Below are positions 1 through 64,000 of a DNA stretch of 64,000 nucleotides, in pieces. Position 1 is the first letter of the stretch; each line of letters opens with the position of its first letter. The DNA is taken from positions 1,116,001-1,180,000 of the forward strand of contig NZ_CAMZOK010000002.1 of NCBI RefSeq assembly GCF_947331465.1. The letters are read 5' to 3'. Source of the DNA: Shimia sp. Alg240-R146 (GTDB lineage Bacteria; Pseudomonadota; Alphaproteobacteria; Rhodobacterales; Rhodobacteraceae). The notes under the pieces are model-generated. The model did not search any database. It worked only from the letters and a program-made list of their open reading frames with translations, and was not told where the DNA came from. The translations under genes were made by a program, and so were the position numbers.

Positions 1-851
1 TTCGCGGTTTCACGCGTTTCGTCCAGCAGATGAAATATCTCGGCATCTACTTCACGGCTCACATACAAAAACAGATCAGTAAAGGCATCAAGACGCACCA
101 AGGCCCGCAACTCTCCGTTTTCCAGATCACGCACGATTTTCAGCCCGGTATTGGTCGCCGCCTGAAACGTTTCACGATCCGGTTCATCGTAGCCAAACAA
201 ATAGGACCGCTCTCCGCGGGCGCGAATTTCACCGGTTCCATCGATGACATACGCCTCGCTCAAACCACGCTGAATCTGGCTCTGACCGTTGGTCAGCACA
301 ACTCTCAGGTCACCCTCATCCATCACAAATGTGCGCCGGCGGTTCTCGTCCAGAAATTCACCCAACGCTTGCGCGTCCGCTTCAAGGTCGATCACATGTT
401 CCGCTTCATAAGCCTGCGCGGCGGCCACGGAATTGCCGATCACCTGTCGTACGCGATCGCTGAACCAACCCTCAAGGCCGATGTTTACCGTGAGACCAGC
501 AAAAACCGCCACGGTCACAGCCGGCACCAGAGCCAGTACCGCAAACGCGCCGGTGAGACGCAGGTGCAACCGCGACCCCGCCGATTTTGCCCGTCGTGAC
601 GAGATTACGCTGGCCACGCGGCGCAACACCAACGCCGCCACAACCAGCACGTAAACCAAATCGGCCAACAAAATGGAGCGCAAGGCGCCGGACGTGGCGC
701 CCAATGCAAATGGGCCCATCGCTAAAAACGTGCTCAGAGCCAGAGCTGGCCCAAGCACAACCAACCCCAACGTTGCGACATTCTGGACACGCCTAAGGCG
801 CCGCAAACGCTGAAATCTAGCCCATCGCGTGGTTTCTGTCCGGCTAAACAC
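1..851 (-). CDS. ntrY: Nitrogen regulation sensor kinase NtrY (N-terminal part, cut by window edge)
   Basis: About 283 residues of an N-terminus are visible; the rest lies beyond position 1. NtrY is the membrane histidine kinase that partners NtrX in nitrogen and redox signalling. The visible part has two hydrophobic segments near the start (after an Arg-rich stretch), then a third ending in GLTVNIGLEGWF, followed by a periplasm-like region (VIGNSVAAAQAYEAEHV), the usual NtrY layout. I chose a GTG start at 851 because it follows an in-frame TGA and has a GAGGT ribosome site. It lies 99 bases downstream of ntrC in the same direction, as in the Rhodobacter nifR3-ntrBC-ntrYX order. HAMP, PAS and kinase domains are not visible here. 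Confidence 0.88.
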   Translation of the reverse strand, partial: MFSRTETTRWARFQRLRRLRRVQNVATLGLVVLGPALALSTFLAMGPFALGATSGALRSILLADLVYVLVVAALVLRRVASVISSRRAKSAGSRLHLRLTGAFAVLALVPAVTVAVFAGLTVNIGLEGWFSDRVRQVIGNSVAAAQAYEAEHVIDLEADAQALGEFLDENRRRTFVMDEGDLRVVLTNGQSQIQRGLSEAYVIDGTGEIRARGERSYLFGYDEPDRETFQAATNTGLKIVRDLENGELRALVRLDAFTDLFLYVSREVDAEIFHLLDETRETA

Positions 852-950
852 CCGACGACCTCAACTGATATAGTGTCGACATCGCGACACACCGCCATAT
901 TATGTGTGATCAATGACCTGCGGCCAAAACGTCACGGTTATGTGGCCTAT

Positions 951-2315
951 TTACATCAACTTGCGTCTGCGTGTCACGTGAATATCCAGATCGGTGATCT
1001 TTTTCCGCAACGTATTTCGGTTGATGCCAAGCAAATCGGCACATTTCGCCTGATTTCCACCAGTGGCATCCAATGCAATCTCGATCAACGGCAGTTCAAT
1101 CTCGCGCAATATGCGCCCATACAGCCCGGCGGGCGGCAACATATTGCCGTGCAAGTCAAAATAACGACGCAGATGCCGCGCGACAGACGCAGACAGCTTT
1201 TCAGTGTCTTCCCCCCCCAAGAGCGGACCCACCTGAGGCTGCGCGCCCAACACCATTTCGGCCTCGGTGCGCGAAATTTCTTCACTTTGCGCAGTAAGAA
1301 CCAAACGCCGAACCGCATTCTCCAGTTGACGCACATTGCCCGGCCAACTGTAGGCTCTGAACATCTCAATCGCATCTTCCGAGAACATCCGCATCGGCGC
1401 ACCATCTCGCTCCGCGCGATTCAGGAAATGGGTCACCAGCAACGGAATGTCATCCACCCTTTCGCGCAGGCTCGGCACGTGCACAGTTGCACCATTCAAG
1501 CGATAATACAGATCCTGCCGCACACTGCCCTTTTCCATCGCCTGCTGCAGGTCAATTTGGCTGGTTGCCATGAACCTCGGGTTTTGTTCACCCGGAGCGT
1601 CAATCATGCGCACAATCCGCGCCTGAATGTCGTCGTCGATGTCACCGATTTCATCAATCAGAATGGTGCCGCCCTTGGCTTTGGCCAACACCCGTGCCGG
1701 CCCTTCAAGGTCCACGAGTTCAGATGCGTTTGCGACCACAAATGGCAATGATCGGCGATCCGAAAAGTCATGAATTTCACGAGCAATCAATGATTTACCG
1801 GTTCCGCTTTCACCGGAGATCAGCACCGGAAGATCCGTATTCATCACCCGCGCCACAAGCCGGTAAAGGGCCTGCATCGCAGGGGTACGACCCACCAGCG
1901 GCAACTCGTCCGGGCGTTCTTTTTCGCCCTGCGGTTCTGCTGGCGCGCGTCGTTTCAATTCTAACGCCTTGCCTGTGCGCTTCATCAAATCCGGCAGATC
2001 AAACGGCTTGGGCAAATAGTCATATGCCTCCGCTTCGGCCGCTTGAATCGCAGTCATGATCGTGTTTTGTGCCGAAATCACAATCACCGGCAAACCGGGG
2101 CGGTCCTCGGCAATCTTAGGCAGCATCTCAAGGCCATTGCCATCCGGCATGACCACATCCGTAATCACCACGTCGCCTTTGCCCTCAGCGACCCAGCGCA
2201 TCAGGGTGGTCAACGACGATGTCGCGTGCACTTTGCACCCCGCCCGCGTCAACGCTTGCGTTAAAACCGTGCGGATCGTGCGGTCATCATCCGCAACCAG
2301 AACCGTGCCATCCAT
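951..2315 (-). CDS. ntrC: Nitrogen regulation response regulator NtrC (sigma-70-type, no GAFTGA loop)
   Basis: The protein has 454 residues. It is the phosphorylated activator of nitrogen-starvation genes, partner of NtrB. A receiver domain (acidic pocket D9-D11, phospho-acceptor D53) is followed by an AAA+ domain with Walker A GESGTGKS near residue 170 and Walker [12 protein letters not shown], then a FIS-type helix-turn-helix ([21 protein letters not shown]). The segment between PFVVANAS and the Walker B motif is shortened and lacks the GAFTGA loop that contacts sigma-54. This is the known signature of Rhodobacter capsulatus NtrC, which works with the housekeeping sigma factor. The start overlaps the ntrB stop by one base (TGATG), so the two are probably translationally coupled. 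Confidence 0.96.
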
Positions 2316-3400
2316 CAGTGGCTCCCCTCATATTGTGCTATTACGTCTTTGCCTGCGCGCGGCAAAGATAGTTTGAAAACCGTGCGCCCAGGCACGCTGT
2401 CCACAGAGATCATGCCGCCGTGGTCCGAGATGATTTTGCTGACCAACGCCAACCCCAATCCGGTGCCGTTTTCCCGCCCCGACACAAAGGGATCAAAGAT
2501 ATCTCCCTGAATGTCCTGCGGCAAACCCGGCCCGTCATCGATGATCTCGACTTGCAGGGGCAACAGACGGCCACCGCCGTCCGCCCGCCGCAGGCGAAAA
2601 CTGTGCTCATAGTAGGTCTTGATCCTGATTACGCCTTTTTTGTCAGCGGCTTCCGAGGCGTTCTTCAACAGATTCAACACCACCTGAACCAACTGATCGG
2701 CATCGCCTGCTGCCGGTGGCAGCGACGGATCGTAGTCCTCTATGATGGCCATATGGGCACCAAAACCCAACAATGCAGACCGCCGCGCACGATCCAGAAC
2801 GTCGTGAATATTGACGGGCTTCTGCGCAGGAAGAGACAGATTTCCGAATTGCTCGACCTGTTCGAGCAGCTTCACAATCCGGCGGCTTTCCTCGACAATC
2901 AGATCCGTCAGTTCGAGGTCTTCCTGGCTGAGGTTCATGGACAGTAACTGCGCGGCACCGGTGATGCCTGCCAGAGGATTCTTGATCTCATGTGCCAGCA
3001 TTTCCGCCATGCCAATTGCCGATTTTGCAGAAGACTTCACGCCATGGCTTCGGGTCAGCCGCCCGGCCAATTCGCGGGAAGAAATCATAAACAGCATTTC
3101 GCCGTCGGATTCCGTCACCGGAGCGATCTGCAGATTGCATTGCACGGGCGGCCCCTCGCCGGTGCCAACGTCCGCATCATTCACAAACAAAGGCGTGCCA
3201 TGCGCACGCGCACGGCGAAACGCATCCTCCAGCGGCGCGTCAATCATAACCTTGTCCCAGATCGGCTGCCCCGCCATCGCTTTCGTGGATGCGTTCAGAA
3301 ACGTCTCGGCTGCCGGATTGAGGTTCAGGATATTGTCGTCACGATCCACCAGCAACGCAGGGACCGGCATTGAATTCCATATCGGGGTGTCGGTGCTCAT
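2315..3400 (-). CDS. ntrB: Nitrogen regulation sensor histidine kinase NtrB
   Basis: A cytosolic kinase/phosphatase of 361 residues that phosphorylates NtrC under nitrogen limitation, normally under PII control. It has an N-terminal PAS-like domain ([14 protein letters not shown]), an H-box [12 protein letters not shown] with phospho-accepting His137, an N-box ([10 protein letters not shown]), a G1 box (DDGPGLP) and a G2 box (GTGLGLALV). No membrane segment is seen, as expected. It overlaps dusB by four bases (ATGA) and ntrC by one, so the three genes form one tightly coupled unit. Confidence 0.96.
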
Positions 3401-4407
3401 GCGGCCTCTTCTTTGGTATTGTTATTGCTTTGATCAGCAAGCGCATCCGGCAAAAATGCCAGCACCTCTGCTGCGTCGCGACTGGTCAATACCTGCCGAC
3501 GCAAAACAGTTCCCGTGCCGACGCCGTCCATGAACCAGCCCAGATGTTTGCGTGCCACCCGAAGCCCCAACTCGGCGCCATAAAACGACAACATCGCCTC
3601 ATAGTGCCCCTGCACCACCTCACAAAGCGCCGCGCCGGTTGGCACTTCTGGCGCAGGCGCGCCAAACAGCTCTGCCGCGATTTGCGCCAACAGCCACGGC
3701 TTGCCCTGCGCCCCGCGCCCCACCATCACGCCATCCGCACCCGACGCCTCGATTGCAGTACGCGCCTTCGCGCTATCGGTGATGTCCCCGTTTGCGATCA
3801 CAGGAACCGTCACCACATCCTTGACGGCGGCAATCGCGGCCCAGTCGGCGTGACCTTTATAAAACTGGCACCGTGTGCGTCCGTGAATGGTGATCATTTG
3901 AACGCCGGCATCCTCTGCTCGCCTTGCGAGCTCAGGCGCGTTCAGCATGTCGTCGTCCCATCCCAATCGGGTTTTCAGCGTCACCGGAATGTCCACCGCA
4001 TCCACAACCGCTTCAATCAACGTCAGCGCATGGTCGAGATCTTTCATCAAAGCCGACCCGCTGGCCCCGGCACCGCTGGCACTGGTCACCTTCTTCGCCG
4101 GACAGCCCATGTTGATGTCAATCAGCGTCGCACCACTGGCCTCAACCTGCCGCGCGGCTTCGGCCATCCAGTGGGCTTCGCGTCCGGCCAACTGCACCGA
4201 TGTGGTCGCCTCACCAAATCCAAGCTCGGCTCGCTCCCGCACGCCGGGCTTCGCTTGGACCATTTCCTGACTTGCGACCATCTCGCTCACCACAAGACCT
4301 GCGCCAAACCGCGACACCAAATCGCGGAACGGGCGATCCGTGATGCCCGCGAGCGGCGCCAGAAAGACCGGCGGGTCTAAAGTCAGGTGTGCGACTTGAA
4401 CGGTCAC
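3397..4407 (-). CDS. dusB: tRNA-dihydrouridine synthase DusB (NifR3)
   Basis: An FMN-dependent enzyme of 336 residues that reduces uridines in the tRNA D-loop. The TIM-barrel start VFLAPLAGITDRPFRDL, the catalytic-cysteine segment DINMGCPAKKV, the HGRTRCQFYKG motif and the phosphate-binding ANGDI and GVMVGRGAQGKPWL motifs are all visible. It is the first gene of the nitrogen-regulation unit, as in R. capsulatus where it was named nifR3. The role in nitrogen control is probably only positional. Its promoter should lie in 4408-4566, shared divergently with ispDF. Confidence 0.96.
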   Translation of the reverse strand: MTVQVAHLTLDPPVFLAPLAGITDRPFRDLVSRFGAGLVVSEMVASQEMVQAKPGVRERAELGFGEATTSVQLAGREAHWMAEAARQVEASGATLIDINMGCPAKKVTSASGAGASGSALMKDLDHALTLIEAVVDAVDIPVTLKTRLGWDDDMLNAPELARRAEDAGVQMITIHGRTRCQFYKGHADWAAIAAVKDVVTVPVIANGDITDSAKARTAIEASGADGVMVGRGAQGKPWLLAQIAAELFGAPAPEVPTGAALCEVVQGHYEAMLSFYGAELGLRVARKHLGWFMDGVGTGTVLRRQVLTSRDAAEVLAFLPDALADQSNNNTKEEAA

Positions 4408-4566
4408 TTGCTTAATCCTTGTGCATTGAGGTCTAGCTATCTGAGTCTCAACATGCCCTCAATGAATATGTCGCGCAAAAAGTTACAGATTTACGCATTT
4501 GCCTAATTTTTAATCACACACATGGGGTCGATTGCCTCTCGGCGTTGCAGGATTTAGACAGAGTTC

Positions 4567-5712
4567 ATGACCAAGCCTCTTCAAAAAACGGCGGCAGTGA
4601 TTGTTGCTGCAGGACGCGGAACCCGCGCCGGACCTGGTGCCCCCAAACAGTGGCGCCCTCTGGCAGGAAAACGCGTGATCGACTGGACTTTGGCGGCCTT
4701 TGAGACCCACCCGGATATCGACGAGATTGTGCTGGTTCTGCACCCTGACGACCGCGCGCTTGCCAAATCCTTGCCGGGCAAACATGTCTCGGGCGGCGCG
4801 ACGCGCGATGCTTCGGTACACAACGGGTTGGAGGCGCTAGCGCAGAGCGACACAACACACGTTCTAATTCACGACGTGGCACGCGCCGGAATCGATCCGG
4901 ACACCATCACTGCGGTGATCACCGCGCTGCAAAACGGCGCGACAGGCGCGGCGCCTGCCCTCCCTGTCACCGACGCCTTGTGGCACGGCAACAATGGCGC
5001 CGTCTCCGGCACGCAAAACCGAGAAGGTCTGTTTCGCGCGCAGACCCCGCAAGGCTTTGAGTTCGCATCAATTCTCAAAGCGCACCGCGCTCATGACGGG
5101 GGTGCCGCCGATGACGTGGAAATCGCCCGCGCCGCAGGGATAAACGTGGCCATCACCGAAGGCCTTGAAACCAATATGAAAATCACCACAGCAGACGATT
5201 TTGGCCGGCTGGAACAACACCTGAGAGGCACTATGGACATTCGATTGGGCAATGGTTTTGACGTGCACGCGTTTGAAGACGGCGACCACGTCATTCTGTG
5301 TGGCGCACGCATTCCGCACAACAAGGCTCTCAAGGGGCACAGCGATGCCGACGTCGGAATGCACGCCGTCACAGACGCCATTTACGGCGCATTGGCGCAG
5401 GGTGATATCGGCCGTCACTTCCCGCCAAGCGATATGAAATGGAAAGGCGCTGACAGCCGGATTTTCCTCGAGCATGCTGTGCAATTGGCTTCCGATATGG
5501 GCTTCAAAATTGCCAATATCGACTGCACTCTGATTTGTGAGCGTCCAAAAATCGGCCCCCACGCGCCTGCGATGATTGCGCGTATGGCCAACATCATGGG
5601 GCTCGACGAAAATCGTGTTTCCATCAAAGCTACAACCAGCGAAACACTTGGCTTTACCGGCCGCGAAGAAGGCATTGCCGCAATAGCAACCGCAACACTG
5701 GTGACAAAATGA
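4567..5712 (+). CDS. ispDF: Bifunctional 4-diphosphocytidyl-2-C-methylerythritol synthase / MECDP synthase IspDF
   Basis: A fused enzyme of 381 residues for two non-consecutive MEP-pathway steps of isoprenoid synthesis. The IspD part (residues 1 to about 220) carries the nucleotide-binding AAGRGTRAG motif, APKQW and VLIHDVAR. The IspF part (from about residue 223) starts [14 protein letters not shown], whose Asp and His bind the metal, and continues with [16 protein letters not shown]. Such fusions are common in alphaproteobacteria. It overlaps pgpA by four bases. The same pathway reappears in the window as dxr at 58439-59611. Confidence 0.97.
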
Positions 5713-6191
5713 GCAAGATGATCACAACCTTTTTCGGCGTCGGCCACCTGCCCGCCGCGCCCGGCACGTGGGGGTCTCTCGCCGCCCTTCTGATTGGTTG
5801 GGCAGCGGAACGCTATGTTGGTCTCTGGCTACTGGTTGTTCTGACAGTCCTCGCGGTCATCCTTGGGTTCTGGGCTTGTCAACGCGACCTCGCCGATCGT
5901 CCCAGCGAGGACCCGTCTGAGATCGTAATCGATGAGGTTGCCGGCATGTGGATCGCTCTGCTCTTTCCGGCGATTGCCTTTGGCATGCGCGATATGTCGA
6001 TGGTCTGGCCCGGCCCGATTGCGGCCTTTCTGTTCTTTCGCCTGTTTGACATCCGCAAGCCCTGGCTGGTGGGCCGGGCCGATCGGCGGCACGACTATGT
6101 CGGCGTCATGCTGGACGACATTTTGGCAGGTGTCTTTGCGGGCCTCGCCACGCTTGTTGCCGCCGCGATTTATCATGTGGTGCTGATGTGA
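5709..6191 (+). CDS. pgpA: Phosphatidylglycerophosphatase A
   Basis: A membrane phosphatase of 160 residues that removes phosphate from phosphatidylglycerol phosphate to give phosphatidylglycerol. Near the start is [20 protein letters not shown], the family signature, and the acidic [11 protein letters not shown] motif is the likely metal and catalytic site. Several hydrophobic stretches (about residues 25-55, 75-105 and 135-160) fit a small multi-pass protein. It is coupled by four-base overlaps to ispDF upstream and to the CinA-type gene downstream. Confidence 0.93.
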
Positions 6192-6664
6192 CGGTTGATG
6201 TGGCCGAACTTCTGCAGGCCTGCCGCGCCGCCAACCTGCGCGTCGCAACCGCCGAAAGCTGCACCGCTGGAATGGTCGCAGCTGCACTGACAGATGTTGC
6301 TGGAAGCTCCGATGTGTTTGAGCGCGGGTTTGTCACCTACACCAACCTTGCCAAAACCGAAATGCTCGGCGTGAGAGAGGCCACCCTCGCCGCCGTTGGC
6401 GCAGTGTCCGAGGAAGTTGCTCGCGAAATGGCCCTTGGGGCGCTGGTAAATTCCGACGCCCAACTGGCGGTGTCGATCACCGGCATCGCTGGCCCCGGCG
6501 GATCAGAGTTCAAACCCGAAGGACGTGTTTGCTTCGGGATTGCTCTTCGCAACGGCTGTCAAACTGAAACCATCGAATTTGGCGCCATGGGCCGTGCTCA
6601 GGTGCGCACCGCCGCGCGGAATCACGCACTCGACCTGCTGCAAAGAGCCGCCTCCGCAAAATGA
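6188..6664 (+). CDS. CinA C-terminal-domain family protein (nicotinamide-nucleotide amidase PncC type)
   Basis: A 158-residue stand-alone CinA C-terminal domain. Members deamidate nicotinamide mononucleotide to nicotinate mononucleotide in pyridine-nucleotide recycling. The sequence has the signature RVATAESCTAGMVAAALTDV near residue 18, then VTYTNLAKTEMLGV and the glycine-rich AVSITGIAGPGG with the conserved Thr and Gly residues. The N-terminal MoCF-like domain of full CinA is absent, so this is the short PncC form. The start is GTG, overlapping the pgpA stop (GTGA). Confidence 0.92.
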   Translation: MTVDVAELLQACRAANLRVATAESCTAGMVAAALTDVAGSSDVFERGFVTYTNLAKTEMLGVREATLAAVGAVSEEVAREMALGALVNSDAQLAVSITGIAGPGGSEFKPEGRVCFGIALRNGCQTETIEFGAMGRAQVRTAARNHALDLLQRAASAK

Positions 6665-6824
6665 TGCCTAAATAGTCACCACACCCCCAATCACGCCCAT
6701 TTTTTAATCACATTGCAAAACGCCCACGTTTGAGGCGTCCTGCTTTCACTTGCGCCTTTGTTCTGTGCAGCTTTTCGGCTCTTTGGCTGAAAAACCATCA
6801 CTTACGGGATAAGAGGGAATAAAT

Positions 6825-8012
6825 ATGAACGGAGCGGACACCGCATGGATCATCGTGGCGACAGCCTTGGTCCTGTTCATGACACTGCCGGGGCTGGCAC
6901 TGTTTTACGGCGGCCTCGTACGGGCAAGAAACGTACTCAGCGTCTTTATGCAAACCTACGCCATCGCCTGCTTGATGAGTGTGCTCTGGCTGGCATTCGG
7001 CTACTCCATCGCTTTCGGCAATGACGGCGGCGCGACCTCTGTCTGGGGTGGCCTTGGCAAAATGTTCCTGTCTGGCGTCACTGCTGACAGCCTGTCGGGC
7101 ACCCTGCCCGAAGTGCTGTTCTTTGCGTTCCAGATGACCTTCGCGATCATCACGCCAGCCTTGATTGTCGGGGCATATGTTGAACGGATCGGCTTTGGCT
7201 TTGTCCTGCTGTTCTCCGGCCTCTGGATGCTCCTGTGTTATGCACCGGTTGTGCACTGGATCTGGGGCGGCGGCATGATGGCCGACGGCGGCATCTTTGG
7301 CGAAATCGGTGTACGTGACTTTGCCGGTGGCATTGTGGTGCACGAAACCGCAGGTCTTGCTGCGCTGGTGCTGGCTGTAATGCTCGGCGCGCGCAAACAC
7401 CGCACAACGCCGCCGCACGCGCCTTGGATGGTGATGATTGGTGCTGCCATGCTTTGGGTTGGCTGGTTTGGCTTTAACGGCGGCTCGCAACTCGCGGCAG
7501 ATGGCGGCGCAGCCATGGCGCTCACAGTGACCCACATTTCCGCGGCCACCGCGTCGCTGACATGGGCTTTGTGGGAACGCATCAAATACGGCAAAGCGTC
7601 ACTGGTTGGCTTGGTGACAGGTACCATCGCGGGTCTAGCTTCGATCACACCTGCGTCGGGTTTTGTCGGCCCGGTTGAGGCGCTACTCATCGGTGCCGTC
7701 GCGGGCATCCTGTGTCAGGAAGCTGTGAACCTCGTACGCAACAAATTCAACATCGACGATACGCTCGACGTTTTTGCAGTGCACGGCGTCGGCGGCATCT
7801 TCGGTACGCTCATGATCGCGGTCTTCGGCCAGGGCGCTTGGGTTGCCCAACTTGGCGGCCTCGCCATCGTTGGCGTCTTCACTGTTGTCGTGACTTTCGT
7901 GCTGGTGAAACTGGTTGGTCTGATCACGCCACTGCGGGTGGATGAAGAAACCGAAGTCAACGGCCTTGATCTCGCGGTGCACGGTGAACGCGCCTACGAC
8001 ATCGCCTCATAA
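6825..8012 (+). CDS. amtB: Ammonium transporter AmtB
   Basis: An inner-membrane ammonium channel of 395 residues with about eleven hydrophobic helices. The start MNGADTAWIIVATALVLFMT leads straight into helix 1, giving FYGGLVRARN. The twin pore histidines are present in FAGGIVVHETAGLAALVL and VFAVHGVGGIFGTL. The GWFGFNGGSQL segment is also typical. No glnK (PII) gene accompanies it, unlike the usual glnK-amtB pair. The leader (6665-6824) is A+T-rich and ends in an AGAGGG ribosome site. Nitrogen control by NtrC is plausible, but I did not identify a site with confidence. Confidence 0.96.
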   Translation: MNGADTAWIIVATALVLFMTLPGLALFYGGLVRARNVLSVFMQTYAIACLMSVLWLAFGYSIAFGNDGGATSVWGGLGKMFLSGVTADSLSGTLPEVLFFAFQMTFAIITPALIVGAYVERIGFGFVLLFSGLWMLLCYAPVVHWIWGGGMMADGGIFGEIGVRDFAGGIVVHETAGLAALVLAVMLGARKHRTTPPHAPWMVMIGAAMLWVGWFGFNGGSQLAADGGAAMALTVTHISAATASLTWALWERIKYGKASLVGLVTGTIAGLASITPASGFVGPVEALLIGAVAGILCQEAVNLVRNKFNIDDTLDVFAVHGVGGIFGTLMIAVFGQGAWVAQLGGLAIVGVFTVVVTFVLVKLVGLITPLRVDEETEVNGLDLAVHGERAYDIAS

Positions 8013-8035
8013 GATACTGGAACGACACTCCAACT

Positions 8036-8066
8036 GGGGCGGCCTTCGGGTCGCCCCTTTTCTTTT
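8036..8066 (+). terminator. Rho-independent terminator of amtB
   Basis: A GGGGCG/CGCCCC stem with a loop containing CCTTCGG is followed directly by a T-rich run (CCCCTTTTCTTTTT), 23 bases after the amtB stop. Confidence 0.85.
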
Positions 8067-8269
8067 TGGCGATGCTCGCATCTGGAGTTGCTCCCAGAAA
8101 TCCCAGAAGCAAGCATTGGGCCGAGTGCGGCGAATGCAAACTTTGAGCCCAAAGTGTCGAACGCTGCACATTGAACATTTGTCAGCAATGCTCAGGGAGC
8201 AGACTTCGCGCGTTCACTACATAGACCAATCTGCACTTACACCGTCTCAGCCGGTCTCTTGGGAGTGTT

Positions 8270-8300
8270 GAATAAGAGACTCCCGAAGGAGCCCTTTGGT
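8270..8300 (-). terminator. Possible terminator of the DUF1254 gene
   Basis: On the minus strand just past the stop there is CTCC-TTCG-GGAG, a stem with a UUCG-type tetraloop extended by wobble pairs, then a weak T-rich stretch (TCTTATT). The rest of 8067-8270 holds no ORF I would support. Confidence 0.45.
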
Positions 8301-8302
8301 TG

Positions 8303-9829
8303 TCATTTATTTGAGATGTTTATGACGTCTCCCAACATCCAATTCTTGAACCAGTCTTCACCGATTGGGCGATACAGACGGAACAGGAAGAACCAGTCGT
8401 TGGCGTTGGTGGCGCTTTCGGTCGTCACCCAGTTGGCTTCATACCCTTCCGGCACGTTGTCCAAGTTTGGCGCATAGAAAACGTCGACTGAGCCGTCGTC
8501 ATTCTTGACCATCTTGTCCAGATCCTTGGTCGATGCGCCAACACGATCCACGCCGCGATTAAAGTTCTTGGTTTCCATGTTGTACACGATCGCCGACCAG
8601 AAATCTTCCGCAGGCACGTCGGCAGGAACGTTGAGTTTATATGTGTCTTCACCGTTCAGCATGTTCCCGTCTGAATCACGCAAACCCGTCAAATAGAACG
8701 TCGCGCCACCCAGCTTGTTTGGAAGGAAGGTGACATAGAAGTAAGACGCGGCACGTTTGTCGATAAGGATTTCGTCACCATCTTCAAACGGGAAGCCCAA
8801 CCCGGCCTGAGGGCCAAAGTTCCAGAACGACCATTCGCTCAGTTTTTCGCCATCCTTAACCCACAGCGGCGCAACGGTTTCACCTTCTGTTATGAACTTC
8901 TTCTGCATGTAAGCGTAGGCAAGCTCCAGACCTTCAAGCGCGGCTTTCTTCTGGATTTCAGTAGGTTCAAACGCCTCGCCTTTCTTGATACCGATGCTTT
9001 GCAGCATTGAGTACATTGCGCGGTCTTTCTCACGGATTGGGTTGCCTTGAACCACATCGTTGATGTCTTCGATGAAGGTCATGTTGTAATACGGCAGACA
9101 ATCGTAAGGCAGGTCCGTCGCATCCAGATAATGCGTTGGCTCAATATTCCCGCTCACAGCTTCTTCCAGAGAGTAGATCTTAAGGCCTTTGGCATGCTCG
9201 CCAGCTTCGGCATGCGTCGCGCCGTTCAACAGTGTTGGGCGGAACGAAAAGGAAGCTTCGTGCGTATCGAAATTGGGCACAATAATGTAACCCTGTGCCG
9301 CCAGCTCTTCTGCTGTGCCCAAAGCGTTGTCGTACTCGGCCGGAAGGAACAGGTACTTGCCGCCTTTACCTTCATCGGCCCCTTTTGAGCCAACATCAAC
9401 CATCGGAACATGCCACGCCGAAATGAAAGACCCGAAGTAGTCCACTTTGTTGCTCATCGGCGGGACCTCGACAACCATAGGCCCGTCCTTGGCGGATATT
9501 GTTCCCCACGCATAGGCCGTCGTGTCGTTTGCGGTTAGAAAACCTTTTTCTGAACCGAAGGGTTCGGTGACAAAAAGAACCGTGTCGTAATCACCACCGG
9601 CGCGCCGCGTCGCCTTGGCGAAATCAACCTGAGCGACCGCGGACATGTAATAAATTGCGGCCTGGGTCGCACGCTGTACCATAATATCGTACTCGATATC
9701 CGTATGTTCGGTAGAGCGCGCCAGAATATCACCGGTATCGTTGAAATCCGGGCCTGTAGGCGTAACAGCGAAAGACGCATTGACCATAAGGCAAAATGCG
9801 AGAGCAGTTGAACCGAGAATAGTTTTCAT
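8303..9829 (-). CDS. DUF1254/DUF1214 domain-containing exported protein
   Basis: The protein has 508 residues. A clear signal peptide (MKTILGSTALAFCLMVNASFA, cleavage near residue 21) sends it to the periplasm. The N-terminal half matches the DUF1254 pattern (AIYYMSAVAQVDFAKATRR, DTVLFVTEPFGSEKGFLTANDTT). The C-terminal half matches DUF1214 (NKLGGATFYLTGLRDSDGN, DFWSAIVYNMETKNF, WFFLFRLYRPIG). Biochemical function is not established for this family. The gene stands alone with a GAGG ribosome site eight bases before ATG. The 279-base gap to the next gene (9830-10108) holds its promoter region and nothing else I can support. Confidence 0.9.
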   Translation of the reverse strand: MKTILGSTALAFCLMVNASFAVTPTGPDFNDTGDILARSTEHTDIEYDIMVQRATQAAIYYMSAVAQVDFAKATRRAGGDYDTVLFVTEPFGSEKGFLTANDTTAYAWGTISAKDGPMVVEVPPMSNKVDYFGSFISAWHVPMVDVGSKGADEGKGGKYLFLPAEYDNALGTAEELAAQGYIIVPNFDTHEASFSFRPTLLNGATHAEAGEHAKGLKIYSLEEAVSGNIEPTHYLDATDLPYDCLPYYNMTFIEDINDVVQGNPIREKDRAMYSMLQSIGIKKGEAFEPTEIQKKAALEGLELAYAYMQKKFITEGETVAPLWVKDGEKLSEWSFWNFGPQAGLGFPFEDGDEILIDKRAASYFYVTFLPNKLGGATFYLTGLRDSDGNMLNGEDTYKLNVPADVPAEDFWSAIVYNMETKNFNRGVDRVGASTKDLDKMVKNDDGSVDVFYAPNLDNVPEGYEANWVTTESATNANDWFFLFRLYRPIGEDWFKNWMLGDVINISNK

Positions 9830-10108
9830 GGACTAAACCTCTATTACTTTGTCTAAAAATTCCGTTTCGGCGCCTTAAAATGCGTACATTTGCTTACATA
9901 GCTAATTGCGCTAATCGCCAAGTGGCAACACATTTTCGCTTGGATGAATGGTGGCATTGGGTTCTAGGCGGCAGTCATCAGGTCGACAGGAATGTCCCGA
10001 TTGTACCGCATATCGGACCCATATCCAAACCGCAGCGAACGTCCGGCCTCCTGTTGCAAACGGTGTTTGCAGACATACCGTTCCAATGTATGCGCATCTC
10101 TTCTGCGA

Positions 10109-11401
10109 TCAGCGCAGCGCGGCTCCGATCTGCGTCGGCATCCCAGTTGTGCAAATCATCTCCCAAAGCGCCTGTTGCCGCTCCGCTCCGACCAAGGCCA
10201 CAGCCTTTGAGTGCAGCCGGTCCTCCCGGTCCACAAGCAAAACCGGCGCATCCAGATCGTGAAACGCGTCCAGACAGGTTCCGTCGGTCAATGTCACACG
10301 CACGCGCGCCTGCATCTCGCTCAGCGTGGGATCTTCCACCACTGTCACCAGATCACGCAGCGCCACCACCTCGGCATCTGCACACAGAGCATCAGAATAG
10401 CTCGCCAAAGCCGCCGTGTCGCGCCCCAGCAAAGCCATCGCCACCACCACGCGATAAGAAAATTTCGCGCCCAGCCCCTCGGTCGGCGCCGGCTGGTTGC
10501 AAACGCTCATCCAGCGCGGATGCGTTGTGACTTCGACCGACGCGACATCCGCAGCTGCCGGTCTGTTCATCCCGCCGAGTGCTTCCAAAGTGGCGTGAAG
10601 CCCATGGCAACAGGCGTGAAATTTGTGGCTGATGCTGTCCATCAACCAAGTCTGCGAAAGCCCGTCCAGGGCGTCCAAATTTTCAACTCCGCGATGCGTC
10701 GGACCAAAACCTTGCGCGGCCTCAAGCCCCATCGGATTGCCCGCCATGCCTTGCGCCACCAACAACGCCGCCTCAACACCGTTTGACGCTGCAATACCGG
10801 CATTGAACGGTTTGCCCATCGTTCCAAACTGCGCTTTCAGCCCACTGGCACGCGTGGCCACCAATCCAAACGTCGCCGCCACCTGCGCTGCATCAAACCC
10901 CAACAGCCGCGCCGCGGCCGCAGCCGCGCCAAACGCCCCTGCTGTGCCGGTCTGGTGAAACCCGTGTTGATAATGATCCCGCCCAAGCCAGACGCCAACG
11001 CGAATACTGACCTCTATGCCCAACAGGGCCGCGTGTTGCAAAGCTGCTCCTGCTGCGCCGGAACGCTCCGCGACGGCCAATGCCGCCGGAAACACAGCAA
11101 CGCTTGGATGGCCAATGTGCGCAAAATGCGTGTCATCATAATCAAGCGCGTGGCTGGTTGCGCCATTCACCAAGGCCGCTGTTCGAGCTGGCGCTTGGCC
11201 TCCCCCAAACATGCTGGCCTGCGCGGCGCCGCCTTCTTCAACGGCCAAGGCGTGACAGGCCTGCGCGACTGGTTCACGCACACCCGCGATGCCGCACGCC
11301 GCCCAGTCCAACATGGACAAACGCAACATGTGTCTTGTGTCTTCGGGAACCGCCTCTGCGGGAAAATCCGCCACGAACGCCGCCAGTTTCTCGGTGATCA
11401 T
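10109..11401 (-). CDS. MmgE/PrpD family protein
   Basis: A 430-residue member of the 2-methylcitrate dehydratase-like family. The N-terminus (LSMLDWAACGIAGVREPVAQ), the NGATSHALDYDDTHFAHIGHPSVAVFP segment and the GFHQTGTAGAFGAAAAAARLLG helix are hallmark features. No methylcitrate-cycle genes (prpB, prpC) are nearby, so propionate use is not implied; many relatives have unknown substrates. It follows the COQ10/RatA gene by 17 bases in the same direction and may be co-transcribed with it. Confidence 0.9.
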   Translation of the reverse strand: MITEKLAAFVADFPAEAVPEDTRHMLRLSMLDWAACGIAGVREPVAQACHALAVEEGGAAQASMFGGGQAPARTAALVNGATSHALDYDDTHFAHIGHPSVAVFPAALAVAERSGAAGAALQHAALLGIEVSIRVGVWLGRDHYQHGFHQTGTAGAFGAAAAAARLLGFDAAQVAATFGLVATRASGLKAQFGTMGKPFNAGIAASNGVEAALLVAQGMAGNPMGLEAAQGFGPTHRGVENLDALDGLSQTWLMDSISHKFHACCHGLHATLEALGGMNRPAAADVASVEVTTHPRWMSVCNQPAPTEGLGAKFSYRVVVAMALLGRDTAALASYSDALCADAEVVALRDLVTVVEDPTLSEMQARVRVTLTDGTCLDAFHDLDAPVLLVDREDRLHSKAVALVGAERQQALWEMICTTGMPTQIGAALR

Positions 11402-11418
11402 GGTTTTTCTCCCTGTGC

Positions 11419-11862
11419 TCAGCTGTAAAGCGCTTTTGCCCGCGTCTCAAAGGCGCCGACAATCCGGTTCATCGCTTCGTAAAACACCAGACCAATCGCT
11501 TTTTGCAGAATGATGTTCTTGAACTCGAAGTCCACAAAGAACTTCACTTCAACGCCCCCGTCCACATCCGCAAAATCCCACGTCGACTTCATGTATTTGA
11601 ACGGCCCGTCCAGATATTCGGTGTCGATGTGTTTGATCTCCGGATGCAAAACCACACGACTGCCAAAGCGTTCGCGGAAAACTTTGAAGGAAATCACCAG
11701 ATCCGCCAACATCTCTTCCGCCGCGCCTTGCGGCGTCCGCGATCGAATCCTTGCGGCAGAACACCATGGCAAAAATTGCGGATACGCCGCCACATCCGCC
11801 ACGAGGTCATACATTTGCTGCGCGGTATATGGCAGCGTGCGTGTTTCAGAGTGCGTCGGCAT
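11419..11862 (-). CDS. COQ10 / RatA-type START-domain protein
   Basis: About 147 residues from MPTHSETRTLPY; an upstream in-frame ATG would add ten residues but is less typical. It is a single polyketide-cyclase/START domain. The patterns YTAQQMYDLVADVAAYPQFLPWC, GPFKYMKSTWDF and FEFKNIILQKAIGLVFYEAMNRIV match the ubiquinone-binding COQ10 family, also annotated RatA toxin. In alphaproteobacteria the likely role is helping ubiquinone function in respiration rather than ribosome inhibition. It lies immediately upstream of the MmgE/PrpD gene. Confidence 0.92.
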   Translation of the reverse strand: MPTHSETRTLPYTAQQMYDLVADVAAYPQFLPWCSAARIRSRTPQGAAEEMLADLVISFKVFRERFGSRVVLHPEIKHIDTEYLDGPFKYMKSTWDFADVDGGVEVKFFVDFEFKNIILQKAIGLVFYEAMNRIVGAFETRAKALYS

Positions 11863-11961
11863 GTCGTCCCATTTTCGTCGTGACAGCGCCAAACAGGGTC
11901 GCTATGCACTATCCTGCCCGCGCACATAGCTGCGCGACACCGGGTAAATCAAGAGGGTCTC

Positions 11962-12501
11962 ATGTCAGAGCGTCCATATGTCATCGATCAAATGATCTCC
12001 GCCAAGTCGATTGCTGCCCGCATCGAGGACCTCAGCGCCGAGATCGAACGCGAATACGAAGGCACCGACAAGCTTGTTGTTGTTGGCCTTTTGCGCGGCT
12101 CTTTCGTGTTCATTGCTGATCTGGTGCGCGAACTCGATCTGCCAGTCGAAGTCGATTTTCTTGAGGCCAGCTCTTACGGAAATGCGATGGAAAGCAGCCG
12201 GGAAGTCCGTATTCTCAAGGACTTGCGCGGCGAGATTGAAGGCCGCGACGTGCTTGTCGTAGAAGACATTGTCGACACCGGCCACACACTGACCCATGTG
12301 ATGCACCTTCTGACTGCGCGAAATCCGGCCAAGATCAAAACCATCGCGCTGCTGGACAAACCCTCCCGCCGCGAAGCCGACATTGCCGCTGACTGGATTG
12401 GCTTTTCAATTCCGGATGAATTTGTGGTCGGCTATGGCATCGACTTTGCCCAACGCAACCGCAACCTGCCCTTCATCGGCAAGGTACGCTTTACCGAATG
12501 A
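11962..12501 (+). CDS. hpt: Hypoxanthine phosphoribosyltransferase
   Basis: A purine salvage enzyme of 179 residues that converts hypoxanthine and guanine with PRPP to IMP and GMP. The PRPP loop [14 protein letters not shown] (residues about 96-109) and the [21 protein letters not shown] segment are clear, and the C-terminal [18 protein letters not shown] motif is typical. An AGAGGG ribosome site precedes the ATG. The stop overlaps the next tiny gene (ATGA). Confidence 0.95.
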
Positions 12502-12686
12502 ACCCGCGCCATTTCATGAAAATGGCGCTGTGGGTGCGCCGCCCGCCCTCGCAAAAGCGGGTGATCCTGGTGTTTTCCGTGATTGCCATCTGTCTCGCAA
12601 TTGCCGGCATCGAGAAACTCTTCAATCTTGATGACAAATTGCCAGAGATGAACGCCACCAAAGTGCGCGTCAAGATCACACCTTAG
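12498..12686 (+). CDS. Small single-pass membrane protein, function unknown
   Basis: The protein has 62 residues. A basic N-terminus ([21 protein letters not shown]) is followed by one hydrophobic helix (about residues 22-38, [18 protein letters not shown]) and a short polar tail. It starts within the hpt stop codon (ATGA), which argues for real translation coupled to hpt. Its last four bases overlap the end of the convergent LysR gene. I do not recognise a family; the N-in basic end suggests the tail faces the periplasm. Confidence 0.75.
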
Positions 12687-13549
12687 ACAACGCCCAACAG
12701 CTGCTCTTTCATCCCATCGAGCCCCTGCAAAAGATAGCGTCGGGTCGCCTCGATCCGGCTAACGCCTGCCATATCCACATGGTTGGCTACCCAGATAGGT
12801 GCCGACGGAAGCCCGCCGTCATCCAGCCTTTTCAGCCGCGCATCCGCATCACCCAGCACACAGGGGATCACCGCTCTGCCAAGCCCCATGCCCGCCATAT
12901 AAGTCAAAACCACAAAGCTGTCCGCCGCGCTGACAATCTGCTCCGGCGCCACACGCTCCGCCATCCAACGCGCGGCCAACGAGCGGGTCAGCGGCCCTGC
13001 CAGACCCAACCAGTCTTTCTGACCATCGTCCGTGGCATAAACACCAAACCCAAGCTGCGCGCCAACATCACCCACCATGTCTTCGCCCAGTTCATCCGTC
13101 GGGCGCACCGCAATGTCGGCCTGCGCGCGGCTGAAATCACTGCGGGCGTTGGTGCTCATCAGCGCGATCCGCAGCCCGCTCACGTCCTTGTGAAGCGTGC
13201 CGACGATTTCCGGCAGCACAAATTGGCACAACGAATCCGTGCTCGACACCCGCACTGATCCCATCACCGGCGCTTGCTCACCTTGCAACATCCGCGCCAC
13301 CGACTGGACAGCGTTTTCCGCCTCTCGCGCAGCTTCGATCATGCGCAGCCGCTCAGGCCGCACTGTGTAACCCTTTGCTGTGCGGTCAAAAACCGCCACA
13401 CCAAAACGCGTCTCAAAAGCCGCCACGCGGCGCAAAACGGTGGCATGGTTAACTCCCAGCTGCCGCGCTGCGCCACTCACGGTGCCGTTTTCCGCCACCG
13501 CCAATACAAATCTAAGGTCGTCCCAATTCTCACTGTGCATAAATCGCAT
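12683..13549 (-). CDS. LysR-family transcriptional regulator
   Basis: About 288 residues. The N-terminal winged helix DLRFVLAVAENGTVSGAARQLGVNHATVLRRVAAFE is a LysR DNA-binding domain; the remainder is the effector-binding domain (SVRVSSTDSLCQFVLP). Start choice: ATG at 13549 has GCAGGG at a good distance, while a longer reading frame running past 14100 is only read-through into the opposite strand of the cytochrome gene. It is transcribed divergently from the cytochrome c' gene across about 100 bases, so it may regulate that gene. The effector is unknown. Confidence 0.9.
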   Translation of the reverse strand: MRFMHSENWDDLRFVLAVAENGTVSGAARQLGVNHATVLRRVAAFETRFGVAVFDRTAKGYTVRPERLRMIEAAREAENAVQSVARMLQGEQAPVMGSVRVSSTDSLCQFVLPEIVGTLHKDVSGLRIALMSTNARSDFSRAQADIAVRPTDELGEDMVGDVGAQLGFGVYATDDGQKDWLGLAGPLTRSLAARWMAERVAPEQIVSAADSFVVLTYMAGMGLGRAVIPCVLGDADARLKRLDDGGLPSAPIWVANHVDMAGVSRIEATRRYLLQGLDGMKEQLLGVV

Positions 13550-13648
13550 ATATACCCTGCAAAAATTACAGATGGTATTCGATTTGTTCACAGATAGAGT
13601 TTTTTTGACGACGTGATAGCCAACATCCCACATTTCAGGAGTAGCCTT

Positions 13649-14116
13649 ATGAAACGCACTTTTGCCCTGACCACTCTCACCGCCGCTTTGACCCTTGTCG
13701 GTGCTACCGCTTTTGCCGATGGTCACATCGACAACGCCATCAAGGCCCGTCAGGCACAAATGCAGCTTTATGCCTTCTCGCTTGGCACACTTGGCGCCAT
13801 GGCCAAAGGCGACATGGATTACGACGCTGCCGCAGCCTCTGCCGCAGCCGACAATCTCGCCGCTGTCACCATGCTGCATCCTGGCGCGTTTTGGCCACAG
13901 GGCTCTGACAGTGCATCCAACGACAAATCCCGCGCCAAGGCTGACATGTGGGCCAACTACCCTGATGTGCAGGCCAAAGGCATGGCACTGGGCGAAGCCG
14001 CGGCCGCAATGAAAGCCGCAGCAGGCACCGATCTGGCCGCTCTGCGTGGTGCCATCGGCGCAGTTGGTGGCGCGTGCGGCGCATGCCACAAAGCCTATCG
14101 TGAACCGGCCAACTGA
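13649..14116 (+). CDS. cycP: Cytochrome c' (periplasmic)
   Basis: About 155 residues including a signal peptide (MKRTFALTTLTAALTLVGATAFA). The four-helix-bundle pattern ends in the haem site CGACH (GGACGACHKAYRE) close to the C-terminus, the hallmark of cytochromes c'. Family members bind NO and can protect against nitrosative stress. ATG at 13649 is preceded by CAGGAG. It is followed by a strong terminator and then a diheme cytochrome gene, and faces the LysR regulator. Confidence 0.9.
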   Translation: MKRTFALTTLTAALTLVGATAFADGHIDNAIKARQAQMQLYAFSLGTLGAMAKGDMDYDAAAASAAADNLAAVTMLHPGAFWPQGSDSASNDKSRAKADMWANYPDVQAKGMALGEAAAAMKAAAGTDLAALRGAIGAVGGACGACHKAYREPAN

Positions 14117-14139
14117 TCGGAATAAATCGAAATTCATGA

Positions 14140-14170
14140 GACCGACGGCCCTCGGCTGTCGGTCTTTTTT
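14140..14170 (+). terminator. Rho-independent terminator of the cytochrome c' gene
   Basis: The inverted repeat GACCGAC/GTCGGTC around a GC-rich loop is followed by TTTTTT. It sits between the two cytochrome genes, so the second probably has its own or read-through transcription. Confidence 0.88.
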
Positions 14171-14186
14171 GTGCTAAGGTGGGTTT

Positions 14187-15065
14187 ATGAAACGCTTTTT
14201 CTTGTCTTTATGCGTGCTCGCTCTTTTTGGCGGTGCTGTTTTCCTTTGGATCACCCGCGCCAACACCTTGCCAGCCGATACCCTTGAGGGCCTTTCGGCC
14301 GACGCCACCCGCGGCGAAACCGTGTTTCACGCGTCGGGCTGCGCGTCATGCCACACGGCGCCAGGCGCCGACTCCTCAAACGCTCCGGAACTAACAGGCG
14401 GGCAAAAGTTCCCGTCCGACTTTGGCACCTTTGTTGCCCCCAACATCTCGTCTGACCCAACACACGGGATCGGCAACTGGACCGCAATCGACCTCGCCAA
14501 CGCCATGCTGCGCGGTGTCTCGCCAGCAGGACAGCATTACTATCCCGCCTTCCCTTATGCCTCCTACATTCGGACGCAGCCGCAAGACGTGGTCGATTTG
14601 CACGCCTTTCTTGCGACCCTGCCCGCCAGTGACACGCCCAGCCAGCCTCACGACGTTGGATTTCCCTTCAACATCCGGCGCAGCGTCGGTGGGTGGAAAT
14701 GGCTCTATCTGAACGATGACTGGATCATGCCCGCAAGTACCGAGCAACTTGAACGTGGTCGCTATATCGTCGAGGCCATGGGCCATTGTGGCGAATGCCA
14801 TACGCCCCGCAACGCACTTGGTGCCATGGATCAATCCGCTTGGCTGACGGGCGCGCCTGATCCTTCCGGCAAAGGCACAATCCCCAACATCACACCCGCC
14901 GAACTTTCATGGTCCGACACTGATCTGACCTATTATTTCGAAACCGGATTTACCCCGGATTTCGACAGCGCAGGTGGGCATATGGCGCACGTGGTGGAAA
15001 ACCTCGCACGCCTGACACCCGAAGATCGAGAGGCTGTAACGGCCTACCTTAAGGCTCTGCCATAA
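14187..15065 (+). CDS. Membrane-anchored diheme cytochrome c
   Basis: The protein has 292 residues. An N-terminal hydrophobic segment (FFLSLCVLALFGGAVFLWI) serves as anchor or uncleaved signal. Two class I haem sites are visible: CASCH near residue 52 and CGECH near residue 197, each in its own cytochrome c domain (RGETVFHASGCASCH and RGRYIVEAMGHCGECH). The pattern resembles the cytochrome subunits of alcohol, aldehyde or gluconate dehydrogenases, but no dehydrogenase gene is adjacent, so the electron donor is unknown. Only 16 bases separate it from the preceding terminator. Confidence 0.9.
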   Translation: MKRFFLSLCVLALFGGAVFLWITRANTLPADTLEGLSADATRGETVFHASGCASCHTAPGADSSNAPELTGGQKFPSDFGTFVAPNISSDPTHGIGNWTAIDLANAMLRGVSPAGQHYYPAFPYASYIRTQPQDVVDLHAFLATLPASDTPSQPHDVGFPFNIRRSVGGWKWLYLNDDWIMPASTEQLERGRYIVEAMGHCGECHTPRNALGAMDQSAWLTGAPDPSGKGTIPNITPAELSWSDTDLTYYFETGFTPDFDSAGGHMAHVVENLARLTPEDREAVTAYLKALP

Positions 15066-15070
15066 GGGTT

Positions 15071-15106
15071 TGATAAAAAACAAAAGGCCGCCCGAAAGAG
15101 CGGCCT
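15071..15106 (-). terminator. Rho-independent terminator of lipA
   Basis: On the minus strand AGGCCGC/GCGGCCT closes a stem followed by TTTTGTTTTTT, 23 bases past the lipA stop. The plus-strand side lacks a T-run. Confidence 0.87.
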
Positions 15107-15128
15107 ATTCAACGTAACGGTCTGTAAG

Positions 15129-16082
15129 TTACGCTTTGTTCAGCTGAGCTTCACGCGCCGAGCGCAGACGGGCAAAATCATCACCCGCATGATACGAAGA
15201 CCGCGTCAGCGGCGTCGCGGAAACCATCAAAAAGCCTTTGCCATAAGCTGCTTTTTCATAGCTCTCAAATTCTTCAGGCGTCACAAACCGATCCACCGCG
15301 TGGTGCTTTGGCGTTGGCTGCAGATACTGACCAATGGTCAGAAAATCGATGTCGGCTGCGCGCATGTCATCCATGACTTGCGTGACCGCCAACTTATCTT
15401 CGCCCAGACCAACCATGATGCCGGATTTTGTGAACATCGTCGGATCCATTTCCTTGACCCGCTGCAAAAGCCGCAAGCTGTGGAAATACCGCGCACCGGC
15501 CCGCACCTCAGGATAAAGCCCAGGAACGGTCTCCAGGTTGTGATTAAACACATCTGGCCGCGCTTCAATTATGACCTCCAACACCTTGGGATCACAGCGC
15601 AAAAAGTCTGGTGTCAAAATCTCGATTGTTGTTGTTGGACTGCGGTGCCGGATCGCACGGATGGTCTGCGCGAAATGCTCCGCACCGCCATCTTCGATGT
15701 CATCACGGTCTACTGAGGTCACCACAACATGGTTCAACCCAAGCTTTGCCACCGCGTCAGCCACACGCCCCGGTTCAAAGGCATCTAACGCCTCTGGCGG
15801 CTTGCCCGTTGCAATGTTGCAGAATGAACAGGCGCGCGTGCACACCTCGCCCATGATCATCATAGTCGCGTGCCCTTGGCTCCAGCATTCGCCGGCGTTG
15901 GGACACCCAGCCTCTTCGCACACTGTGAACAGCTTGTTTTCACGCATGATCTTTTTGGTGGCGTTATACCCCTCACCCGTTGGCGCCTTCACGCGAATCC
16001 ATTTGGGTTTTCTCGGCTGGGCATTGTCCGGGCGGTGGGCTTTTTCCGGATGCCGCTGCTCAGGCACTTTCAGATCACGCAA
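15129..16082 (-). CDS. lipA: Lipoyl synthase
   Basis: A radical-SAM enzyme of 317 residues that inserts two sulfurs into protein-bound octanoyl groups to make lipoate. The auxiliary cluster cysteines lie in [13 protein letters not shown], and the radical-SAM CxxxCxxC motif is CTRACSFC. The C-terminal RSSYHAGD supplies the conserved serine. The region upstream (16083-16291) is shared with the divergent peroxiredoxin gene and is unusually rich in TGCA motifs. lipB is not in the window. Confidence 0.97.
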
Positions 16083-16154
16083 AGTCGTTTCCCCAAGGTA
16101 AGTTTAGGTTCTTGACTGCATATCATAGTGCACCCGGCCAGCTAGGGCCAGAGC

Positions 16155-16232
16155 TGCAACCCAGCTATGCATTCCGATCAAAATTTGTGCATTTTCAATT
16201 GCAGCATCGCGTTATGCAAATGCAGCATTGCA
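16155..16232. promoter_or_regulatory. TGCA-rich candidate operator between lipA and peroxiredoxin
   Basis: Seven TGCA tetramers occur in 78 bases (starting at 16155, 16168, 16188, 16200, 16215, 16221 and 16229). Two longer copies, TGCAGCATCGC and TGCAGCATTGC, start exactly 21 bases apart, two helical turns. The regulator is unknown. Confidence 0.4.
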
Positions 16233-16291
16233 CGCCAATTTGGAATCAATATAGATCGGGCTCAAAGCAACCCATCACCAAGGAAATTCCG

Positions 16292-16840
16292 ATGCAAGTT
16301 GGCGCAAAACTCCCTAATGTTGTCTTCAAAACCCGTGTCCGCGACGAGGCCGTCGGCGGCCCGAACCCCTTCCGTTGGCAGGACATGACCAGCGACGATT
16401 ACTTCAAAGGCAAGCGCGTTGTACTGTTCTCGCTGCCCGGCGCATTCACCCCAACTTGCTCCACCTATCAGCTGCCCGGGTTTGAGGATAACTTCGCACG
16501 TTTCCAAGAGCTTGGCATCGACTCTATCTACTGCATGTCCGTCAACGACAGCTTCGTGATGAACAAATGGGCCGAAGCGCAAGACGTCAAAAACGTCGAC
16601 GTCATCCCTGACGGTTCCGGCGAATTCACCCGCAAGGTTGGCATGCTTGTGCGCAAAGACAACCTTGGTTTTGGCCTACGGTCCTGGCGCTATGCCGCGA
16701 TCATCGACAATGGCGTTGTTGAAGCATGGTTCGAAGAGCCCGGCCTTGACGACAACTTTGGCGAAGACCCCTATGGCGAAAGCTCGCCTGAGACACTTCT
16801 GAAGTATCTCGAAGCGGCCAACGTCGAAACCGCAGCATAA
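16292..16840 (+). CDS. Peroxiredoxin (Prx5 / AhpE-like redoxin)
   Basis: A thiol peroxidase of 182 residues that reduces hydrogen peroxide and organic peroxides. The active-site motif PGAFTPTCSTYQLPGF holds the peroxidatic Cys. The FELG and MSVNDSFVMNKW segments and the C-terminal GLRSWRYAAII are typical of the PRX5 group. The ATG at 16292 has AAGGAA upstream; a much longer open frame starting in the lipA region is not credible. It is divergent from lipA and ends at a strong two-way terminator. Confidence 0.93.
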   Translation: MQVGAKLPNVVFKTRVRDEAVGGPNPFRWQDMTSDDYFKGKRVVLFSLPGAFTPTCSTYQLPGFEDNFARFQELGIDSIYCMSVNDSFVMNKWAEAQDVKNVDVIPDGSGEFTRKVGMLVRKDNLGFGLRSWRYAAIIDNGVVEAWFEEPGLDDNFGEDPYGESSPETLLKYLEAANVETAA

Positions 16841-16862
16841 GCAGATTTTGCCTTAACGTTGC

Positions 16863-16892
16863 AAAAGGGCCCGCTTTTTGCGGGCCCTTTTC
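16863..16892. terminator. Bidirectional terminator between peroxiredoxin and DUF6456 gene
   Basis: AAAAGGGCCCGC/GCGGGCCCTTTT forms a perfect twelve-base stem with a T5 loop. The A- and T-runs on each side let it act in both directions for the two convergent genes. Confidence 0.88.
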
Positions 16893-16902
16893 TCGTTCAA
16901 CC

Positions 16903-17985
16903 TCACCCAATATAATCGCCACTGCCCCCAGCGCGGGCATCAAAATGATCTCGCAGCCGACCCAATGCGATCCGCAGCACAATTTTTGCAGACCGCGCCG
17001 ACCAGCCAAGCTGCTTTTCGACGGTTTCCAATCCCTCAAGATAGCAACAGCTTCGCAAGGCCACATCGGCTAACCCGTCGCCCAAATCACAAAGCGCGTC
17101 CGACACCCGCAGGCGGGCCAGTTCCGCCGCATCCGCGCCGCTGGTTTTATAAGCCGCCCGTCCAATGTCGCGCAAAAACGCGTGCCACGTTTGGGTGTGT
17201 TCTGTCCCCATTTGCGCCAACTCGAAATCCTCCCGCAACCGCTCTCCGGCGGCAACCAACCCCGTGTCCAAAAACGGAACGCCGTCCTTGTCTTTGCGCC
17301 GCGACAACGCCACCAGCGGGCTTTCCGCCGAATTGAACCGGGCGTTGCGCGCGCCGGCCGCTGCTGTCTGGACCGCCCCGCTTGGCGTAAAACTGTCCTG
17401 TGCCTCGGCAAAGCCCTGCGCGATGTTGGCCTCTTGGGCCAACAGTCTGTTCAACTCCGCTCGTCCGCCCGCTGTAATACAATAGCGTCGCACTTTGCCC
17501 TTTCCGTTGCTCTGTATCCAATCCTTGAGCGCCATGGCTTGCGCCACACTTTGCGCCACCGTCGCGGTGCGTAACGTCTCCCCTTCGGGCATGTCGCGCA
17601 CGACAACCGCGTTTTCCATCCCCTGCGCGACCGCAAGCACGGCGCCAGTTTCACACAGACGTGCCAATATGCGCCGCGCCTCACGCTGTAATGCCGCAGC
17701 CTCAGGCATCGCTTCAGGCGCGACAGCCAACGCTTTTGCATTGCGCCCTTTTTCCGCAAGGCCTGAGGCCCTAAACCGCTCCAGCGCCGCGTCAATCATT
17801 GGGTCGTCGCGCATAATTTCCAACTTGCGGATCTGACGCAAAACGGTTGACGCATGACAGCCGTCCCGCCGCGCCAATTCGCGGATAGATAGGCCGTGTT
17901 CCGTATGCGCCACATAACGCGCAACACTTTGCGGCACCCAAGAAGGAAGATCTCTGAAACGTGGCAAATCAAAACGCATAAACAA
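16903..17985 (-). CDS. DUF6456 domain-containing helix-turn-helix protein
   Basis: The protein has 360 residues. Residues about 22-55 form a helix-turn-helix (GLSIRELARRDGCHASTVLRQIRKLE). The C-terminal half carries the DUF6456 pattern ESPLVALSRRKDKDGVPFLD, AGERLREDFELAQMG, CCYLEGLETVEKQLGW and SAKIVLRIALGRLRDHF. It is presumably a DNA-binding regulator; no target is established from sequence. The DUF6477 gene lies divergently 235 bases upstream. The gap between them holds two DnaA-box-like 9-mers and probably both promoters. Confidence 0.85.
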   Translation of the reverse strand: MFMRFDLPRFRDLPSWVPQSVARYVAHTEHGLSIRELARRDGCHASTVLRQIRKLEIMRDDPMIDAALERFRASGLAEKGRNAKALAVAPEAMPEAAALQREARRILARLCETGAVLAVAQGMENAVVVRDMPEGETLRTATVAQSVAQAMALKDWIQSNGKGKVRRYCITAGGRAELNRLLAQEANIAQGFAEAQDSFTPSGAVQTAAAGARNARFNSAESPLVALSRRKDKDGVPFLDTGLVAAGERLREDFELAQMGTEHTQTWHAFLRDIGRAAYKTSGADAAELARLRVSDALCDLGDGLADVALRSCCYLEGLETVEKQLGWSARSAKIVLRIALGRLRDHFDARAGGSGDYIG

Positions 17986-18220
17986 ACTCCTTACTGAAAA
18001 CTGGTCAAAAATATTGCCATTGTTTCCCCCGACTTATCCCCAAACTTATCAACATATTTGGACTTGTCAGTCGGGCGCCCTCCGGCAAAACCGGGTCGCC
18101 AGAAGCCTGTTGCTCAAGGTTAAACGCTTGGAAAATCCCGCGAACGGCGATTTTTAGACCGCGCAACACCCTCAATGGTTGTGTTTAGGTGTCGGCGCCA
18201 AACACAATGAGGCCGATTCC

Positions 18221-18508
18221 ATGCAAGACATTTTCTCAATACTCGACGGATTGAAACGCCCACGTCTTTTGATCCGCGCTGCCCGCGCCGGATGCGACGA
18301 ATACCGCCGCGACTGCCATTTGCACCGCCACTTCGGGCCCGGAAAACTTCCGAGGCACGGAGCCGCTGTCTTACGCCTGATTGAGAAAGAAACCGCGCTC
18401 AACGCAGCGCGCAAACAAAAGGCCACCGGCTATTCGCTGGTGGCCCATGTTGATGTTTTGATTGCCCTCATGGCTGAGGCGCGCCTGCTACGAATGACCC
18501 AAGGCTAA
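18221..18508 (+). CDS. DUF6477 family small protein
   Basis: A basic, soluble protein of 95 residues without membrane segments (MQDIFSILDGLKRPRLLIRAARAG, then LIEKETALNAARK). I recall this family as DUF6477, restricted to Rhodobacterales and unknown in function. ATG at 18221 has GAGG nine bases upstream; an in-frame TTG at 18179 is less likely. Its position opposite the DUF6456 regulator suggests the two may be linked functionally, which is inference. It converges with the MttB-like gene. Confidence 0.75.
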   Translation: MQDIFSILDGLKRPRLLIRAARAGCDEYRRDCHLHRHFGPGKLPRHGAAVLRLIEKETALNAARKQKATGYSLVAHVDVLIALMAEARLLRMTQG

Positions 18509-18521
18509 GGCGCCTGCGTCG

Positions 18522-20072
18522 TCACACGAAGGAGTCCGGCATGGACGCCTTTTTCTGCTCCACATAGGCGCGCAACCGGGCTTCGATTTCCGGATCAAGC
18601 GGCGGTTGCTCGTAAGCCGACAACAGTGTCGCAACGCGCGCCGAAGCCAAGGCCTGTGTGTCGCGCGCGCCTTCATCTGACCAGGTCTCAAACGGCTTAT
18701 AATCGAGCAGCTCAGACCGCCAGAACGCCTCTTTGAAGTGTTCCTGCGTGTGCGCACAGCCAAGATAGTGACCACCCGGCCCCACCTCGCGGACCGCATC
18801 CATCGCTTGTGCCGCCTCGTCATAGTTGATGCCTTGGGCCATCTTGTGCAACGTGCCCAACTGGTCCGCGTCCATCACGAATTTCTCAAAGCTCGACACT
18901 AGCCCACCTTCAAGCCATCCACAGCTGTGCAGCATGAAGTTTACCCCGCCCATCAAGGCAGCATTGTGGGTGTGTGCGGTCTCATAGGCAGCCTGCGCAT
19001 CCGGCAGTTTCGATCCACAAAGGCCACCACCCGAGCGGAACGGCAACCCAAGGCGCCGCGCCAATTGACCGGCGCCATACAAGATCTGGCTGGCTTCCGG
19101 CGTTCCAAACGTCGGCGCGCCTGAATTCATGTCGATCGAGGTCACAAACGCCCCAAAAATCACAGGTGCACCCGACCGGATCAGCTGGCTATAGGCGATG
19201 CCCGCCAGCACTTCGGCCATGACTTGCGTCAATGTACCTGCCACCGACACCGGCGCCATGGCGCCGCCCACAATGAAAGGCGACACGATGCAGGCTTGGT
19301 TGTTTTTGGCATAAACCTCCAACGCGCCCATCATCACGTCATCAAACGTCATCGGCGAGTTGATGTTGATCAGCGAGGTCATCACGGTGTTTTCCTGCAC
19401 GAACTCCTTGCCGAACAGGATTTCGCACATCTCCACGCTGTCCTGCGCGCGGCTTGGTTCGGTCACGGACCCCATGAACGGCTTGTCGCTCAGCGTCATA
19501 TGCGCCAGCAACATATCTAGGTGGCGCTTGTTCACAGCGACATCTGTTGGCTCGCATACTGTGCCACCGGAATGGTGCAGCCACTTGGACATATAGCCCA
19601 GCTTCACGAATTTTTCGAAATCGTCCATTGTGGCATAGCGGCGGCCCCCTTCGGCATCGCGCACAAACGGTGGGCCGTAAACAGGCGCGCACACCAGTGT
19701 GTCCCCACCAATTTCCACGGTTTTTTCAGGATTGCGGGCATGCTGAACAATTTTGGACGGCGCCGTCTTGCACAGCTCACGCGCAAGCCCACGCGGGATT
19801 CGCACCCGTTCCGCCTCATAATCCACCGTGGCACCGGCCTCTTTCCAACGATCCAGAGCGGCCTTGTTGTTCACAAAGTTGACGCCGACCTCTTCCAACA
19901 AGGTCTCGGCGTTGGCCTCAATGATGTCCAACGCTTCGTCATTGAGAATTTCATACAGCGGGATGTTGCGTTCGATAAACTTTGCCGTTTCGATTTTCAC
20001 ACCGGTGCGCGCCGCGCGCCGCGCGGCCCCTCCGCCACCCCGTGTTCGCCGACGGGTTGCTGCTTCTGCCAT
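18522..20072 (-). CDS. Trimethylamine methyltransferase (MttB) family protein, non-pyrrolysine type
   Basis: About 516 residues. The fold-defining segments include LEEVGVNFVNNKAALDRWKEAG, APVYGPPFVRD and SPFIVGGAMAPVSVAGTLTQ. There is no in-frame TAG, so the protein lacks the pyrrolysine of true methanogen MttB. Such homologues (MtgB type) demethylate glycine betaine or other quaternary amines, passing methyl to a corrinoid protein. No corrinoid-protein gene is adjacent, so the substrate remains open. Start at MAEAATRRR; the N-terminus is Arg/Gly-rich. It is divergent from guaA over about 240 bases. Confidence 0.88.
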   Translation of the reverse strand: MAEAATRRRTRGGGGAARRAARTGVKIETAKFIERNIPLYEILNDEALDIIEANAETLLEEVGVNFVNNKAALDRWKEAGATVDYEAERVRIPRGLARELCKTAPSKIVQHARNPEKTVEIGGDTLVCAPVYGPPFVRDAEGGRRYATMDDFEKFVKLGYMSKWLHHSGGTVCEPTDVAVNKRHLDMLLAHMTLSDKPFMGSVTEPSRAQDSVEMCEILFGKEFVQENTVMTSLININSPMTFDDVMMGALEVYAKNNQACIVSPFIVGGAMAPVSVAGTLTQVMAEVLAGIAYSQLIRSGAPVIFGAFVTSIDMNSGAPTFGTPEASQILYGAGQLARRLGLPFRSGGGLCGSKLPDAQAAYETAHTHNAALMGGVNFMLHSCGWLEGGLVSSFEKFVMDADQLGTLHKMAQGINYDEAAQAMDAVREVGPGGHYLGCAHTQEHFKEAFWRSELLDYKPFETWSDEGARDTQALASARVATLLSAYEQPPLDPEIEARLRAYVEQKKASMPDSFV

Positions 20073-20313
20073 GATAAGTCCTCGCAAAGCGTTGTCTTGG
20101 TCTTAGATTGCCAAAGATGTAGCCCGTCCAAACCACGCCCCACCGCGCGGTTACGTCCTTTGACGCAAAAATGCGACATTCACACTGCTGAAATCCGACC
20201 ACAGGCCACCCTTTGCCACGACGGCGTCAGTCAGACCCCACCTTATCCTGAAATAGCCCTTCAAAGCCGCGAACCATCTTGCGCAAAAGGCTCGCGTTCT
20301 CTATGCCGCGATC

Positions 20314-21873
20314 ATGACCCAGACATCCCATGACCGCCTCCTCATCATTGACTTCGGCAGCCAGGTCACACAGCTGATCGCCCGGCGCTTGCGCGAGCTG
20401 AACGTCTATTGCGAAATCCACCCCTATCAGAACGTCGACATGGACTTTGTGCGCAGCTATGCCCCCAAAGCCGTGATCTTCTCCGGTGGCCCTGACAGTG
20501 TGACCCGCGAAGGCTCGCCCCGCGCGCCGCAAGAGATTTTCGACTACGGCGTGCCGATCCTCGGCATCTGCTATGGTCAGCAAACCATGATGACCCAGCT
20601 TGGTGGCAAAGTTGAAAGCGGCCACGGCACCGCCGAGTTTGGCCGCGCCTTTGTCACACCCGCATCCACTCTCGACATTCTCGACGGCTGGTTTGCGGAG
20701 GGTGACGAACAGGTCTGGATGTCCCACGGCGATCACGTCAGCGAAATCGCACCGGGCTTTGAGGTCTACGGCACCTCCCCCAACGCGCCGTATGCAATCA
20801 CCGCGGATCCTTCGCGTCATTTCTATGCCGTGCAATTTCACCCCGAAGTGCACCACACCCCAAACGGCGCAAAGCTCTATGAGAACTTTGTAAAATTGGC
20901 GGGCTTCTCTGGCGACTGGACAATGGGCGCGTACCGTCAGGAAATGATCGCCAAAATCCGCGAACAAGTTGGCGACAAACAAGTTATCTGTGGTCTCTCG
21001 GGCGGCGTCGACAGCTCGGTGACAGCCATCTTGCTGCACGAAGCGATTGGCGATCAGTTGACCTGCGTGTTTGTTGATCACGGACTTCTGCGCAAAGACG
21101 AGGCCACCGAAGTGGTCGCCATGTTCCGCGACAACTACAACATCAAGCTGATCCACGCTGACGAGAGCGACCTGTTTTTGGGTGAGCTCGAAGGTCAGTC
21201 TGATCCCGAAACCAAACGCAAGATCATCGGCAAGCTGTTCATCGATGTGTTCCAGAAACATGCCGACACCATCGACGGCGCTGAATTCCTTGCGCAAGGC
21301 ACGCTTTATCCCGACGTGATCGAAAGCGTCAGCTTCTCCGGCGGCCCCTCGGTGACAATCAAAAGCCACCACAACGTTGGCGGCCTGCCTGAAAAAATGG
21401 GCCTCAAACTGGTGGAACCGCTGCGCGAACTCTTCAAAGACGAAGTGCGCGCCTTGGGCCGCGAACTTGGCCTGCCAGCATCCTTCATCGGACGTCACCC
21501 GTTTCCCGGACCGGGCCTTGCGATCCGCTGCCCCGGCAAGATCACCCGTGAAAAGCTCGACATCCTGCGCGAAGCAGATGCGGTTTATATCGACCAGATC
21601 CGCAAACACGGCCTTTATGACGAAATCTGGCAAGCCTTTGTCGCCATCCTGCCCGTTCGCACGGTTGGCGTGATGGGCGACGGCCGCACGTATGACTACG
21701 CCTGCGCCCTGCGCGCGGTGACCTCGGTGGATGGCATGACCGCGGACTACTATCCGTTCAGCCACGAATTCCTTGGTGAAACCGCCACGCGCATCATCAA
21801 CGAGGTCAAAGGCATCAACCGCTGCACCTACGACATCACCTCCAAGCCTCCGGGCACGATTGAGTGGGAATGA
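20314..21873 (+). CDS. guaA: GMP synthase (glutamine-hydrolysing)
   Basis: The enzyme has 519 residues and converts XMP to GMP. The N-terminal class I glutamine amidotransferase has the nucleophile motif GICYGQQ and the His-Glu pair in FHPEVHHT. The ATP-pyrophosphatase domain starts with the PP-loop SGGVDSS, and the C-terminal dimer domain ends in [16 protein letters not shown]. It is monocistronic, with a strong terminator nine bases after the stop. A 512-codon open frame on the opposite strand is a shadow. Confidence 0.98.
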
Positions 21874-21881
21874 TTTAAAAA

Positions 21882-21912
21882 GACGCCGCCCCGATCGGGG
21901 CGGCGTTTTTTT
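21882..21912 (+). terminator. Rho-independent terminator of guaA
   Basis: ACGCCGCCCCGATCGGGGCG and its continuation form a perfect GC-rich stem (ACGCCGCCCC/GGGGCGGCGT) followed by seven T. Confidence 0.95.
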
Positions 21913-21968
21913 GTGGCATCTTCATCGTCTTTGCGCGACCAAGGGACACCTAGGTTGGAAAGACCCCG

Positions 21969-22769
21969 ATGACCACGCTGACCACATCTGCTGCTGCCCT
22001 TTGGCGCGGAGCCACCTACCCGCTGCGGTCCTCCACACCTGTCGTGCATTTTTCGTTCCACAAAAATCTCACCAAATACTACAACCGCGTCGCGGAAAAC
22101 TTTGCCTACGCAACAGGCCGGCGACGCGCCCATTTCAACAGCGACTTCACCGCGTTTGCGCAGGCCCAGCCGCAACTGGACATGGCTTCCGTCAACAACC
22201 ACTTTGTTGATCTCGCGCAGCTTTCAAATACCCCGCGCGCCTCTCTATTTGTCCGGGACCCGCGCGATCTGGTGGTGTCTGGCTACTTTTACCACAAACG
22301 CGGTGCCGAAAAATGGTGCCACATCGTCGATCCCACGCCAGCGGATTGGCGTCCGGTAAACAGCACGGTCCCACCACAAATGCGCCAAGGCGAAAGTTTC
22401 ACCGACTGCCTTACCCGATTGCCGCTGGCCGAGGGCCTGATGGCCGAACTCGCGTTTCGCGCCCCTCATTTCGAAGCCATGACGCAATGGCTCGCCTCAC
22501 CGCCGCCAGACCTGCTGATCTTGCGCTACGAAGACATCCTCGGTAATGAACCCACCGCTTTTGAGGCCTTGGCCGACCACTACGGTTTCAACCGAACCGA
22601 GCGCGCTCTGTGGCGCCGCCTTGCACGCGGTTTTGCCGCCACCAAATCGCTGTCCAAACACGTGCGCAACCCGTCCTCCGGCCAATGGCGCGACGTTTTC
22701 CCTCCCCAAGTCGCCACGGCTTTCAACGACTCTTACGGCGACCTGCTGGCGTTTTCAGGCTATGACTGA
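21969..22769 (+). CDS. Sulfotransferase-like protein
   Basis: The protein has 266 residues. VVHFSFHKNLTKYY near residue 25 resembles the 5'-phosphosulfate loop of PAPS-dependent sulfotransferases. SLFVRDPRDLVVSGYFYH (residues 91-108) is a good 3'-phosphate-binding motif with the conserved Arg and Ser. The C-terminal NPSSGQWRDVFPP matches the family's G-x-W-R/K region. The 5' loop is FHKNLTKY rather than the common PKSGTTW, so the substrate class is uncertain. The acceptor could be a surface glycan. A methyltransferase gene follows 160 bases downstream. Confidence 0.75.
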   Translation: MTTLTTSAAALWRGATYPLRSSTPVVHFSFHKNLTKYYNRVAENFAYATGRRRAHFNSDFTAFAQAQPQLDMASVNNHFVDLAQLSNTPRASLFVRDPRDLVVSGYFYHKRGAEKWCHIVDPTPADWRPVNSTVPPQMRQGESFTDCLTRLPLAEGLMAELAFRAPHFEAMTQWLASPPPDLLILRYEDILGNEPTAFEALADHYGFNRTERALWRRLARGFAATKSLSKHVRNPSSGQWRDVFPPQVATAFNDSYGDLLAFSGYD

Positions 22770-22929
22770 TCCCACAATCCAACAGGCCGGAAACGAGGGC
22801 GATGTTTAAATTTGATGTGGTCATTCCGAGGTGATTGCCGCAACAATGGAAAGACCCTCTTGTTTGGAAACTCCCGACATTAGAGTCTCACACGATACTC
22901 TTTCGAACTGGGCAAAGGTCTGTAATTAA

Positions 22930-23616
22930 ATGGTTTTCGGGCTGCAGGATTATCTCAAAATGCTCCGCGCCCGCGGCCCGCGCCTCCCGTTCACCTACTT
23001 TTTCCAAACCCATCTGTTCGACCTTCTGAACGGCACCGACACCCACGTCTGGCAGCCCAAAAACCACGTCAAAGACCGCCCCAAGCACTTCGAAAACGGC
23101 GTTTTATACATGGCCAGCTGGAGCGCTGTGATCCGCGCTGCCACTTCGCACGCCCTAAAACACCACAACCTTTCTGCTCAAGACGTGCGGTTCATCGACA
23201 TCGGGTGCGGCAAAGGCAAAGTTCTGTGTATCTGGCACAAAATGTTTGCCGGCGACGCCACGATGACCGGCATCGACTACAGCCAGCCCTTGCTCGACAT
23301 CTGCGCCGCAAACCTGTCAAAATTCGGCGCCAGCAATGCGCAACTTCTCCATTGCGACGCAACCGACGTCACATTCGCAACCGATAAACCCGTCACTCTG
23401 GCCTATCTCTATAACCCGTTTGACGCCGCGATTCTGGACCGCGTCGTGCACAACATGGCGCAGCAAAAGACCGTGGTCATCTACACCAACCCCGTACATC
23501 TGGACGTTTTCGATGCCCACGGGTTTAGCGTGCAGCATCACCACAAAGGGTGGCATCCCAATGCAACCTACGCTGTGCTGTCCAACCTACCTGCGAATTT
23601 GGACACCGCGACCTGA
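22930..23616 (+). CDS. Class I SAM-dependent methyltransferase
   Basis: The protein has 228 residues. The SAM-binding motif I is VRFIDIGCGKGKVLCIWH near residue 90, followed by the acidic motif II (MTGIDYSQPLLDICAANL) and LLHCDATDVTF. The N-terminal 60 residues (LPFTYFFQTHLFDLLNGTDT) are specific to a bacterial subgroup of unknown substrate. It follows the sulfotransferase-like gene in the same direction; a joint role in modifying one product is possible but unproven. The ribosome site (AAAGG) is rather distant. Confidence 0.8.
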   Translation: MVFGLQDYLKMLRARGPRLPFTYFFQTHLFDLLNGTDTHVWQPKNHVKDRPKHFENGVLYMASWSAVIRAATSHALKHHNLSAQDVRFIDIGCGKGKVLCIWHKMFAGDATMTGIDYSQPLLDICAANLSKFGASNAQLLHCDATDVTFATDKPVTLAYLYNPFDAAILDRVVHNMAQQKTVVIYTNPVHLDVFDAHGFSVQHHHKGWHPNATYAVLSNLPANLDTAT

Positions 23617-23744
23617 CCGCCGCATAGACCGCAAAAGACCCACACATGACGAATTCGGTCTTGCAACCAAACCCGCCTCGCGTGACTGTCACCTGTGTCA
23701 TTCAAATCGGTCCCGAGGGGCATCACCCAAATACAGGTTCCCCA

Positions 23745-24038
23745 ATGCCCCAGCCGCCGCGCATCTCATTAACCGGGCATATCGATGTGCCACACGACCG
23801 CCTTGAGGCCGTGACGCAAGCGTTGCCAACACACATTGCGCTGACCCGCGCGGAGCCGGGGTGTCTGTCATTTGACGTGATCCAAGATCCGCAAAATCCG
23901 CACCGGTTTCACGTGTCGGAACTCTTTGTGACCCGCGCGGCATTTGATGCACATCAGGCCCGCACCAAAGCCTCGGAATGGTTCGCAATCACCAAGGGCA
24001 TCGCGCGCAGCTATCAGGTCAAAGAGCTCCCCACATGA
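23745..24038 (+). CDS. Antibiotic biosynthesis monooxygenase (ABM/YgiN-like) domain protein
   Basis: About 97 residues from MPQPPRISLTGHIDV; an in-frame ATG at 23646 would add 33 residues of atypical sequence. A single ferredoxin-like ABM domain: ALPTHIALTRAEPGCLSFDV, FHVSELFVTRAAFDAHQART. Related small cofactor-free oxygenases act on quinols or other aromatics, but many remain unassigned. The stop overlaps the start of the following EamA transporter (ATGA), suggesting co-expression. Confidence 0.8.
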   Translation: MPQPPRISLTGHIDVPHDRLEAVTQALPTHIALTRAEPGCLSFDVIQDPQNPHRFHVSELFVTRAAFDAHQARTKASEWFAITKGIARSYQVKELPT

Positions 24039-24907
24039 ACGACACCTTCAAAGCGGCCCTCTGGATGACAGGCGCCATCGCGTCGTTCACGTCTATGGCC
24101 ATCGCTGGTCGCGCGGTGTCGCTGGAACTCGACACCTTCGAAATCATGATGTACCGCAGCCTTGTCGGCATTGTGATCGTCGTCATTGTTGCAGGTCTCA
24201 GCGGCACGCTCCCGCACATCCACCGGCGCAATCTAGGCCTGCATTTTATTCGCAATATCAGTCACTTCGCCGGACAAAACCTGTGGTTTTACGCGATCAC
24301 CGTGATCCCGCTTGCGCAAGTGTTCGCACTGGAATTCACCTCGCCTATCTGGGCCATTCTGCTGTCTCCGCTGATACTGGGCGAGCGTTTGCGCCGCATA
24401 GGTCTTGTGGCTGCTGCCATCGGATTTTTCGGCATCCTGATCGTGGCACGCCCCACGCCGGACAGCGTTTCTTTTGGCCAGTTGGCCGCGCTTATGGCCG
24501 CTATCGGCTTCGCGTTGTCTGCGTTGTTCACCCGCAAACTGACGCGCACGGAATCCATCACCTGCATTCTGTTTTATCTGACAGTGATGCAGGCGGCGTT
24601 TGGCGTCATATTTGCGGGTTTTGATGGCGACATCGCTTTGCCATCCGCCGCAATGTTGCCTTGGATTGTGCTGATTGCCTGCGCCGGGCTTGTCGCGCAT
24701 TTCTGTCTGACCACGGCACTGGGTCTCGCACCTGCTGCGGTGGTTATGCCAATTGATTTTGTTCGCCTACCGCTCATCGCTCTGGTCGGTGCTCTGCTTT
24801 ACAACGAAGCCATCGACATTTTCGTGGTGATTGGAGCTGCGTTAATTTTCGGAGGCAACTATTTGAATATAATATCTGATTCCAGAATTAGACAAGCAAA
24901 GAAATGA
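24035..24907 (+). CDS. EamA/DMT-family transporter (first of two)
   Basis: An inner-membrane protein of 290 residues with about ten hydrophobic helices in two EamA repeats (residues about 10-140 and 150-285). The family exports metabolites such as amino acids or sugars; the substrate is not readable from sequence. Start at MNDTFKAALW because its ATG overlaps the preceding stop; a longer frame from 23978 lacks support. The C-terminal codons (around 24840-24907) are markedly A+T-rich compared with the rest. Confidence 0.9.
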   Translation: MNDTFKAALWMTGAIASFTSMAIAGRAVSLELDTFEIMMYRSLVGIVIVVIVAGLSGTLPHIHRRNLGLHFIRNISHFAGQNLWFYAITVIPLAQVFALEFTSPIWAILLSPLILGERLRRIGLVAAAIGFFGILIVARPTPDSVSFGQLAALMAAIGFALSALFTRKLTRTESITCILFYLTVMQAAFGVIFAGFDGDIALPSAAMLPWIVLIACAGLVAHFCLTTALGLAPAAVVMPIDFVRLPLIALVGALLYNEAIDIFVVIGAALIFGGNYLNIISDSRIRQAKK

Positions 24908-24973
24908 ACCGTACCCTGCGCAATGCGCACGGAACGGGTCGCGCGCAACAGTCTTAGGTGTATGGATTCCCCC

Positions 24974-25879
24974 ATGGCTGATCAAAAATCTCTTTCCTTC
25001 CAGGCTTGGATCGAACTTCTGTTGCTTGCCGTCATCTGGGGCGGCATTTTTCTGGCGTCGCGGGTCGCCCTTAATGAGGTTCCCGTCTTTACGCTTGTCG
25101 CCCACCGTGTGTTCTGGGCGGCCCTGATCCTTTGGGGCGTGGTTCTGATACGACGGTTGCCGATCCCGCGCTCGGGGTCCGTCTGGGTGGCCTTTTTGGT
25201 GATGGGGCTGCTCAATAATATCATCCCCTTCAGCCTGCTGAACTGGGCGCAGCTGCACATCGAAACCGGCCTCACATCGATCTTCAATGCCACAACAGCG
25301 ATCTTTGGCGTGCTTATTGCTGCGCTGTTGTTGCCCGACGAACGTCTGACCCTCCGCAAGGCAATAGGCGTCACCCTTGGCTTTCTCGGCGTCGCGACAG
25401 CCATCGGCCTGCACAACCTCACGAATTTCAATCCTCGCAGCATCGCACAACTTGCCGCCGTGGCCGCAACGCTGTCCTATGCCTTCGCAGGGGTTTGGGC
25501 ACGCAAACGCCTTGCGGGTCAATCGCCACAGATCGCCGCCGCCGGCATGCTCACGGGCTCGTCTCTGTTTGCAGTGCCTCTGGCGATGGCGTTTGACGGG
25601 CCGATTTCTTTTGCGCTCGCGCCCGTCACATGGGTCGCAATCGCCTACTGCGCCAGCATCGCCACCGCTGGTGCCTATCTGCTCTATTACCGTGTGCTCG
25701 ACATGGCGGGCAGCGGCAATCTCATGCTTGTGACGCTCTTGATACCGCCTTTTGCGATCGTACTAGGGGCAGTGGCTCTCGGCGAATCCCTCGCCCCGCG
25801 CGCATACGCAGGCTTTGCCCTTTTGGCGCTTGGATTGCTGGTTCTGGATGGGCGATTATTCGCCAAAAACAGGCGTTAA
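24974..25879 (+). CDS. EamA/DMT-family transporter (second of two)
   Basis: About 301 residues, ten predicted helices, two EamA repeats (WIELLLLAVIWGGIFLASRVAL opens the first; VAATLSYAFAGVWARKRLAG opens the second). It is a paralogue-like neighbour of the preceding transporter but clearly diverged. Start taken at MADQKS; an ATG at 24962 is an alternative, and neither has a strong ribosome site. Substrate unknown. A GC-rich stem-loop starts immediately after the stop codon. Confidence 0.9.
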   Translation: MADQKSLSFQAWIELLLLAVIWGGIFLASRVALNEVPVFTLVAHRVFWAALILWGVVLIRRLPIPRSGSVWVAFLVMGLLNNIIPFSLLNWAQLHIETGLTSIFNATTAIFGVLIAALLLPDERLTLRKAIGVTLGFLGVATAIGLHNLTNFNPRSIAQLAAVAATLSYAFAGVWARKRLAGQSPQIAAAGMLTGSSLFAVPLAMAFDGPISFALAPVTWVAIAYCASIATAGAYLLYYRVLDMAGSGNLMLVTLLIPPFAIVLGAVALGESLAPRAYAGFALLALGLLVLDGRLFAKNRR

Positions 25880-25899
25880 TCGGGCGGCTTCCCGCCCGA
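25880..25899 (+). terminator. Stem-loop after the second EamA gene
   Basis: TCGGGCGG/CCGCCCGA with a CTTC loop begins one base after the stop. No T-run follows, so it may stabilise the 3' end or stop transcription only weakly. Confidence 0.5.
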
Positions 25900-26075
25900 A
25901 TCCAACGTTGCCGTTCGCGTCAACTGGCCCCCCTCGCCAACGCTCACTAATTCCGCGCCAAACCTGCCGTTACGTAACCCGCGTGGCCTCTTCATTTAGA
26001 AACTGATTACTAACCATTTGCGACGCCCTTGGGCGGGCCAGAACATTGGTCTTATCGACCTCACTAAGGATACGC

Positions 26076-27143
26076 ATGAAACACGCATTTTTCGGCCTCA
26101 CCGCCCTCTCCCTCTCCGCTGGAAGCGCCTACGCAGGCGGCCTTGACCGCTCCGGACAAGGCATCAATCTGATCTTTGAAGAAGGCACTGTGGCCCAATT
26201 CAGCTATGGTTTCGTCAGCCCAAACGTGTCGGGAACTTTAGGTGGTGCGCCCTCAGGTAATGTGGGTGTTGGACACGGCATCACCAGTTTTGGATACAAA
26301 CAAACGATCAACGACAGGCTGGATGTCGCCATCATCTATGACCAGCCGTTCGGCGCCAAAGTTGACTATAGCTCCGACTACCCGCTGTCCGGTGGCCCAG
26401 GTTCTCCTGGCAATCTGCGGGCACAAGCATCCACAGAAACCCTAACGGCACTCCTACGGGCACGCCTTGAAAACGGGTTCTCCGTTTACGGCGGCCTGCG
26501 CGGTCAAGGCGCCAGCGCCAATTTGGATGTCCCTGCAGCTGGCTACTCGATGACGTCCAACACAGCCTATGACTTAGGCTATCTCGTGGGGGCCGCTTGG
26601 GAGCGCCCGGACATCGCCGCACGGGTATCGTTGACATACAACTCTTCCATCGACCACACCATCCGGCTGGACGAAAACGGCGCCATTGGCTCGCATTATT
26701 CCGATTTCACAACCCCGCAATCGCTGAATCTTGATTTCCAGACAGGGGTCGCAGCGAACACGTTGGTGTTTGGCTCTGTACGCTGGGTTGACTGGTCGCA
26801 GTTCTCGATCGAGTCCCCCAACTATCCGGGCAATGTCATCCTCGCCTATGCCGACGACACGATCACCTACACTCTCGGGGTTGGACAGCGGTTCTCAGAC
26901 AAGTTCTCTGGCGCGATTTCTGTCGGATTTGAGGACTCCGTTCCAGGAACGGTCTCTGACTTGGGCCCAACTAATGGCTCCGTCAGCCTCGGCATTGGCG
27001 GCACGTACACCCGCAATAACGCCGAGATCTCATTCGGTCTACGTCACATCTGGCTTGGTGACGCCACCACCGACAGCGGCGCGGTGTTCACCAACAACAA
27101 CGCTTGGGCGGCTGCGGTCAACCTGACCTACCACTTTGACTGA
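26076..27143 (+). CDS. FadL/OmpP1-family outer-membrane transporter
   Basis: The protein has 355 residues. A signal peptide (MKHAFFGLTALSLSAGSAYA) is followed by GGLDRSGQGINLIFEEG, the N-terminal hatch pattern of FadL-type porins. Alternating hydrophobic beta-strands run to a terminal aromatic residue (LTYHFD region). FadL proteins take up long-chain fatty acids or other hydrophobic compounds. At 355 residues it is shorter than E. coli FadL. Start at 26076 with AAGGA upstream. Proximity to the thioesterase and crotonase genes (37 kb) is too distant to imply a pathway. Confidence 0.88.
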   Translation: MKHAFFGLTALSLSAGSAYAGGLDRSGQGINLIFEEGTVAQFSYGFVSPNVSGTLGGAPSGNVGVGHGITSFGYKQTINDRLDVAIIYDQPFGAKVDYSSDYPLSGGPGSPGNLRAQASTETLTALLRARLENGFSVYGGLRGQGASANLDVPAAGYSMTSNTAYDLGYLVGAAWERPDIAARVSLTYNSSIDHTIRLDENGAIGSHYSDFTTPQSLNLDFQTGVAANTLVFGSVRWVDWSQFSIESPNYPGNVILAYADDTITYTLGVGQRFSDKFSGAISVGFEDSVPGTVSDLGPTNGSVSLGIGGTYTRNNAEISFGLRHIWLGDATTDSGAVFTNNNAWAAAVNLTYHFD

Positions 27144-27149
27144 ACGGCT

Positions 27150-27174
27150 GCGGGGGACACACGCTGTCCCCCGC
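27150..27174 (+). terminator. Stem-loop after the FadL-family gene
   Basis: A perfect ten-base stem GCGGGGGACA/TGTCCCCCGC with a five-base loop starts seven bases after the stop. The T-run is missing, so terminator activity is uncertain. Confidence 0.55.
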
Positions 27175-27311
27175 CTTAAACGCCACCGACGCTTTGCAGT
27201 CGCGATACCGACGCAATACCGACACGCCAAAACTGGTTGCGTTTCCAATAGCATTTGACCCTCCGCGCCCATCCCGCTACCACCTTTGAAGCACGATCAA
27301 GGGATGTGGTG

Positions 27312-28181
27312 ATGATTTACCAAAGCGCAAAAGACTGGCGTGCAGCCAGTCAGAAAAAAGTCCTGCTGTTTGGCATGTCTGGTCTTGGGAAAACGCATAT
27401 TTCCAACACCTTGCGCGACAATGGGGATTGGTTTCATTACTCCGTCGACTACCGCATTGGCACCCGCTACATGGGCGAACACATCGCCGACAACGCCAAA
27501 CGCGAAGCGATGAAAGTGCCGTTTCTGCGCGAACTTCTGATGAGCGACAGCATCTATATCGGCTCCAACATCACGTTCAACAACCTCGCCCCGCTGTCCA
27601 CCTACCTCGGCAAACCCGGCAACCCCGACCTGGGCGGCCTGCCGTTTGACGAATACCTGCGGCGCCAGGATCAGCACCGTACAGCCGAAATCGCGGCTCT
27701 TATGGACACCAAACCCTTCATCGAACGCGCCCATGATCTTTATGGCTATGACCACTTTGTTTGCGACACAGGTGGCTCAATTTGCGAGGTCGTCGACCCG
27801 TCCGACGTCAACGATCCCGTGATGACATCACTTGCTGAAAACACGCTGATGGTGTGGATTAAGGGATCGGAAGCTCACACAGAAGAGTTGATCCGCCGCT
27901 TTGATCGCGCCCCAAAACCGATGTGTTATCAGCCCGAATTCCTCATCGCCACATGGAAAGAATATCTATCAAAAACAGGCACTTCTGAGGCCAAAGTTGA
28001 TCCGGACGCCTTTGTGCGCTGGACCTACGCCCGCGCCTTGGCCCATCGCCAGCCGCGCTATGCCGCGATGTCGAAATGGGGATTGACCGTCTCTGCTGAA
28101 CAGATCGCAGAGGTCACCTCGACCTCCGATTTTGTCGATCTCATAGCCGACAGCCTTGAGGCCAAGCCCGCAACCGCCTAA
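27312..28181 (+). CDS. P-loop ATPase/kinase-like protein, function unknown
   Basis: The protein has 289 residues. A Walker A motif, [17 protein letters not shown], lies at residues 16-31 and is followed by [20 protein letters not shown]. The acidic stretch [17 protein letters not shown] could be the Walker B region. The layout (small P-loop at the N-terminus, helical remainder) resembles nucleotide or small-molecule kinases, but I cannot assign a substrate. Start at ATG 27312 with AAGGGA upstream. It precedes metA by 46 bases in the same direction and might be co-transcribed. Confidence 0.8.
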
Positions 28182-28227
28182 CTATGGCCTTCACGCGGTT
28201 TTCCATCTCCCAAAAGGACCCAGACCT

Positions 28228-29184
28228 ATGCCCATCAAGATCCCCGCAGACCTGCCCGCCTTTGACGTGCTCTCGCACGAAGGCGTCATGGTCATGTCCG
28301 AGGATCAGGCAGCCCGTCAGGACATCCGCCCCATTCGCATCGGATTGCTCAACCTGATGCCCAAAAAAATCCAGACGGAAAACCAGTTTGCCCGTCTGAT
28401 CGGTGCCACCCCTCTGCAGATCGAACTGTCCCTGATCCGCATGAGCGAGCACAAAACCCGCAATACCGCCGCCGAGCACATGGCAGAGTTTTATCGCCCG
28501 TTTCAGGACGTAAAAGCCTCTGGCGAAAAATTTGACGGGCTGATCATCACCGGTGCCCCAATTGAGCACCTGCCCTTTGAGGACGTGACCTATTGGCAAG
28601 AACTCTGCGAGGTTTTTGACTGGACCCGCACCCATGTGCACTCCACCTTTGGCGTTTGCTGGGGCGGCATGGCGATGATCAACTATTTCCACGGCGTCAA
28701 GAAACACATTCTGGATCACAAGGCCTTCGGCTGTTTCCGGCACCGCAATCTGGCCCATGCCTCGCCGTTCCTGCGTGGTTTTTCCGATGATTGCGTGATC
28801 CCGGTCAGCCGCTGGACCGAAATGCGCCAAGAGGAAATCGACGCCGTGCCCGAGCTGCGCACCCTGCTGCACAGCGACGACGTCGGCCCCTGCCTTGTTG
28901 AGCATCCAAATTCCCGTTCCCTGTTTATTTTCAATCACTTCGAATACGACTCTGATACGCTCAAGCAGGAATATGACCGCGACATCGCCGAAGGCACACC
29001 GATCAACGTGCCGTCCAACTATTATCCGGACGATGACCCGAGCAATCCACCGCAGAACCGCTGGCGCAGCCACGCGCATCTTTTGTATGGAAACTGGCTG
29101 TCTGAAATCTACCAGACCACCCCGTTTGACATGAGCCGCATTGGCATTGAAACCTCGGATCTGCGCGCGCCTGATACGACCTGA
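28228..29184 (+). CDS. metAA: Homoserine O-acetyltransferase of the MetA family
   Basis: The enzyme has 318 residues and catalyses the first committed step of methionine synthesis. The catalytic Cys lies in [17 protein letters not shown]. The position that decides acyl-CoA preference is Glu here ([20 protein letters not shown], residue 113, equivalent to position 111 of E. coli MetA, which has Gly). From published work on the family this Glu indicates acetyl-CoA rather than succinyl-CoA. Start at [10 protein letters not shown] with AAAGGA upstream; a longer frame from 28156 is unlikely. Confidence 0.94.
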
Positions 29185-29277
29185 CGGGCACGTCGCGTTA
29201 CTGCCGCAAAAACCAGTGTTCATCTGCGGTCAAAGGCCGGATACTTGCCCCGCGTGCACAGGACAACGGGGTAAAAC

Positions 29278-30237
29278 ATGCTGAAATGGATCGGGCTAAC
29301 GCTTTTGGTGCTGGTGGGTGCTGCTCTGGTGGGCACGCTATGGAAAGTCGAACAGCGCAAGGCTTTGGCCAAATCGAAATTCGCGCCCGACGGGGAATTT
29401 GTCGACGTTGAAGGACATCCCGTCCATTATGTTGACCGCGGCAATCCCGAGGCGCCCGCGGTGGTTCTCCTGCATGGGGCGTCCGGCAACACCCGCGACT
29501 TTACTTTCGATCTGGTCGACCGGCTGACCGACAGATTCCGCGTCATTGTCTTTGACCGACCCGGACTTGGCCACACGCCGCCGCTTGCCCAAAACGGGGT
29601 CAGCATCGCGCATCAGGCAGCGCTTCTTTCGCAGGCTTCAATCGCAATAGGCGTTAAAAATCCAATAGTTGCAGGCCAAAGCTTCGGTGGTGCCGTGACC
29701 ATGGCCTGGGCCGTCAACCATCCCGACAACATCGCCGCGGCTGTCTCCATTGCCGGGGCAACCTACCCTTGGGAAGGCGGCCTCAGCGGCTTTTACGCCC
29801 GCCTCGCAGATCCGTGGAAAGGACCAGTTGTGGCCCGCCTGATTTCCGCCTGGGCCAGCGAAGACTACGTCGCCGCCTCCATTGATGGCATCTTTGCACC
29901 GCAGGACGCCCCCGAAGGCTACGCGCAATATGTGGGGGTCCCTTTGATTTTGCGTCCGTCCTCGCTGATAGCCAACGCGCAACAGCGCCATGACCTGCGG
30001 CCCCAACTGCGGGCGCTTGCGCCGCAGTACAAATCCCTCTCGCTGCCGGTCGAGATTGTGCATGGCGATCTGGACACCACCGTGGGTCTGCACGTGCATT
30101 CCACCCGCATGGTCGAGGACATAGCCGGCGCAAATCTGGTCACCCTCAAGGGCATCGGCCACATGCCTCATCACACCAATCCTGACGACATTGTCGCCGC
30201 AATCGACCGTGCTGCGGTGCGCGCCGGATTGCGCTAG
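29278..30237 (+). CDS. Alpha/beta hydrolase with N-terminal membrane anchor
   Basis: The protein has 319 residues. A hydrophobic N-terminus (WIGLTLLVLVGAALVGTLW) suggests membrane anchoring. The alpha/beta-hydrolase core shows the oxyanion segment VVLLHGASGNTRDF, the nucleophile elbow VAGQSFGGAVTMAW, an acid in VHGDLDTTV and the catalytic His in GIGHMPHHTNPDD. The substrate is unknown; a lipase, esterase or haloperoxidase-like activity is possible. It lies between metA and ppk2 with short gaps. Confidence 0.88.
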   Translation: MLKWIGLTLLVLVGAALVGTLWKVEQRKALAKSKFAPDGEFVDVEGHPVHYVDRGNPEAPAVVLLHGASGNTRDFTFDLVDRLTDRFRVIVFDRPGLGHTPPLAQNGVSIAHQAALLSQASIAIGVKNPIVAGQSFGGAVTMAWAVNHPDNIAAAVSIAGATYPWEGGLSGFYARLADPWKGPVVARLISAWASEDYVAASIDGIFAPQDAPEGYAQYVGVPLILRPSSLIANAQQRHDLRPQLRALAPQYKSLSLPVEIVHGDLDTTVGLHVHSTRMVEDIAGANLVTLKGIGHMPHHTNPDDIVAAIDRAAVRAGLR

Positions 30238-30279
30238 CTCTCTCGGGTCGCCATATTGGGTGAAAAGCGGAGAGGTTTC

Positions 30280-31149
30280 ATGGACTTGCCATTTGATGGC
30301 GCGATCAGCGCCTATTACAAAACTGAAGCGCCAGACGCGGTGCGCGATGCCATTCGCAACGGCAGCAAGAAAGACATTCTGGGCAACACCTACCCGCACG
30401 CATCGCGGCTGAGCGGCAAAAAATACGAAGAAGAGATCGCACTGCTGCAGATCGAACTCGTAAAAATGCAGCATTGGATCAAGGAAAGCGGTCAGCGCGT
30501 TGCCGTGGTCTTTGAAGGCCGTGACGCCTCTGGCAAAGGCGGCACCATCAAACGGTTTCGCGAAAACCTGAACCCGCGTGGCGCGCGCGTGGTTGCGCTC
30601 TCCAAGCCCACCGAGGCCGAACAGACCCAATGGTATTTTCAACGCTACATCGACCACCTGCCCTCGGGCGGTGAAATCGTGTTTTATGATCGCAGCTGGT
30701 ATAACCGCGGTGTTGTGGAAAAGGTCTTTGAGTTCTGCACCGACGATCAACGCCGCAAGTTTTTTCATCAGGTCACGCCTTTTGAAAGCACATTGGTCGA
30801 CGATGGCATCCACCTCTTCAAATTCTGGCTCAATGTCGGCCGCGCGGAACAGTTGCGCCGCTTCCTGTCCCGCGAGGGAGATCAGTTAAAACAGTGGAAG
30901 CTCAGCTGGATCGACGTGGAGGGCCTCAAGCGCTGGGACGCCTATTCGACGGCCATTTCCGAAACCCTGAGGCGCACCCACACAGCGGAGACTCCCTGGA
31001 CAATCGTGCGCTCAGATGACAAGCGCCGCGCTCGTCTGAACGCCATCCGCACGGTTCTGCACGCCATGGATTATGACCGTAAAGACGTTGATGCCATTGG
31101 GGAAATTGACACAGCCATCTGCGGAGGCCCCGACATCTGGAATGCCTAA
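30280..31149 (+). CDS. ppk2: Polyphosphate kinase 2
   Basis: The enzyme has 289 residues and transfers phosphate between polyphosphate and nucleoside di- or monophosphates. Walker A is [18 protein letters not shown] (near residue 85) and Walker B is [19 protein letters not shown], followed by the lid segment [18 protein letters not shown]. It is a single-domain member; class I is likely but not certain. Start at MDLPFDG with GGAGAGG upstream. Its last eight bases overlap the TetR gene, an unusual coupling of a metabolic gene to a regulator. Confidence 0.95.
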
Positions 31150-31759
31150 ACGCGGCTATCATCACGGCAACCTGCGCCAGGCGCTGGTCGAGGCCGCCCT
31201 CAGCCTGATCGAGGCCAAAGGCCCCACCGGCTTCACCCTGTCCGAAGCCGCGAAAACGGCCGGCGTGACCCCTGCTGCGGTCTATCGCCATTTTGAAGGC
31301 CGGGACGACCTGATCGCCGAAGCCGCCCGTCAGGGCTACGAAATCTTCGCTGACGTCATGCAATACGCCTATGACAAAGGCCAGCCATCCGCGCTCGCCT
31401 CCTTTGAGGCCACAGGCCGCGCCTATCTGGCCTTTGCACGCAAATATCCGGGGCATTATATCGCGATGTTTGAAAGCGGCATCTCGGTCAACCGAACGCC
31501 GGAATTGGCCGCTGTCGCCGCGCGCGCACGTGGTGTGATGGAGCAGGCCGCAAGCGATCTGTCCCAGCACATCCCGCCGGAAAAACGCCCGCCTGCCTCG
31601 ATGTTCTCCGCCCACATCTGGGCCATGAGCCACGGCGTCGTCGAACTTTACGCCCGCAACTCACCGGGCACGCAAAGCCCCTTTGCGCCTGAGGACCTTC
31701 TGGAAAGCGGCATCGGTGTCTACCTGCGTGGCCTCGGATTGATCGGTGACGACAGGTGA
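31142..31759 (+). CDS. TetR/AcrR-family transcriptional regulator
   Basis: The protein has 205 residues. The N-terminal DNA-binding domain reads [42 protein letters not shown], a textbook TetR helix-turn-helix. The C-terminal part ([32 protein letters not shown]) fits the WHG-type TetR ligand domain. The ATG at 31142 lies inside ppk2 and the stop overlaps the next gene (GTGA), so ppk2, tetR and the small membrane gene appear to be one transcript. Confidence 0.93.
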
Positions 31760-32175
31760 TCCCCCGCCTTTTGCCCGACAGCTGGCATGCTTTCCTTGTC
31801 CGTCGTCTGGGAAGAGCCAAGGCTGACCGCCTCTATGTATTCTATTACCGTTTTGCCGGCCTGATCCTGTTCGGCGGGCTTTTCTCAACGGGCGCGCTTG
31901 CCTTTGTGATGCTATATGATCCGCCGCAAATGACGGCGCAAAACCACCTGCGCGTGCCAGTGGCCTTCACCCATTCAAAATCCTCAGACTCGGCGGCGCT
32001 GCGTGTCTTTGCAACGGTGACGTTGCCCGACGGCGCCAAACGCACCGTTTCAACCACGCGCATGTCTGTTGCCGCCGGAACTCTGGATGAAATCTGCCTC
32101 CTGCGCCTCACCAGTGAGGCACGCAAAGAGAAATTTCGCTGGGTGTCCATGTCCAACTGCGAAGCTTCTCACTGA
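31756..32175 (+). CDS. Small membrane-anchored protein, function unknown
   Basis: The protein has 139 residues. One hydrophobic helix (FAGLILFGGLFSTGALAFVMLYD, about residues 33-55) is followed by a presumably periplasmic region of about 80 residues. I do not recognise a family. The GTG start overlaps the TetR stop, and the 3' end overlaps the convergent cytochrome b-like gene by seven bases. It may be a target of the TetR regulator that precedes it. Confidence 0.7.
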   Translation: MIPRLLPDSWHAFLVRRLGRAKADRLYVFYYRFAGLILFGGLFSTGALAFVMLYDPPQMTAQNHLRVPVAFTHSKSSDSAALRVFATVTLPDGAKRTVSTTRMSVAAGTLDEICLLRLTSEARKEKFRWVSMSNCEASH

Positions 32176-32660
32176 TAGGCCAGCGCCACCCAGATATGCA
32201 CGCCAAGCAACGGCAGCAGCATCGCCGAAAGGCCGATATGCACGGCCAGCCAGACCAGATAAATCCAGTTTTGCCGATACCGCAGCACCTCTCGATTGAG
32301 AACACCGGTCACTGCGATCAGGAAGAACACCAGACTCAAAACCGTCATCCAGGTGTGCCCCAGACGCACCGCGTGCAGTGCAAAAAGATAGGTCATGCCA
32401 ACGCCGACCCAGCGGTGACTGACCAGCACACTCCGCGCATTGCGCGTGTCTCGCGTGACCCGCTTGAAGAACAAAACCCATTGATAACAAAGCCCTGTCA
32501 CCAGTAGTGAGCCGCTCACGATCTGGAACTCAAACCCGCTCAAAATCCCAAGTGCGCCGGTCTGCCATTCCTGCAGGATCACAACCGTTGCCAGCGTCAG
32601 CGCCATCAGGATCAAGGCCGCATATGGCGCCCGCCGCGCCGTTGCCATCAAAACACGCAT
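32169..32660 (-). CDS. Predicted diheme b-type membrane cytochrome (last gene of multiheme cassette)
   Basis: The protein has 163 residues and about four membrane helices. Two helices each carry histidines exactly 14 positions apart: His82/His96 (SHRWVGVGMTYLFALH) and His141/His155 (VHIGLSAMLLPLLGVH). H-x13-H pairs on two helices are the arrangement that ligates two b haems in bc1 cytochrome b and ferric-reductase-like domains. His102 is extra. Start at MRVLMATARR, overlapping the DUF3365 gene by 13 bases. With the two cytochromes upstream it could pass electrons across the membrane. I do not recognise a named family. Confidence 0.8.
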   Translation of the reverse strand: MRVLMATARRAPYAALILMALTLATVVILQEWQTGALGILSGFEFQIVSGSLLVTGLCYQWVLFFKRVTRDTRNARSVLVSHRWVGVGMTYLFALHAVRLGHTWMTVLSLVFFLIAVTGVLNREVLRYRQNWIYLVWLAVHIGLSAMLLPLLGVHIWVALAYQ

Positions 32661-33493
32661 GGACTCATCTCCTCTGATTTCTCTGGACGATGGGGCAAGA
32701 ATGCATTCAACAGCGCCGGTGCAGCCTGCGCTCTGACCTTCGCCATAAAGGCCGCCTTCTCGGGCAGAATACGCAAGCCAGCACCCGGCCATTCCTGTGC
32801 CTGTGTTACCGGTTCCGCGAAGCCTAACGTCTTGTCCAAATACTGCTGATAGGCCTCTTCAACGCTGTCAAACATCGCTTCAAGAGTGGCAAAATAGTCA
32901 TCCGCAGACACAGCATCGGCCGGATAGGTCCAGGTGGTTGCCCCCATCACATCGCCGATTTTCCAATCGGTTTTAGGGCTGTCCTCATGATCATTGTGAC
33001 AATCCACGCAGGGCGCCACACCGGCCACATCCGGATACATCCCAATGGCGCGGCCTTGGCCCGAGACCGAGAAAACAGGCGCGCGATCGGCCTCAACCGT
33101 CGCAAAACCGACCAATTGCTCCTCCGTGAACATATTGGATTTGTTGATCGGAGCGTCAGAGCCAAGATACAGGCCCAACTGCGGCGGCTTGGTTTCCAGA
33201 CGCGCCGCAGTCAGCCGCAGGAACAAAGCCGGCAACGGGCCTTTCTCCACACCCGGTTCCTGCCAGTCCTCCCCGAATTTCAATCCCGCCTCTTTGCCGC
33301 CCCCCACGATGCGCTTGGTGTAAATCGACCGCGCTGCGTCATTGATCGCATTGACCCCGTCAAACAGTGCTGTCACTTCAAAATTGCACCTACCCGCGGT
33401 GGCTGCGGTTTGATCCGGCAGCGCCTCGGGCGCGGTGGCAAAGAGGTAGATCATCAGGCTGCCAAACAGCCCAAACAACGTGATTTTCATCAT
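32648..33493 (-). CDS. DUF3365 (Tll0287-like) monoheme c-type cytochrome
   Basis: The protein has 281 residues. An N-terminal hydrophobic segment (ITLFGLFGSLMIYLFAT) exports or anchors it. One haem c site, CVDCH, is at residues 162-166, in the pattern APCVDCHNDHEDSPKTDWKIGDVMG typical of DUF3365 proteins, which have a PAS-like fold. Cys36 could be an axial ligand, as I recall for Tll0287; this needs checking. It overlaps the pentaheme gene by four bases and the membrane cytochrome by 13, so the three are translationally coupled. Confidence 0.88.
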   Translation of the reverse strand: MMKITLFGLFGSLMIYLFATAPEALPDQTAATAGRCNFEVTALFDGVNAINDAARSIYTKRIVGGGKEAGLKFGEDWQEPGVEKGPLPALFLRLTAARLETKPPQLGLYLGSDAPINKSNMFTEEQLVGFATVEADRAPVFSVSGQGRAIGMYPDVAGVAPCVDCHNDHEDSPKTDWKIGDVMGATTWTYPADAVSADDYFATLEAMFDSVEEAYQQYLDKTLGFAEPVTQAQEWPGAGLRILPEKAAFMAKVRAQAAPALLNAFLPHRPEKSEEMSPCVF

Positions 33494-34170
33494 GGCAGCT
33501 CCTCCTTCGCCTCAAATATCTTTGGCAGCGCATAGGGGCTGGGACCCGCGCGCAAATAGGCCTCTATCTCGGCGGGCGCAAAGGCCTCTTTCAACGCCTT
33601 TGGTGCCTTGCCGGCATGATTGCCGTGAAAGTCATGGCACCCCAAACAGGTCTGCCAGCGCCGATCCGCAATCAACGCTGCATGGTCCACATCCAGCGGG
33701 TCAGTTTTCAGCACCAGATCCTCATGACAGGCCTGACAAAACGTCAGGTCAGCCGTGGCGCGGTGCGTCGTATGCTCGCCATGGCATCCCAAGCAGCTCG
33801 TCGCCTCGACTTGCGCCACTGCTTTCTCAAACCGAGGCTCATGGAAACGGAATATCGGATGACGCTCGTTTGGGCGCTCATGGCACTGCAAACAGGCCTT
33901 TGACGTGACCGCGCCGTAGCCAAAATCACCGCCCGTGTCGCGCATCCCCAGAACGTGGTGCACCTTGGCTTGCACCTGTTGGCGAACGGTGCCGGGGCTT
34001 GGCACGTGACAGCTTTCACAATGCACACCTTCGTGGCCTGACTGCAAAGGCCCATGTGCCATGATCGGCATTGCACCTTGATCCGTTAGCACCACACCAG
34101 CGGCAATGAACACTGGTATGATTGAAAAAACGGCAACAAATCGGATCTGTCGTGCGGTGGGCGCCCGCAT
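33490..34170 (-). CDS. Membrane-anchored pentaheme cytochrome c
   Basis: The protein has 226 residues. A hydrophobic helix (residues about 10-29, IRFVAVFSIIPVFIAAGVVL) anchors it; the rest faces the periplasm. Five CxxCH sites are at residues 51, 93, 126, 145 and 175 (CESCH, CLQCH, CLGCH, CQACH, CLGCH), and numerous further His residues (for example 46, 71, 72, 104, 110, 133, 163) could be distal ligands. It resembles cytochrome c3/NapC-like electron carriers but is not a clear NapC. It is the first gene of the three-gene cassette, with GGAG nine bases before ATG. No terminal reductase is encoded alongside. Confidence 0.87.
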   Translation of the reverse strand: MRAPTARQIRFVAVFSIIPVFIAAGVVLTDQGAMPIMAHGPLQSGHEGVHCESCHVPSPGTVRQQVQAKVHHVLGMRDTGGDFGYGAVTSKACLQCHERPNERHPIFRFHEPRFEKAVAQVEATSCLGCHGEHTTHRATADLTFCQACHEDLVLKTDPLDVDHAALIADRRWQTCLGCHDFHGNHAGKAPKALKEAFAPAEIEAYLRAGPSPYALPKIFEAKEELP

Positions 34171-34264
34171 GTGCCAACTCCGGCAAATAACTCAAACAAT
34201 ACACGCTTAACGGGAATATGTTTGGTGAAAAGCCTTAATGATGCGTTAACACCACCCTACAGGA

Positions 34265-34298
34265 CACGAAAAAAGGCCGCGCAAACCGCGCGGCCTTT
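34265..34298 (-). terminator. Rho-independent terminator of rplM-rpsI
   Basis: On the minus strand GGCCGCG/CGCGGCC forms the stem core, followed by TTTTTT, about 25 bases beyond the rpsI stop. Confidence 0.9.
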
Positions 34299-34322
34299 CC
34301 AAAATCTTGATCCGTCTGAAAC

Positions 34323-34808
34323 TTAGCGCTTCGAGAACTGGAACGAACGACGCGCTTTACGCTTACCGTATTTCTTACGTTCCACAACACGGCTGTCGCG
34401 TGTCAGGAAGCCAGCAGCTTTCAATGCGCCACGCAGCGAGGGTTCATAAAGCTGCAGAGCTTTGGAAATACCGTGCTTAACCGCACCAGCTTGACCGGTC
34501 AGACCGCCGCCTTTGACGGTGGCATAAACGTCGAATTCACCTTCAACGCCTGCAACCTGCATCGGCTGACGCAGGATCAGCTGCAGAACGGGGCGTGCAA
34601 AATACACGTCCTGGTCTTTGCCGTTCACGATGACCTTGCCGGAACCCGGCTTGATCCAAACGCGCGCAACAGCGTCTTTACGTTTACCGGTCGCATAGGA
34701 GCGGCCCAGTTCATCACGTACCGGCTCACGAGGAGCGGCAACTTCTACAACAGCTTCTTCACCGGCAACGGCGTTCAGCTCTTCAAGCGAGTTGATTTGA
34801 TCAGCCAT
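34323..34808 (-). CDS. rpsI: 30S ribosomal protein S9
   Basis: The protein has 161 residues. The signatures [21 protein letters not shown] and the basic tail [17 protein letters not shown] are diagnostic. The N-terminal 30 residues (acidic, [21 protein letters not shown]) form an extension before the S9 core, common in alphaproteobacteria. It follows rplM by three bases. Confidence 0.98.
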
Positions 34809-34811
34809 TGA

Positions 34812-35273
34812 TTAGCTCCGGGTGTTTTTGCTGTTCATGGACTTAACGTCCAGGACTTCAGGCGCTTGCGCTTCGTGCGGGTGCTCGGCACCAGCGTAAA
34901 CACGCAGGTTTGTCATGATCTGACGCGACAGACGGTTGCCAGGCAGCATGCGCTGAACCGCTTTGGTCACAACGCGCTCAGGGTGCTTGCCTTCCAGGAT
35001 CTGTTCCGCAGTGCGAGACTTGATGCCACCCGGATGACCGGTGTGCCAGTAATAAGTCTTGTCCGTGCGTTTTTTGCCGGTCATCTGGATCTTGTCCGCG
35101 TTGATCACGATGACGTTGTCACCAGTGTCCATGTGCGGAGTAAAAGTGGCCTTGTGCTTGCCGCGCAGGCGCATGGCGACGATCGAAGCGAGACGGCCCA
35201 GCACCACGCCTTCGGCGTCGATGATGATCCATTTCTTCTCGATGTCTGCCGGAGTAGCAGAGAAGGTTTTCAT
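34812..35273 (-). CDS. rplM: 50S ribosomal protein L13
   Basis: The protein has 153 residues: [21 protein letters not shown] opens the L13 fold, and [29 protein letters not shown] is the family signature. It is the first gene of the conserved rplM-rpsI pair. A near-ideal sigma-70 promoter lies upstream, giving a leader of roughly 60 bases in which the known L13 autoregulation could act. Confidence 0.98.
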
Positions 35274-35339
35274 GTCAGGTCTTCCATGATTGGTTGACAG
35301 ACGCGCCCGATTTGGGACGCATCAAAATACGATGGGCGG

Positions 35340-35367
35340 GTTATAAAGGAGCCCCGCGTCGCGTCAA
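35340..35367 (-). promoter_or_regulatory. Sigma-70-type promoter of rplM-rpsI
   Basis: On the minus strand TTGACG (35367-35362) and TATAAC (35345-35340) are separated by 17 bases, an almost consensus pair. The predicted transcript starts near 35333. Confidence 0.75.
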
Positions 35368-35448
35368 GCGCACAAAACACGAAAAAATCACCTAAAAACA
35401 ATAGCTTGAAAATTAGGTATCATTTTACCCCATTCTTTTCGCCTATTT

Positions 35449-36417
35449 TCACTCCGGCACGCAGATTTCACCGCGCACGGCCGCCAAAAGCGTTCTGGCA
35501 ATAAGACCAAGCATGATCACGCTCAGCACAAACAACACGCCATACCCTATCGACGTATGCACATTACTGCCCATGAGTTCGCCAAACCGGAACGACGCAA
35601 TCGCCAAAGCCGCCACCGGAAAACTCAGCGCCCACCAAGGCAGCGCAAAAGGCAGATGTCTGAACTTCGGCGCTTGCACCAAAACCAATGCCGCAAAGAT
35701 GTAAGCTGCATTCAGGAAAATACGCGCCACGCCGTCCACTTGCCCCGTCAACGACACATAGGCGGAAAACGCCACCGCCGGAGGCGCAATTAGAATGACC
35801 AGTGTTGGCAGCAACTTACCGGGGATCGGGTCGTGAAAAATCAACCGGTTGAACACCAGTGTCAGCAAGACCAACCAAAAAAACACACCTGCGGAGAAGA
35901 ACAACCAGCTCAGCTCGACAAACCCCATTTGCGCGCCCGCAATCGGCGCAACCACATTGCCAACGGCCGGAATGAACCACGCAGGGGTCAGTTGCCCAAC
36001 CTCAAAGCTACGATGCGAAATCCAGCCCGAGACCACAGCCAGCGTCAAAACCACCTGCCCCGCGGCTCCTGTTAGCCACAAACCTTTGGCCAAGTCCGGG
36101 AAATGCGACCACATCGCCGTGCTCAACAGCAGCAGCGAAATGGAAATCGAGGGAAAAAACGCGAGCCGTACCGGATGGTTCCATTCCGCTCGCACAGAAG
36201 CCGGAAATCGAACCAGTTTCAGCAAGTATAAGACTGCCAATCCTGCAAAAACCGCAGTGCCCAGCCACAACACGCCCTTTGATAAACCATCCGCAAACGG
36301 CATCCTGTCCGGTGCCGCATGAAACGCAAGTGACCATCCCATCAACCCCATGATCGTGGCAAAGATTGGCACTGGAAAATACTGAAGTCCTGACGTCTGT
36401 GCGCTCTCTTCGGTCAT
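35449..36417 (-). CDS. SLAC1/TehA-family anion channel or dicarboxylate transporter
   Basis: The protein has 322 residues and about ten hydrophobic helices beginning FPVPIFATIMGLMGWSLAFH, a typical SLAC1/TDT start. Family members include TehA (tellurite resistance) and C4-dicarboxylate exporters; the substrate cannot be told here. It stands alone, 88 bases downstream of the DUF2459 gene's end in the same direction. Confidence 0.88.
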   Translation of the reverse strand: MTEESAQTSGLQYFPVPIFATIMGLMGWSLAFHAAPDRMPFADGLSKGVLWLGTAVFAGLAVLYLLKLVRFPASVRAEWNHPVRLAFFPSISISLLLLSTAMWSHFPDLAKGLWLTGAAGQVVLTLAVVSGWISHRSFEVGQLTPAWFIPAVGNVVAPIAGAQMGFVELSWLFFSAGVFFWLVLLTLVFNRLIFHDPIPGKLLPTLVILIAPPAVAFSAYVSLTGQVDGVARIFLNAAYIFAALVLVQAPKFRHLPFALPWWALSFPVAALAIASFRFGELMGSNVHTSIGYGVLFVLSVIMLGLIARTLLAAVRGEICVPE

Positions 36418-36505
36418 AAGGCGTTCCTAAATTTTGTCGCGCCAGCCTTCACATGACGTTTTCGGAATGTAAAGTGATCTGCCCTCACACTCCAGCGATG
36501 GGATT

Positions 36506-37153
36506 TTATTTCCAATACCTGCGCTTCAGATCCCAGACCAAGCCTGAACTGGCCACCGACGGACCCGGTGCCGAGGCAAGCCCGCCAGCCCTTAACGCCT
36601 GTGATACCCAGCTGTTGCAGGTCTGAAATAGATGATACTTGCCCTGCCCTTCGTAAAAAGCGCTGACACCGTAAAGGCCAGGCCCAAGCGGCACGCCCGA
36701 CTGAGCGCCCTGCTCCACAAACGCCATTATGTCCTGCAACGCTGCATCCGTAACAGGAATTTCAACGCCCTCCGACTGTGTGAATACATTCCAAGGTGAC
36801 CCGACACCTGTCGCAACATGGACAACACTGTCACTGGGTACAAAAAGCGCCTTGGCAGCGATTTGAAATGTCACATCTTCAAACGTCGGCACTTCGAAAT
36901 AGAATCCGGCATCCCCCCAGCCAAATTCAAACCATTCCGCGTCCGGGAACTGTAATAGCCAGGATTGTGACATGTCTCCGCCAAACCGCGCTAAAGTCTC
37001 CCGACTTAATGTCAGGCCCGCGTGATACCCGTGATCAAACACCCAAATCGGCGTACCGGAGTCGCGATCATAGGCCGCCCCACGATCAATCGCCACAAAC
37101 CGGCTCGCCAGTACCAGCAAAACCGCCAGTGCGATCCAGCGCCGCCCTGTCAT
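36506..37153 (-). CDS. DUF2459 (TIGR02117-type) family protein
   Basis: The protein has 215 residues. A signal-like hydrophobic N-terminus (WIALAVLLVLASRFVA) is followed by the family patterns IWVFDHGYHAGLTLSRE, WFEFGWGDAGFYFEVPTFED and VHVATGVGSPWNVF, and a C-terminal FQTCNSWVSQALRAGG with conserved Cys. The function is unknown; the family is sometimes found near polyhydroxyalkanoate genes, which are not seen here. It overlaps the thioesterase stop by four bases. Confidence 0.82.
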   Translation of the reverse strand: MTGRRWIALAVLLVLASRFVAIDRGAAYDRDSGTPIWVFDHGYHAGLTLSRETLARFGGDMSQSWLLQFPDAEWFEFGWGDAGFYFEVPTFEDVTFQIAAKALFVPSDSVVHVATGVGSPWNVFTQSEGVEIPVTDAALQDIMAFVEQGAQSGVPLGPGLYGVSAFYEGQGKYHLFQTCNSWVSQALRAGGLASAPGPSVASSGLVWDLKRRYWK

Positions 37154-37572
37154 GATTTTGGCGGGATCGAATACGTCATATTGGCCCGCGCCACTGGCGC
37201 ATCATTGCCTTCCGAATAAATCAGGATGCTGGTTACAGACAACGCCCGCCCGAGTTTCAGCAGCGTCGCATGCGCGATCAGATCCTTGCCCGCCTCAGGT
37301 TTGCGCATGAAATCCAACGAACAGCCCGTCGTGACCGTCAACGCTTCTTTGCCAATCCGCGCCATCGTCGCCACATAGGCCGACACATCCGCCAGCGCGA
37401 ACATGCTTGGCCCCGACACCGTACCGCCAGGGCGCAAATGCCGCTCAGCCACCTTCATCCGCATCACGGTGTTCACCCCGTCGATGCTCTCCACCACAAA
37501 ATCGCTTTTGACCTGCGGAAAGACACTTTCCAGCCAATCGGTCATTTCTTCTGCGCTCATCACGGCTTGCAT
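37150..37572 (-). CDS. PaaI-type hotdog-fold thioesterase
   Basis: The protein has 140 residues. The hotdog pattern RHLRPGGTVSGPSMFALADVSAYVATMARIG, then ALTVTTGCSLDFMRKPEAG, matches acyl-CoA thioesterases of the PaaI group. The substrate is unknown. It is divergent from the crotonase gene (56 bases apart), which also handles CoA thioesters, so the two may act on related metabolites. The DUF2459 gene starts within its stop codon. Confidence 0.88.
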   Translation of the reverse strand: MQAVMSAEEMTDWLESVFPQVKSDFVVESIDGVNTVMRMKVAERHLRPGGTVSGPSMFALADVSAYVATMARIGKEALTVTTGCSLDFMRKPEAGKDLIAHATLLKLGRALSVTSILIYSEGNDAPVARANMTYSIPPKS

Positions 37573-37628
37573 GCTTTTCCTCTCCTCATCCCACCGCTAA
37601 GCTCACCCCAAAGGCTCAGGAGGGCAAG

Positions 37629-38417
37629 ATGGGAATTCTGGAACGTCGCGACGAAAATGCCGTCGCTTACCTGACAATGAATGCGCCCGACCGGCTGAAC
37701 GCGCTGTCAGACGAAATGCTGGCCGCGCTGCAACATGCGTTTGATACGCTTGAAACGGATACCAGCGTTCGCGCTATTGTTCTGTCTGGCACCGGCAAAG
37801 CGTTCTGCGCCGGCCACGACCTGAAGCAAATGACCCTCGGCCGTCAATCCGAGGACGGCGGCAAGGCGTATTTCAAAGACCTCTTCACCCGCTGCGCCAC
37901 CATGATGCAAACCATCCAGCGCCTGCCCCAACCAGTCATTGCACAAGTGCACGGCATTGCCACAGCCGCAGGATGCCAGCTTGTGGCCACATGCGACATG
38001 GCCGTGGCCGCCAAAGGCACGCGGTTTGGTGTGAACGGCGTCAATATCGGCCTCTTCTGCTCGACCCCCATGGTTGCTTTGTCGCGCAATATCCCACGCA
38101 AGCGGGCTTTTGAGATGCTGTCGACCGGCGCCTTTGTGGACGCCGCCGAAGCGCAAGCGCTTGGTCTGGTCAACCGTGTCGTGCCCGCCGACTCGCTCGA
38201 TGCGGCATCCGCCGAACTCGCCAACACCGTCGCCTCTAAACTTGGTGCGGCCGTGAAAATCGGCAAACAGGCGTTTTACGAGCAACTGCAAAAACCATTG
38301 GACGAGGCGTATGACTACACTGGTGACGTGATGGTGCAGAACATGCTGTGGCGTGACACCGAAGAAGGCATCGCGGCCTTTCTGGAAAAACGGCCGCCGG
38401 ATTGGCAGGATCAATAG
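37629..38417 (+). CDS. Enoyl-CoA hydratase/isomerase (crotonase) family protein without the usual catalytic glutamates
   Basis: The protein has 262 residues. Crotonase oxyanion-hole segments are present (GTGKAFCAGHDLKQM and VHGIATAAGCQLVATCDMAVAA). Of the two glutamates that catalyse hydration in classical enoyl-CoA hydratase, the first position is Gln117 (GCQLV) and the second appears to be Gly137 (FGVNGVNIG). It most resembles the ECHDC3-like subgroup, so ordinary hydratase activity is doubtful. A good CAGGAGG ribosome site precedes the ATG. Confidence 0.88.
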   Translation: MGILERRDENAVAYLTMNAPDRLNALSDEMLAALQHAFDTLETDTSVRAIVLSGTGKAFCAGHDLKQMTLGRQSEDGGKAYFKDLFTRCATMMQTIQRLPQPVIAQVHGIATAAGCQLVATCDMAVAAKGTRFGVNGVNIGLFCSTPMVALSRNIPRKRAFEMLSTGAFVDAAEAQALGLVNRVVPADSLDAASAELANTVASKLGAAVKIGKQAFYEQLQKPLDEAYDYTGDVMVQNMLWRDTEEGIAAFLEKRPPDWQDQ

Positions 38418-38660
38418 CATTTTTCTTTCTGCCTGTTTTCGTAAGAAAAAATCCAGATCGTTTAGTGTGCGTTAATAAACACCCTGCAATAGTCTGCTTG
38501 CGATCTCGGCAGTGCGATATGTCGAAAATAGGGGTCGTCGCGCAGTCCAAATGTTCCTCCTGATGTCATTCTCTCTCTGACTTCGTTTTTTTGGGACGCC
38601 TTCGACCCCACCTCGTCTTCCCCCTTTCAAATCGTGGCTCTGTCACCTATGTCCGCCTGC

Positions 38661-40004
38661 ATGACAAAAACATTGCATATCGTTGGCGGCGGCATGGCCG
38701 GATCCGAGGCCGCCTGGCAGGCCGCACACATGGGCGTTAACGTGGTGATCCACGAAATGCGCCCCAAAGTGGAAACCTTCGCCCACCGCACCGGCAACCT
38801 TGGCGAGATGGTCTGTTCCAATTCCTTCCGTTCCGATGACGACGAACAGAATGCCGTTGGCTTGCTGCATTGGGAAATGCGCGCGGCCAATGGATTGATT
38901 ATGGCAACGGCCGACAAACACCGCCTGCCCGCTGGTGGCGCCTTGGCTGTGGACCGCGATCCCTTTGCCGAATCTGTGACACAGGCGTTGATGGATCACC
39001 CCAACGTCTCTGTGGAATATGGTGAAATCTCCGAATTGCCCTCGGACGGCCATTGGATTTTCGCAACTGGCCCGCTGACCTCAACGGCTCTTGGCGCGGC
39101 GATTCAGGCCGAAACCGGCGCTGAACGTCTGGCATTTTTCGACGCCATCGCCCCCATCGTTTATTCTGAAAGCATCAACATGGACGTCGCGTGGCTACAG
39201 TCGCGCTACGACAAGGGCGAGACCGAAGAAGAACAGAAAGCCTATCTCAACTGCCCGATGACCAAGGATCAATACGAGGCCTTTATCGACGCGCTTCTGG
39301 CAGCTGACAAATCGGAATTCAAAGAAGGCGAAACTGCCGGCTACTTTGACGGATGTTTGCCAATCGAAGTCATGGCAGAGCGTGGCCGCGAAACCCTACG
39401 CTTTGGGCCAATGAAGCCCGTCGGCCTGACAAACGCCCATAAACCCGATGATAAACCTTACGCAGTTGTGCAATTGCGGCGTGACAACGCATTGGGAACG
39501 CTCCTGAACATTGTCGGTTTCCAGACCAAGATGAAATACGGCGCCCAGACCGAAGTCTTCAAAATGATCCCGGGTTTGGAAGACGCGTCATTCGCCCGCC
39601 TTGGCGGCATCCACCGCAACACGTTTATCAACTCGCCCACTCTGCTGGACGACCGGATGCGCCTCAAATCACGCCCCAACATCCGCTTTGCCGGTCAGGT
39701 GACAGGTGTCGAAGGCTATGTCGAAAGCGCCGCAATGGGGCTGCTAGCAGGCCGCTTGGCCGCTGCCGAAATCCTCGGCAAGCCGCTCGACACCGCGCCG
39801 CTCAACACGGCCATGGGCGCATTGGTGCACCACATCACAGGCGGTGCCGAGGCCAAGACCTTTCAACCGATGAACGTCAACTTTGGGCTGTTTCAACCAG
39901 TCGAAGGCCTCAAAGGTGGTCGTCGCGGCCGCAAAGACCGCTACAAAGCCTACACCGACCGCGCCAAAGTGGACTGGCAAGCTTGGCTGGCGGCGCAAAG
40001 CTGA
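38661..40004 (+). CDS. trmFO: Methylenetetrahydrofolate-tRNA-(uracil-5-)-methyltransferase TrmFO
   Basis: A folate- and FAD-dependent enzyme of about 447 residues that makes T54 in tRNA. The FAD motif [18 protein letters not shown] opens the protein; [15 protein letters not shown] contains the conserved Cys, and [23 protein letters not shown] is the C-terminal signature. Start taken at MTKTLH; in-frame ATGs at 38634 and 38649 exist and none has a convincing ribosome site. The preceding 240 bases (38418-38660) hold no gene I can support. Confidence 0.95.
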
Positions 40005-40041
40005 CTGGACGCCGTGCGGGACATGCGCTTAAATTGATGCC

Positions 40042-40653
40042 ATGACCCGCAAATTCCTCGACAACGTCTACGACCACATCGGCAAAGGCATCGAGACCTT
40101 TTACGACGACTGGGCTGACACATATGAGGCTGAGGTCGGCGAAAACGGCTATGTCACCCCTGCCCGCTGCGCTCGCGCTTTGGCCGCGCATATGCCGGAC
40201 AAAGCCTTGCCTGTGTTGGATTTTGGCTGCGGCACCGGCCTGTCTGGTTTGGCATTGCGCGCCGAGGGCATCACAGACTTGCACGGCATGGACCTTTCTG
40301 CGGAAATGCTGGCCAAGGCCCGCACCAAAAACCTCTATCAATCTCTGCAACAGATCGCAGCCGACGCGCCCCTGCCATTTGAAACCGGAGCCTACGCCGC
40401 AATTGCCGCGATCGGCGTCATCGGTCCGGGTGCTGCTCCGCTGGAGCTTTTTGACATTTTGCTTGCCAAACTGGCGCCCGGCGGTCTCTTCGTGCTCTCG
40501 TTCAACGATCACGCGTTAGAGGACCCTGCCTACGCAGCCAAAGTCACGGCCTGTGCCGAAGCCGGTAGTTTGCGTGTATTAGAGCAGGAACACGGGCCAC
40601 ACCTTCCGGCGCGCAACATAAACTCCACCGCCTACCTGCTTGAAAAACTGTGA
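40042..40653 (+). CDS. Class I SAM-dependent methyltransferase
   Basis: The protein has 203 residues. Motif I is LPVLDFGCGTGLSGLALRAEG (about residue 55), followed by LHGMDLSAEMLAKAR and the post-I acidic region. The opening FLDNVYDHIGKGIETFYDDWADTYEAEV is typical of small-molecule or TPR-linked methyltransferases of alphaproteobacteria. Substrate unknown. It overlaps gluQ by four bases (GTGA), an arrangement that suggests a shared transcript with tRNA-modification genes. Confidence 0.87.
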   Translation: MTRKFLDNVYDHIGKGIETFYDDWADTYEAEVGENGYVTPARCARALAAHMPDKALPVLDFGCGTGLSGLALRAEGITDLHGMDLSAEMLAKARTKNLYQSLQQIAADAPLPFETGAYAAIAAIGVIGPGAAPLELFDILLAKLAPGGLFVLSFNDHALEDPAYAAKVTACAEAGSLRVLEQEHGPHLPARNINSTAYLLEKL

Positions 40654-41489
40654 CTTTCACCACGCGCTTCGCCCCATCCCCAACCGGTCCACTTCATTTG
40701 GGTCATGCCTATTCGGCGCTGCTGGCACATGACACTGCACGCGCCAAAGGTGGCCGTTTCCTGTTGCGGATCGACGATCTCGACCAATCCCGCGCCCGCC
40801 CGCACTGGGAACAGCAAATCTATGACGACCTCACGTGGTTGGGCATTACATGGAATGATGCCGTTCGTCGGCAATCTGACCATTTCCCCGACTATGCCCG
40901 AACACTCGAAACCTTGCGCGACGCGGGCCTGACGTTTGAATGCAATTGCACCCGCCGCGACATCGACAACGCGGCCTCCGCTCCTCAAGAAGGCGTGCCG
41001 GACTTTGGTCCTGACGGACGCATCTATCCCGGCACCTGCCGCGCACGCGACCTCTCACCCGACGAAGCAACCTGCACCCGCCTCAACATGGTCAAAGCCG
41101 CTCAATCTGTTTCTGCAACCTTCATAGAAACCGGCGACGCCTTCGCTGGCACCCACAAGCTTACAAGGCACGATCTGCAAACAACTATCGGAGACGTGGT
41201 ACTCGCCCGACGCAACATGGCCGCCTCTTACCATCTCTCGGTGGTGCTGGACGATGTTGCGACCGGTGTCACCCATGTGATCCGTGGCGAAGACCTGTTT
41301 GAGGCAACCCGCATCCACGTTTTGTTGCAAAACCTGTTGGACCTGCCGACACCCGAATATCACCATCACAGCCTGATCCGCGACGACGCCGACAAACGCC
41401 TTGCCAAACGCGACGACGCCCGCGCCATCGCCAAATACCGCGCTGACGGTGCGACGCCGTCCGATATTCGCACTATGGTTGGCCTCTAA
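40650..41489 (+). CDS. gluQ: Glutamyl-Q tRNA(Asp) synthetase
   Basis: The enzyme has 279 residues and attaches glutamate to queuosine in tRNA(Asp). It is a truncated glutamyl-tRNA synthetase: the HIGH-like motif is PSPTGPLHLGHAYSALLAH, the KMSKS-like motif is KRLAKRDDA, and the anticodon domain is missing. A zinc site is formed by CNCTRRDID and YPGTCR. GTG start overlapping the methyltransferase stop. Confidence 0.94.
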   Translation: MTFTTRFAPSPTGPLHLGHAYSALLAHDTARAKGGRFLLRIDDLDQSRARPHWEQQIYDDLTWLGITWNDAVRRQSDHFPDYARTLETLRDAGLTFECNCTRRDIDNAASAPQEGVPDFGPDGRIYPGTCRARDLSPDEATCTRLNMVKAAQSVSATFIETGDAFAGTHKLTRHDLQTTIGDVVLARRNMAASYHLSVVLDDVATGVTHVIRGEDLFEATRIHVLLQNLLDLPTPEYHHHSLIRDDADKRLAKRDDARAIAKYRADGATPSDIRTMVGL

Positions 41490-41533
41490 CGCCACCACGG
41501 GCTTTTTGTTCCGGAATTACCGTCGCCGAAGGC

Positions 41534-41896
41534 TCAGTCCTGCATGGGCTGCATCAACTCAACGGTCTCCCCATCACGCACCGCGGTGTAAAAACAGGTG
41601 CGACGATTGGTGTGACAGGCTGCACCCGTCTGATTTACCAGCACAAGTATACAGTCCTGATCACAGTCATACCGGAAATCCACCAGCTCCTGTACGTGGC
41701 CCGAACTTTCGCCCTTGATCCAAAACGCCTGACGCGACCGGCTCCAATAGGTCACCTTGCGAGTTTGCAAGGTCTTTGCCACCGCCTCGGCATTCATCCA
41801 CGCCATCATCAGAACTTCGCCTGACGTGTCATCTTGCGCAATTGCCGGAATCAAACCGGCGTCGTTGTACTTCAAAAGACCTGTGTCAAATTCCAT
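41534..41896 (-). CDS. hisI: Phosphoribosyl-AMP cyclohydrolase
   Basis: A histidine biosynthesis enzyme of 120 residues. Conserved features are EVLMMAWMNAEAVAKTLQT, TYWSRSRQAFWIKGESSGH, the metal Asp motif DCDQDC and the zinc site GAACHTNRRTCFY. It lacks the HisE part, so it is the monofunctional form. It is divergent from the IscU-like gene and converges with gluQ; other his genes are not in the window. Confidence 0.96.
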   Translation of the reverse strand: MEFDTGLLKYNDAGLIPAIAQDDTSGEVLMMAWMNAEAVAKTLQTRKVTYWSRSRQAFWIKGESSGHVQELVDFRYDCDQDCILVLVNQTGAACHTNRRTCFYTAVRDGETVELMQPMQD

Positions 41897-41964
41897 ACCA
41901 ACGTCCCTCTTTGCATCTGTCCTTTCGACCTCTATCTATGAATCACGTAACGAAGGAAACCGCG

Positions 41965-42417
41965 ATGTCCGGCGAAAACGACCTGATCAAGCTTTACTCT
42001 GGCCAGATCCTCAATTTGGCGGCTGCGATCCCGCACACCGAGCGGTTGGTCGATCCAGATGCCACCGTTAAAAAACGCGCGCCGCTCTGTGGCTCCACTG
42101 TGACTGTGGACCTCAAAATTGAGGACGGCCGCATCGCCGCTTTTGCCCAAGACGTCAAAGCCTGCGCCTTGGGTCAGGCCTCTGCCTCCGTGGTGGGCTC
42201 CGGCGTGATTGGTCGCACCCGCGCTGAAATCGAAACCGCCCGCGCAGCGCTCAAGGCGATGCTCAAAGATGACGGCCCTACGCCGCCTGCGCCTTTTGAC
42301 GGTCTCGAAGTGCTGCGCCCTGCACGCGATTACAAGAACCGACACGCGTCGATCCTTCTGGCGTTTGATGCCACCGCCGAGGCGTTTGAACAGGCCGACC
42401 AAGCCAACTGCGCTTAA
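41965..42417 (+). CDS. IscU/SufU-like iron-sulfur cluster scaffold homologue
   Basis: The protein has 150 residues. Two of the three cluster cysteines of the IscU/SufU fold are present: Cys42 in APLCGSTVTVDL and Cys67 in DVKACALGQASASVV. The normal CGD aspartate is Ser, and the third cysteine position (around NRHASILLAF, residues 125-134) holds Ala/Ser instead; the only other Cys is at residue 149. It may be a divergent scaffold or sulfur acceptor. Start at 41965 with GAAGGAAA; a longer frame from 41776 overlaps hisI and is rejected. No suf or isc genes are adjacent. Confidence 0.85.
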   Translation: MSGENDLIKLYSGQILNLAAAIPHTERLVDPDATVKKRAPLCGSTVTVDLKIEDGRIAAFAQDVKACALGQASASVVGSGVIGRTRAEIETARAALKAMLKDDGPTPPAPFDGLEVLRPARDYKNRHASILLAFDATAEAFEQADQANCA

Positions 42418-42435
42418 CCCCGACACTGCCGCCCA

Positions 42436-42473
42436 CAAAAAAACCGCCGCACTTTCAAAAGAAAGGCGGCGGC
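42436..42473 (-). terminator. Rho-independent terminator on the minus strand
   Basis: The minus strand reads a CCGCCGC/GCGGCGG stem extended by CTTTC/GAAAG pairing and followed by seven T. It would end the transcript of the 40-residue gene about 175 bases past its stop. The plus strand has no T-run. The sequence at 42424-42433 (CACTGCCGCC) can also pair perfectly with 42468-42477. Confidence 0.85.
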
Positions 42474-42646
42474 AGTGAGGTGCGTCTTCACGTGGGACCC
42501 AATTCGTCAATGAAGGGCGATCAGGCAGAAAACCCTTCGGGACTTAGAACAGGCAGAACAAGTCGAAATGCATCAAGATGGGGACAGGATGCGGGGACGA
42601 ACCAGCGCGAAAATCGCAGGCAGTAAACTGTATTCCTCAAAAAACC

Positions 42647-42769
42647 TCAGACAAAGCCAGGCACATGCAGCGCCACAACCATCAAAACAACGAGAACCAC
42701 ACCACCAAGAGCGTCTTGCACCAAAGTGTCGCCTGAATTGCGAACCACCGATTTAATTTGCTGCATCAT
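42647..42769 (-). CDS. 40-residue single-pass membrane protein, likely SOS-induced
   Basis: The reading frame begins MMQQIKSVVRNSGDTLVQDA and continues as a hydrophobic helix (about residues 21-35, LGGVVLVVLMVVALH) ending PGFV. The ribosome site AAGGAGG lies five bases before the first ATG, the best in this region. A GTTC-N7-GTTC LexA-type box sits 66 bases upstream, and a strong terminator closes the transcript downstream. Size and layout recall SOS-induced membrane peptides such as Caulobacter SidA (division inhibitor) or E. coli TisB, but I see no sequence match to either. The 5' neighbour is recG. Confidence 0.8.
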   Translation of the reverse strand: MMQQIKSVVRNSGDTLVQDALGGVVLVVLMVVALHVPGFV

Positions 42770-42834
42770 TGGGGCCTCCTTCCCGTTTTGATCTTTGTTG
42801 CCCCTTTGTTCTCACATACGGAACATCAAGTAAA

Positions 42835-42849
42835 GAACTTTATGAGAAC
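42835..42849 (-). promoter_or_regulatory. LexA (SOS) box, GTTC-N7-GTTC
   Basis: On the minus strand GTTCTCATAAAGTTC fits the alphaproteobacterial SOS consensus exactly. Further GTTC copies in the same direction lie at 42859-42856 (N6 away) and 42824-42821, so LexA could bind as an extended cluster. It lies between the recG stop and the 40-residue gene. Confidence 0.75.
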
Positions 42850-42877
42850 ATTTGAGAACATTTCGCGAAAAAAAGCG

Positions 42878-47298
<4,421 letters not shown>

Positions 47299-47306
47299 TC
47301 AAGACG

Positions 47307-48020
47307 TTATGCGCGCAGTGCGACGTCTTCAGTGGAAACCGCAGGTTCCGGATCGCGCAGCACATAGCCACGGCCCCAGACAGTCTCGATGTAGTTCTCA
47401 CCGCCAGTGGCTTCGCTGAGTTTCTTACGCAGCTTGCAAATGAAGACATCGATGATCTTCAACTCAGGCTCATCCATGCCGCCATAGAGGTGGTTCAAGA
47501 ACATCTCTTTGGTCAGCGTGGTGCCTTTGCGCAGGCTCAACAGCTCAAGCATCTGATATTCTTTGCCGGTCAGATGCACGGGTTTGTTTTCAACCTCAAC
47601 GGTTTTCGCATCCAAGTTCACCGCCACCAGGCCTGTGCGGATCACCGATTGCGAATGGCCTTTGGACCGGCGAATGATCGCGTGAATACGCGCCACCAGC
47701 TCTTCGCGGTGGAACGGCTTCGTCAGATAATCATCCGCGCCATAGCCAAAGCCTTTGAGTTTGCTCTCAGTGTCATCGGCACCGGACAGAATCAGGATTG
47801 GCGTATCGATGCGTGATGTCCGCAATTGGCGCAGCACTTCGTGACCGGTCATATCAGGCAGACCAAGGTCCAGCAGGATCAAATCGTAGTCATACAATTT
47901 GGCAAGGTCGATGCCTTCTTCGCCAAGATCCGTCGCGTATACATTCAGGTTTGCGTGCGTCAGCATCATCTCGATGCTTTTTGAGGTGGTAGGATCATCC
48001 TCAACTAGCAGTACTCGCAT
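47307..48020 (-). CDS. ctrA: Cell-cycle response regulator CtrA
   Basis: An OmpR-type master regulator of 237 residues. In Rhodobacterales it controls motility, quorum-linked traits and gene-transfer-agent functions; in Caulobacter it controls the cell cycle. Receiver domain: acidic residues EDD at 7-9, phospho-Asp51 in [13 protein letters not shown], Lys in [11 protein letters not shown]. The winged-helix domain includes [16 protein letters not shown] and [20 protein letters not shown] precedes the ATG. It lies between sciP and ligA; the upstream region holds TTAACC half-sites. Confidence 0.98.
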
Positions 48021-48052
48021 TTAATAATTCCTTACGTCAGGAGGGTTGCCTG

Positions 48053-48076
48053 TTAACCATGGCTAATAAAGGTTAA
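48053..48076. promoter_or_regulatory. Inverted repeat of CtrA half-sites in front of ctrA
   Basis: TTAACC and GGTTAA flank a 12-base centre (TTAACC-N12-GGTTAA), 33 bases upstream of the ctrA start. TTAACC is the core of CtrA half-sites, so autoregulation is plausible; the full TTAA-N7-TTAA spacing is not present. Confidence 0.45.
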
Positions 48077-48222
48077 CTCGTGGTTACCAGATTGGGTCAT
48101 TAACGAAGATTACCAACACCTACACGTGCAAAATTGCACTTTTGACGGGAATTCACAACGTTTTGGCATAAAAATGCCGGTTAATTTTGGCGGATGGCAT
48201 GAATAAGCACATCTGCGTTGAC

Positions 48223-48534
48223 CTAGGGCGTGTTTGGCCGGTCTTCATCTTCCGATTTTTGCCGATATTTCTGCACTGCAGTCGCCTTCAGCGCGTCGAA
48301 ACCGTGTTTTGAAACGGCTTTGACCCACTGCTCGAACTCCTCGTCACTAAGTCCGTAAACTTCCAGCGCCTCTTTTTGATTGATAAGCCCATAAACAACA
48401 CCCTTAACAACCGCCGCTTTTCGAGACGCCACCCAGCGTCGCGTTTCGGGTGGGGGCAAATCAGCACGCGACATGACTGAACCATCCGGCAAAGTCACAC
48501 ATCGTGGCCCCTCTACTTTCTTTAAAAACATCAC
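48223..48534 (-). CDS. sciP: SciP (DUF1153), small CtrA inhibitory protein
   Basis: The protein has 103 residues. The DUF1153 signature is complete: VEGPRCVTLPDGSVMSRADLPPPETRRWVASRKAAVVKGV, then a helix-turn-helix ISRE-like region (KEALEVYGLSDEEFEQWVKAVSKHG). In Caulobacter SciP binds CtrA and blocks it from activating promoters. It sits directly before ctrA on the same strand with 202 bases between, and is divergent from mnmA. The tail (KSEDEDRPNTP) is acidic. Confidence 0.94.
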   Translation of the reverse strand: MMFLKKVEGPRCVTLPDGSVMSRADLPPPETRRWVASRKAAVVKGVVYGLINQKEALEVYGLSDEEFEQWVKAVSKHGFDALKATAVQKYRQKSEDEDRPNTP

Positions 48535-48653
48535 ACCATCCTCTCAAGTGGCGCCAGAGTGCCGCAACAGGCTTAATGAGGAATGAAACCACCCCTTGAG
48601 AGTAGTTAGGATTTTCCTATATTCTCGACGACTTCTGATCGGAGAGACTCACC

Positions 48654-49799
48654 ATGGCGCTTGACAGCGATCCAAAGCTGAATTCACTCGGCTTTGCCAA
48701 ACCCCCGTCCGAGACCCGTGTGGTCGTCGCCATGTCCGGTGGCGTCGACAGTTCGGTTGTGGCCGCAAAGCTGGCGGACGAAGGCTATGACGTGGTCGGC
48801 GTTACCCTGCAGCTGTACGACCACGGCGCGGCCCTGGCCAAAAAAGGTGCCTGTTGCGCAGGGATCGACATCCACGACGCCCGCCGTGTTGCCGAGGAAA
48901 AAGGATTTCCACACTACGTCCTTGATTATGAAAACATTTTTCAGGATGCAGTGATTGACGAATTCGCGGACAGCTATCTTGCTGGCGCCACCCCTGTACC
49001 CTGCATTCGCTGCAACGAGCGTGTGAAATTCAAAGACCTCTTGGAAACCGCCAAGGACCTGGACGCCGATTGCATGGCCACCGGCCACTACATTCAGCGC
49101 AAAATGGGCGCGGACGGAGCGGAGCTGCACACCGCAACGGACGCCAACCGCGACCAGAGTTATTTCCTGTTTTCGACCACACCTGATCAACTCGACTACC
49201 TCCGATTCCCTTTGGGTCACCTGCCCAACAAAGACGCCACGCGCGCTTTGGCCTCGGAATATGGGCTGTCAGTCGCCGATAAACCGGACAGTCAGGACAT
49301 TTGTTTTGTGCCAAACGGCGATTACGCAAGTGTGATCGAAAAATTACGCCCCGGCGCTGCCGAGCCCGGAGACATCATTGATCACGAAGGAAACCTGCGC
49401 GGCAAACACAATGGCGTGCTGCACTATACCATCGGTCAGCGTCGCGGCTTGGGCATCGGGGGTCTGTCTGAACCGCTTTATGTGGTGAAACTCGATGTCG
49501 ACGCCAAACAGGTCATCGTCGGCCCCAAAGAGATGCTCTCAACCCGCACAATTCCGGTACGCGAGATCAATTGGCTTGGCGACGAGCCGTTTGACAGCCG
49601 CACAGAATGGCATGTGATGGTCAAAGTGCGCTCCACGCGCCCCCCGCGTGATGCAATCATCCGCCCCACCGGCCCCGACACGGCAGAGGTTGAATTGCTG
49701 ACCCCCGAGGAGGGTGTCTCACCGGGACAGGCTTGTGTGTTTTACGACACCAACACCAGCCGCATCTTTGGTGGCGGCTGGATCTGGCGCGGGCACTGA
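48654..49799 (+). CDS. mnmA: tRNA-specific 2-thiouridylase MnmA
   Basis: The enzyme has 381 residues and adds sulfur to U34 of tRNA Glu, Gln and Lys. The PP-loop SGGVDSS follows an N-terminal extension of about 20 residues; the catalytic Cys pair is in [14 protein letters not shown] and [23 protein letters not shown]-like segment ([13 protein letters not shown]) is also present. It ends six bases before the convergent CadD-like gene. Confidence 0.97.
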
Positions 49800-49805
49800 C
49801 CCGCG

Positions 49806-50381
49806 TCAGCTGATGTCTGTGCCAGTGTTAAGCAACACGTAAAACCCGACAGCGATCATCAAATAGGGTGTCAGGCGTTCCAGTTTCACAAGCCGGTTCA
49901 TGGCGCCACGGGTCACACGTTCAAGAATCGCGGCCACCGCCGCGAGGCCAAGCGCCGACACCGTCGCACCAAGCGCCGCCGCGGCTCGAAATTCAGCGGC
50001 AGAATCGGCAAACACCGGGGCAAACACTGCGAACGTGTCCAGCGACACGCTCAGAAACAGCGCCACAATGGCAATGCCGCCAACCTGCGCCGCTGCGGCC
50101 TGCTCCTCGACGCCACGCAGCTTGATCCGGCGCCGCAGTTCCAGAATGCCAATCACCACAGGAATAAACCCCAGATAGCCGGTGAAATGCGGCAACTGCG
50201 CGCCCAGACCTTCGGCCAGCCGAAAAGCCACCCCCAGAACAATCAGCTGTGCGATCAGATAACAGCTCACCACCCGCCATTTGCCTGACGTTAAGATCAA
50301 GCCGGACATGATGACCAGATTGTCGATATTGGTCAGCACATGCGCGATCAACGCAGACAGACCGAAGCCCACAACATCCAC
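49806..50381 (-). CDS. CadD-like (LysE superfamily) membrane protein
   Basis: The protein has 191 residues and about six hydrophobic helices. AHVLTNIDNLVIMSGLIL at the start and FLSVSLDTFAVFAPVFADS in the middle match cadmium-resistance/LysE-type exporters in which Asp residues line the path. Substrate uncertain. It lies three bases downstream of the lpxB stop and may be carried on the same transcript. Its function seems unrelated to lipid A. Confidence 0.75.
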   Translation of the reverse strand: MDVVGFGLSALIAHVLTNIDNLVIMSGLILTSGKWRVVSCYLIAQLIVLGVAFRLAEGLGAQLPHFTGYLGFIPVVIGILELRRRIKLRGVEEQAAAAQVGGIAIVALFLSVSLDTFAVFAPVFADSAAEFRAAAALGATVSALGLAAVAAILERVTRGAMNRLVKLERLTPYLMIAVGFYVLLNTGTDIS

Positions 50382-50384
50382 GTC

Positions 50385-51542
50385 TTAGCCCAACCCGTCC
50401 AAAACGGCCTGCGCGGCGCGCATCCCCGGTGCCTGCGCGCCTTTGCCCAGACGCGCCATCGTCAACGCCATGGTCTCTGTCTGTTGATCCGGTGCCGCCA
50501 GCACCCCGACGAGCGCCTCCGCGATTGGACCCGTCTGAAACGCGGGGCCCAAAAACTCTGGCACCAGACGCGTGTCCGTCACAAGGTTCACCAGCGTCAC
50601 CGTGTCGATCAAGGCCATGCGGCTCATGATCTGCCAGCTCAGCCAGCTCATGTCATAGGCGACCACCATCGGCGTCGCGCTGGCTGCCAGCTCCAATGAC
50701 ACCGTACCCGACGCTGCCAAAGCCACATTTGCCGCCCCAAAGGCCGCGCGTTTTTCCGCAAGCGCCGCCGCTTGCAGCTGCCCGCGCGGGTCCAGCACGA
50801 TGGGTGCCACCGGCCAATCCGCCGTGATCTCTTTCACCTTATCCGCCACCGGCGCAGCGGCGGGCACAACCACCTGCAAGTCCGGCACGGCCTGCTTCAC
50901 TTGTGCGGCCACGTCACCAAAGGTCTGCGCCAACCGGTCAACTTCGGACCGCCGCGACCCGGGCAAAGCCAACAGAACCGGCGCATCGCCAATCCCATGT
51001 CTTGTGCGAAAATCTATGCACGCGTCTCGCGTGGCCACCGGCTCGCTCACCACCGGATGTCCGACAAAATCGCAGCGCACACCGGCGCGCTCCATATAGG
51101 GCGGCTCAAACGGCAACAGCGCCAACACCTGATCGATAACTTTGGCCATTTTCACCGCGCGTTTGGGCCGCCAAGCCCAAACCGAAGGCGCCACATAATG
51201 TACCGTGCGAATGTTGCTGACCTTTTTGATCTCTTTCGCCACCCGCAAACAAAAATCGGGGCTGTCGATGGTGATCACCACATCCGGTTTCATCGCCAAC
51301 GCCGCTTGCGCGGTTTGATGCATACGCTTCAGCAAGTGCCGATATTTTGGCAGCACCTCGGCGATGCCCATCACGCTCAGCTCATCCATTGGAAACAGGC
51401 TGTCCAGCCCCTGCTCTTGCATCAAGGGCCCGCCAACTCCGGCAAACGTCACCTCTGGCAGCAAAGCCTGCAAGCCTTCCATCAGCGCCGCGCCCAGCCG
51501 GTCACCTGACATCTCGCCCGCGACCAGAAACACCTTCATCAC
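50385..51542 (-). CDS. lpxB: Lipid-A-disaccharide synthase
   Basis: A GT19 glycosyltransferase of 385 residues that joins UDP-2,3-diacylglucosamine and lipid X. It opens with VFLVAGEMSGDRLGAALMEGL and has SPDFCLRVAKEIKK, YVAPSVWAWRPKRAVKM and ASGTVSLELAASATPMVVAY. The ATG overlaps the lpxI stop by four bases. It acts at the inner-membrane face with LpxI and LpxA encoded just upstream. Confidence 0.97.
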   Translation of the reverse strand: MMKVFLVAGEMSGDRLGAALMEGLQALLPEVTFAGVGGPLMQEQGLDSLFPMDELSVMGIAEVLPKYRHLLKRMHQTAQAALAMKPDVVITIDSPDFCLRVAKEIKKVSNIRTVHYVAPSVWAWRPKRAVKMAKVIDQVLALLPFEPPYMERAGVRCDFVGHPVVSEPVATRDACIDFRTRHGIGDAPVLLALPGSRRSEVDRLAQTFGDVAAQVKQAVPDLQVVVPAAAPVADKVKEITADWPVAPIVLDPRGQLQAAALAEKRAAFGAANVALAASGTVSLELAASATPMVVAYDMSWLSWQIMSRMALIDTVTLVNLVTDTRLVPEFLGPAFQTGPIAEALVGVLAAPDQQTETMALTMARLGKGAQAPGMRAAQAVLDGLG

Positions 51543-52339
51543 ACCACTTGCCCCACAAGGAACAATCCGCTGTCTTCCAACGCCTGCCGGGTTGCTTCGC
51601 GATCAATCATCAACACTTTGTGCGCCGCGACCACCAAACCGGCCAAACCGGCTTTGGCGGCTGAATGCACCGTGTCCGGTCCGATCGCAGGCATGTCCAT
51701 TCGCAGGTCCTGGTTTGCCTTTGGCATCTTCACGAACACGCCTTTGCCCCGCCGCAAATGCGGGGGCGTTTCGGCCACAAACCGCAACAAAGCGTCCGAA
51801 CCCTGCAACGTCTCAATGCCCAGACACAGGCCAGCGGCCACAACCGCGCCCTGCCCGACATCCAGCGGCGACAAGGCCACCAATATGTCCTGTGCTTTCT
51901 TTGCGTCTTCCAACAGGGCGGCATCCGGTTCCGGGCCGGCAAAAAGCCCCTCCGGCACACAGATCTGTTGCAGCACCTCATGGGCGCCAACAACCTCAAA
52001 CCCCTGCTCTTCAAACACTGCCACAATCAAGCGCAACAACGCATCGTCGCCCTGCTGCATCGCCGCCATCAGGCGCGGCGCAATCGACATCATTCCGGCA
52101 TCCATATCAGCTGGATTGAGCGCTGGCCGCCCCAATCCACCGGCAAAGACCACACGGGTGACACCGGCGTCTTTCAGCGCCTGCCAGATGCCGCCCATCT
52201 TTGCGATACTGTGCAGGTGCACCGGATCAGGCATCTCGTGGGCAACGCCTTCAAAAACCACGCGCACCGCGTCCGGCTCGGCCTGCGCCAACATCACCGG
52301 CAGCGCGCCTCCACCGCTCAAAATGGCCAAATCGCTCAT
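51539..52339 (-). CDS. lpxI: UDP-2,3-diacylglucosamine diphosphatase LpxI
   Basis: The enzyme has 266 residues and releases lipid X from UDP-diacylglucosamine; alphaproteobacteria use LpxI in place of LpxH. Family motifs include AILSGGGALPVMLAQ, VVFAGGLGRPAL, DVGQGAVVAAGLCLGIETLQGSDALL and DMPAIGPDTVHSAAKAGLAGLVV. It fits the order lpxA-lpxI-lpxB, with a three-base gap after lpxA and a four-base overlap with lpxB. Confidence 0.95.
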   Translation of the reverse strand: MSDLAILSGGGALPVMLAQAEPDAVRVVFEGVAHEMPDPVHLHSIAKMGGIWQALKDAGVTRVVFAGGLGRPALNPADMDAGMMSIAPRLMAAMQQGDDALLRLIVAVFEEQGFEVVGAHEVLQQICVPEGLFAGPEPDAALLEDAKKAQDILVALSPLDVGQGAVVAAGLCLGIETLQGSDALLRFVAETPPHLRRGKGVFVKMPKANQDLRMDMPAIGPDTVHSAAKAGLAGLVVAAHKVLMIDREATRQALEDSGLFLVGQVV

Positions 52340-52342
52340 TGT

Positions 52343-53140
52343 TTACCTCGGTGTCAGGAAAGAACGGTCCGTGTCGCCCATTACAAAGGCCACAATTTCC
52401 TGTACATAATCGCTGTCACTTTCGTCGCCCAATCGGCGCGCGCGTTCCTGAAAGGCACCTTCACCCTGCGCCAGCATCTGAAACGCAGCCCTTAACGCGG
52501 TGATATCCGCCCGCGCCACGCCTCGTCGTTTTAGACCCACAAGATTGAGACCGTCCAATTCGCCGCGTGGCCCCTGCACAAGCCCGTATGGGATGACGTC
52601 GTTGGTGACCATGGTCACAGCCCCAATGATGGCACCTTTGCCGATGCGCACCCATTGATGGATGCCGCACAATCCGCCGATAATCACATCATCCTCGATG
52701 ACACAATGTCCGGCCACCGCGGCCGAGTTCACCACAATCACCCGATCGCCAATCTGCGCGTCATGCGCGATGTGGCAGCCGGCCATGAACAGCCCGTCGT
52801 CACCAACTCGCGTGACTCCGCCGCCACCTTCGGTACCGGAGTTCATCGTCACGTGCTCGCGGATACGGTTGCGCGCGCCAATCACCAACCGGCTGTGCTC
52901 ACCGCCAAACTTAAGGTCCTGTGGAATTTCGCCAATCACCGAGAAGGAAAACACCACGGTTTCTGGCCCGATTTCCGTCTGGCCCGTCACCACCACGTGG
53001 CTCTTAAGCTCCACGCCGGCCTGCAAAACAACGCTGGACCCTACAACGCAGAATGGGCCGATTACACAGCCCTCTCCGATCACTGCCCCGTCTTCGATGA
53101 CGGCGCTCGCATGTATCTGCGCACTCGCGGCAATCGCCAT
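52343..53140 (-). CDS. lpxA: UDP-N-acetylglucosamine acyltransferase
   Basis: The enzyme has 265 residues; first step of lipid A synthesis. Left-handed beta-helix hexapeptide repeats run from IHASAVIEDGAVIGEGCVIGPFCVVG through about residue 190. The catalytic His is in MAGCHIAHDAQIGDRVI and the C-terminal helical domain binds ACP. It is five bases downstream of fabZ. Confidence 0.97.
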   Translation of the reverse strand: MAIAASAQIHASAVIEDGAVIGEGCVIGPFCVVGSSVVLQAGVELKSHVVVTGQTEIGPETVVFSFSVIGEIPQDLKFGGEHSRLVIGARNRIREHVTMNSGTEGGGGVTRVGDDGLFMAGCHIAHDAQIGDRVIVVNSAAVAGHCVIEDDVIIGGLCGIHQWVRIGKGAIIGAVTMVTNDVIPYGLVQGPRGELDGLNLVGLKRRGVARADITALRAAFQMLAQGEGAFQERARRLGDESDSDYVQEIVAFVMGDTDRSFLTPR

Positions 53141-53145
53141 TTGGC

Positions 53146-53610
53146 TTACTCCTTGGGAAGATCCATCATCGCGGTAAATTCAACTTCGCACGCGACATCA
53201 CCGTCCACAGTTGCGGTACCCGCAAATTTCCAGACTTTGCCGCCCGGTTTGCCGCGGGTTGTGGTGAGTTGCATTTCAAGCACATCACCCGGCACAACCA
53301 TGCGGCGGAACTTACACTTGTCGATGCCCATGAAATAGACCAGCAGGTTCTTGTCCGCCATGTCTAGCGCCACGCCCACCATAACCGCAGATGTCTGCGC
53401 CATCGCCTCGACGATGGTCACTCCTGGCATAATAGGCTTACTTGGAAAGTGCCCCTGAAAATGCGGCTCGTTCATGGTGACATTCTTGATGCCACGCGCG
53501 CTTTGATATCCGTCGATGTCGACAACTTTATCCACCAGCAAAAACGGATAGCGGTGGGGAATGATCCGTTGGATCAGGCCAATATCGGCGCTCTTAAGAT
53601 CGTCTGCCAT
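53146..53610 (-). CDS. fabZ: 3-hydroxyacyl-[ACP] dehydratase FabZ
   Basis: A hotdog dehydratase of 154 residues in fatty-acid elongation. Catalytic His in [15 protein letters not shown] and catalytic Glu in [17 protein letters not shown]. An AGGAG ribosome site precedes it. It sits between the ompH/skp gene and lpxA in the classic bamA-skp-(lpxD)-fabZ-lpxA order; notably lpxD, normally between skp and fabZ, is not present in the 125-base gap. Confidence 0.97.
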
Positions 53611-53735
53611 GATCAGCTCCTACAAATCCTTGATGTTACATGCTTCCTAGCAACCCAGACCAAGCGGGGCAACCACAGCTGCTGTTTTCCATGATTGCAA
53701 AGCGGTCCTGGCCGTCAAAACAACCAAGCGTCAAA

Positions 53736-54293
53736 CTAGGGTTCAGAGACCGCCCGCCCGTCGCCCAGCGACGCGTTCAACCGCGCAATCGCTTCCTGAG
53801 TTATGTCGACTCGATCGCTTGACACGAGCACCGTGCGGCGCTCCAAAATTAGCGCGGCACCGGTTTCAAGCATCAACTCCGACAGGATTGGTCGCGCCGC
53901 TTGTACAAACACACTGCGTTCGCGTTCGTTCAACTCGTTCAGTTCCCGAAACCTTGCATCCTGCTCCTCGCGAATGCCACGTACTTTGACGTCAAACGCC
54001 TTTGCCAGAACGCTAAACTCCGCCGCAGACATGGTTTTGCGTTTTTCGGTAAGGTTCTGTTCTTCTTCAGACAGCGTGTCTTCCATCTGCGCGTTGCGCA
54101 CAATCAACTCGGCGCGCAATGTCGCAAGATCTGCTGCGACGCGTTGCCCAAACAGCGACTCGGTGAACATTCTGTCACTCTCAATCACCAGGATTGAGGT
54201 CCCCGCCAGCGACTGTTCCTGCGCGTTGGTGATGCTGGCGTGTATTGCCAGCATCATCAGCAGAAGCGTTTTCGCAAACGTGGTCTGCATCAC
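53736..54293 (-). CDS. OmpH/Skp-family periplasmic chaperone
   Basis: The protein has 185 residues. A signal peptide (TLLLMMLAIHASITNAQ) is followed by ILVIESDRMFTESLFGQRVAADL, and a long charged helical stretch (DTLSEEEQNLTEKRKTMS) as expected for the Skp jellyfish tentacles. It should escort outer-membrane proteins toward BamA, which is encoded three bases upstream in the same operon. Similarity to E. coli Skp is low, but position and architecture agree. Confidence 0.9.
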   Translation of the reverse strand: MMQTTFAKTLLLMMLAIHASITNAQEQSLAGTSILVIESDRMFTESLFGQRVAADLATLRAELIVRNAQMEDTLSEEEQNLTEKRKTMSAAEFSVLAKAFDVKVRGIREEQDARFRELNELNERERSVFVQAARPILSELMLETGAALILERRTVLVSSDRVDITQEAIARLNASLGDGRAVSEP

Positions 54294-54296
54294 AAC

Positions 54297-56660
54297 TTAG
54301 AACGTCGCGCTGATCGTAAAGTTGAAGTTCTGTTCACGGTCATATTGCTCTTTCTTCAGCGCCTTGGTGAAATTGAACCGGAGTGGTCCAATTGGCGTGT
54401 CCCAGAAAATCGAGAAGCCGATCACGTGGCGCAAAGAGAATTCGTCATACAGAACCGCATCGCCATTCGCGCTGGTTGTCTGATCCAAGCCCCACAGTGA
54501 TCCAACGTCGTAAAACAGGCCGCCTTTGATCCCGATTTCTTCCGGAATGCCCAGCGGGAATTCAGCTTCAAACCGTGCCACGGCATAGAAGTTGCCGCCC
54601 AGACCATCATCGTAGCTGCCGCCTGCGTCCCGCTGCCTCGGTCCAATACCATATGGATCAAAACCGCGCATGATGTTTGAGTTCAATTGAAAGCGGTCAT
54701 AGATACGGCTGTTAGAGTCAGGTGAGAAAAGCACCCCGCCTTCTAAAACCGCTCTGAGGGTGACTTCTTCATACCAAACTTTGGTTTCAGCCACCGCCTT
54801 GCCGGTTGTTTTGACATAGGTGTAGTCGCCGCCTACACCACCAAAATCCTGAGCAAACTCAAGCAAAACGCCTTTGTTGACGTCCAACCCTGTTCGGCGG
54901 GTGTCGTAAATATAGGTATACCCGACAGAGCTATCCCATCTATCGCCGCGCCCGGCTTCTTCGTCAATTATCGAGCCCGGACTCTCCTCACCGGTCAAAA
55001 TTTCCATATCCACGTTTTTCAAAGTGTACCGAAACTGCATCCGGCCAAATTCACTTACCGGAAAGAAAAACGACGGCTTAATCTCGCCCACTGTGTTGGT
55101 AAAGCGTGTTTCGCTGTTTTCAGTTTCCACGTACGCCAGATTGATGCCCGCCGACAAATCACGACCCAGAAACGCCGGTTCGCGGAACGACAAGCCGTAG
55201 TCTTTCAAATCAGACGATGTCGAGAACGAAAAGCCGAACTGTTGTCCGCGGCCTAAGAAGTTTTTCTCATTGAAACGCACAACAAGGCCAAAGCCATCGT
55301 TGGTCGAATATGTACCACCAAATGACAACGATCCGGTCGGCTGCTCCACCACGTCCACGTCGACAATTACCTGATCCGGCGCTGTGCCCTCACGCGCGTT
55401 TACATCGACACCGGCAAAATAGCCCAATGCCCGGATACGTTCGGCACTTTCGCGAATTTCACGCGGGTTAAAGGCGTCGCCCTCTACAATGCGGAACTGC
55501 TGACGGATCACCCGATCCAGCGTCGTTGTGTTGCCTTCCACGTCGATGCGTTCAACAAATATCCGTGGTCCTTTGACCAAGGCGAATTCCACATTAAGCG
55601 CCAGATCACGGTCGTTGCGTACAATACGTGGATCAATGCGCAAAAAGTCATGGCCCTCACGCAGGGCCAGTCGCTCAAGGCGCGCAATGGTGTTTTCCAC
55701 CAACACTGGCGAATAGGTTACTCCGGGCTTCAATCGCAGAGCATCGAGATAAGGCTGCGCATCAACCCCATCAAACTCGCTGACAACTGTGATATCTCCG
55801 AAGGTGAACTGTTGCCCTTCCTCGATATTGAATGTCAGGAAATAACCGTCACGCTCGCGCGACAACTCTGCGTTGACCCCGGTGGTGCGGAAATCCACAT
55901 AACCTCGGGATAGGTAGAAATCGCGCAACACTTGTTTGTCAAATTCGATGCGATCCACAACAAGCGTGTCCGACCGAAACAATGCACGCAGCAGACCGGC
56001 TTGTTTCGTCTGCAAAACCTGACGCAAACGGCGATCGCTGAATTGCTGGTTGCCGACAAATCCAAGACGCTCGATCTCGGTAATGCCGCCTTCAAAGATC
56101 TCAAAAACCAGATCGGCGCGGTTATCGCTGCGGCGAATGATGCGCGGCTCAACACGGGCGGCCAAACGACCGCTTTCCGAATAGGCTTGCGTGATCCTTG
56201 CCGCATCGCGCTCAGCGACCGATGGGTTGAGAACCCGCCGGGGCTGCGATTCAATCAAGGCTTCCAGCGCATCGTCTTTCAGCCGCGCATTGCCTTCAAA
56301 ATTGATCCGGCTAATCGTCGGGTATTCCGAAACCTTGATCACCAGCGTACCGCCGCTTGGGACCATCTCAACCGTCTCAAACAGACCGCTTGCCAACACA
56401 CGCTGATAGGCCGCGTTCAACTGACCGGCGGTCAAGGTCTGGCCCTTCTCGATTCCCGCATAGGTGACGATGGCCGTAGATTCGATCCGCTGGTTGCCTT
56501 CCACCCTAATGGTGTTGAAAGCATAACTCTGCGCTGAGGCAATCGTCGGCAGAACGATCAACAACGCTGAAATCAATAGAAAAATACCGATGGCAATCTG
56601 TTTAAACTGCCCACTTACACTGCCCTTGGCGACCGCCAAAGCCCGAGTTTGTTTGGTCAT
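54297..56660 (-). CDS. bamA: Outer-membrane protein assembly factor BamA
   Basis: About 787 residues. A long n-region signal peptide (to SAQ near residue 45) precedes five POTRA domains (first: FNTIRVEGNQRIESTAIVTYAGI) and a C-terminal beta-barrel ending in a phenylalanine (FNFTISATF). The barrel VRFNEKNFLGRGQQ strand motif and the RGFDPYGIGPRQRD loop region are clear. Start at MTKQTRAL; a frame beginning at 56723 adds residues without support. It is part of the rseP-bamA-skp-fabZ-lpx block. Confidence 0.97.
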   Translation of the reverse strand: MTKQTRALAVAKGSVSGQFKQIAIGIFLLISALLIVLPTIASAQSYAFNTIRVEGNQRIESTAIVTYAGIEKGQTLTAGQLNAAYQRVLASGLFETVEMVPSGGTLVIKVSEYPTISRINFEGNARLKDDALEALIESQPRRVLNPSVAERDAARITQAYSESGRLAARVEPRIIRRSDNRADLVFEIFEGGITEIERLGFVGNQQFSDRRLRQVLQTKQAGLLRALFRSDTLVVDRIEFDKQVLRDFYLSRGYVDFRTTGVNAELSRERDGYFLTFNIEEGQQFTFGDITVVSEFDGVDAQPYLDALRLKPGVTYSPVLVENTIARLERLALREGHDFLRIDPRIVRNDRDLALNVEFALVKGPRIFVERIDVEGNTTTLDRVIRQQFRIVEGDAFNPREIRESAERIRALGYFAGVDVNAREGTAPDQVIVDVDVVEQPTGSLSFGGTYSTNDGFGLVVRFNEKNFLGRGQQFGFSFSTSSDLKDYGLSFREPAFLGRDLSAGINLAYVETENSETRFTNTVGEIKPSFFFPVSEFGRMQFRYTLKNVDMEILTGEESPGSIIDEEAGRGDRWDSSVGYTYIYDTRRTGLDVNKGVLLEFAQDFGGVGGDYTYVKTTGKAVAETKVWYEEVTLRAVLEGGVLFSPDSNSRIYDRFQLNSNIMRGFDPYGIGPRQRDAGGSYDDGLGGNFYAVARFEAEFPLGIPEEIGIKGGLFYDVGSLWGLDQTTSANGDAVLYDEFSLRHVIGFSIFWDTPIGPLRFNFTKALKKEQYDREQNFNFTISATF

Positions 56661-56764
56661 TCCCAAACCCCTCCAGAACATCCCTCTTGGACTGTGAGTA
56701 TCGGGTCTGAATGGAGTTGTCAAAAGAGCAAACAGCGCAAACAGTTACGTTGCGCTGAGAAGAG

Positions 56765-56773
56765 TTATCCACA
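56765..56773 (+). other. Perfect DnaA-box 9-mer upstream of bamA
   Basis: TTATCCACA on the plus strand, about 105 bases upstream of the bamA start. A single copy with no origin context. Confidence 0.4.
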
Positions 56774-56859
56774 GGGGTTGGTAGCGCCTGGAATTCCGGC
56801 CACAGGATTTAGTGTCTCACGCGACAAAATCCAAAATTGCCGATCCGGGCAAACCGGCC

Positions 56860-56997
56860 TCAGAACGGGCCGAAGGCCATGCCGATAGAATAGCCCAATG
56901 ACAGGCCCGCCAAAATAGCAGAGGGAAACAACAAGCGTTCCCAATTGATGTCGATCAGCAAACCAAGCGCGCGGTATCCGTCTTCGATTGTGTGCAT
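56860..56997 (-). CDS. 45-residue small membrane protein between rseP and bamA
   Basis: The frame begins MHTIEDGYRALGLLIDINWE and has a hydrophobic segment (about residues 22-43, LLFPSAILAGLSLGYSIGMAF) ending GPF. It lies in the rseP-bamA gap on the coding strand, 80 bases past the rseP stop. Ribosome site is modest (GGAATGG). The length, amphipathic start and Gly-rich helix look like a genuine small membrane protein, but conservation in other genomes has not been checked. No family assigned. Confidence 0.6.
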   Translation of the reverse strand: MHTIEDGYRALGLLIDINWERLLFPSAILAGLSLGYSIGMAFGPF

Positions 56998-57077
56998 CTT
57001 ACCATTCCGTACTTTCGTCCGAGTAAGAACTAGCAAGTGAATTGGGCAAAATTAGGGCGCCATCGCCCGAATGCGCA

Positions 57078-58430
57078 TCACCGGCACAGGAACAAATCGT
57101 TGAGCAGGCCAAACAACATCAGCCCCAATACAAGCGTCAGCCCCACGCGCATCAGAACATCAAGCCAGCTGTCGCTTGGCGGACGGCCCGTGACCGCTTC
57201 ATAGCCGTAAAACACCAGATGGCCACCATCCAGCATGGGAATCGGGAACAGGTTCAACATGCCAATCGCGGTTGAAATCACAGCCACGAACCAAAAGAAG
57301 CTCGTGCCGCCACGCGACGCCATTTCACCCGCTGTTTCTGCGATGCCCACAGGCCCGGACAGGTTGCAGGAACTGATGGCCCCTGTCAGCATGTGATAAA
57401 GGCCGGACACCGATCCCGACGCCACGCGCCAGGTCTGCTCAACCCCTACTCGCATCGCATCTGTAGCGCCCACCCATTCGGTGGCTTCCGGCTCAAACGC
57501 CAGCCCACCGGTCACGCCAATCCGCCAAAACGTTTCGAACCCGCCGCCCTCTTTGGGCTCATCGGATCGTTTCGGCGTCAGCTCAAACGCCATCTGTTCG
57601 CCATCGCGCACCACGTCCAACGCCAGTGTCTTGCCGCCCCCGCCTTCAACCGCTTGCTGCAGTTGCTTAAAGGATGCAATCGCGGACCCATCGATGGCGA
57701 TGATCACATCACCTACTTCAAGTCCGGCATTGCGCGCCGCAGACCGTGGCACAACGCTGTGCACCACTGGTGTATTGAAATACGGGCCGGTAACGTTCAG
57801 CGTCTGGCCGTCGCGTTCCACGACGTAATTCAGCGGATCGGTGACTTCCATGTCATTCCAGAAGGCATCGTAGTCCGCTCCATCGGACGTCATCGGCACA
57901 TCGATGCCGTTCACCGAAACAACCGTGTCGCCTTCCTGAAGCGTGTAGGACTTGTGTGGCATTTCAAACAACTTGCCGATCACCAGCTTGTCGCCCGTCT
58001 GCCCGCTCACCATGATCACCGCCGCAAACAAGAAAATCGACAGGATGAAGTTAAACACCGGTCCCGCCGCCACTGTGGCCGCCCGCGCCCACAAAGGCGC
58101 TCCGTGCATGGTGGCCCGCAACTCCGTCTCGTTTAGCCCTTCCATGGCGTCTGCGTCTTTGCCACTGGCGGCGTTCGCATCGCCTTTGAATTTCACATAC
58201 CCACCCAACGGGATGGCCGCGATCTGCCAGCGCATGCCGCGCTTGTCGACGCGAGAATACAACACCGGTCCAAAGCCGATGGAAAACACATCCGCTCCGA
58301 TTCCGCTCCAGCGGCCCACGATGTAATGTCCGTACTCATGGATCGCGACCACAATCGACAAGGCCACGATAAACGACAACACGGTCATTGAACCGTTGCC
58401 AAAACCGGAAAGAATTGCGGAAAAGTCCAA
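57078..58430 (-). CDS. rseP: Site-2 RIP zinc metalloprotease RseP
   Basis: An intramembrane protease of 450 residues in envelope-stress signalling. The zinc site is VVAIHEYGHYIVGRWSG; the second metal motif is NLFPIPMLDGGHLVFYG. Two PDZ domains lie between (RSAARNAGLEVGDVIIAIDG is in the second). Four membrane helices. It is nine bases or so downstream of dxr on the same strand, in the conserved frr-uppS-cdsA-dxr-rseP-bamA series. Confidence 0.96.
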   Translation of the reverse strand: MDFSAILSGFGNGSMTVLSFIVALSIVVAIHEYGHYIVGRWSGIGADVFSIGFGPVLYSRVDKRGMRWQIAAIPLGGYVKFKGDANAASGKDADAMEGLNETELRATMHGAPLWARAATVAAGPVFNFILSIFLFAAVIMVSGQTGDKLVIGKLFEMPHKSYTLQEGDTVVSVNGIDVPMTSDGADYDAFWNDMEVTDPLNYVVERDGQTLNVTGPYFNTPVVHSVVPRSAARNAGLEVGDVIIAIDGSAIASFKQLQQAVEGGGGKTLALDVVRDGEQMAFELTPKRSDEPKEGGGFETFWRIGVTGGLAFEPEATEWVGATDAMRVGVEQTWRVASGSVSGLYHMLTGAISSCNLSGPVGIAETAGEMASRGGTSFFWFVAVISTAIGMLNLFPIPMLDGGHLVFYGYEAVTGRPPSDSWLDVLMRVGLTLVLGLMLFGLLNDLFLCR

Positions 58431-58438
58431 AGCGTGCC

Positions 58439-59611
58439 CTACCTGTTTTGTTCTTTTATGACCTCAAGGGCCGTCTTGCGTGCCAGATGGTCGGTTTCAA
58501 TCACCGTATCAAGGGTCATTTCGGCATTCTTAAGGCATTGTGATCCGGAAAGACGTTCCAGCGCCTCTTCAACCACTTCTGCCATCTGCAAAAAACCGAT
58601 CCGATGGCCAATGAATCCGTCCAAGGCCACTTCTTTGGCTGCGTTAAACACAGCGCCAGCGTGCCCACCTGTCGCCAGCACCTCATGCGCCAACCTGAGA
58701 GCGGGATATCGTTGTAAATCCGGATCCCTAAAATGCAGCGCGCCAATTTTGGCCAGATCCAGCCGCGCCACCGGCAACTTACGCCGCTCGGGATAGTGCA
58801 GCGCATAGCCAATCGCATGGCGCATATCAGGGGGTCCTACGTGTGCCATCAGCGCACCGTCATTAAACCCAACCAGCGCATGCACCATCGATTCCGGGTG
58901 CACCAGCACTTCGATCATCTCATGCGGGCACTGGAAAAATTCTTTGGTCTCAATAACCTCAAGCGCCTTGTTGAACATCGACGCGCTGTCGATCGTAATG
59001 CGCTGCCCCATGTTCCAATTGGGATGACTGCTGGCCTGTTCGGGCGTGGCCTTGGCCATATCTTCCAGCGCCCAATCGCGAAAAGCGCCGCCGCTCGCGG
59101 TGATGATGATGCGCTCCACGGCGCTCATGTCTTCGCCCACCAGGCCCTGAAAAACCGCCGAGTGTTCGCTGTCCACAGGAAGGATCTGTCCGTCTGACTT
59201 TGCGGCGGTCTGCATTATCAGGGCGCCGGCTGTCACCAGCGATTCTTTATTGGCCAACGCCAGCGTCGCGCCTTGCTCCAACGCCACCAGACCCGGACGC
59301 AGCCCCGCTGCACCGACGATGGCGCTCATCACCCAATCAGCAGGCCGCGCCGCCGCCTCAGCAATGGCCTCTGCCCCCGCTGCTGCGGCCACATCAGACC
59401 CTGCAAGCGCTGCACGCAACTCTTCCAGCCGCGACTCATCTGCTGTCACCGCCACGTCGGCCCCCAGACGGCGCGCGTCTTTTGCCAACTGCGCAATATT
59501 CTGACCGCCACTCAACGCCACAACGTCATAGGCGTCCGGCTCCCGAGCGATCAAATCAATGGTGTTTTGACCAATCGAGCCGGTGGCCCCAAAAACGGAA
59601 ACTTTTCTCAT
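58439..59611 (-). CDS. dxr: 1-deoxy-D-xylulose 5-phosphate reductoisomerase
   Basis: The enzyme has 390 residues and catalyses the second step of the MEP pathway. NADPH motif VSVFGATGSIGQNTIDLI, substrate and metal motif LPVDSEHSAVFQGL, and NWNMGQRITIDSASMFNKALEVIET. The start overlaps the cdsA stop by four bases. IspDF, encoded at 4567, supplies later steps. Confidence 0.97.
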   Translation of the reverse strand: MRKVSVFGATGSIGQNTIDLIAREPDAYDVVALSGGQNIAQLAKDARRLGADVAVTADESRLEELRAALAGSDVAAAAGAEAIAEAAARPADWVMSAIVGAAGLRPGLVALEQGATLALANKESLVTAGALIMQTAAKSDGQILPVDSEHSAVFQGLVGEDMSAVERIIITASGGAFRDWALEDMAKATPEQASSHPNWNMGQRITIDSASMFNKALEVIETKEFFQCPHEMIEVLVHPESMVHALVGFNDGALMAHVGPPDMRHAIGYALHYPERRKLPVARLDLAKIGALHFRDPDLQRYPALRLAHEVLATGGHAGAVFNAAKEVALDGFIGHRIGFLQMAEVVEEALERLSGSQCLKNAEMTLDTVIETDHLARKTALEVIKEQNR

Positions 59612-60378
59612 AGTGCCGGCAATCCCAACACAGCCCCCAGAAGCAGTACAAACAATGCCCCCGCCATCATCGCGTCAAACCGGTCCAGCAATCCGCCGTG
59701 CCCCGGTATCAAGTCGGAACTGTCTTTGACCCCTGAGCGACGCTTGATCGCGCTTTCCGCAGCGTCCCCCATTTGAGAAGCCAAACTCGTCAGCATGCTG
59801 AGAACAACCAGAGGCAACCCGCCAAAGACCAAGCCGACGCCAGCTGCGGCGATCCATCCGGCCACTGTCCCCGACCAGGTCTTTTTCGGACTTACCTTGG
59901 GCCAAAATTTCGGCCCGCCAAGAGTTCTGCCAGCAAAATATCCGGCCACGTCCGTCGCAACGACAACCGACACAAGCCATAGCACCCAATAAATGCCGCG
60001 CACATCTCTCAGCACAATCAACCCATAACAGGACAACATCAATGCCGAGCCGTAAGCCAAGTAAATCAAACGATCTTTTTTAAGTTGAGAGACGCCGGCG
60101 AAGGTCACTGCCAGCAACACCGGCAGCTTAAATTCCCAAGGCACATACGGAACGCACACCATCGCAACACCCGCCAAAGCGCCGATTGGGATCGCAACTT
60201 TCGGCCCGCCGCCCAGCATACGGGTCAATTCCCACATCATGCCGCCGCCCACAAGCGCGACAAAGACATGAAACCATATGCCGCCAAGCCAAATTGCCGC
60301 CGCTCCGACCAGCACCAAAACAAGCGCCGACAGCACCCGCGCCCGCAAGTCGCTCCACTTATTGGCGCTCAAACTCAC
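59608..60378 (-). CDS. cdsA: Phosphatidate cytidylyltransferase
   Basis: About 256 residues, integral membrane, makes CDP-diacylglycerol. The signature SPKKTWSGTVAGW and the terminal SQMGDAAESAIKRRSGVKDSSDLIPGHGGLLDRFD are present. GTG start at 60378 (VSLSANKWSDLRAR) overlaps the uppS stop by four bases; an upstream ATG at 60462 lies inside uppS and is unlikely. PgpA at 5709 works later in the same pathway. Confidence 0.95.
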   Translation of the reverse strand: MSLSANKWSDLRARVLSALVLVLVGAAAIWLGGIWFHVFVALVGGGMMWELTRMLGGGPKVAIPIGALAGVAMVCVPYVPWEFKLPVLLAVTFAGVSQLKKDRLIYLAYGSALMLSCYGLIVLRDVRGIYWVLWLVSVVVATDVAGYFAGRTLGGPKFWPKVSPKKTWSGTVAGWIAAAGVGLVFGGLPLVVLSMLTSLASQMGDAAESAIKRRSGVKDSSDLIPGHGGLLDRFDAMMAGALFVLLLGAVLGLPAL

Positions 60379-61103
60379 GCAGGTACCGCACCAAAGCGCC
60401 GCTCGCGGGACGAATAGGCCCCCACCAGCTCGCCAAATTCCTCCCTGGAGAAATCCGGCCACAGCGTGTCGATAAACTCATATTCCGCATAGGCGGACTG
60501 CCAGAGCAAAAAGTTCGAAATCCGCGCTTCACCGCTTGTCCGAACAACCAGATCCGGATCCGGCAACACATATGTGTCGAGGTATTTCGGCAAGGTCTCT
60601 TCCCCCACATCTTCGGGTTTGAGGTTGCCGTCCGCCACATCCTGCGCCAGCCGCCGCGTGGCGCGGGCCACTTCGTCGCGACCGCCATAGTTCAGCGCAA
60701 TGGTGAGATGCACACCATCATTTTCCTGCGTCATCTCTTCGAGCTCGTCCATTAAGGCACGCAGCTTTTCGTCCAGCCGCGGACGGTCGCCGATAAAACG
60801 CACCCGCACACCTTCCTCCTTAAGCGCGCGTGCCTCCTTGCGAATATAGCGCCGGAACAGGCTCATCAAACCCGCCACCTCGGATTGGGTACGTTTCCAG
60901 TTTTCTGTCGAAAATCCGAATATTGTCAGGTATTTAACGCCGAATTCGGGGCAAGCTCGGACGATTTCCTTGACCCGCTTCGCGCCCGCATGGTGACCAA
61001 ACAAACGCGGGCGACCCCGCGCCTGAGCCCATCGGCCATTGCCGTCCATAATGATGGCCACATGTTTGGGACCATGCAGCGGTACGCTCGCGATTTCGGA
61101 CAT
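60375..61103 (-). CDS. uppS: Isoprenyl (undecaprenyl) diphosphate synthase
   Basis: A cis-prenyltransferase of 242 residues making the C55 lipid carrier. Catalytic Asp in HVAIIMDGNGRWAQARGRPR; YLTIFGFSTENWKR and the terminal SGEARISNFLLWQSAYAEYEF are diagnostic. It is two bases downstream of frr. Confidence 0.97.
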   Translation of the reverse strand: MSEIASVPLHGPKHVAIIMDGNGRWAQARGRPRLFGHHAGAKRVKEIVRACPEFGVKYLTIFGFSTENWKRTQSEVAGLMSLFRRYIRKEARALKEEGVRVRFIGDRPRLDEKLRALMDELEEMTQENDGVHLTIALNYGGRDEVARATRRLAQDVADGNLKPEDVGEETLPKYLDTYVLPDPDLVVRTSGEARISNFLLWQSAYAEYEFIDTLWPDFSREEFGELVGAYSSRERRFGAVPA

Positions 61104-61105
61104 AT

Positions 61106-61672
61106 TCAGACCTGCATGATTTCTGCTTGTTTGTTCTCAAGCGCGGCATCGACCGATTTGATAAACGTGTCGGTCAGATCCTGCACTTCAGATTCCCAGA
61201 TCTTTTGGTCATCTTCAGACATGCCATCGTTCTTGGCTTTCTTGATCTGGTCCATACCGTCCCGACGCACATTGCGGATCGACACACGTGCGCTTTCTGC
61301 ATATTGCGCGGCAACACGCGCCAACTCGGTGCGACGCTCTTCGTTCAATTCAGGGATCGGCAGCATCACAATGGTGCCGTTGGTCTGCGGGTTGATCCCA
61401 AGACCAGAGTTCATGATCGCCTTTTCCACGGCGCTCACCAACGATTTGTCCCAGACGTTTACCGTCACCATGCGCGGTTCCGGCACGTTCACAGTGCCAA
61501 CCTGATTGATAGGTGTTTTGGAGCCATAGGCATCCACCATCACCGGCTCCAGCATCGTGGCCGAGGCCCGTCCGGTGCGCAACGAGGCGAATTCAGTTTT
61601 CAGGGCTCCCATCGCGCCATCCATACGGCGGCTCAGGTCGTCGGTGTCAATTTCGATATCTTGTTCGGACAT
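61106..61672 (-). CDS. frr: Ribosome recycling factor
   Basis: The protein has 188 residues. The signatures [22 protein letters not shown] and [27 protein letters not shown] are present. It is the first gene of the uppS-cdsA-dxr run. The gap to pyrH (249 bases) contains a GC-rich stem-loop and probably a promoter (TATACA near 61738). Confidence 0.97.
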
Positions 61673-61876
61673 TGCTGCTCTTTCGATCGTTCACTGTCTC
61701 GTCACGCAAGCTCTTAGGCGACTTACAAAAGGTTGTATAGCACGACGCCCCAACGGTGAAGACCCGTGACCGTATTCCTCAAATCTCACACCCAAACTCT
61801 TTAAAGCAAGCGCTCCACCGCTCATTGAGCCCGCCGGCTGCCGGCCCAATTTCGCGAATTCTTGGACACATGCACC

Positions 61877-61901
61877 ACTGCGCCCCATTGGCGGGCGCAG
61901 T
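61877..61901. terminator. Stem-loop between pyrH and frr
   Basis: ACTGCGCCC/GGGCGCAGT closes a short loop 21 bases past the pyrH stop. There is no T-run on either strand, so it may attenuate or stabilise rather than terminate. Confidence 0.45.
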
Positions 61902-61921
61902 CACGGGCGGAAAATCGACGT

Positions 61922-62656
61922 TCAGCTGACCTTGGTATAGGTGCCCTTGCCCGCAAGGATGCCGCGGAACCCGCCCGGCTCATCCATGTTGAACACGATC
62001 AGCGGCAGATTGTTGTCACGCGCCAACGCAATCGCGCTCGCGTCCATCACCTTCAAACGCTTGGCCAGAACTTCGTCATAGCTGACTTCGTCATAGCGCA
62101 CTGCGTCATCAAATTCCTGCGGATCTTTGTCATAAATCCCGTCCACACCGTTTTTGCCCATAAAGATCGCCTCACAGGCCATCTCGTTGGCGCGCAGGGT
62201 CGCGGCTGTGTCGGTGGTGAAATACGGGTTGCCGGTACCGGCTGCAAAAATACACACACGCTTTTTCTCAAGGTGGCGCACCGCGCGGCGGCGAATATAA
62301 GGTTCGGCCACCTCATCCATGCGGATCGCGCTGATCACGCGGGTAAAAACGCCCTGTGTCTCAAGCGCGCTTTGCATCGCCAGCGCGTTCATCACTGTGG
62401 CCAACATGCCCATGTAATCTGCGGTGGTGCGTTCCATGCCCTGCGCGGCGCCGGACAGACCGCGAAACACGTTGCCGCCCCCGATCACCATACAGATCTC
62501 AACACCAAGCTCATGCACGGTTTTGATTTCCTTGGCGACGCGTTCAATTGTTGGCGGGTGCAGGCCGTATCCCTGATCCCCCATCAGCGCCTCCCCCGAA
62601 ATCTTGATCATCACACGGTTGAAAGTGGTGTCATTCGAGGAAGCGGAGTCGCTCAT
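61922..62656 (-). CDS. pyrH: Uridylate kinase
   Basis: The enzyme has 244 residues and phosphorylates [26 protein letters not shown] opens the amino-acid-kinase fold; [12 protein letters not shown] and [19 protein letters not shown] are the nucleotide and phosphate sites. It lies upstream of frr as in most bacteria and is divergent from miaA. Confidence 0.97.
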
Positions 62657-62773
62657 GTTGCATGTCCTTGCAGCGTCGATTTAGGATTGCGCGCAAAATG
62701 TCGGAAAACGCGGGCAGGTTCAATGCGAGAGTTCCCGACAATGGCATTAATCTGCATGACGTCTGGACACTCT

Positions 62774-63652
62774 ATGACCACCCTGCCCTCAATTGCGCCC
62801 GATCAGCCCGTTCTGATCGCTGGCCCCACTGCCAGCGGCAAGAGCGCGCTCGCGCTTGAAATCGCCGAGACACAAGGCGGTGTGGTGATCAATGCCGACG
62901 CGATTCAGGTCTATGACAACTGGCAAGTTCTGACCGCACGCCCACCTGCCGAAGACATCGCCCGCGCCCCACATCTGCTTTATGGCCACCTGCCCTATGA
63001 CGCCGACTACTCAGTCGGCCATTGGCTGCGCGAGGTTGCGCCCCTCCTCACTGCCGGACAGCGCCCTATCATCACCGGCGGCACGGGGCTCTATTTCACA
63101 GCACTCACGCAGGGCCTCGCCGAAATTCCGCCCACGCCAGCCGGGTTGCGCGAGACCGCCAACGCCCGTGTTGCCTCTGAGGGCTTCGAAGCTTTGCTGG
63201 CCGAACTCGATCCCGAAACCACCGCGCGGATTGATGTGCAAAATCCGATGCGGGTGCAGCGCGCGTGGGAAGTGCTCACCGCCACCGGTCGCCCGCTTGC
63301 GGCGTGGCAAGACGACACCCCGCCGCCGCTACTGCCTTTGCCCGACACTTTACCAATCGTGTTTGACACCGACAAAGACTGGTTAAACGAGCGCATCGCG
63401 CGGCGCTTTGACGTGATGCTGGCCCAGGGCGCGTTGGAAGAGGCCCGCGCCAACCTTGATATGTATGATCCGCAAATGCTGTCGATGAAGGCCATCGGCG
63501 CGCCGGAATTGATCGCCCATCTGCGGGGTGAAACCACGCTGGATCAAGCCCGTGAAGCGGCCACAATCGCCACCCGCCAATTCGCCAAACGGCAGCGCAC
63601 GTGGTTCCGATCCAAGATGTCGGGCTGGGTCAAATACCAACCTGCCGTCTGA
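62774..63652 (+). CDS. miaA: tRNA dimethylallyltransferase MiaA
   Basis: The enzyme has 292 residues and adds a dimethylallyl group to A37 of tRNAs. P-loop [53 protein letters not shown] and [14 protein letters not shown] are typical. Start at MTTLPSIAP; a 596-codon frame from 61862 only runs antisense through pyrH. The isoprenoid substrate links it to the MEP enzymes in the window. Confidence 0.96.
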
Positions 63653-63749
63653 TTACCTCTAAGATGATCAACCAATACTTGCAATTTTCGGACAATTGTG
63701 GACATTTAGCCGCCAAATGGTTGGGAAAAATGTAAAAATACCGTCATTC

Positions 63750-64000
63750 ATGACAAAATCCGGTGCTGGCGGCATGGCTGCCCCACCGCCCAAAACGCCT
63801 GCCATTTCAAAACCTTCGCCGAAACCTGCACCGCAGCGCGCTTCGGCTATGGCGGGCCAGCCGTCGCGTATGCAACCGTCGCCAGCCGGCTTTCTCGACC
63901 TGCACCCGGCCCCGCACCAACCGCTGCCGCAACCGCTGGTGCACACCATCGCCCAGCACACCGCTGGCGCGCCCTGGATGCTGGAATTGCTGCATGTCCG
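63750..64000 (+). CDS. Proline-rich N-terminus of an unidentified protein (cut by window edge)
   Basis: An open frame starting ATG at 63750 (MTKSGAGGMAAPPPKTPAIS) runs to the window end, about 83 codons, rich in Pro, Ala and Gln (HQPLPQPLVHTIAQHTAG). No domain is recognisable in this part and the ribosome site is poor. It could be a disordered head of a larger protein. The opposite-strand frame at 63668-63961 is less plausible (Cys/Trp-rich). Confidence 0.45.
   Translation, partial: MTKSGAGGMAAPPPKTPAISKPSPKPAPQRASAMAGQPSRMQPSPAGFLDLHPAPHQPLPQPLVHTIAQHTAGAPWMLELLHV

Follow-up and report, generated by a model that had tools for sequence, protein, structure and literature searches.

What lies between recG and the next terminator in the window, the stretch of 64,000 nucleotides of Shimia sp. 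Alg240-R146 DNA analysed here, and does it belong to the SOS response? The initial annotation placed a candidate SOS-induced membrane protein of 40 residues at this site, behind a direct repeat of GTTC. The reading favoured here, held with somewhat better than even confidence, is that of a LexA-repressed, dual-product SOS locus of the Rhodobacteraceae, in which one transcript would give rise to a membrane peptide and to an RNA that putatively acts by base pairing. On sequence comparison, the frame, the promoter architecture and the RNA fold are conserved, as is their fixed order of promoter, peptide gene and structured RNA, which has been overlooked until now. The features of the locus are as follows.

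42878..44968, minus strand: recG, encoding an ATP-dependent DNA helicase (NCBIfam NF008164, 1109.8 bits against a cut-off of 785), the upstream neighbour, in the same direction.
42821..42859, minus strand: array of GTTC half-sites, with units at 42856-42859, 42846-42849, 42835-42838 and 42821-42824, all in the same direction.
42835..42849, minus strand: operator A, GTTC-N7-GTTC (GTTCTCATAAAGTTC), a perfect repeat read directly.
42829..42834, minus strand: putative -35 element, TTTACT (TTTAC or TTG in relatives; assignment inferred).
42797..42811, minus strand: operator B, GAAC-N7-CAAC, lying over the putative -10/start region.
42775..42781, minus strand: ribosome-binding site AAGGAGG, read directly; a Shine-Dalgarno-like sequence is present in 110 of 113 loci.
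42647..42769, minus strand: ATG frame of 40 codons for a single-pass membrane peptide, predicted N-in; the gene is supported by the family profile, dN/dS and invariant residues.
42474..42625, minus strand: structured RNA with C-rich loops, about 152 nt, beginning 21 nt after the stop codon (covariation and covariance model).
42437..42472, minus strand: intrinsic terminator, GC-rich with a T run, after the gene and the RNA; a GCCGCCGCC...GGCGG-type hairpin and T run are found in 25 of 25 genus loci.

The perfect repeat described in the initial annotation is present when the minus strand is read directly, as are both of the extra GTTC units in the same direction near operator A. The GC-rich hairpin and T run at 42437-42472 bear out the strong terminator that had been placed behind the frame. 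The distance of 66 bases given between the box and AAGGAGG has to be corrected, as the interval from the end of operator A is 53 nt and the given value fits the ATG, at 65 nt. The inventory of the locus stands for the peptide frame and operator A, while the structured RNA and the operator half at 42797-42811 had been overlooked. In the genome of the window, GGGGC and GCCCC flank the short leader (42771-42804, minus strand), and a hairpin over the ribosome site is possible.

The conservation of the 40-codon frame was followed through the family. In a single-sequence search, the 40-residue query matches all 25 genomes of the same genus, its own included, and at E<=0.1 it finds 289 of 394 in the family. 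With a profile built from 48 sequences, the count rises to 348 of the 394 at E<=0.01, again with its own genome included, equal to 347 of 393 genera; 46 are without a match and five of the 348 positive genomes have two matches each. From the 113 loci fetched, 108 distinct peptide sequences were drawn, with a further match (L026) left out as spurious. The length is exactly 40 residues in 101 of these sequences, D19, G22 and L34 are invariant in all 108, and P37 is kept in 107. The aligned start codon is ATG in 107 of the 113 loci and the stop is at the expected place in 112. Across genus pairs, the mean pS is 0.58 and the mean pN 0.15, with a median dN/dS of 0.15 and a largest value of 0.54 (245 of 300 pairs with usable pS). 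By these substitution patterns, the 40-codon frame is a real gene under purifying selection.

In 110 of the 113 fetched loci, the small gene is preceded on its own strand by the C-terminus of recG, and in 102 of the 110 the recG match ends 80-199 nt before it. The check proposed with the initial annotation, whether frame and operator are both conserved beside recG, thus comes out in its favour, as the frame is found in 348/394 genomes, the operator in 112/113 loci and recG in 110/113. A frame lost from relatives while the box drifts, named there as the contrary outcome, is not the pattern seen, since both are conserved. Three loci (L041, L124 and L136) keep the operator and the frame, with recG not found in the fetched flank. 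L041 sits in a different gene neighbourhood. L136 has another gene at the place of recG and retains the downstream neighbours, namely hisI and a small Fe-S-scaffold-like gene, the latter also being downstream in the window; the neighbour gene names come from reading the sequences.

A class-wide profile search matched 8 of 385 genomes, five of them of the same family, and the three others are taken to be chance matches (E 0.005-0.0099, 18-25 of 40 positions, within frames of 200-495 codons), leaving no full-length relatives outside the family among the 385 class genomes searched with the profile. Plasmid and phage records gave no match to the peptide profile. The peptide was proposed to be undescribed, and this agrees with the databases: at E<=0.01, none of the 48 profile members falls into a Pfam or NCBIfam family, and a search of the PDB with the profile returned nothing at E<=1. 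In PHROGs, two of the 48 members match phrog_15880, which has no function, weakly (best E 0.0029). A hypothetical-protein entry for the peptide may well exist in single genomes. Four Paracoccus records (L240, L295, L316 and L342) keep the promoter pattern with small frames that match the profile weakly, and from these sequences the peptide seems to be diverging there.

The promoter is conserved along with the gene as a single element, which scores 34-51 of 51 template bases in the 112 loci that hold it. The sole locus of the 113 in which it was not seen, L166, has N's further down its stretch, and its frame runs for at least 50 codons. The consensus of the aligned family loci reads GTTC-nCAAA-TGTTC-TCAAAAA-GTTC-TTTAC, then TGAGAACA-AAGnGG-CAACA. 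For the alignment of 111 loci, TTCTT and GAACA served as anchors and are fully conserved by construction; L137, with an altered third site, was left out. In 105 of the 111, GAAC follows the third GTTC at a distance of 27 nt. Per base, the first GTTC is retained at 92-98% and the second at 99-100%, the third being the anchor, and the fourth (42821-42824) is mostly absent in relatives. After the anchor GTTCTT, T is kept in 92%, A in 96% and C in 94% of loci. The CAAC of operator B is retained at 91-100% per base, and the operator reads CAAC rather than GAAC in 91% of loci. Within the alignment of 25 genus genomes, identity to the window is 90-95% in the operator blocks and 48-55% in the non-coding blocks beside them.

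The promoter also leads back to the gene when it is taken as the starting point. The pattern GTTCTTTAC-N15-TGAGAACA alone, scanned over genome contigs, was found at 118 loci at least, and in 111 of the 118 matches listed the frame lies no more than 420 nt away (E<1e-3). Among the remaining matches listed, L257 and L329 end before the frame would, and L316 and L342, both Paracoccus, have a weak frame match (E 0.068 and 0.001). Records L338, L351 and L352 (Lentisphaerae, Euryarchaeota and Prevotella) have no frame and are taken as chance matches to the promoter pattern; the other 115 of the 118 listed carry names which we take to be of the Rhodobacteraceae kind, or unspecific ones. The exact pattern GTTCTT-N18-TGAGAACA occurs in 103 of 149 family genomes, mostly in one copy. 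Five genomes have extra copies, which precede recA in G045, G050, G080 and G121 and, judged by position, in G056.

Within the promoter at 42797-42834 there is a -35-like TTTAC or TTG, but TGAGAACAAA stands in place of the -10 element and no canonical -10 hexamer is visible. Several recA promoters of the family look alike.

Could the whole arrangement be a chance reading frame after a chance box? In its own genome, GTTC-N7-GTTC occurs 84 times against 171 for the reversed control, and TGTTC-N5-TGTTC occurs 5 times against 5. The operator A box is no commoner than the control and, taken alone, is at chance level. The case for the locus is therefore made by conservation and not by the frequency of the box. 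As the frame, the operator and the RNA are each conserved in many genomes, the chance explanation is refuted, with next to no probability left to it.

The regulator that reads these operators is probably LexA, which is favoured because the half-sites resemble those of the lexA and recA promoters. The family lexA promoters have the form TTGACA-N17-TAGAAC with GAAC-N7-GAAC, and the box is present in 26 of 27 loci, with no start found in L210. At recA, GAAC-N7-GAAC is present in 21 of 30 family loci. An anchor could be used in 26 of the 30 recA loci, and 16 of these pair this box with an upstream GTTC-N7-GNNC, similar to the promoter of the small gene. The spacing of the recA operators is not fixed, being 27 nt in six of the 16, 28 in the genome of the window and 22-31 overall.

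A matrix built from 52 SOS boxes of the family gives 42835 the top score in the 64-kb window, 14.2, shared with 54054; operator B at 42797 is third (10.1) and 42856 fifth. When the best score in the 200 nt upstream is taken for each of the 113 loci, the median is 13.7; for 1000 random stretches of the window, the 99th percentile is 9.3 and the highest value 14.2. The known SOS boxes, left out one by one, score 13.2-23.3 with a median of 19.5. Operator A (median 13.7, 109 loci) thus stands at the bottom of the known range, and operator B (median 10.1, 110 loci), with one core mismatch, falls below it.

A rival but unlikely reading is that the operator is bound by a different regulator, such as a response regulator with tandem sites that acts on GTTC half-sites at 10-11 bp. 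The three half-sites in the same direction, spaced 10 and 11 bp, would suit such a protein, and the variable operator spacing at recA points the same way. Operator A is also atypical of the SOS boxes of its own genome. With a matrix from nine such boxes, chosen using gene names read from the open reading frames, it ranks 17th of 84, as it lacks the T before the second GTTC and so differs from the nine. In addition, one family genome that is 99% complete (G037, locus L188) carries the peptide and the promoter with no match to the LexA DNA-binding domain at E<=1e-10, though a diverged LexA is conceivable. Against this, a like pair of operators recurs at recA and one of the operators at lexA. Nor do the individual candidates fit. 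CenR, an OmpR-type regulator, reads TGA-N8-TGA (PMC9275681), a motif unlike the GTTC array. MraZ was rejected, as there are no GTTC repeats of this kind in the stretch around the start of mraZ in the same genome. Binding of LexA to, or control by LexA of, the small-gene promoter remains the likely reading of the operator sequences.

Other LexA-like sequences were noted in this genome. The window contains GAAC-rich stretches of this type at 54054 and at 54321-54327 (minus strand), the former being the one that shares the top matrix score. Elsewhere (L092, C2:984055-985055), an SOS-like box, GTTCTCCGAATGTTC, lies some 90-110 nt before a frame identified by eye as L,D-transpeptidase-like, which is possibly a further SOS gene acting on the envelope. 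For Dinoroseobacter, one section of a paper names predicted LexA sites (lexA, recA, dprA and others, for quorum-sensing-related genes), and the small-gene locus is not among them (PMC6473078).

The peptide was described as having a single hydrophobic helix, and its hydropathy supports one transmembrane segment, with a best 19-residue Kyte-Doolittle mean of 2.16 averaged over the 108 sequences. The net charge on the N-terminal side is positive, with a mean of 0.8 in the same sequences. It is predicted to be a single-pass inner-membrane protein with the N-terminus in the cytoplasm. The uncharged helix, the invariant aspartate at its cytoplasmic edge and a mostly conserved HxP exit suggest helix-helix binding rather than a pore.

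SidA, the 29-residue SOS division inhibitor of Caulobacter, is the nearest working model for the peptide, by analogy. SidA has been reported to bind FtsW (PMC4211646). Both are very small inner-membrane proteins of Alphaproteobacteria, with LexA control inferred for the present one, and the likeness is one of description rather than of sequence comparison. The peptide gene differs from sidA in being followed by a structured RNA. An action on cell division is drawn from this resemblance and is put forward tentatively, as possible rather than probable.

The other known model is TisB of E. coli, also an SOS-linked peptide with a single helix, to which the initial annotation had drawn a parallel. 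Toxins of the TisB type have a charged amphipathic membrane helix, and tisB has a long controlled leader. A small, hydrophobic and probably SOS-linked peptide beside a structured RNA could be read as a depolarising SOS toxin of this kind, possibly a type I toxin-antitoxin pair with the RNA as antitoxin. This is improbable, and the depolarising analogy is disfavoured, as a D, E, K or R residue falls within positions 22-38 in just one of 108 sequences, the other 107 being uncharged there. The leader is short, operator B and the start codon being about 15-57 nt apart wherever the element is present (112 loci). In 74 of 75 model matches, the RNA follows the gene on its strand and is not antisense to it. 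The distribution is also different from that of TisB, as the gene is present in 348 of 394 family genomes, with two matches in five, and no match was found in plasmid and phage records.

Behind the gene, the stretch from the stop codon to the terminator is conserved as RNA in the genus. When 16 of the 25 genus sequences were aligned with MAFFT and folded with RNAalifold, the result was a set of inner hairpins carried by a long outer stem, with compensatory changes in 16 of 29 pairs. After the removal of three doubtful pairs, the structure of 26 pairs is formed in 94.2% of cells in the 16 sequences. Changes on both sides are present in 13 of the 26, against a mean of 5.3 in shuffled alignments and with none of 500 shuffles as high. 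Sliding the pair partner by 1-3 columns drops the pairing to 30-42%. Within the genus, the loops show little or no sequence variation, while covariation is seen in several of the stem pairs.

A covariance model, R1, was built from the same 16 genus sequences. In the window, it has a strong match only at 42474-42625 (143.5 bits), the next best being 7.5. All 25 genus loci are matched, including the 16 from which the model was made; among the 88 other family loci, the count is 75 at E<=1 and 71 at E<=0.05. Of the 75 matches, 74 are on the strand of the gene and directly behind it, and the sole one out of place (L048) is a chance match. The gap from the stop codon to the RNA has a median of 8 nt, quartiles of 3 and 14 and a maximum of 128. 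All 26 pairs have double changes in the model-fitted alignment of the 75 matches, an alignment that leans to the structure. Over the 118 promoter-scan matches listed, R1 has 77 matches at E<=1 and 67 at E<=0.05, counted regardless of their position relative to the promoter. The genus-built model was needed for this step, as the terminator was all that RNAalifold recovered from 101 family sequences aligned with MAFFT.

The C-rich loops carry a common motif. In 91 RNA bodies, cut by rule from the 113 loci, there are on average 4.0 copies of CTG[CT]C per body, one of them imposed by the cutting rule, where dinucleotide shuffles give 0.94. The bases of the motif are unpaired at 74%, compared with 43% over the whole bodies. 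The mean fold z of these bodies is -3.0. With these unpaired, C-rich loops, G-rich ribosome sites are suggested as pairing partners.

Rfam has no match in 42300-43000 up to E = 1, and seven matches in eight family loci are all under their gathering scores. The sRNA sX13 also has C-rich loops. Its Rfam model (RF02232, Xanthomonas) overlaps the RNA at L131 909-1011 with 21.5 bits (E = 2.3), and membership was rejected against a gathering score of 50. From alignment and model together, the RNA at 42474-42625 is a conserved structured RNA across the family, with no fitting Rfam family.

The conserved structure and loop sequence across the family raise the question of whether the RNA is the main product, with the frame as a leader or helper, or whether the 3′ structure serves just to stabilise or end the peptide mRNA, with no targets of its own. 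There is precedent for the former in sRNAs of Rhodobacter that are cut from 3′ UTRs behind small ORFs, such as UdsC (PMC9779115, PMC8625941). A mere leader would not be expected to show purifying selection, a nearly fixed length and invariant residues, as the frame does. Neither would a pure stabiliser need loops that are near-invariant in the genus, or stems that covary. Both of these readings together are given a low probability, and a locus with two functional products is preferred.

Several known sRNAs of Rhodobacter were compared with the dual-product locus. UdsC of R. sphaeroides is 67 nt long and RpoHII-dependent (PMC9779115, PMC8625941). The RNA described here, similar to UdsC and other 3′-UTR-derived sRNAs, is directly behind a small hypothetical ORF; however, it is about 150 nt plus the terminator and follows a LexA-type promoter, and identity with UdsC is ruled out by size and sigma factor. 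StsR, with 72 nt and a dependence on RpoHI/HII (PMC8307010), was rejected in the same way. Pos19 of R. sphaeroides, a small ORF joined to an sRNA, is RpoE-dependent and, in the part of its description considered here, reported just in R. sphaeroides strains (PMC5036791). Similar to the dual-function RNAs SgrS/SgrT and Pos19, the present locus would have a small ORF and an RNA part on a single stress-controlled transcript. Unlike Pos19, it has a LexA-type promoter and a family-wide distribution, and its RNA, which follows the frame, has a fold that covariation supports. A dual-function RNA is marked by a conserved frame and a conserved RNA structure in one unit, and these are found here in the dN/dS values, the covariation and the median gap of 8 nt. 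Both the dual-function stress RNA and the SOS-controlled small membrane protein are known kinds, and the locus would belong with them. Among the matches listed in a search of literature titles and the starts of abstracts, none reported an sRNA or a small membrane protein next to recG in the Rhodobacteraceae.

The peptide gene and the RNA are very probably co-transcribed. The gap between them is too short for a promoter in most loci and one terminator follows both, and a single transcript is thus the simplest arrangement; a start site inside the frame, giving the RNA separately, would be the less likely arrangement. In the proposed course of events, LexA would hold the promoter through operators A and B in the undamaged cell. 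Following DNA damage, RecA-triggered cleavage of LexA would release one transcript of about 365 nt, running from about 42800 to 42437. Its 5′ part would be translated from the strong ribosome site to give the 40-residue inner-membrane peptide, in which the conserved D19, the small residues and the HxP exit may serve in helix binding of a membrane protein. On the SidA model, the likeliest partner would be the septal FtsW/FtsI/FtsN complex. The 3′ part would fold into a long stem with two to four hairpins and the C-rich loops CUGUCCC, CUGCCUGUCCC and CUGCCUC. This RNA, either processed free or within the mRNA, would pair with the G-rich ribosome sites of other mRNAs, and an action in trans is considered fairly probable.

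In its fullest form, the proposal is that of a core SOS effector locus of the family, whose single LexA-controlled transcript would yield a checkpoint peptide for the membrane and a base-pairing RNA with several C-rich hairpins, and confidence in this is close to evenly divided. The locus is present in approximately nine of ten sampled Rhodobacteraceae genera (347/393), with neither product named in Pfam, NCBIfam or Rfam. It would add an SOS-controlled dual-function RNA with a family-wide fold to those described, and its lesson for surveys of small ORFs is that the search should extend beyond the stop codon. If the proposal is true, DNA damage in these bacteria would act simultaneously on the membrane or divisome and on the translation of mRNAs with G-rich ribosome sites.
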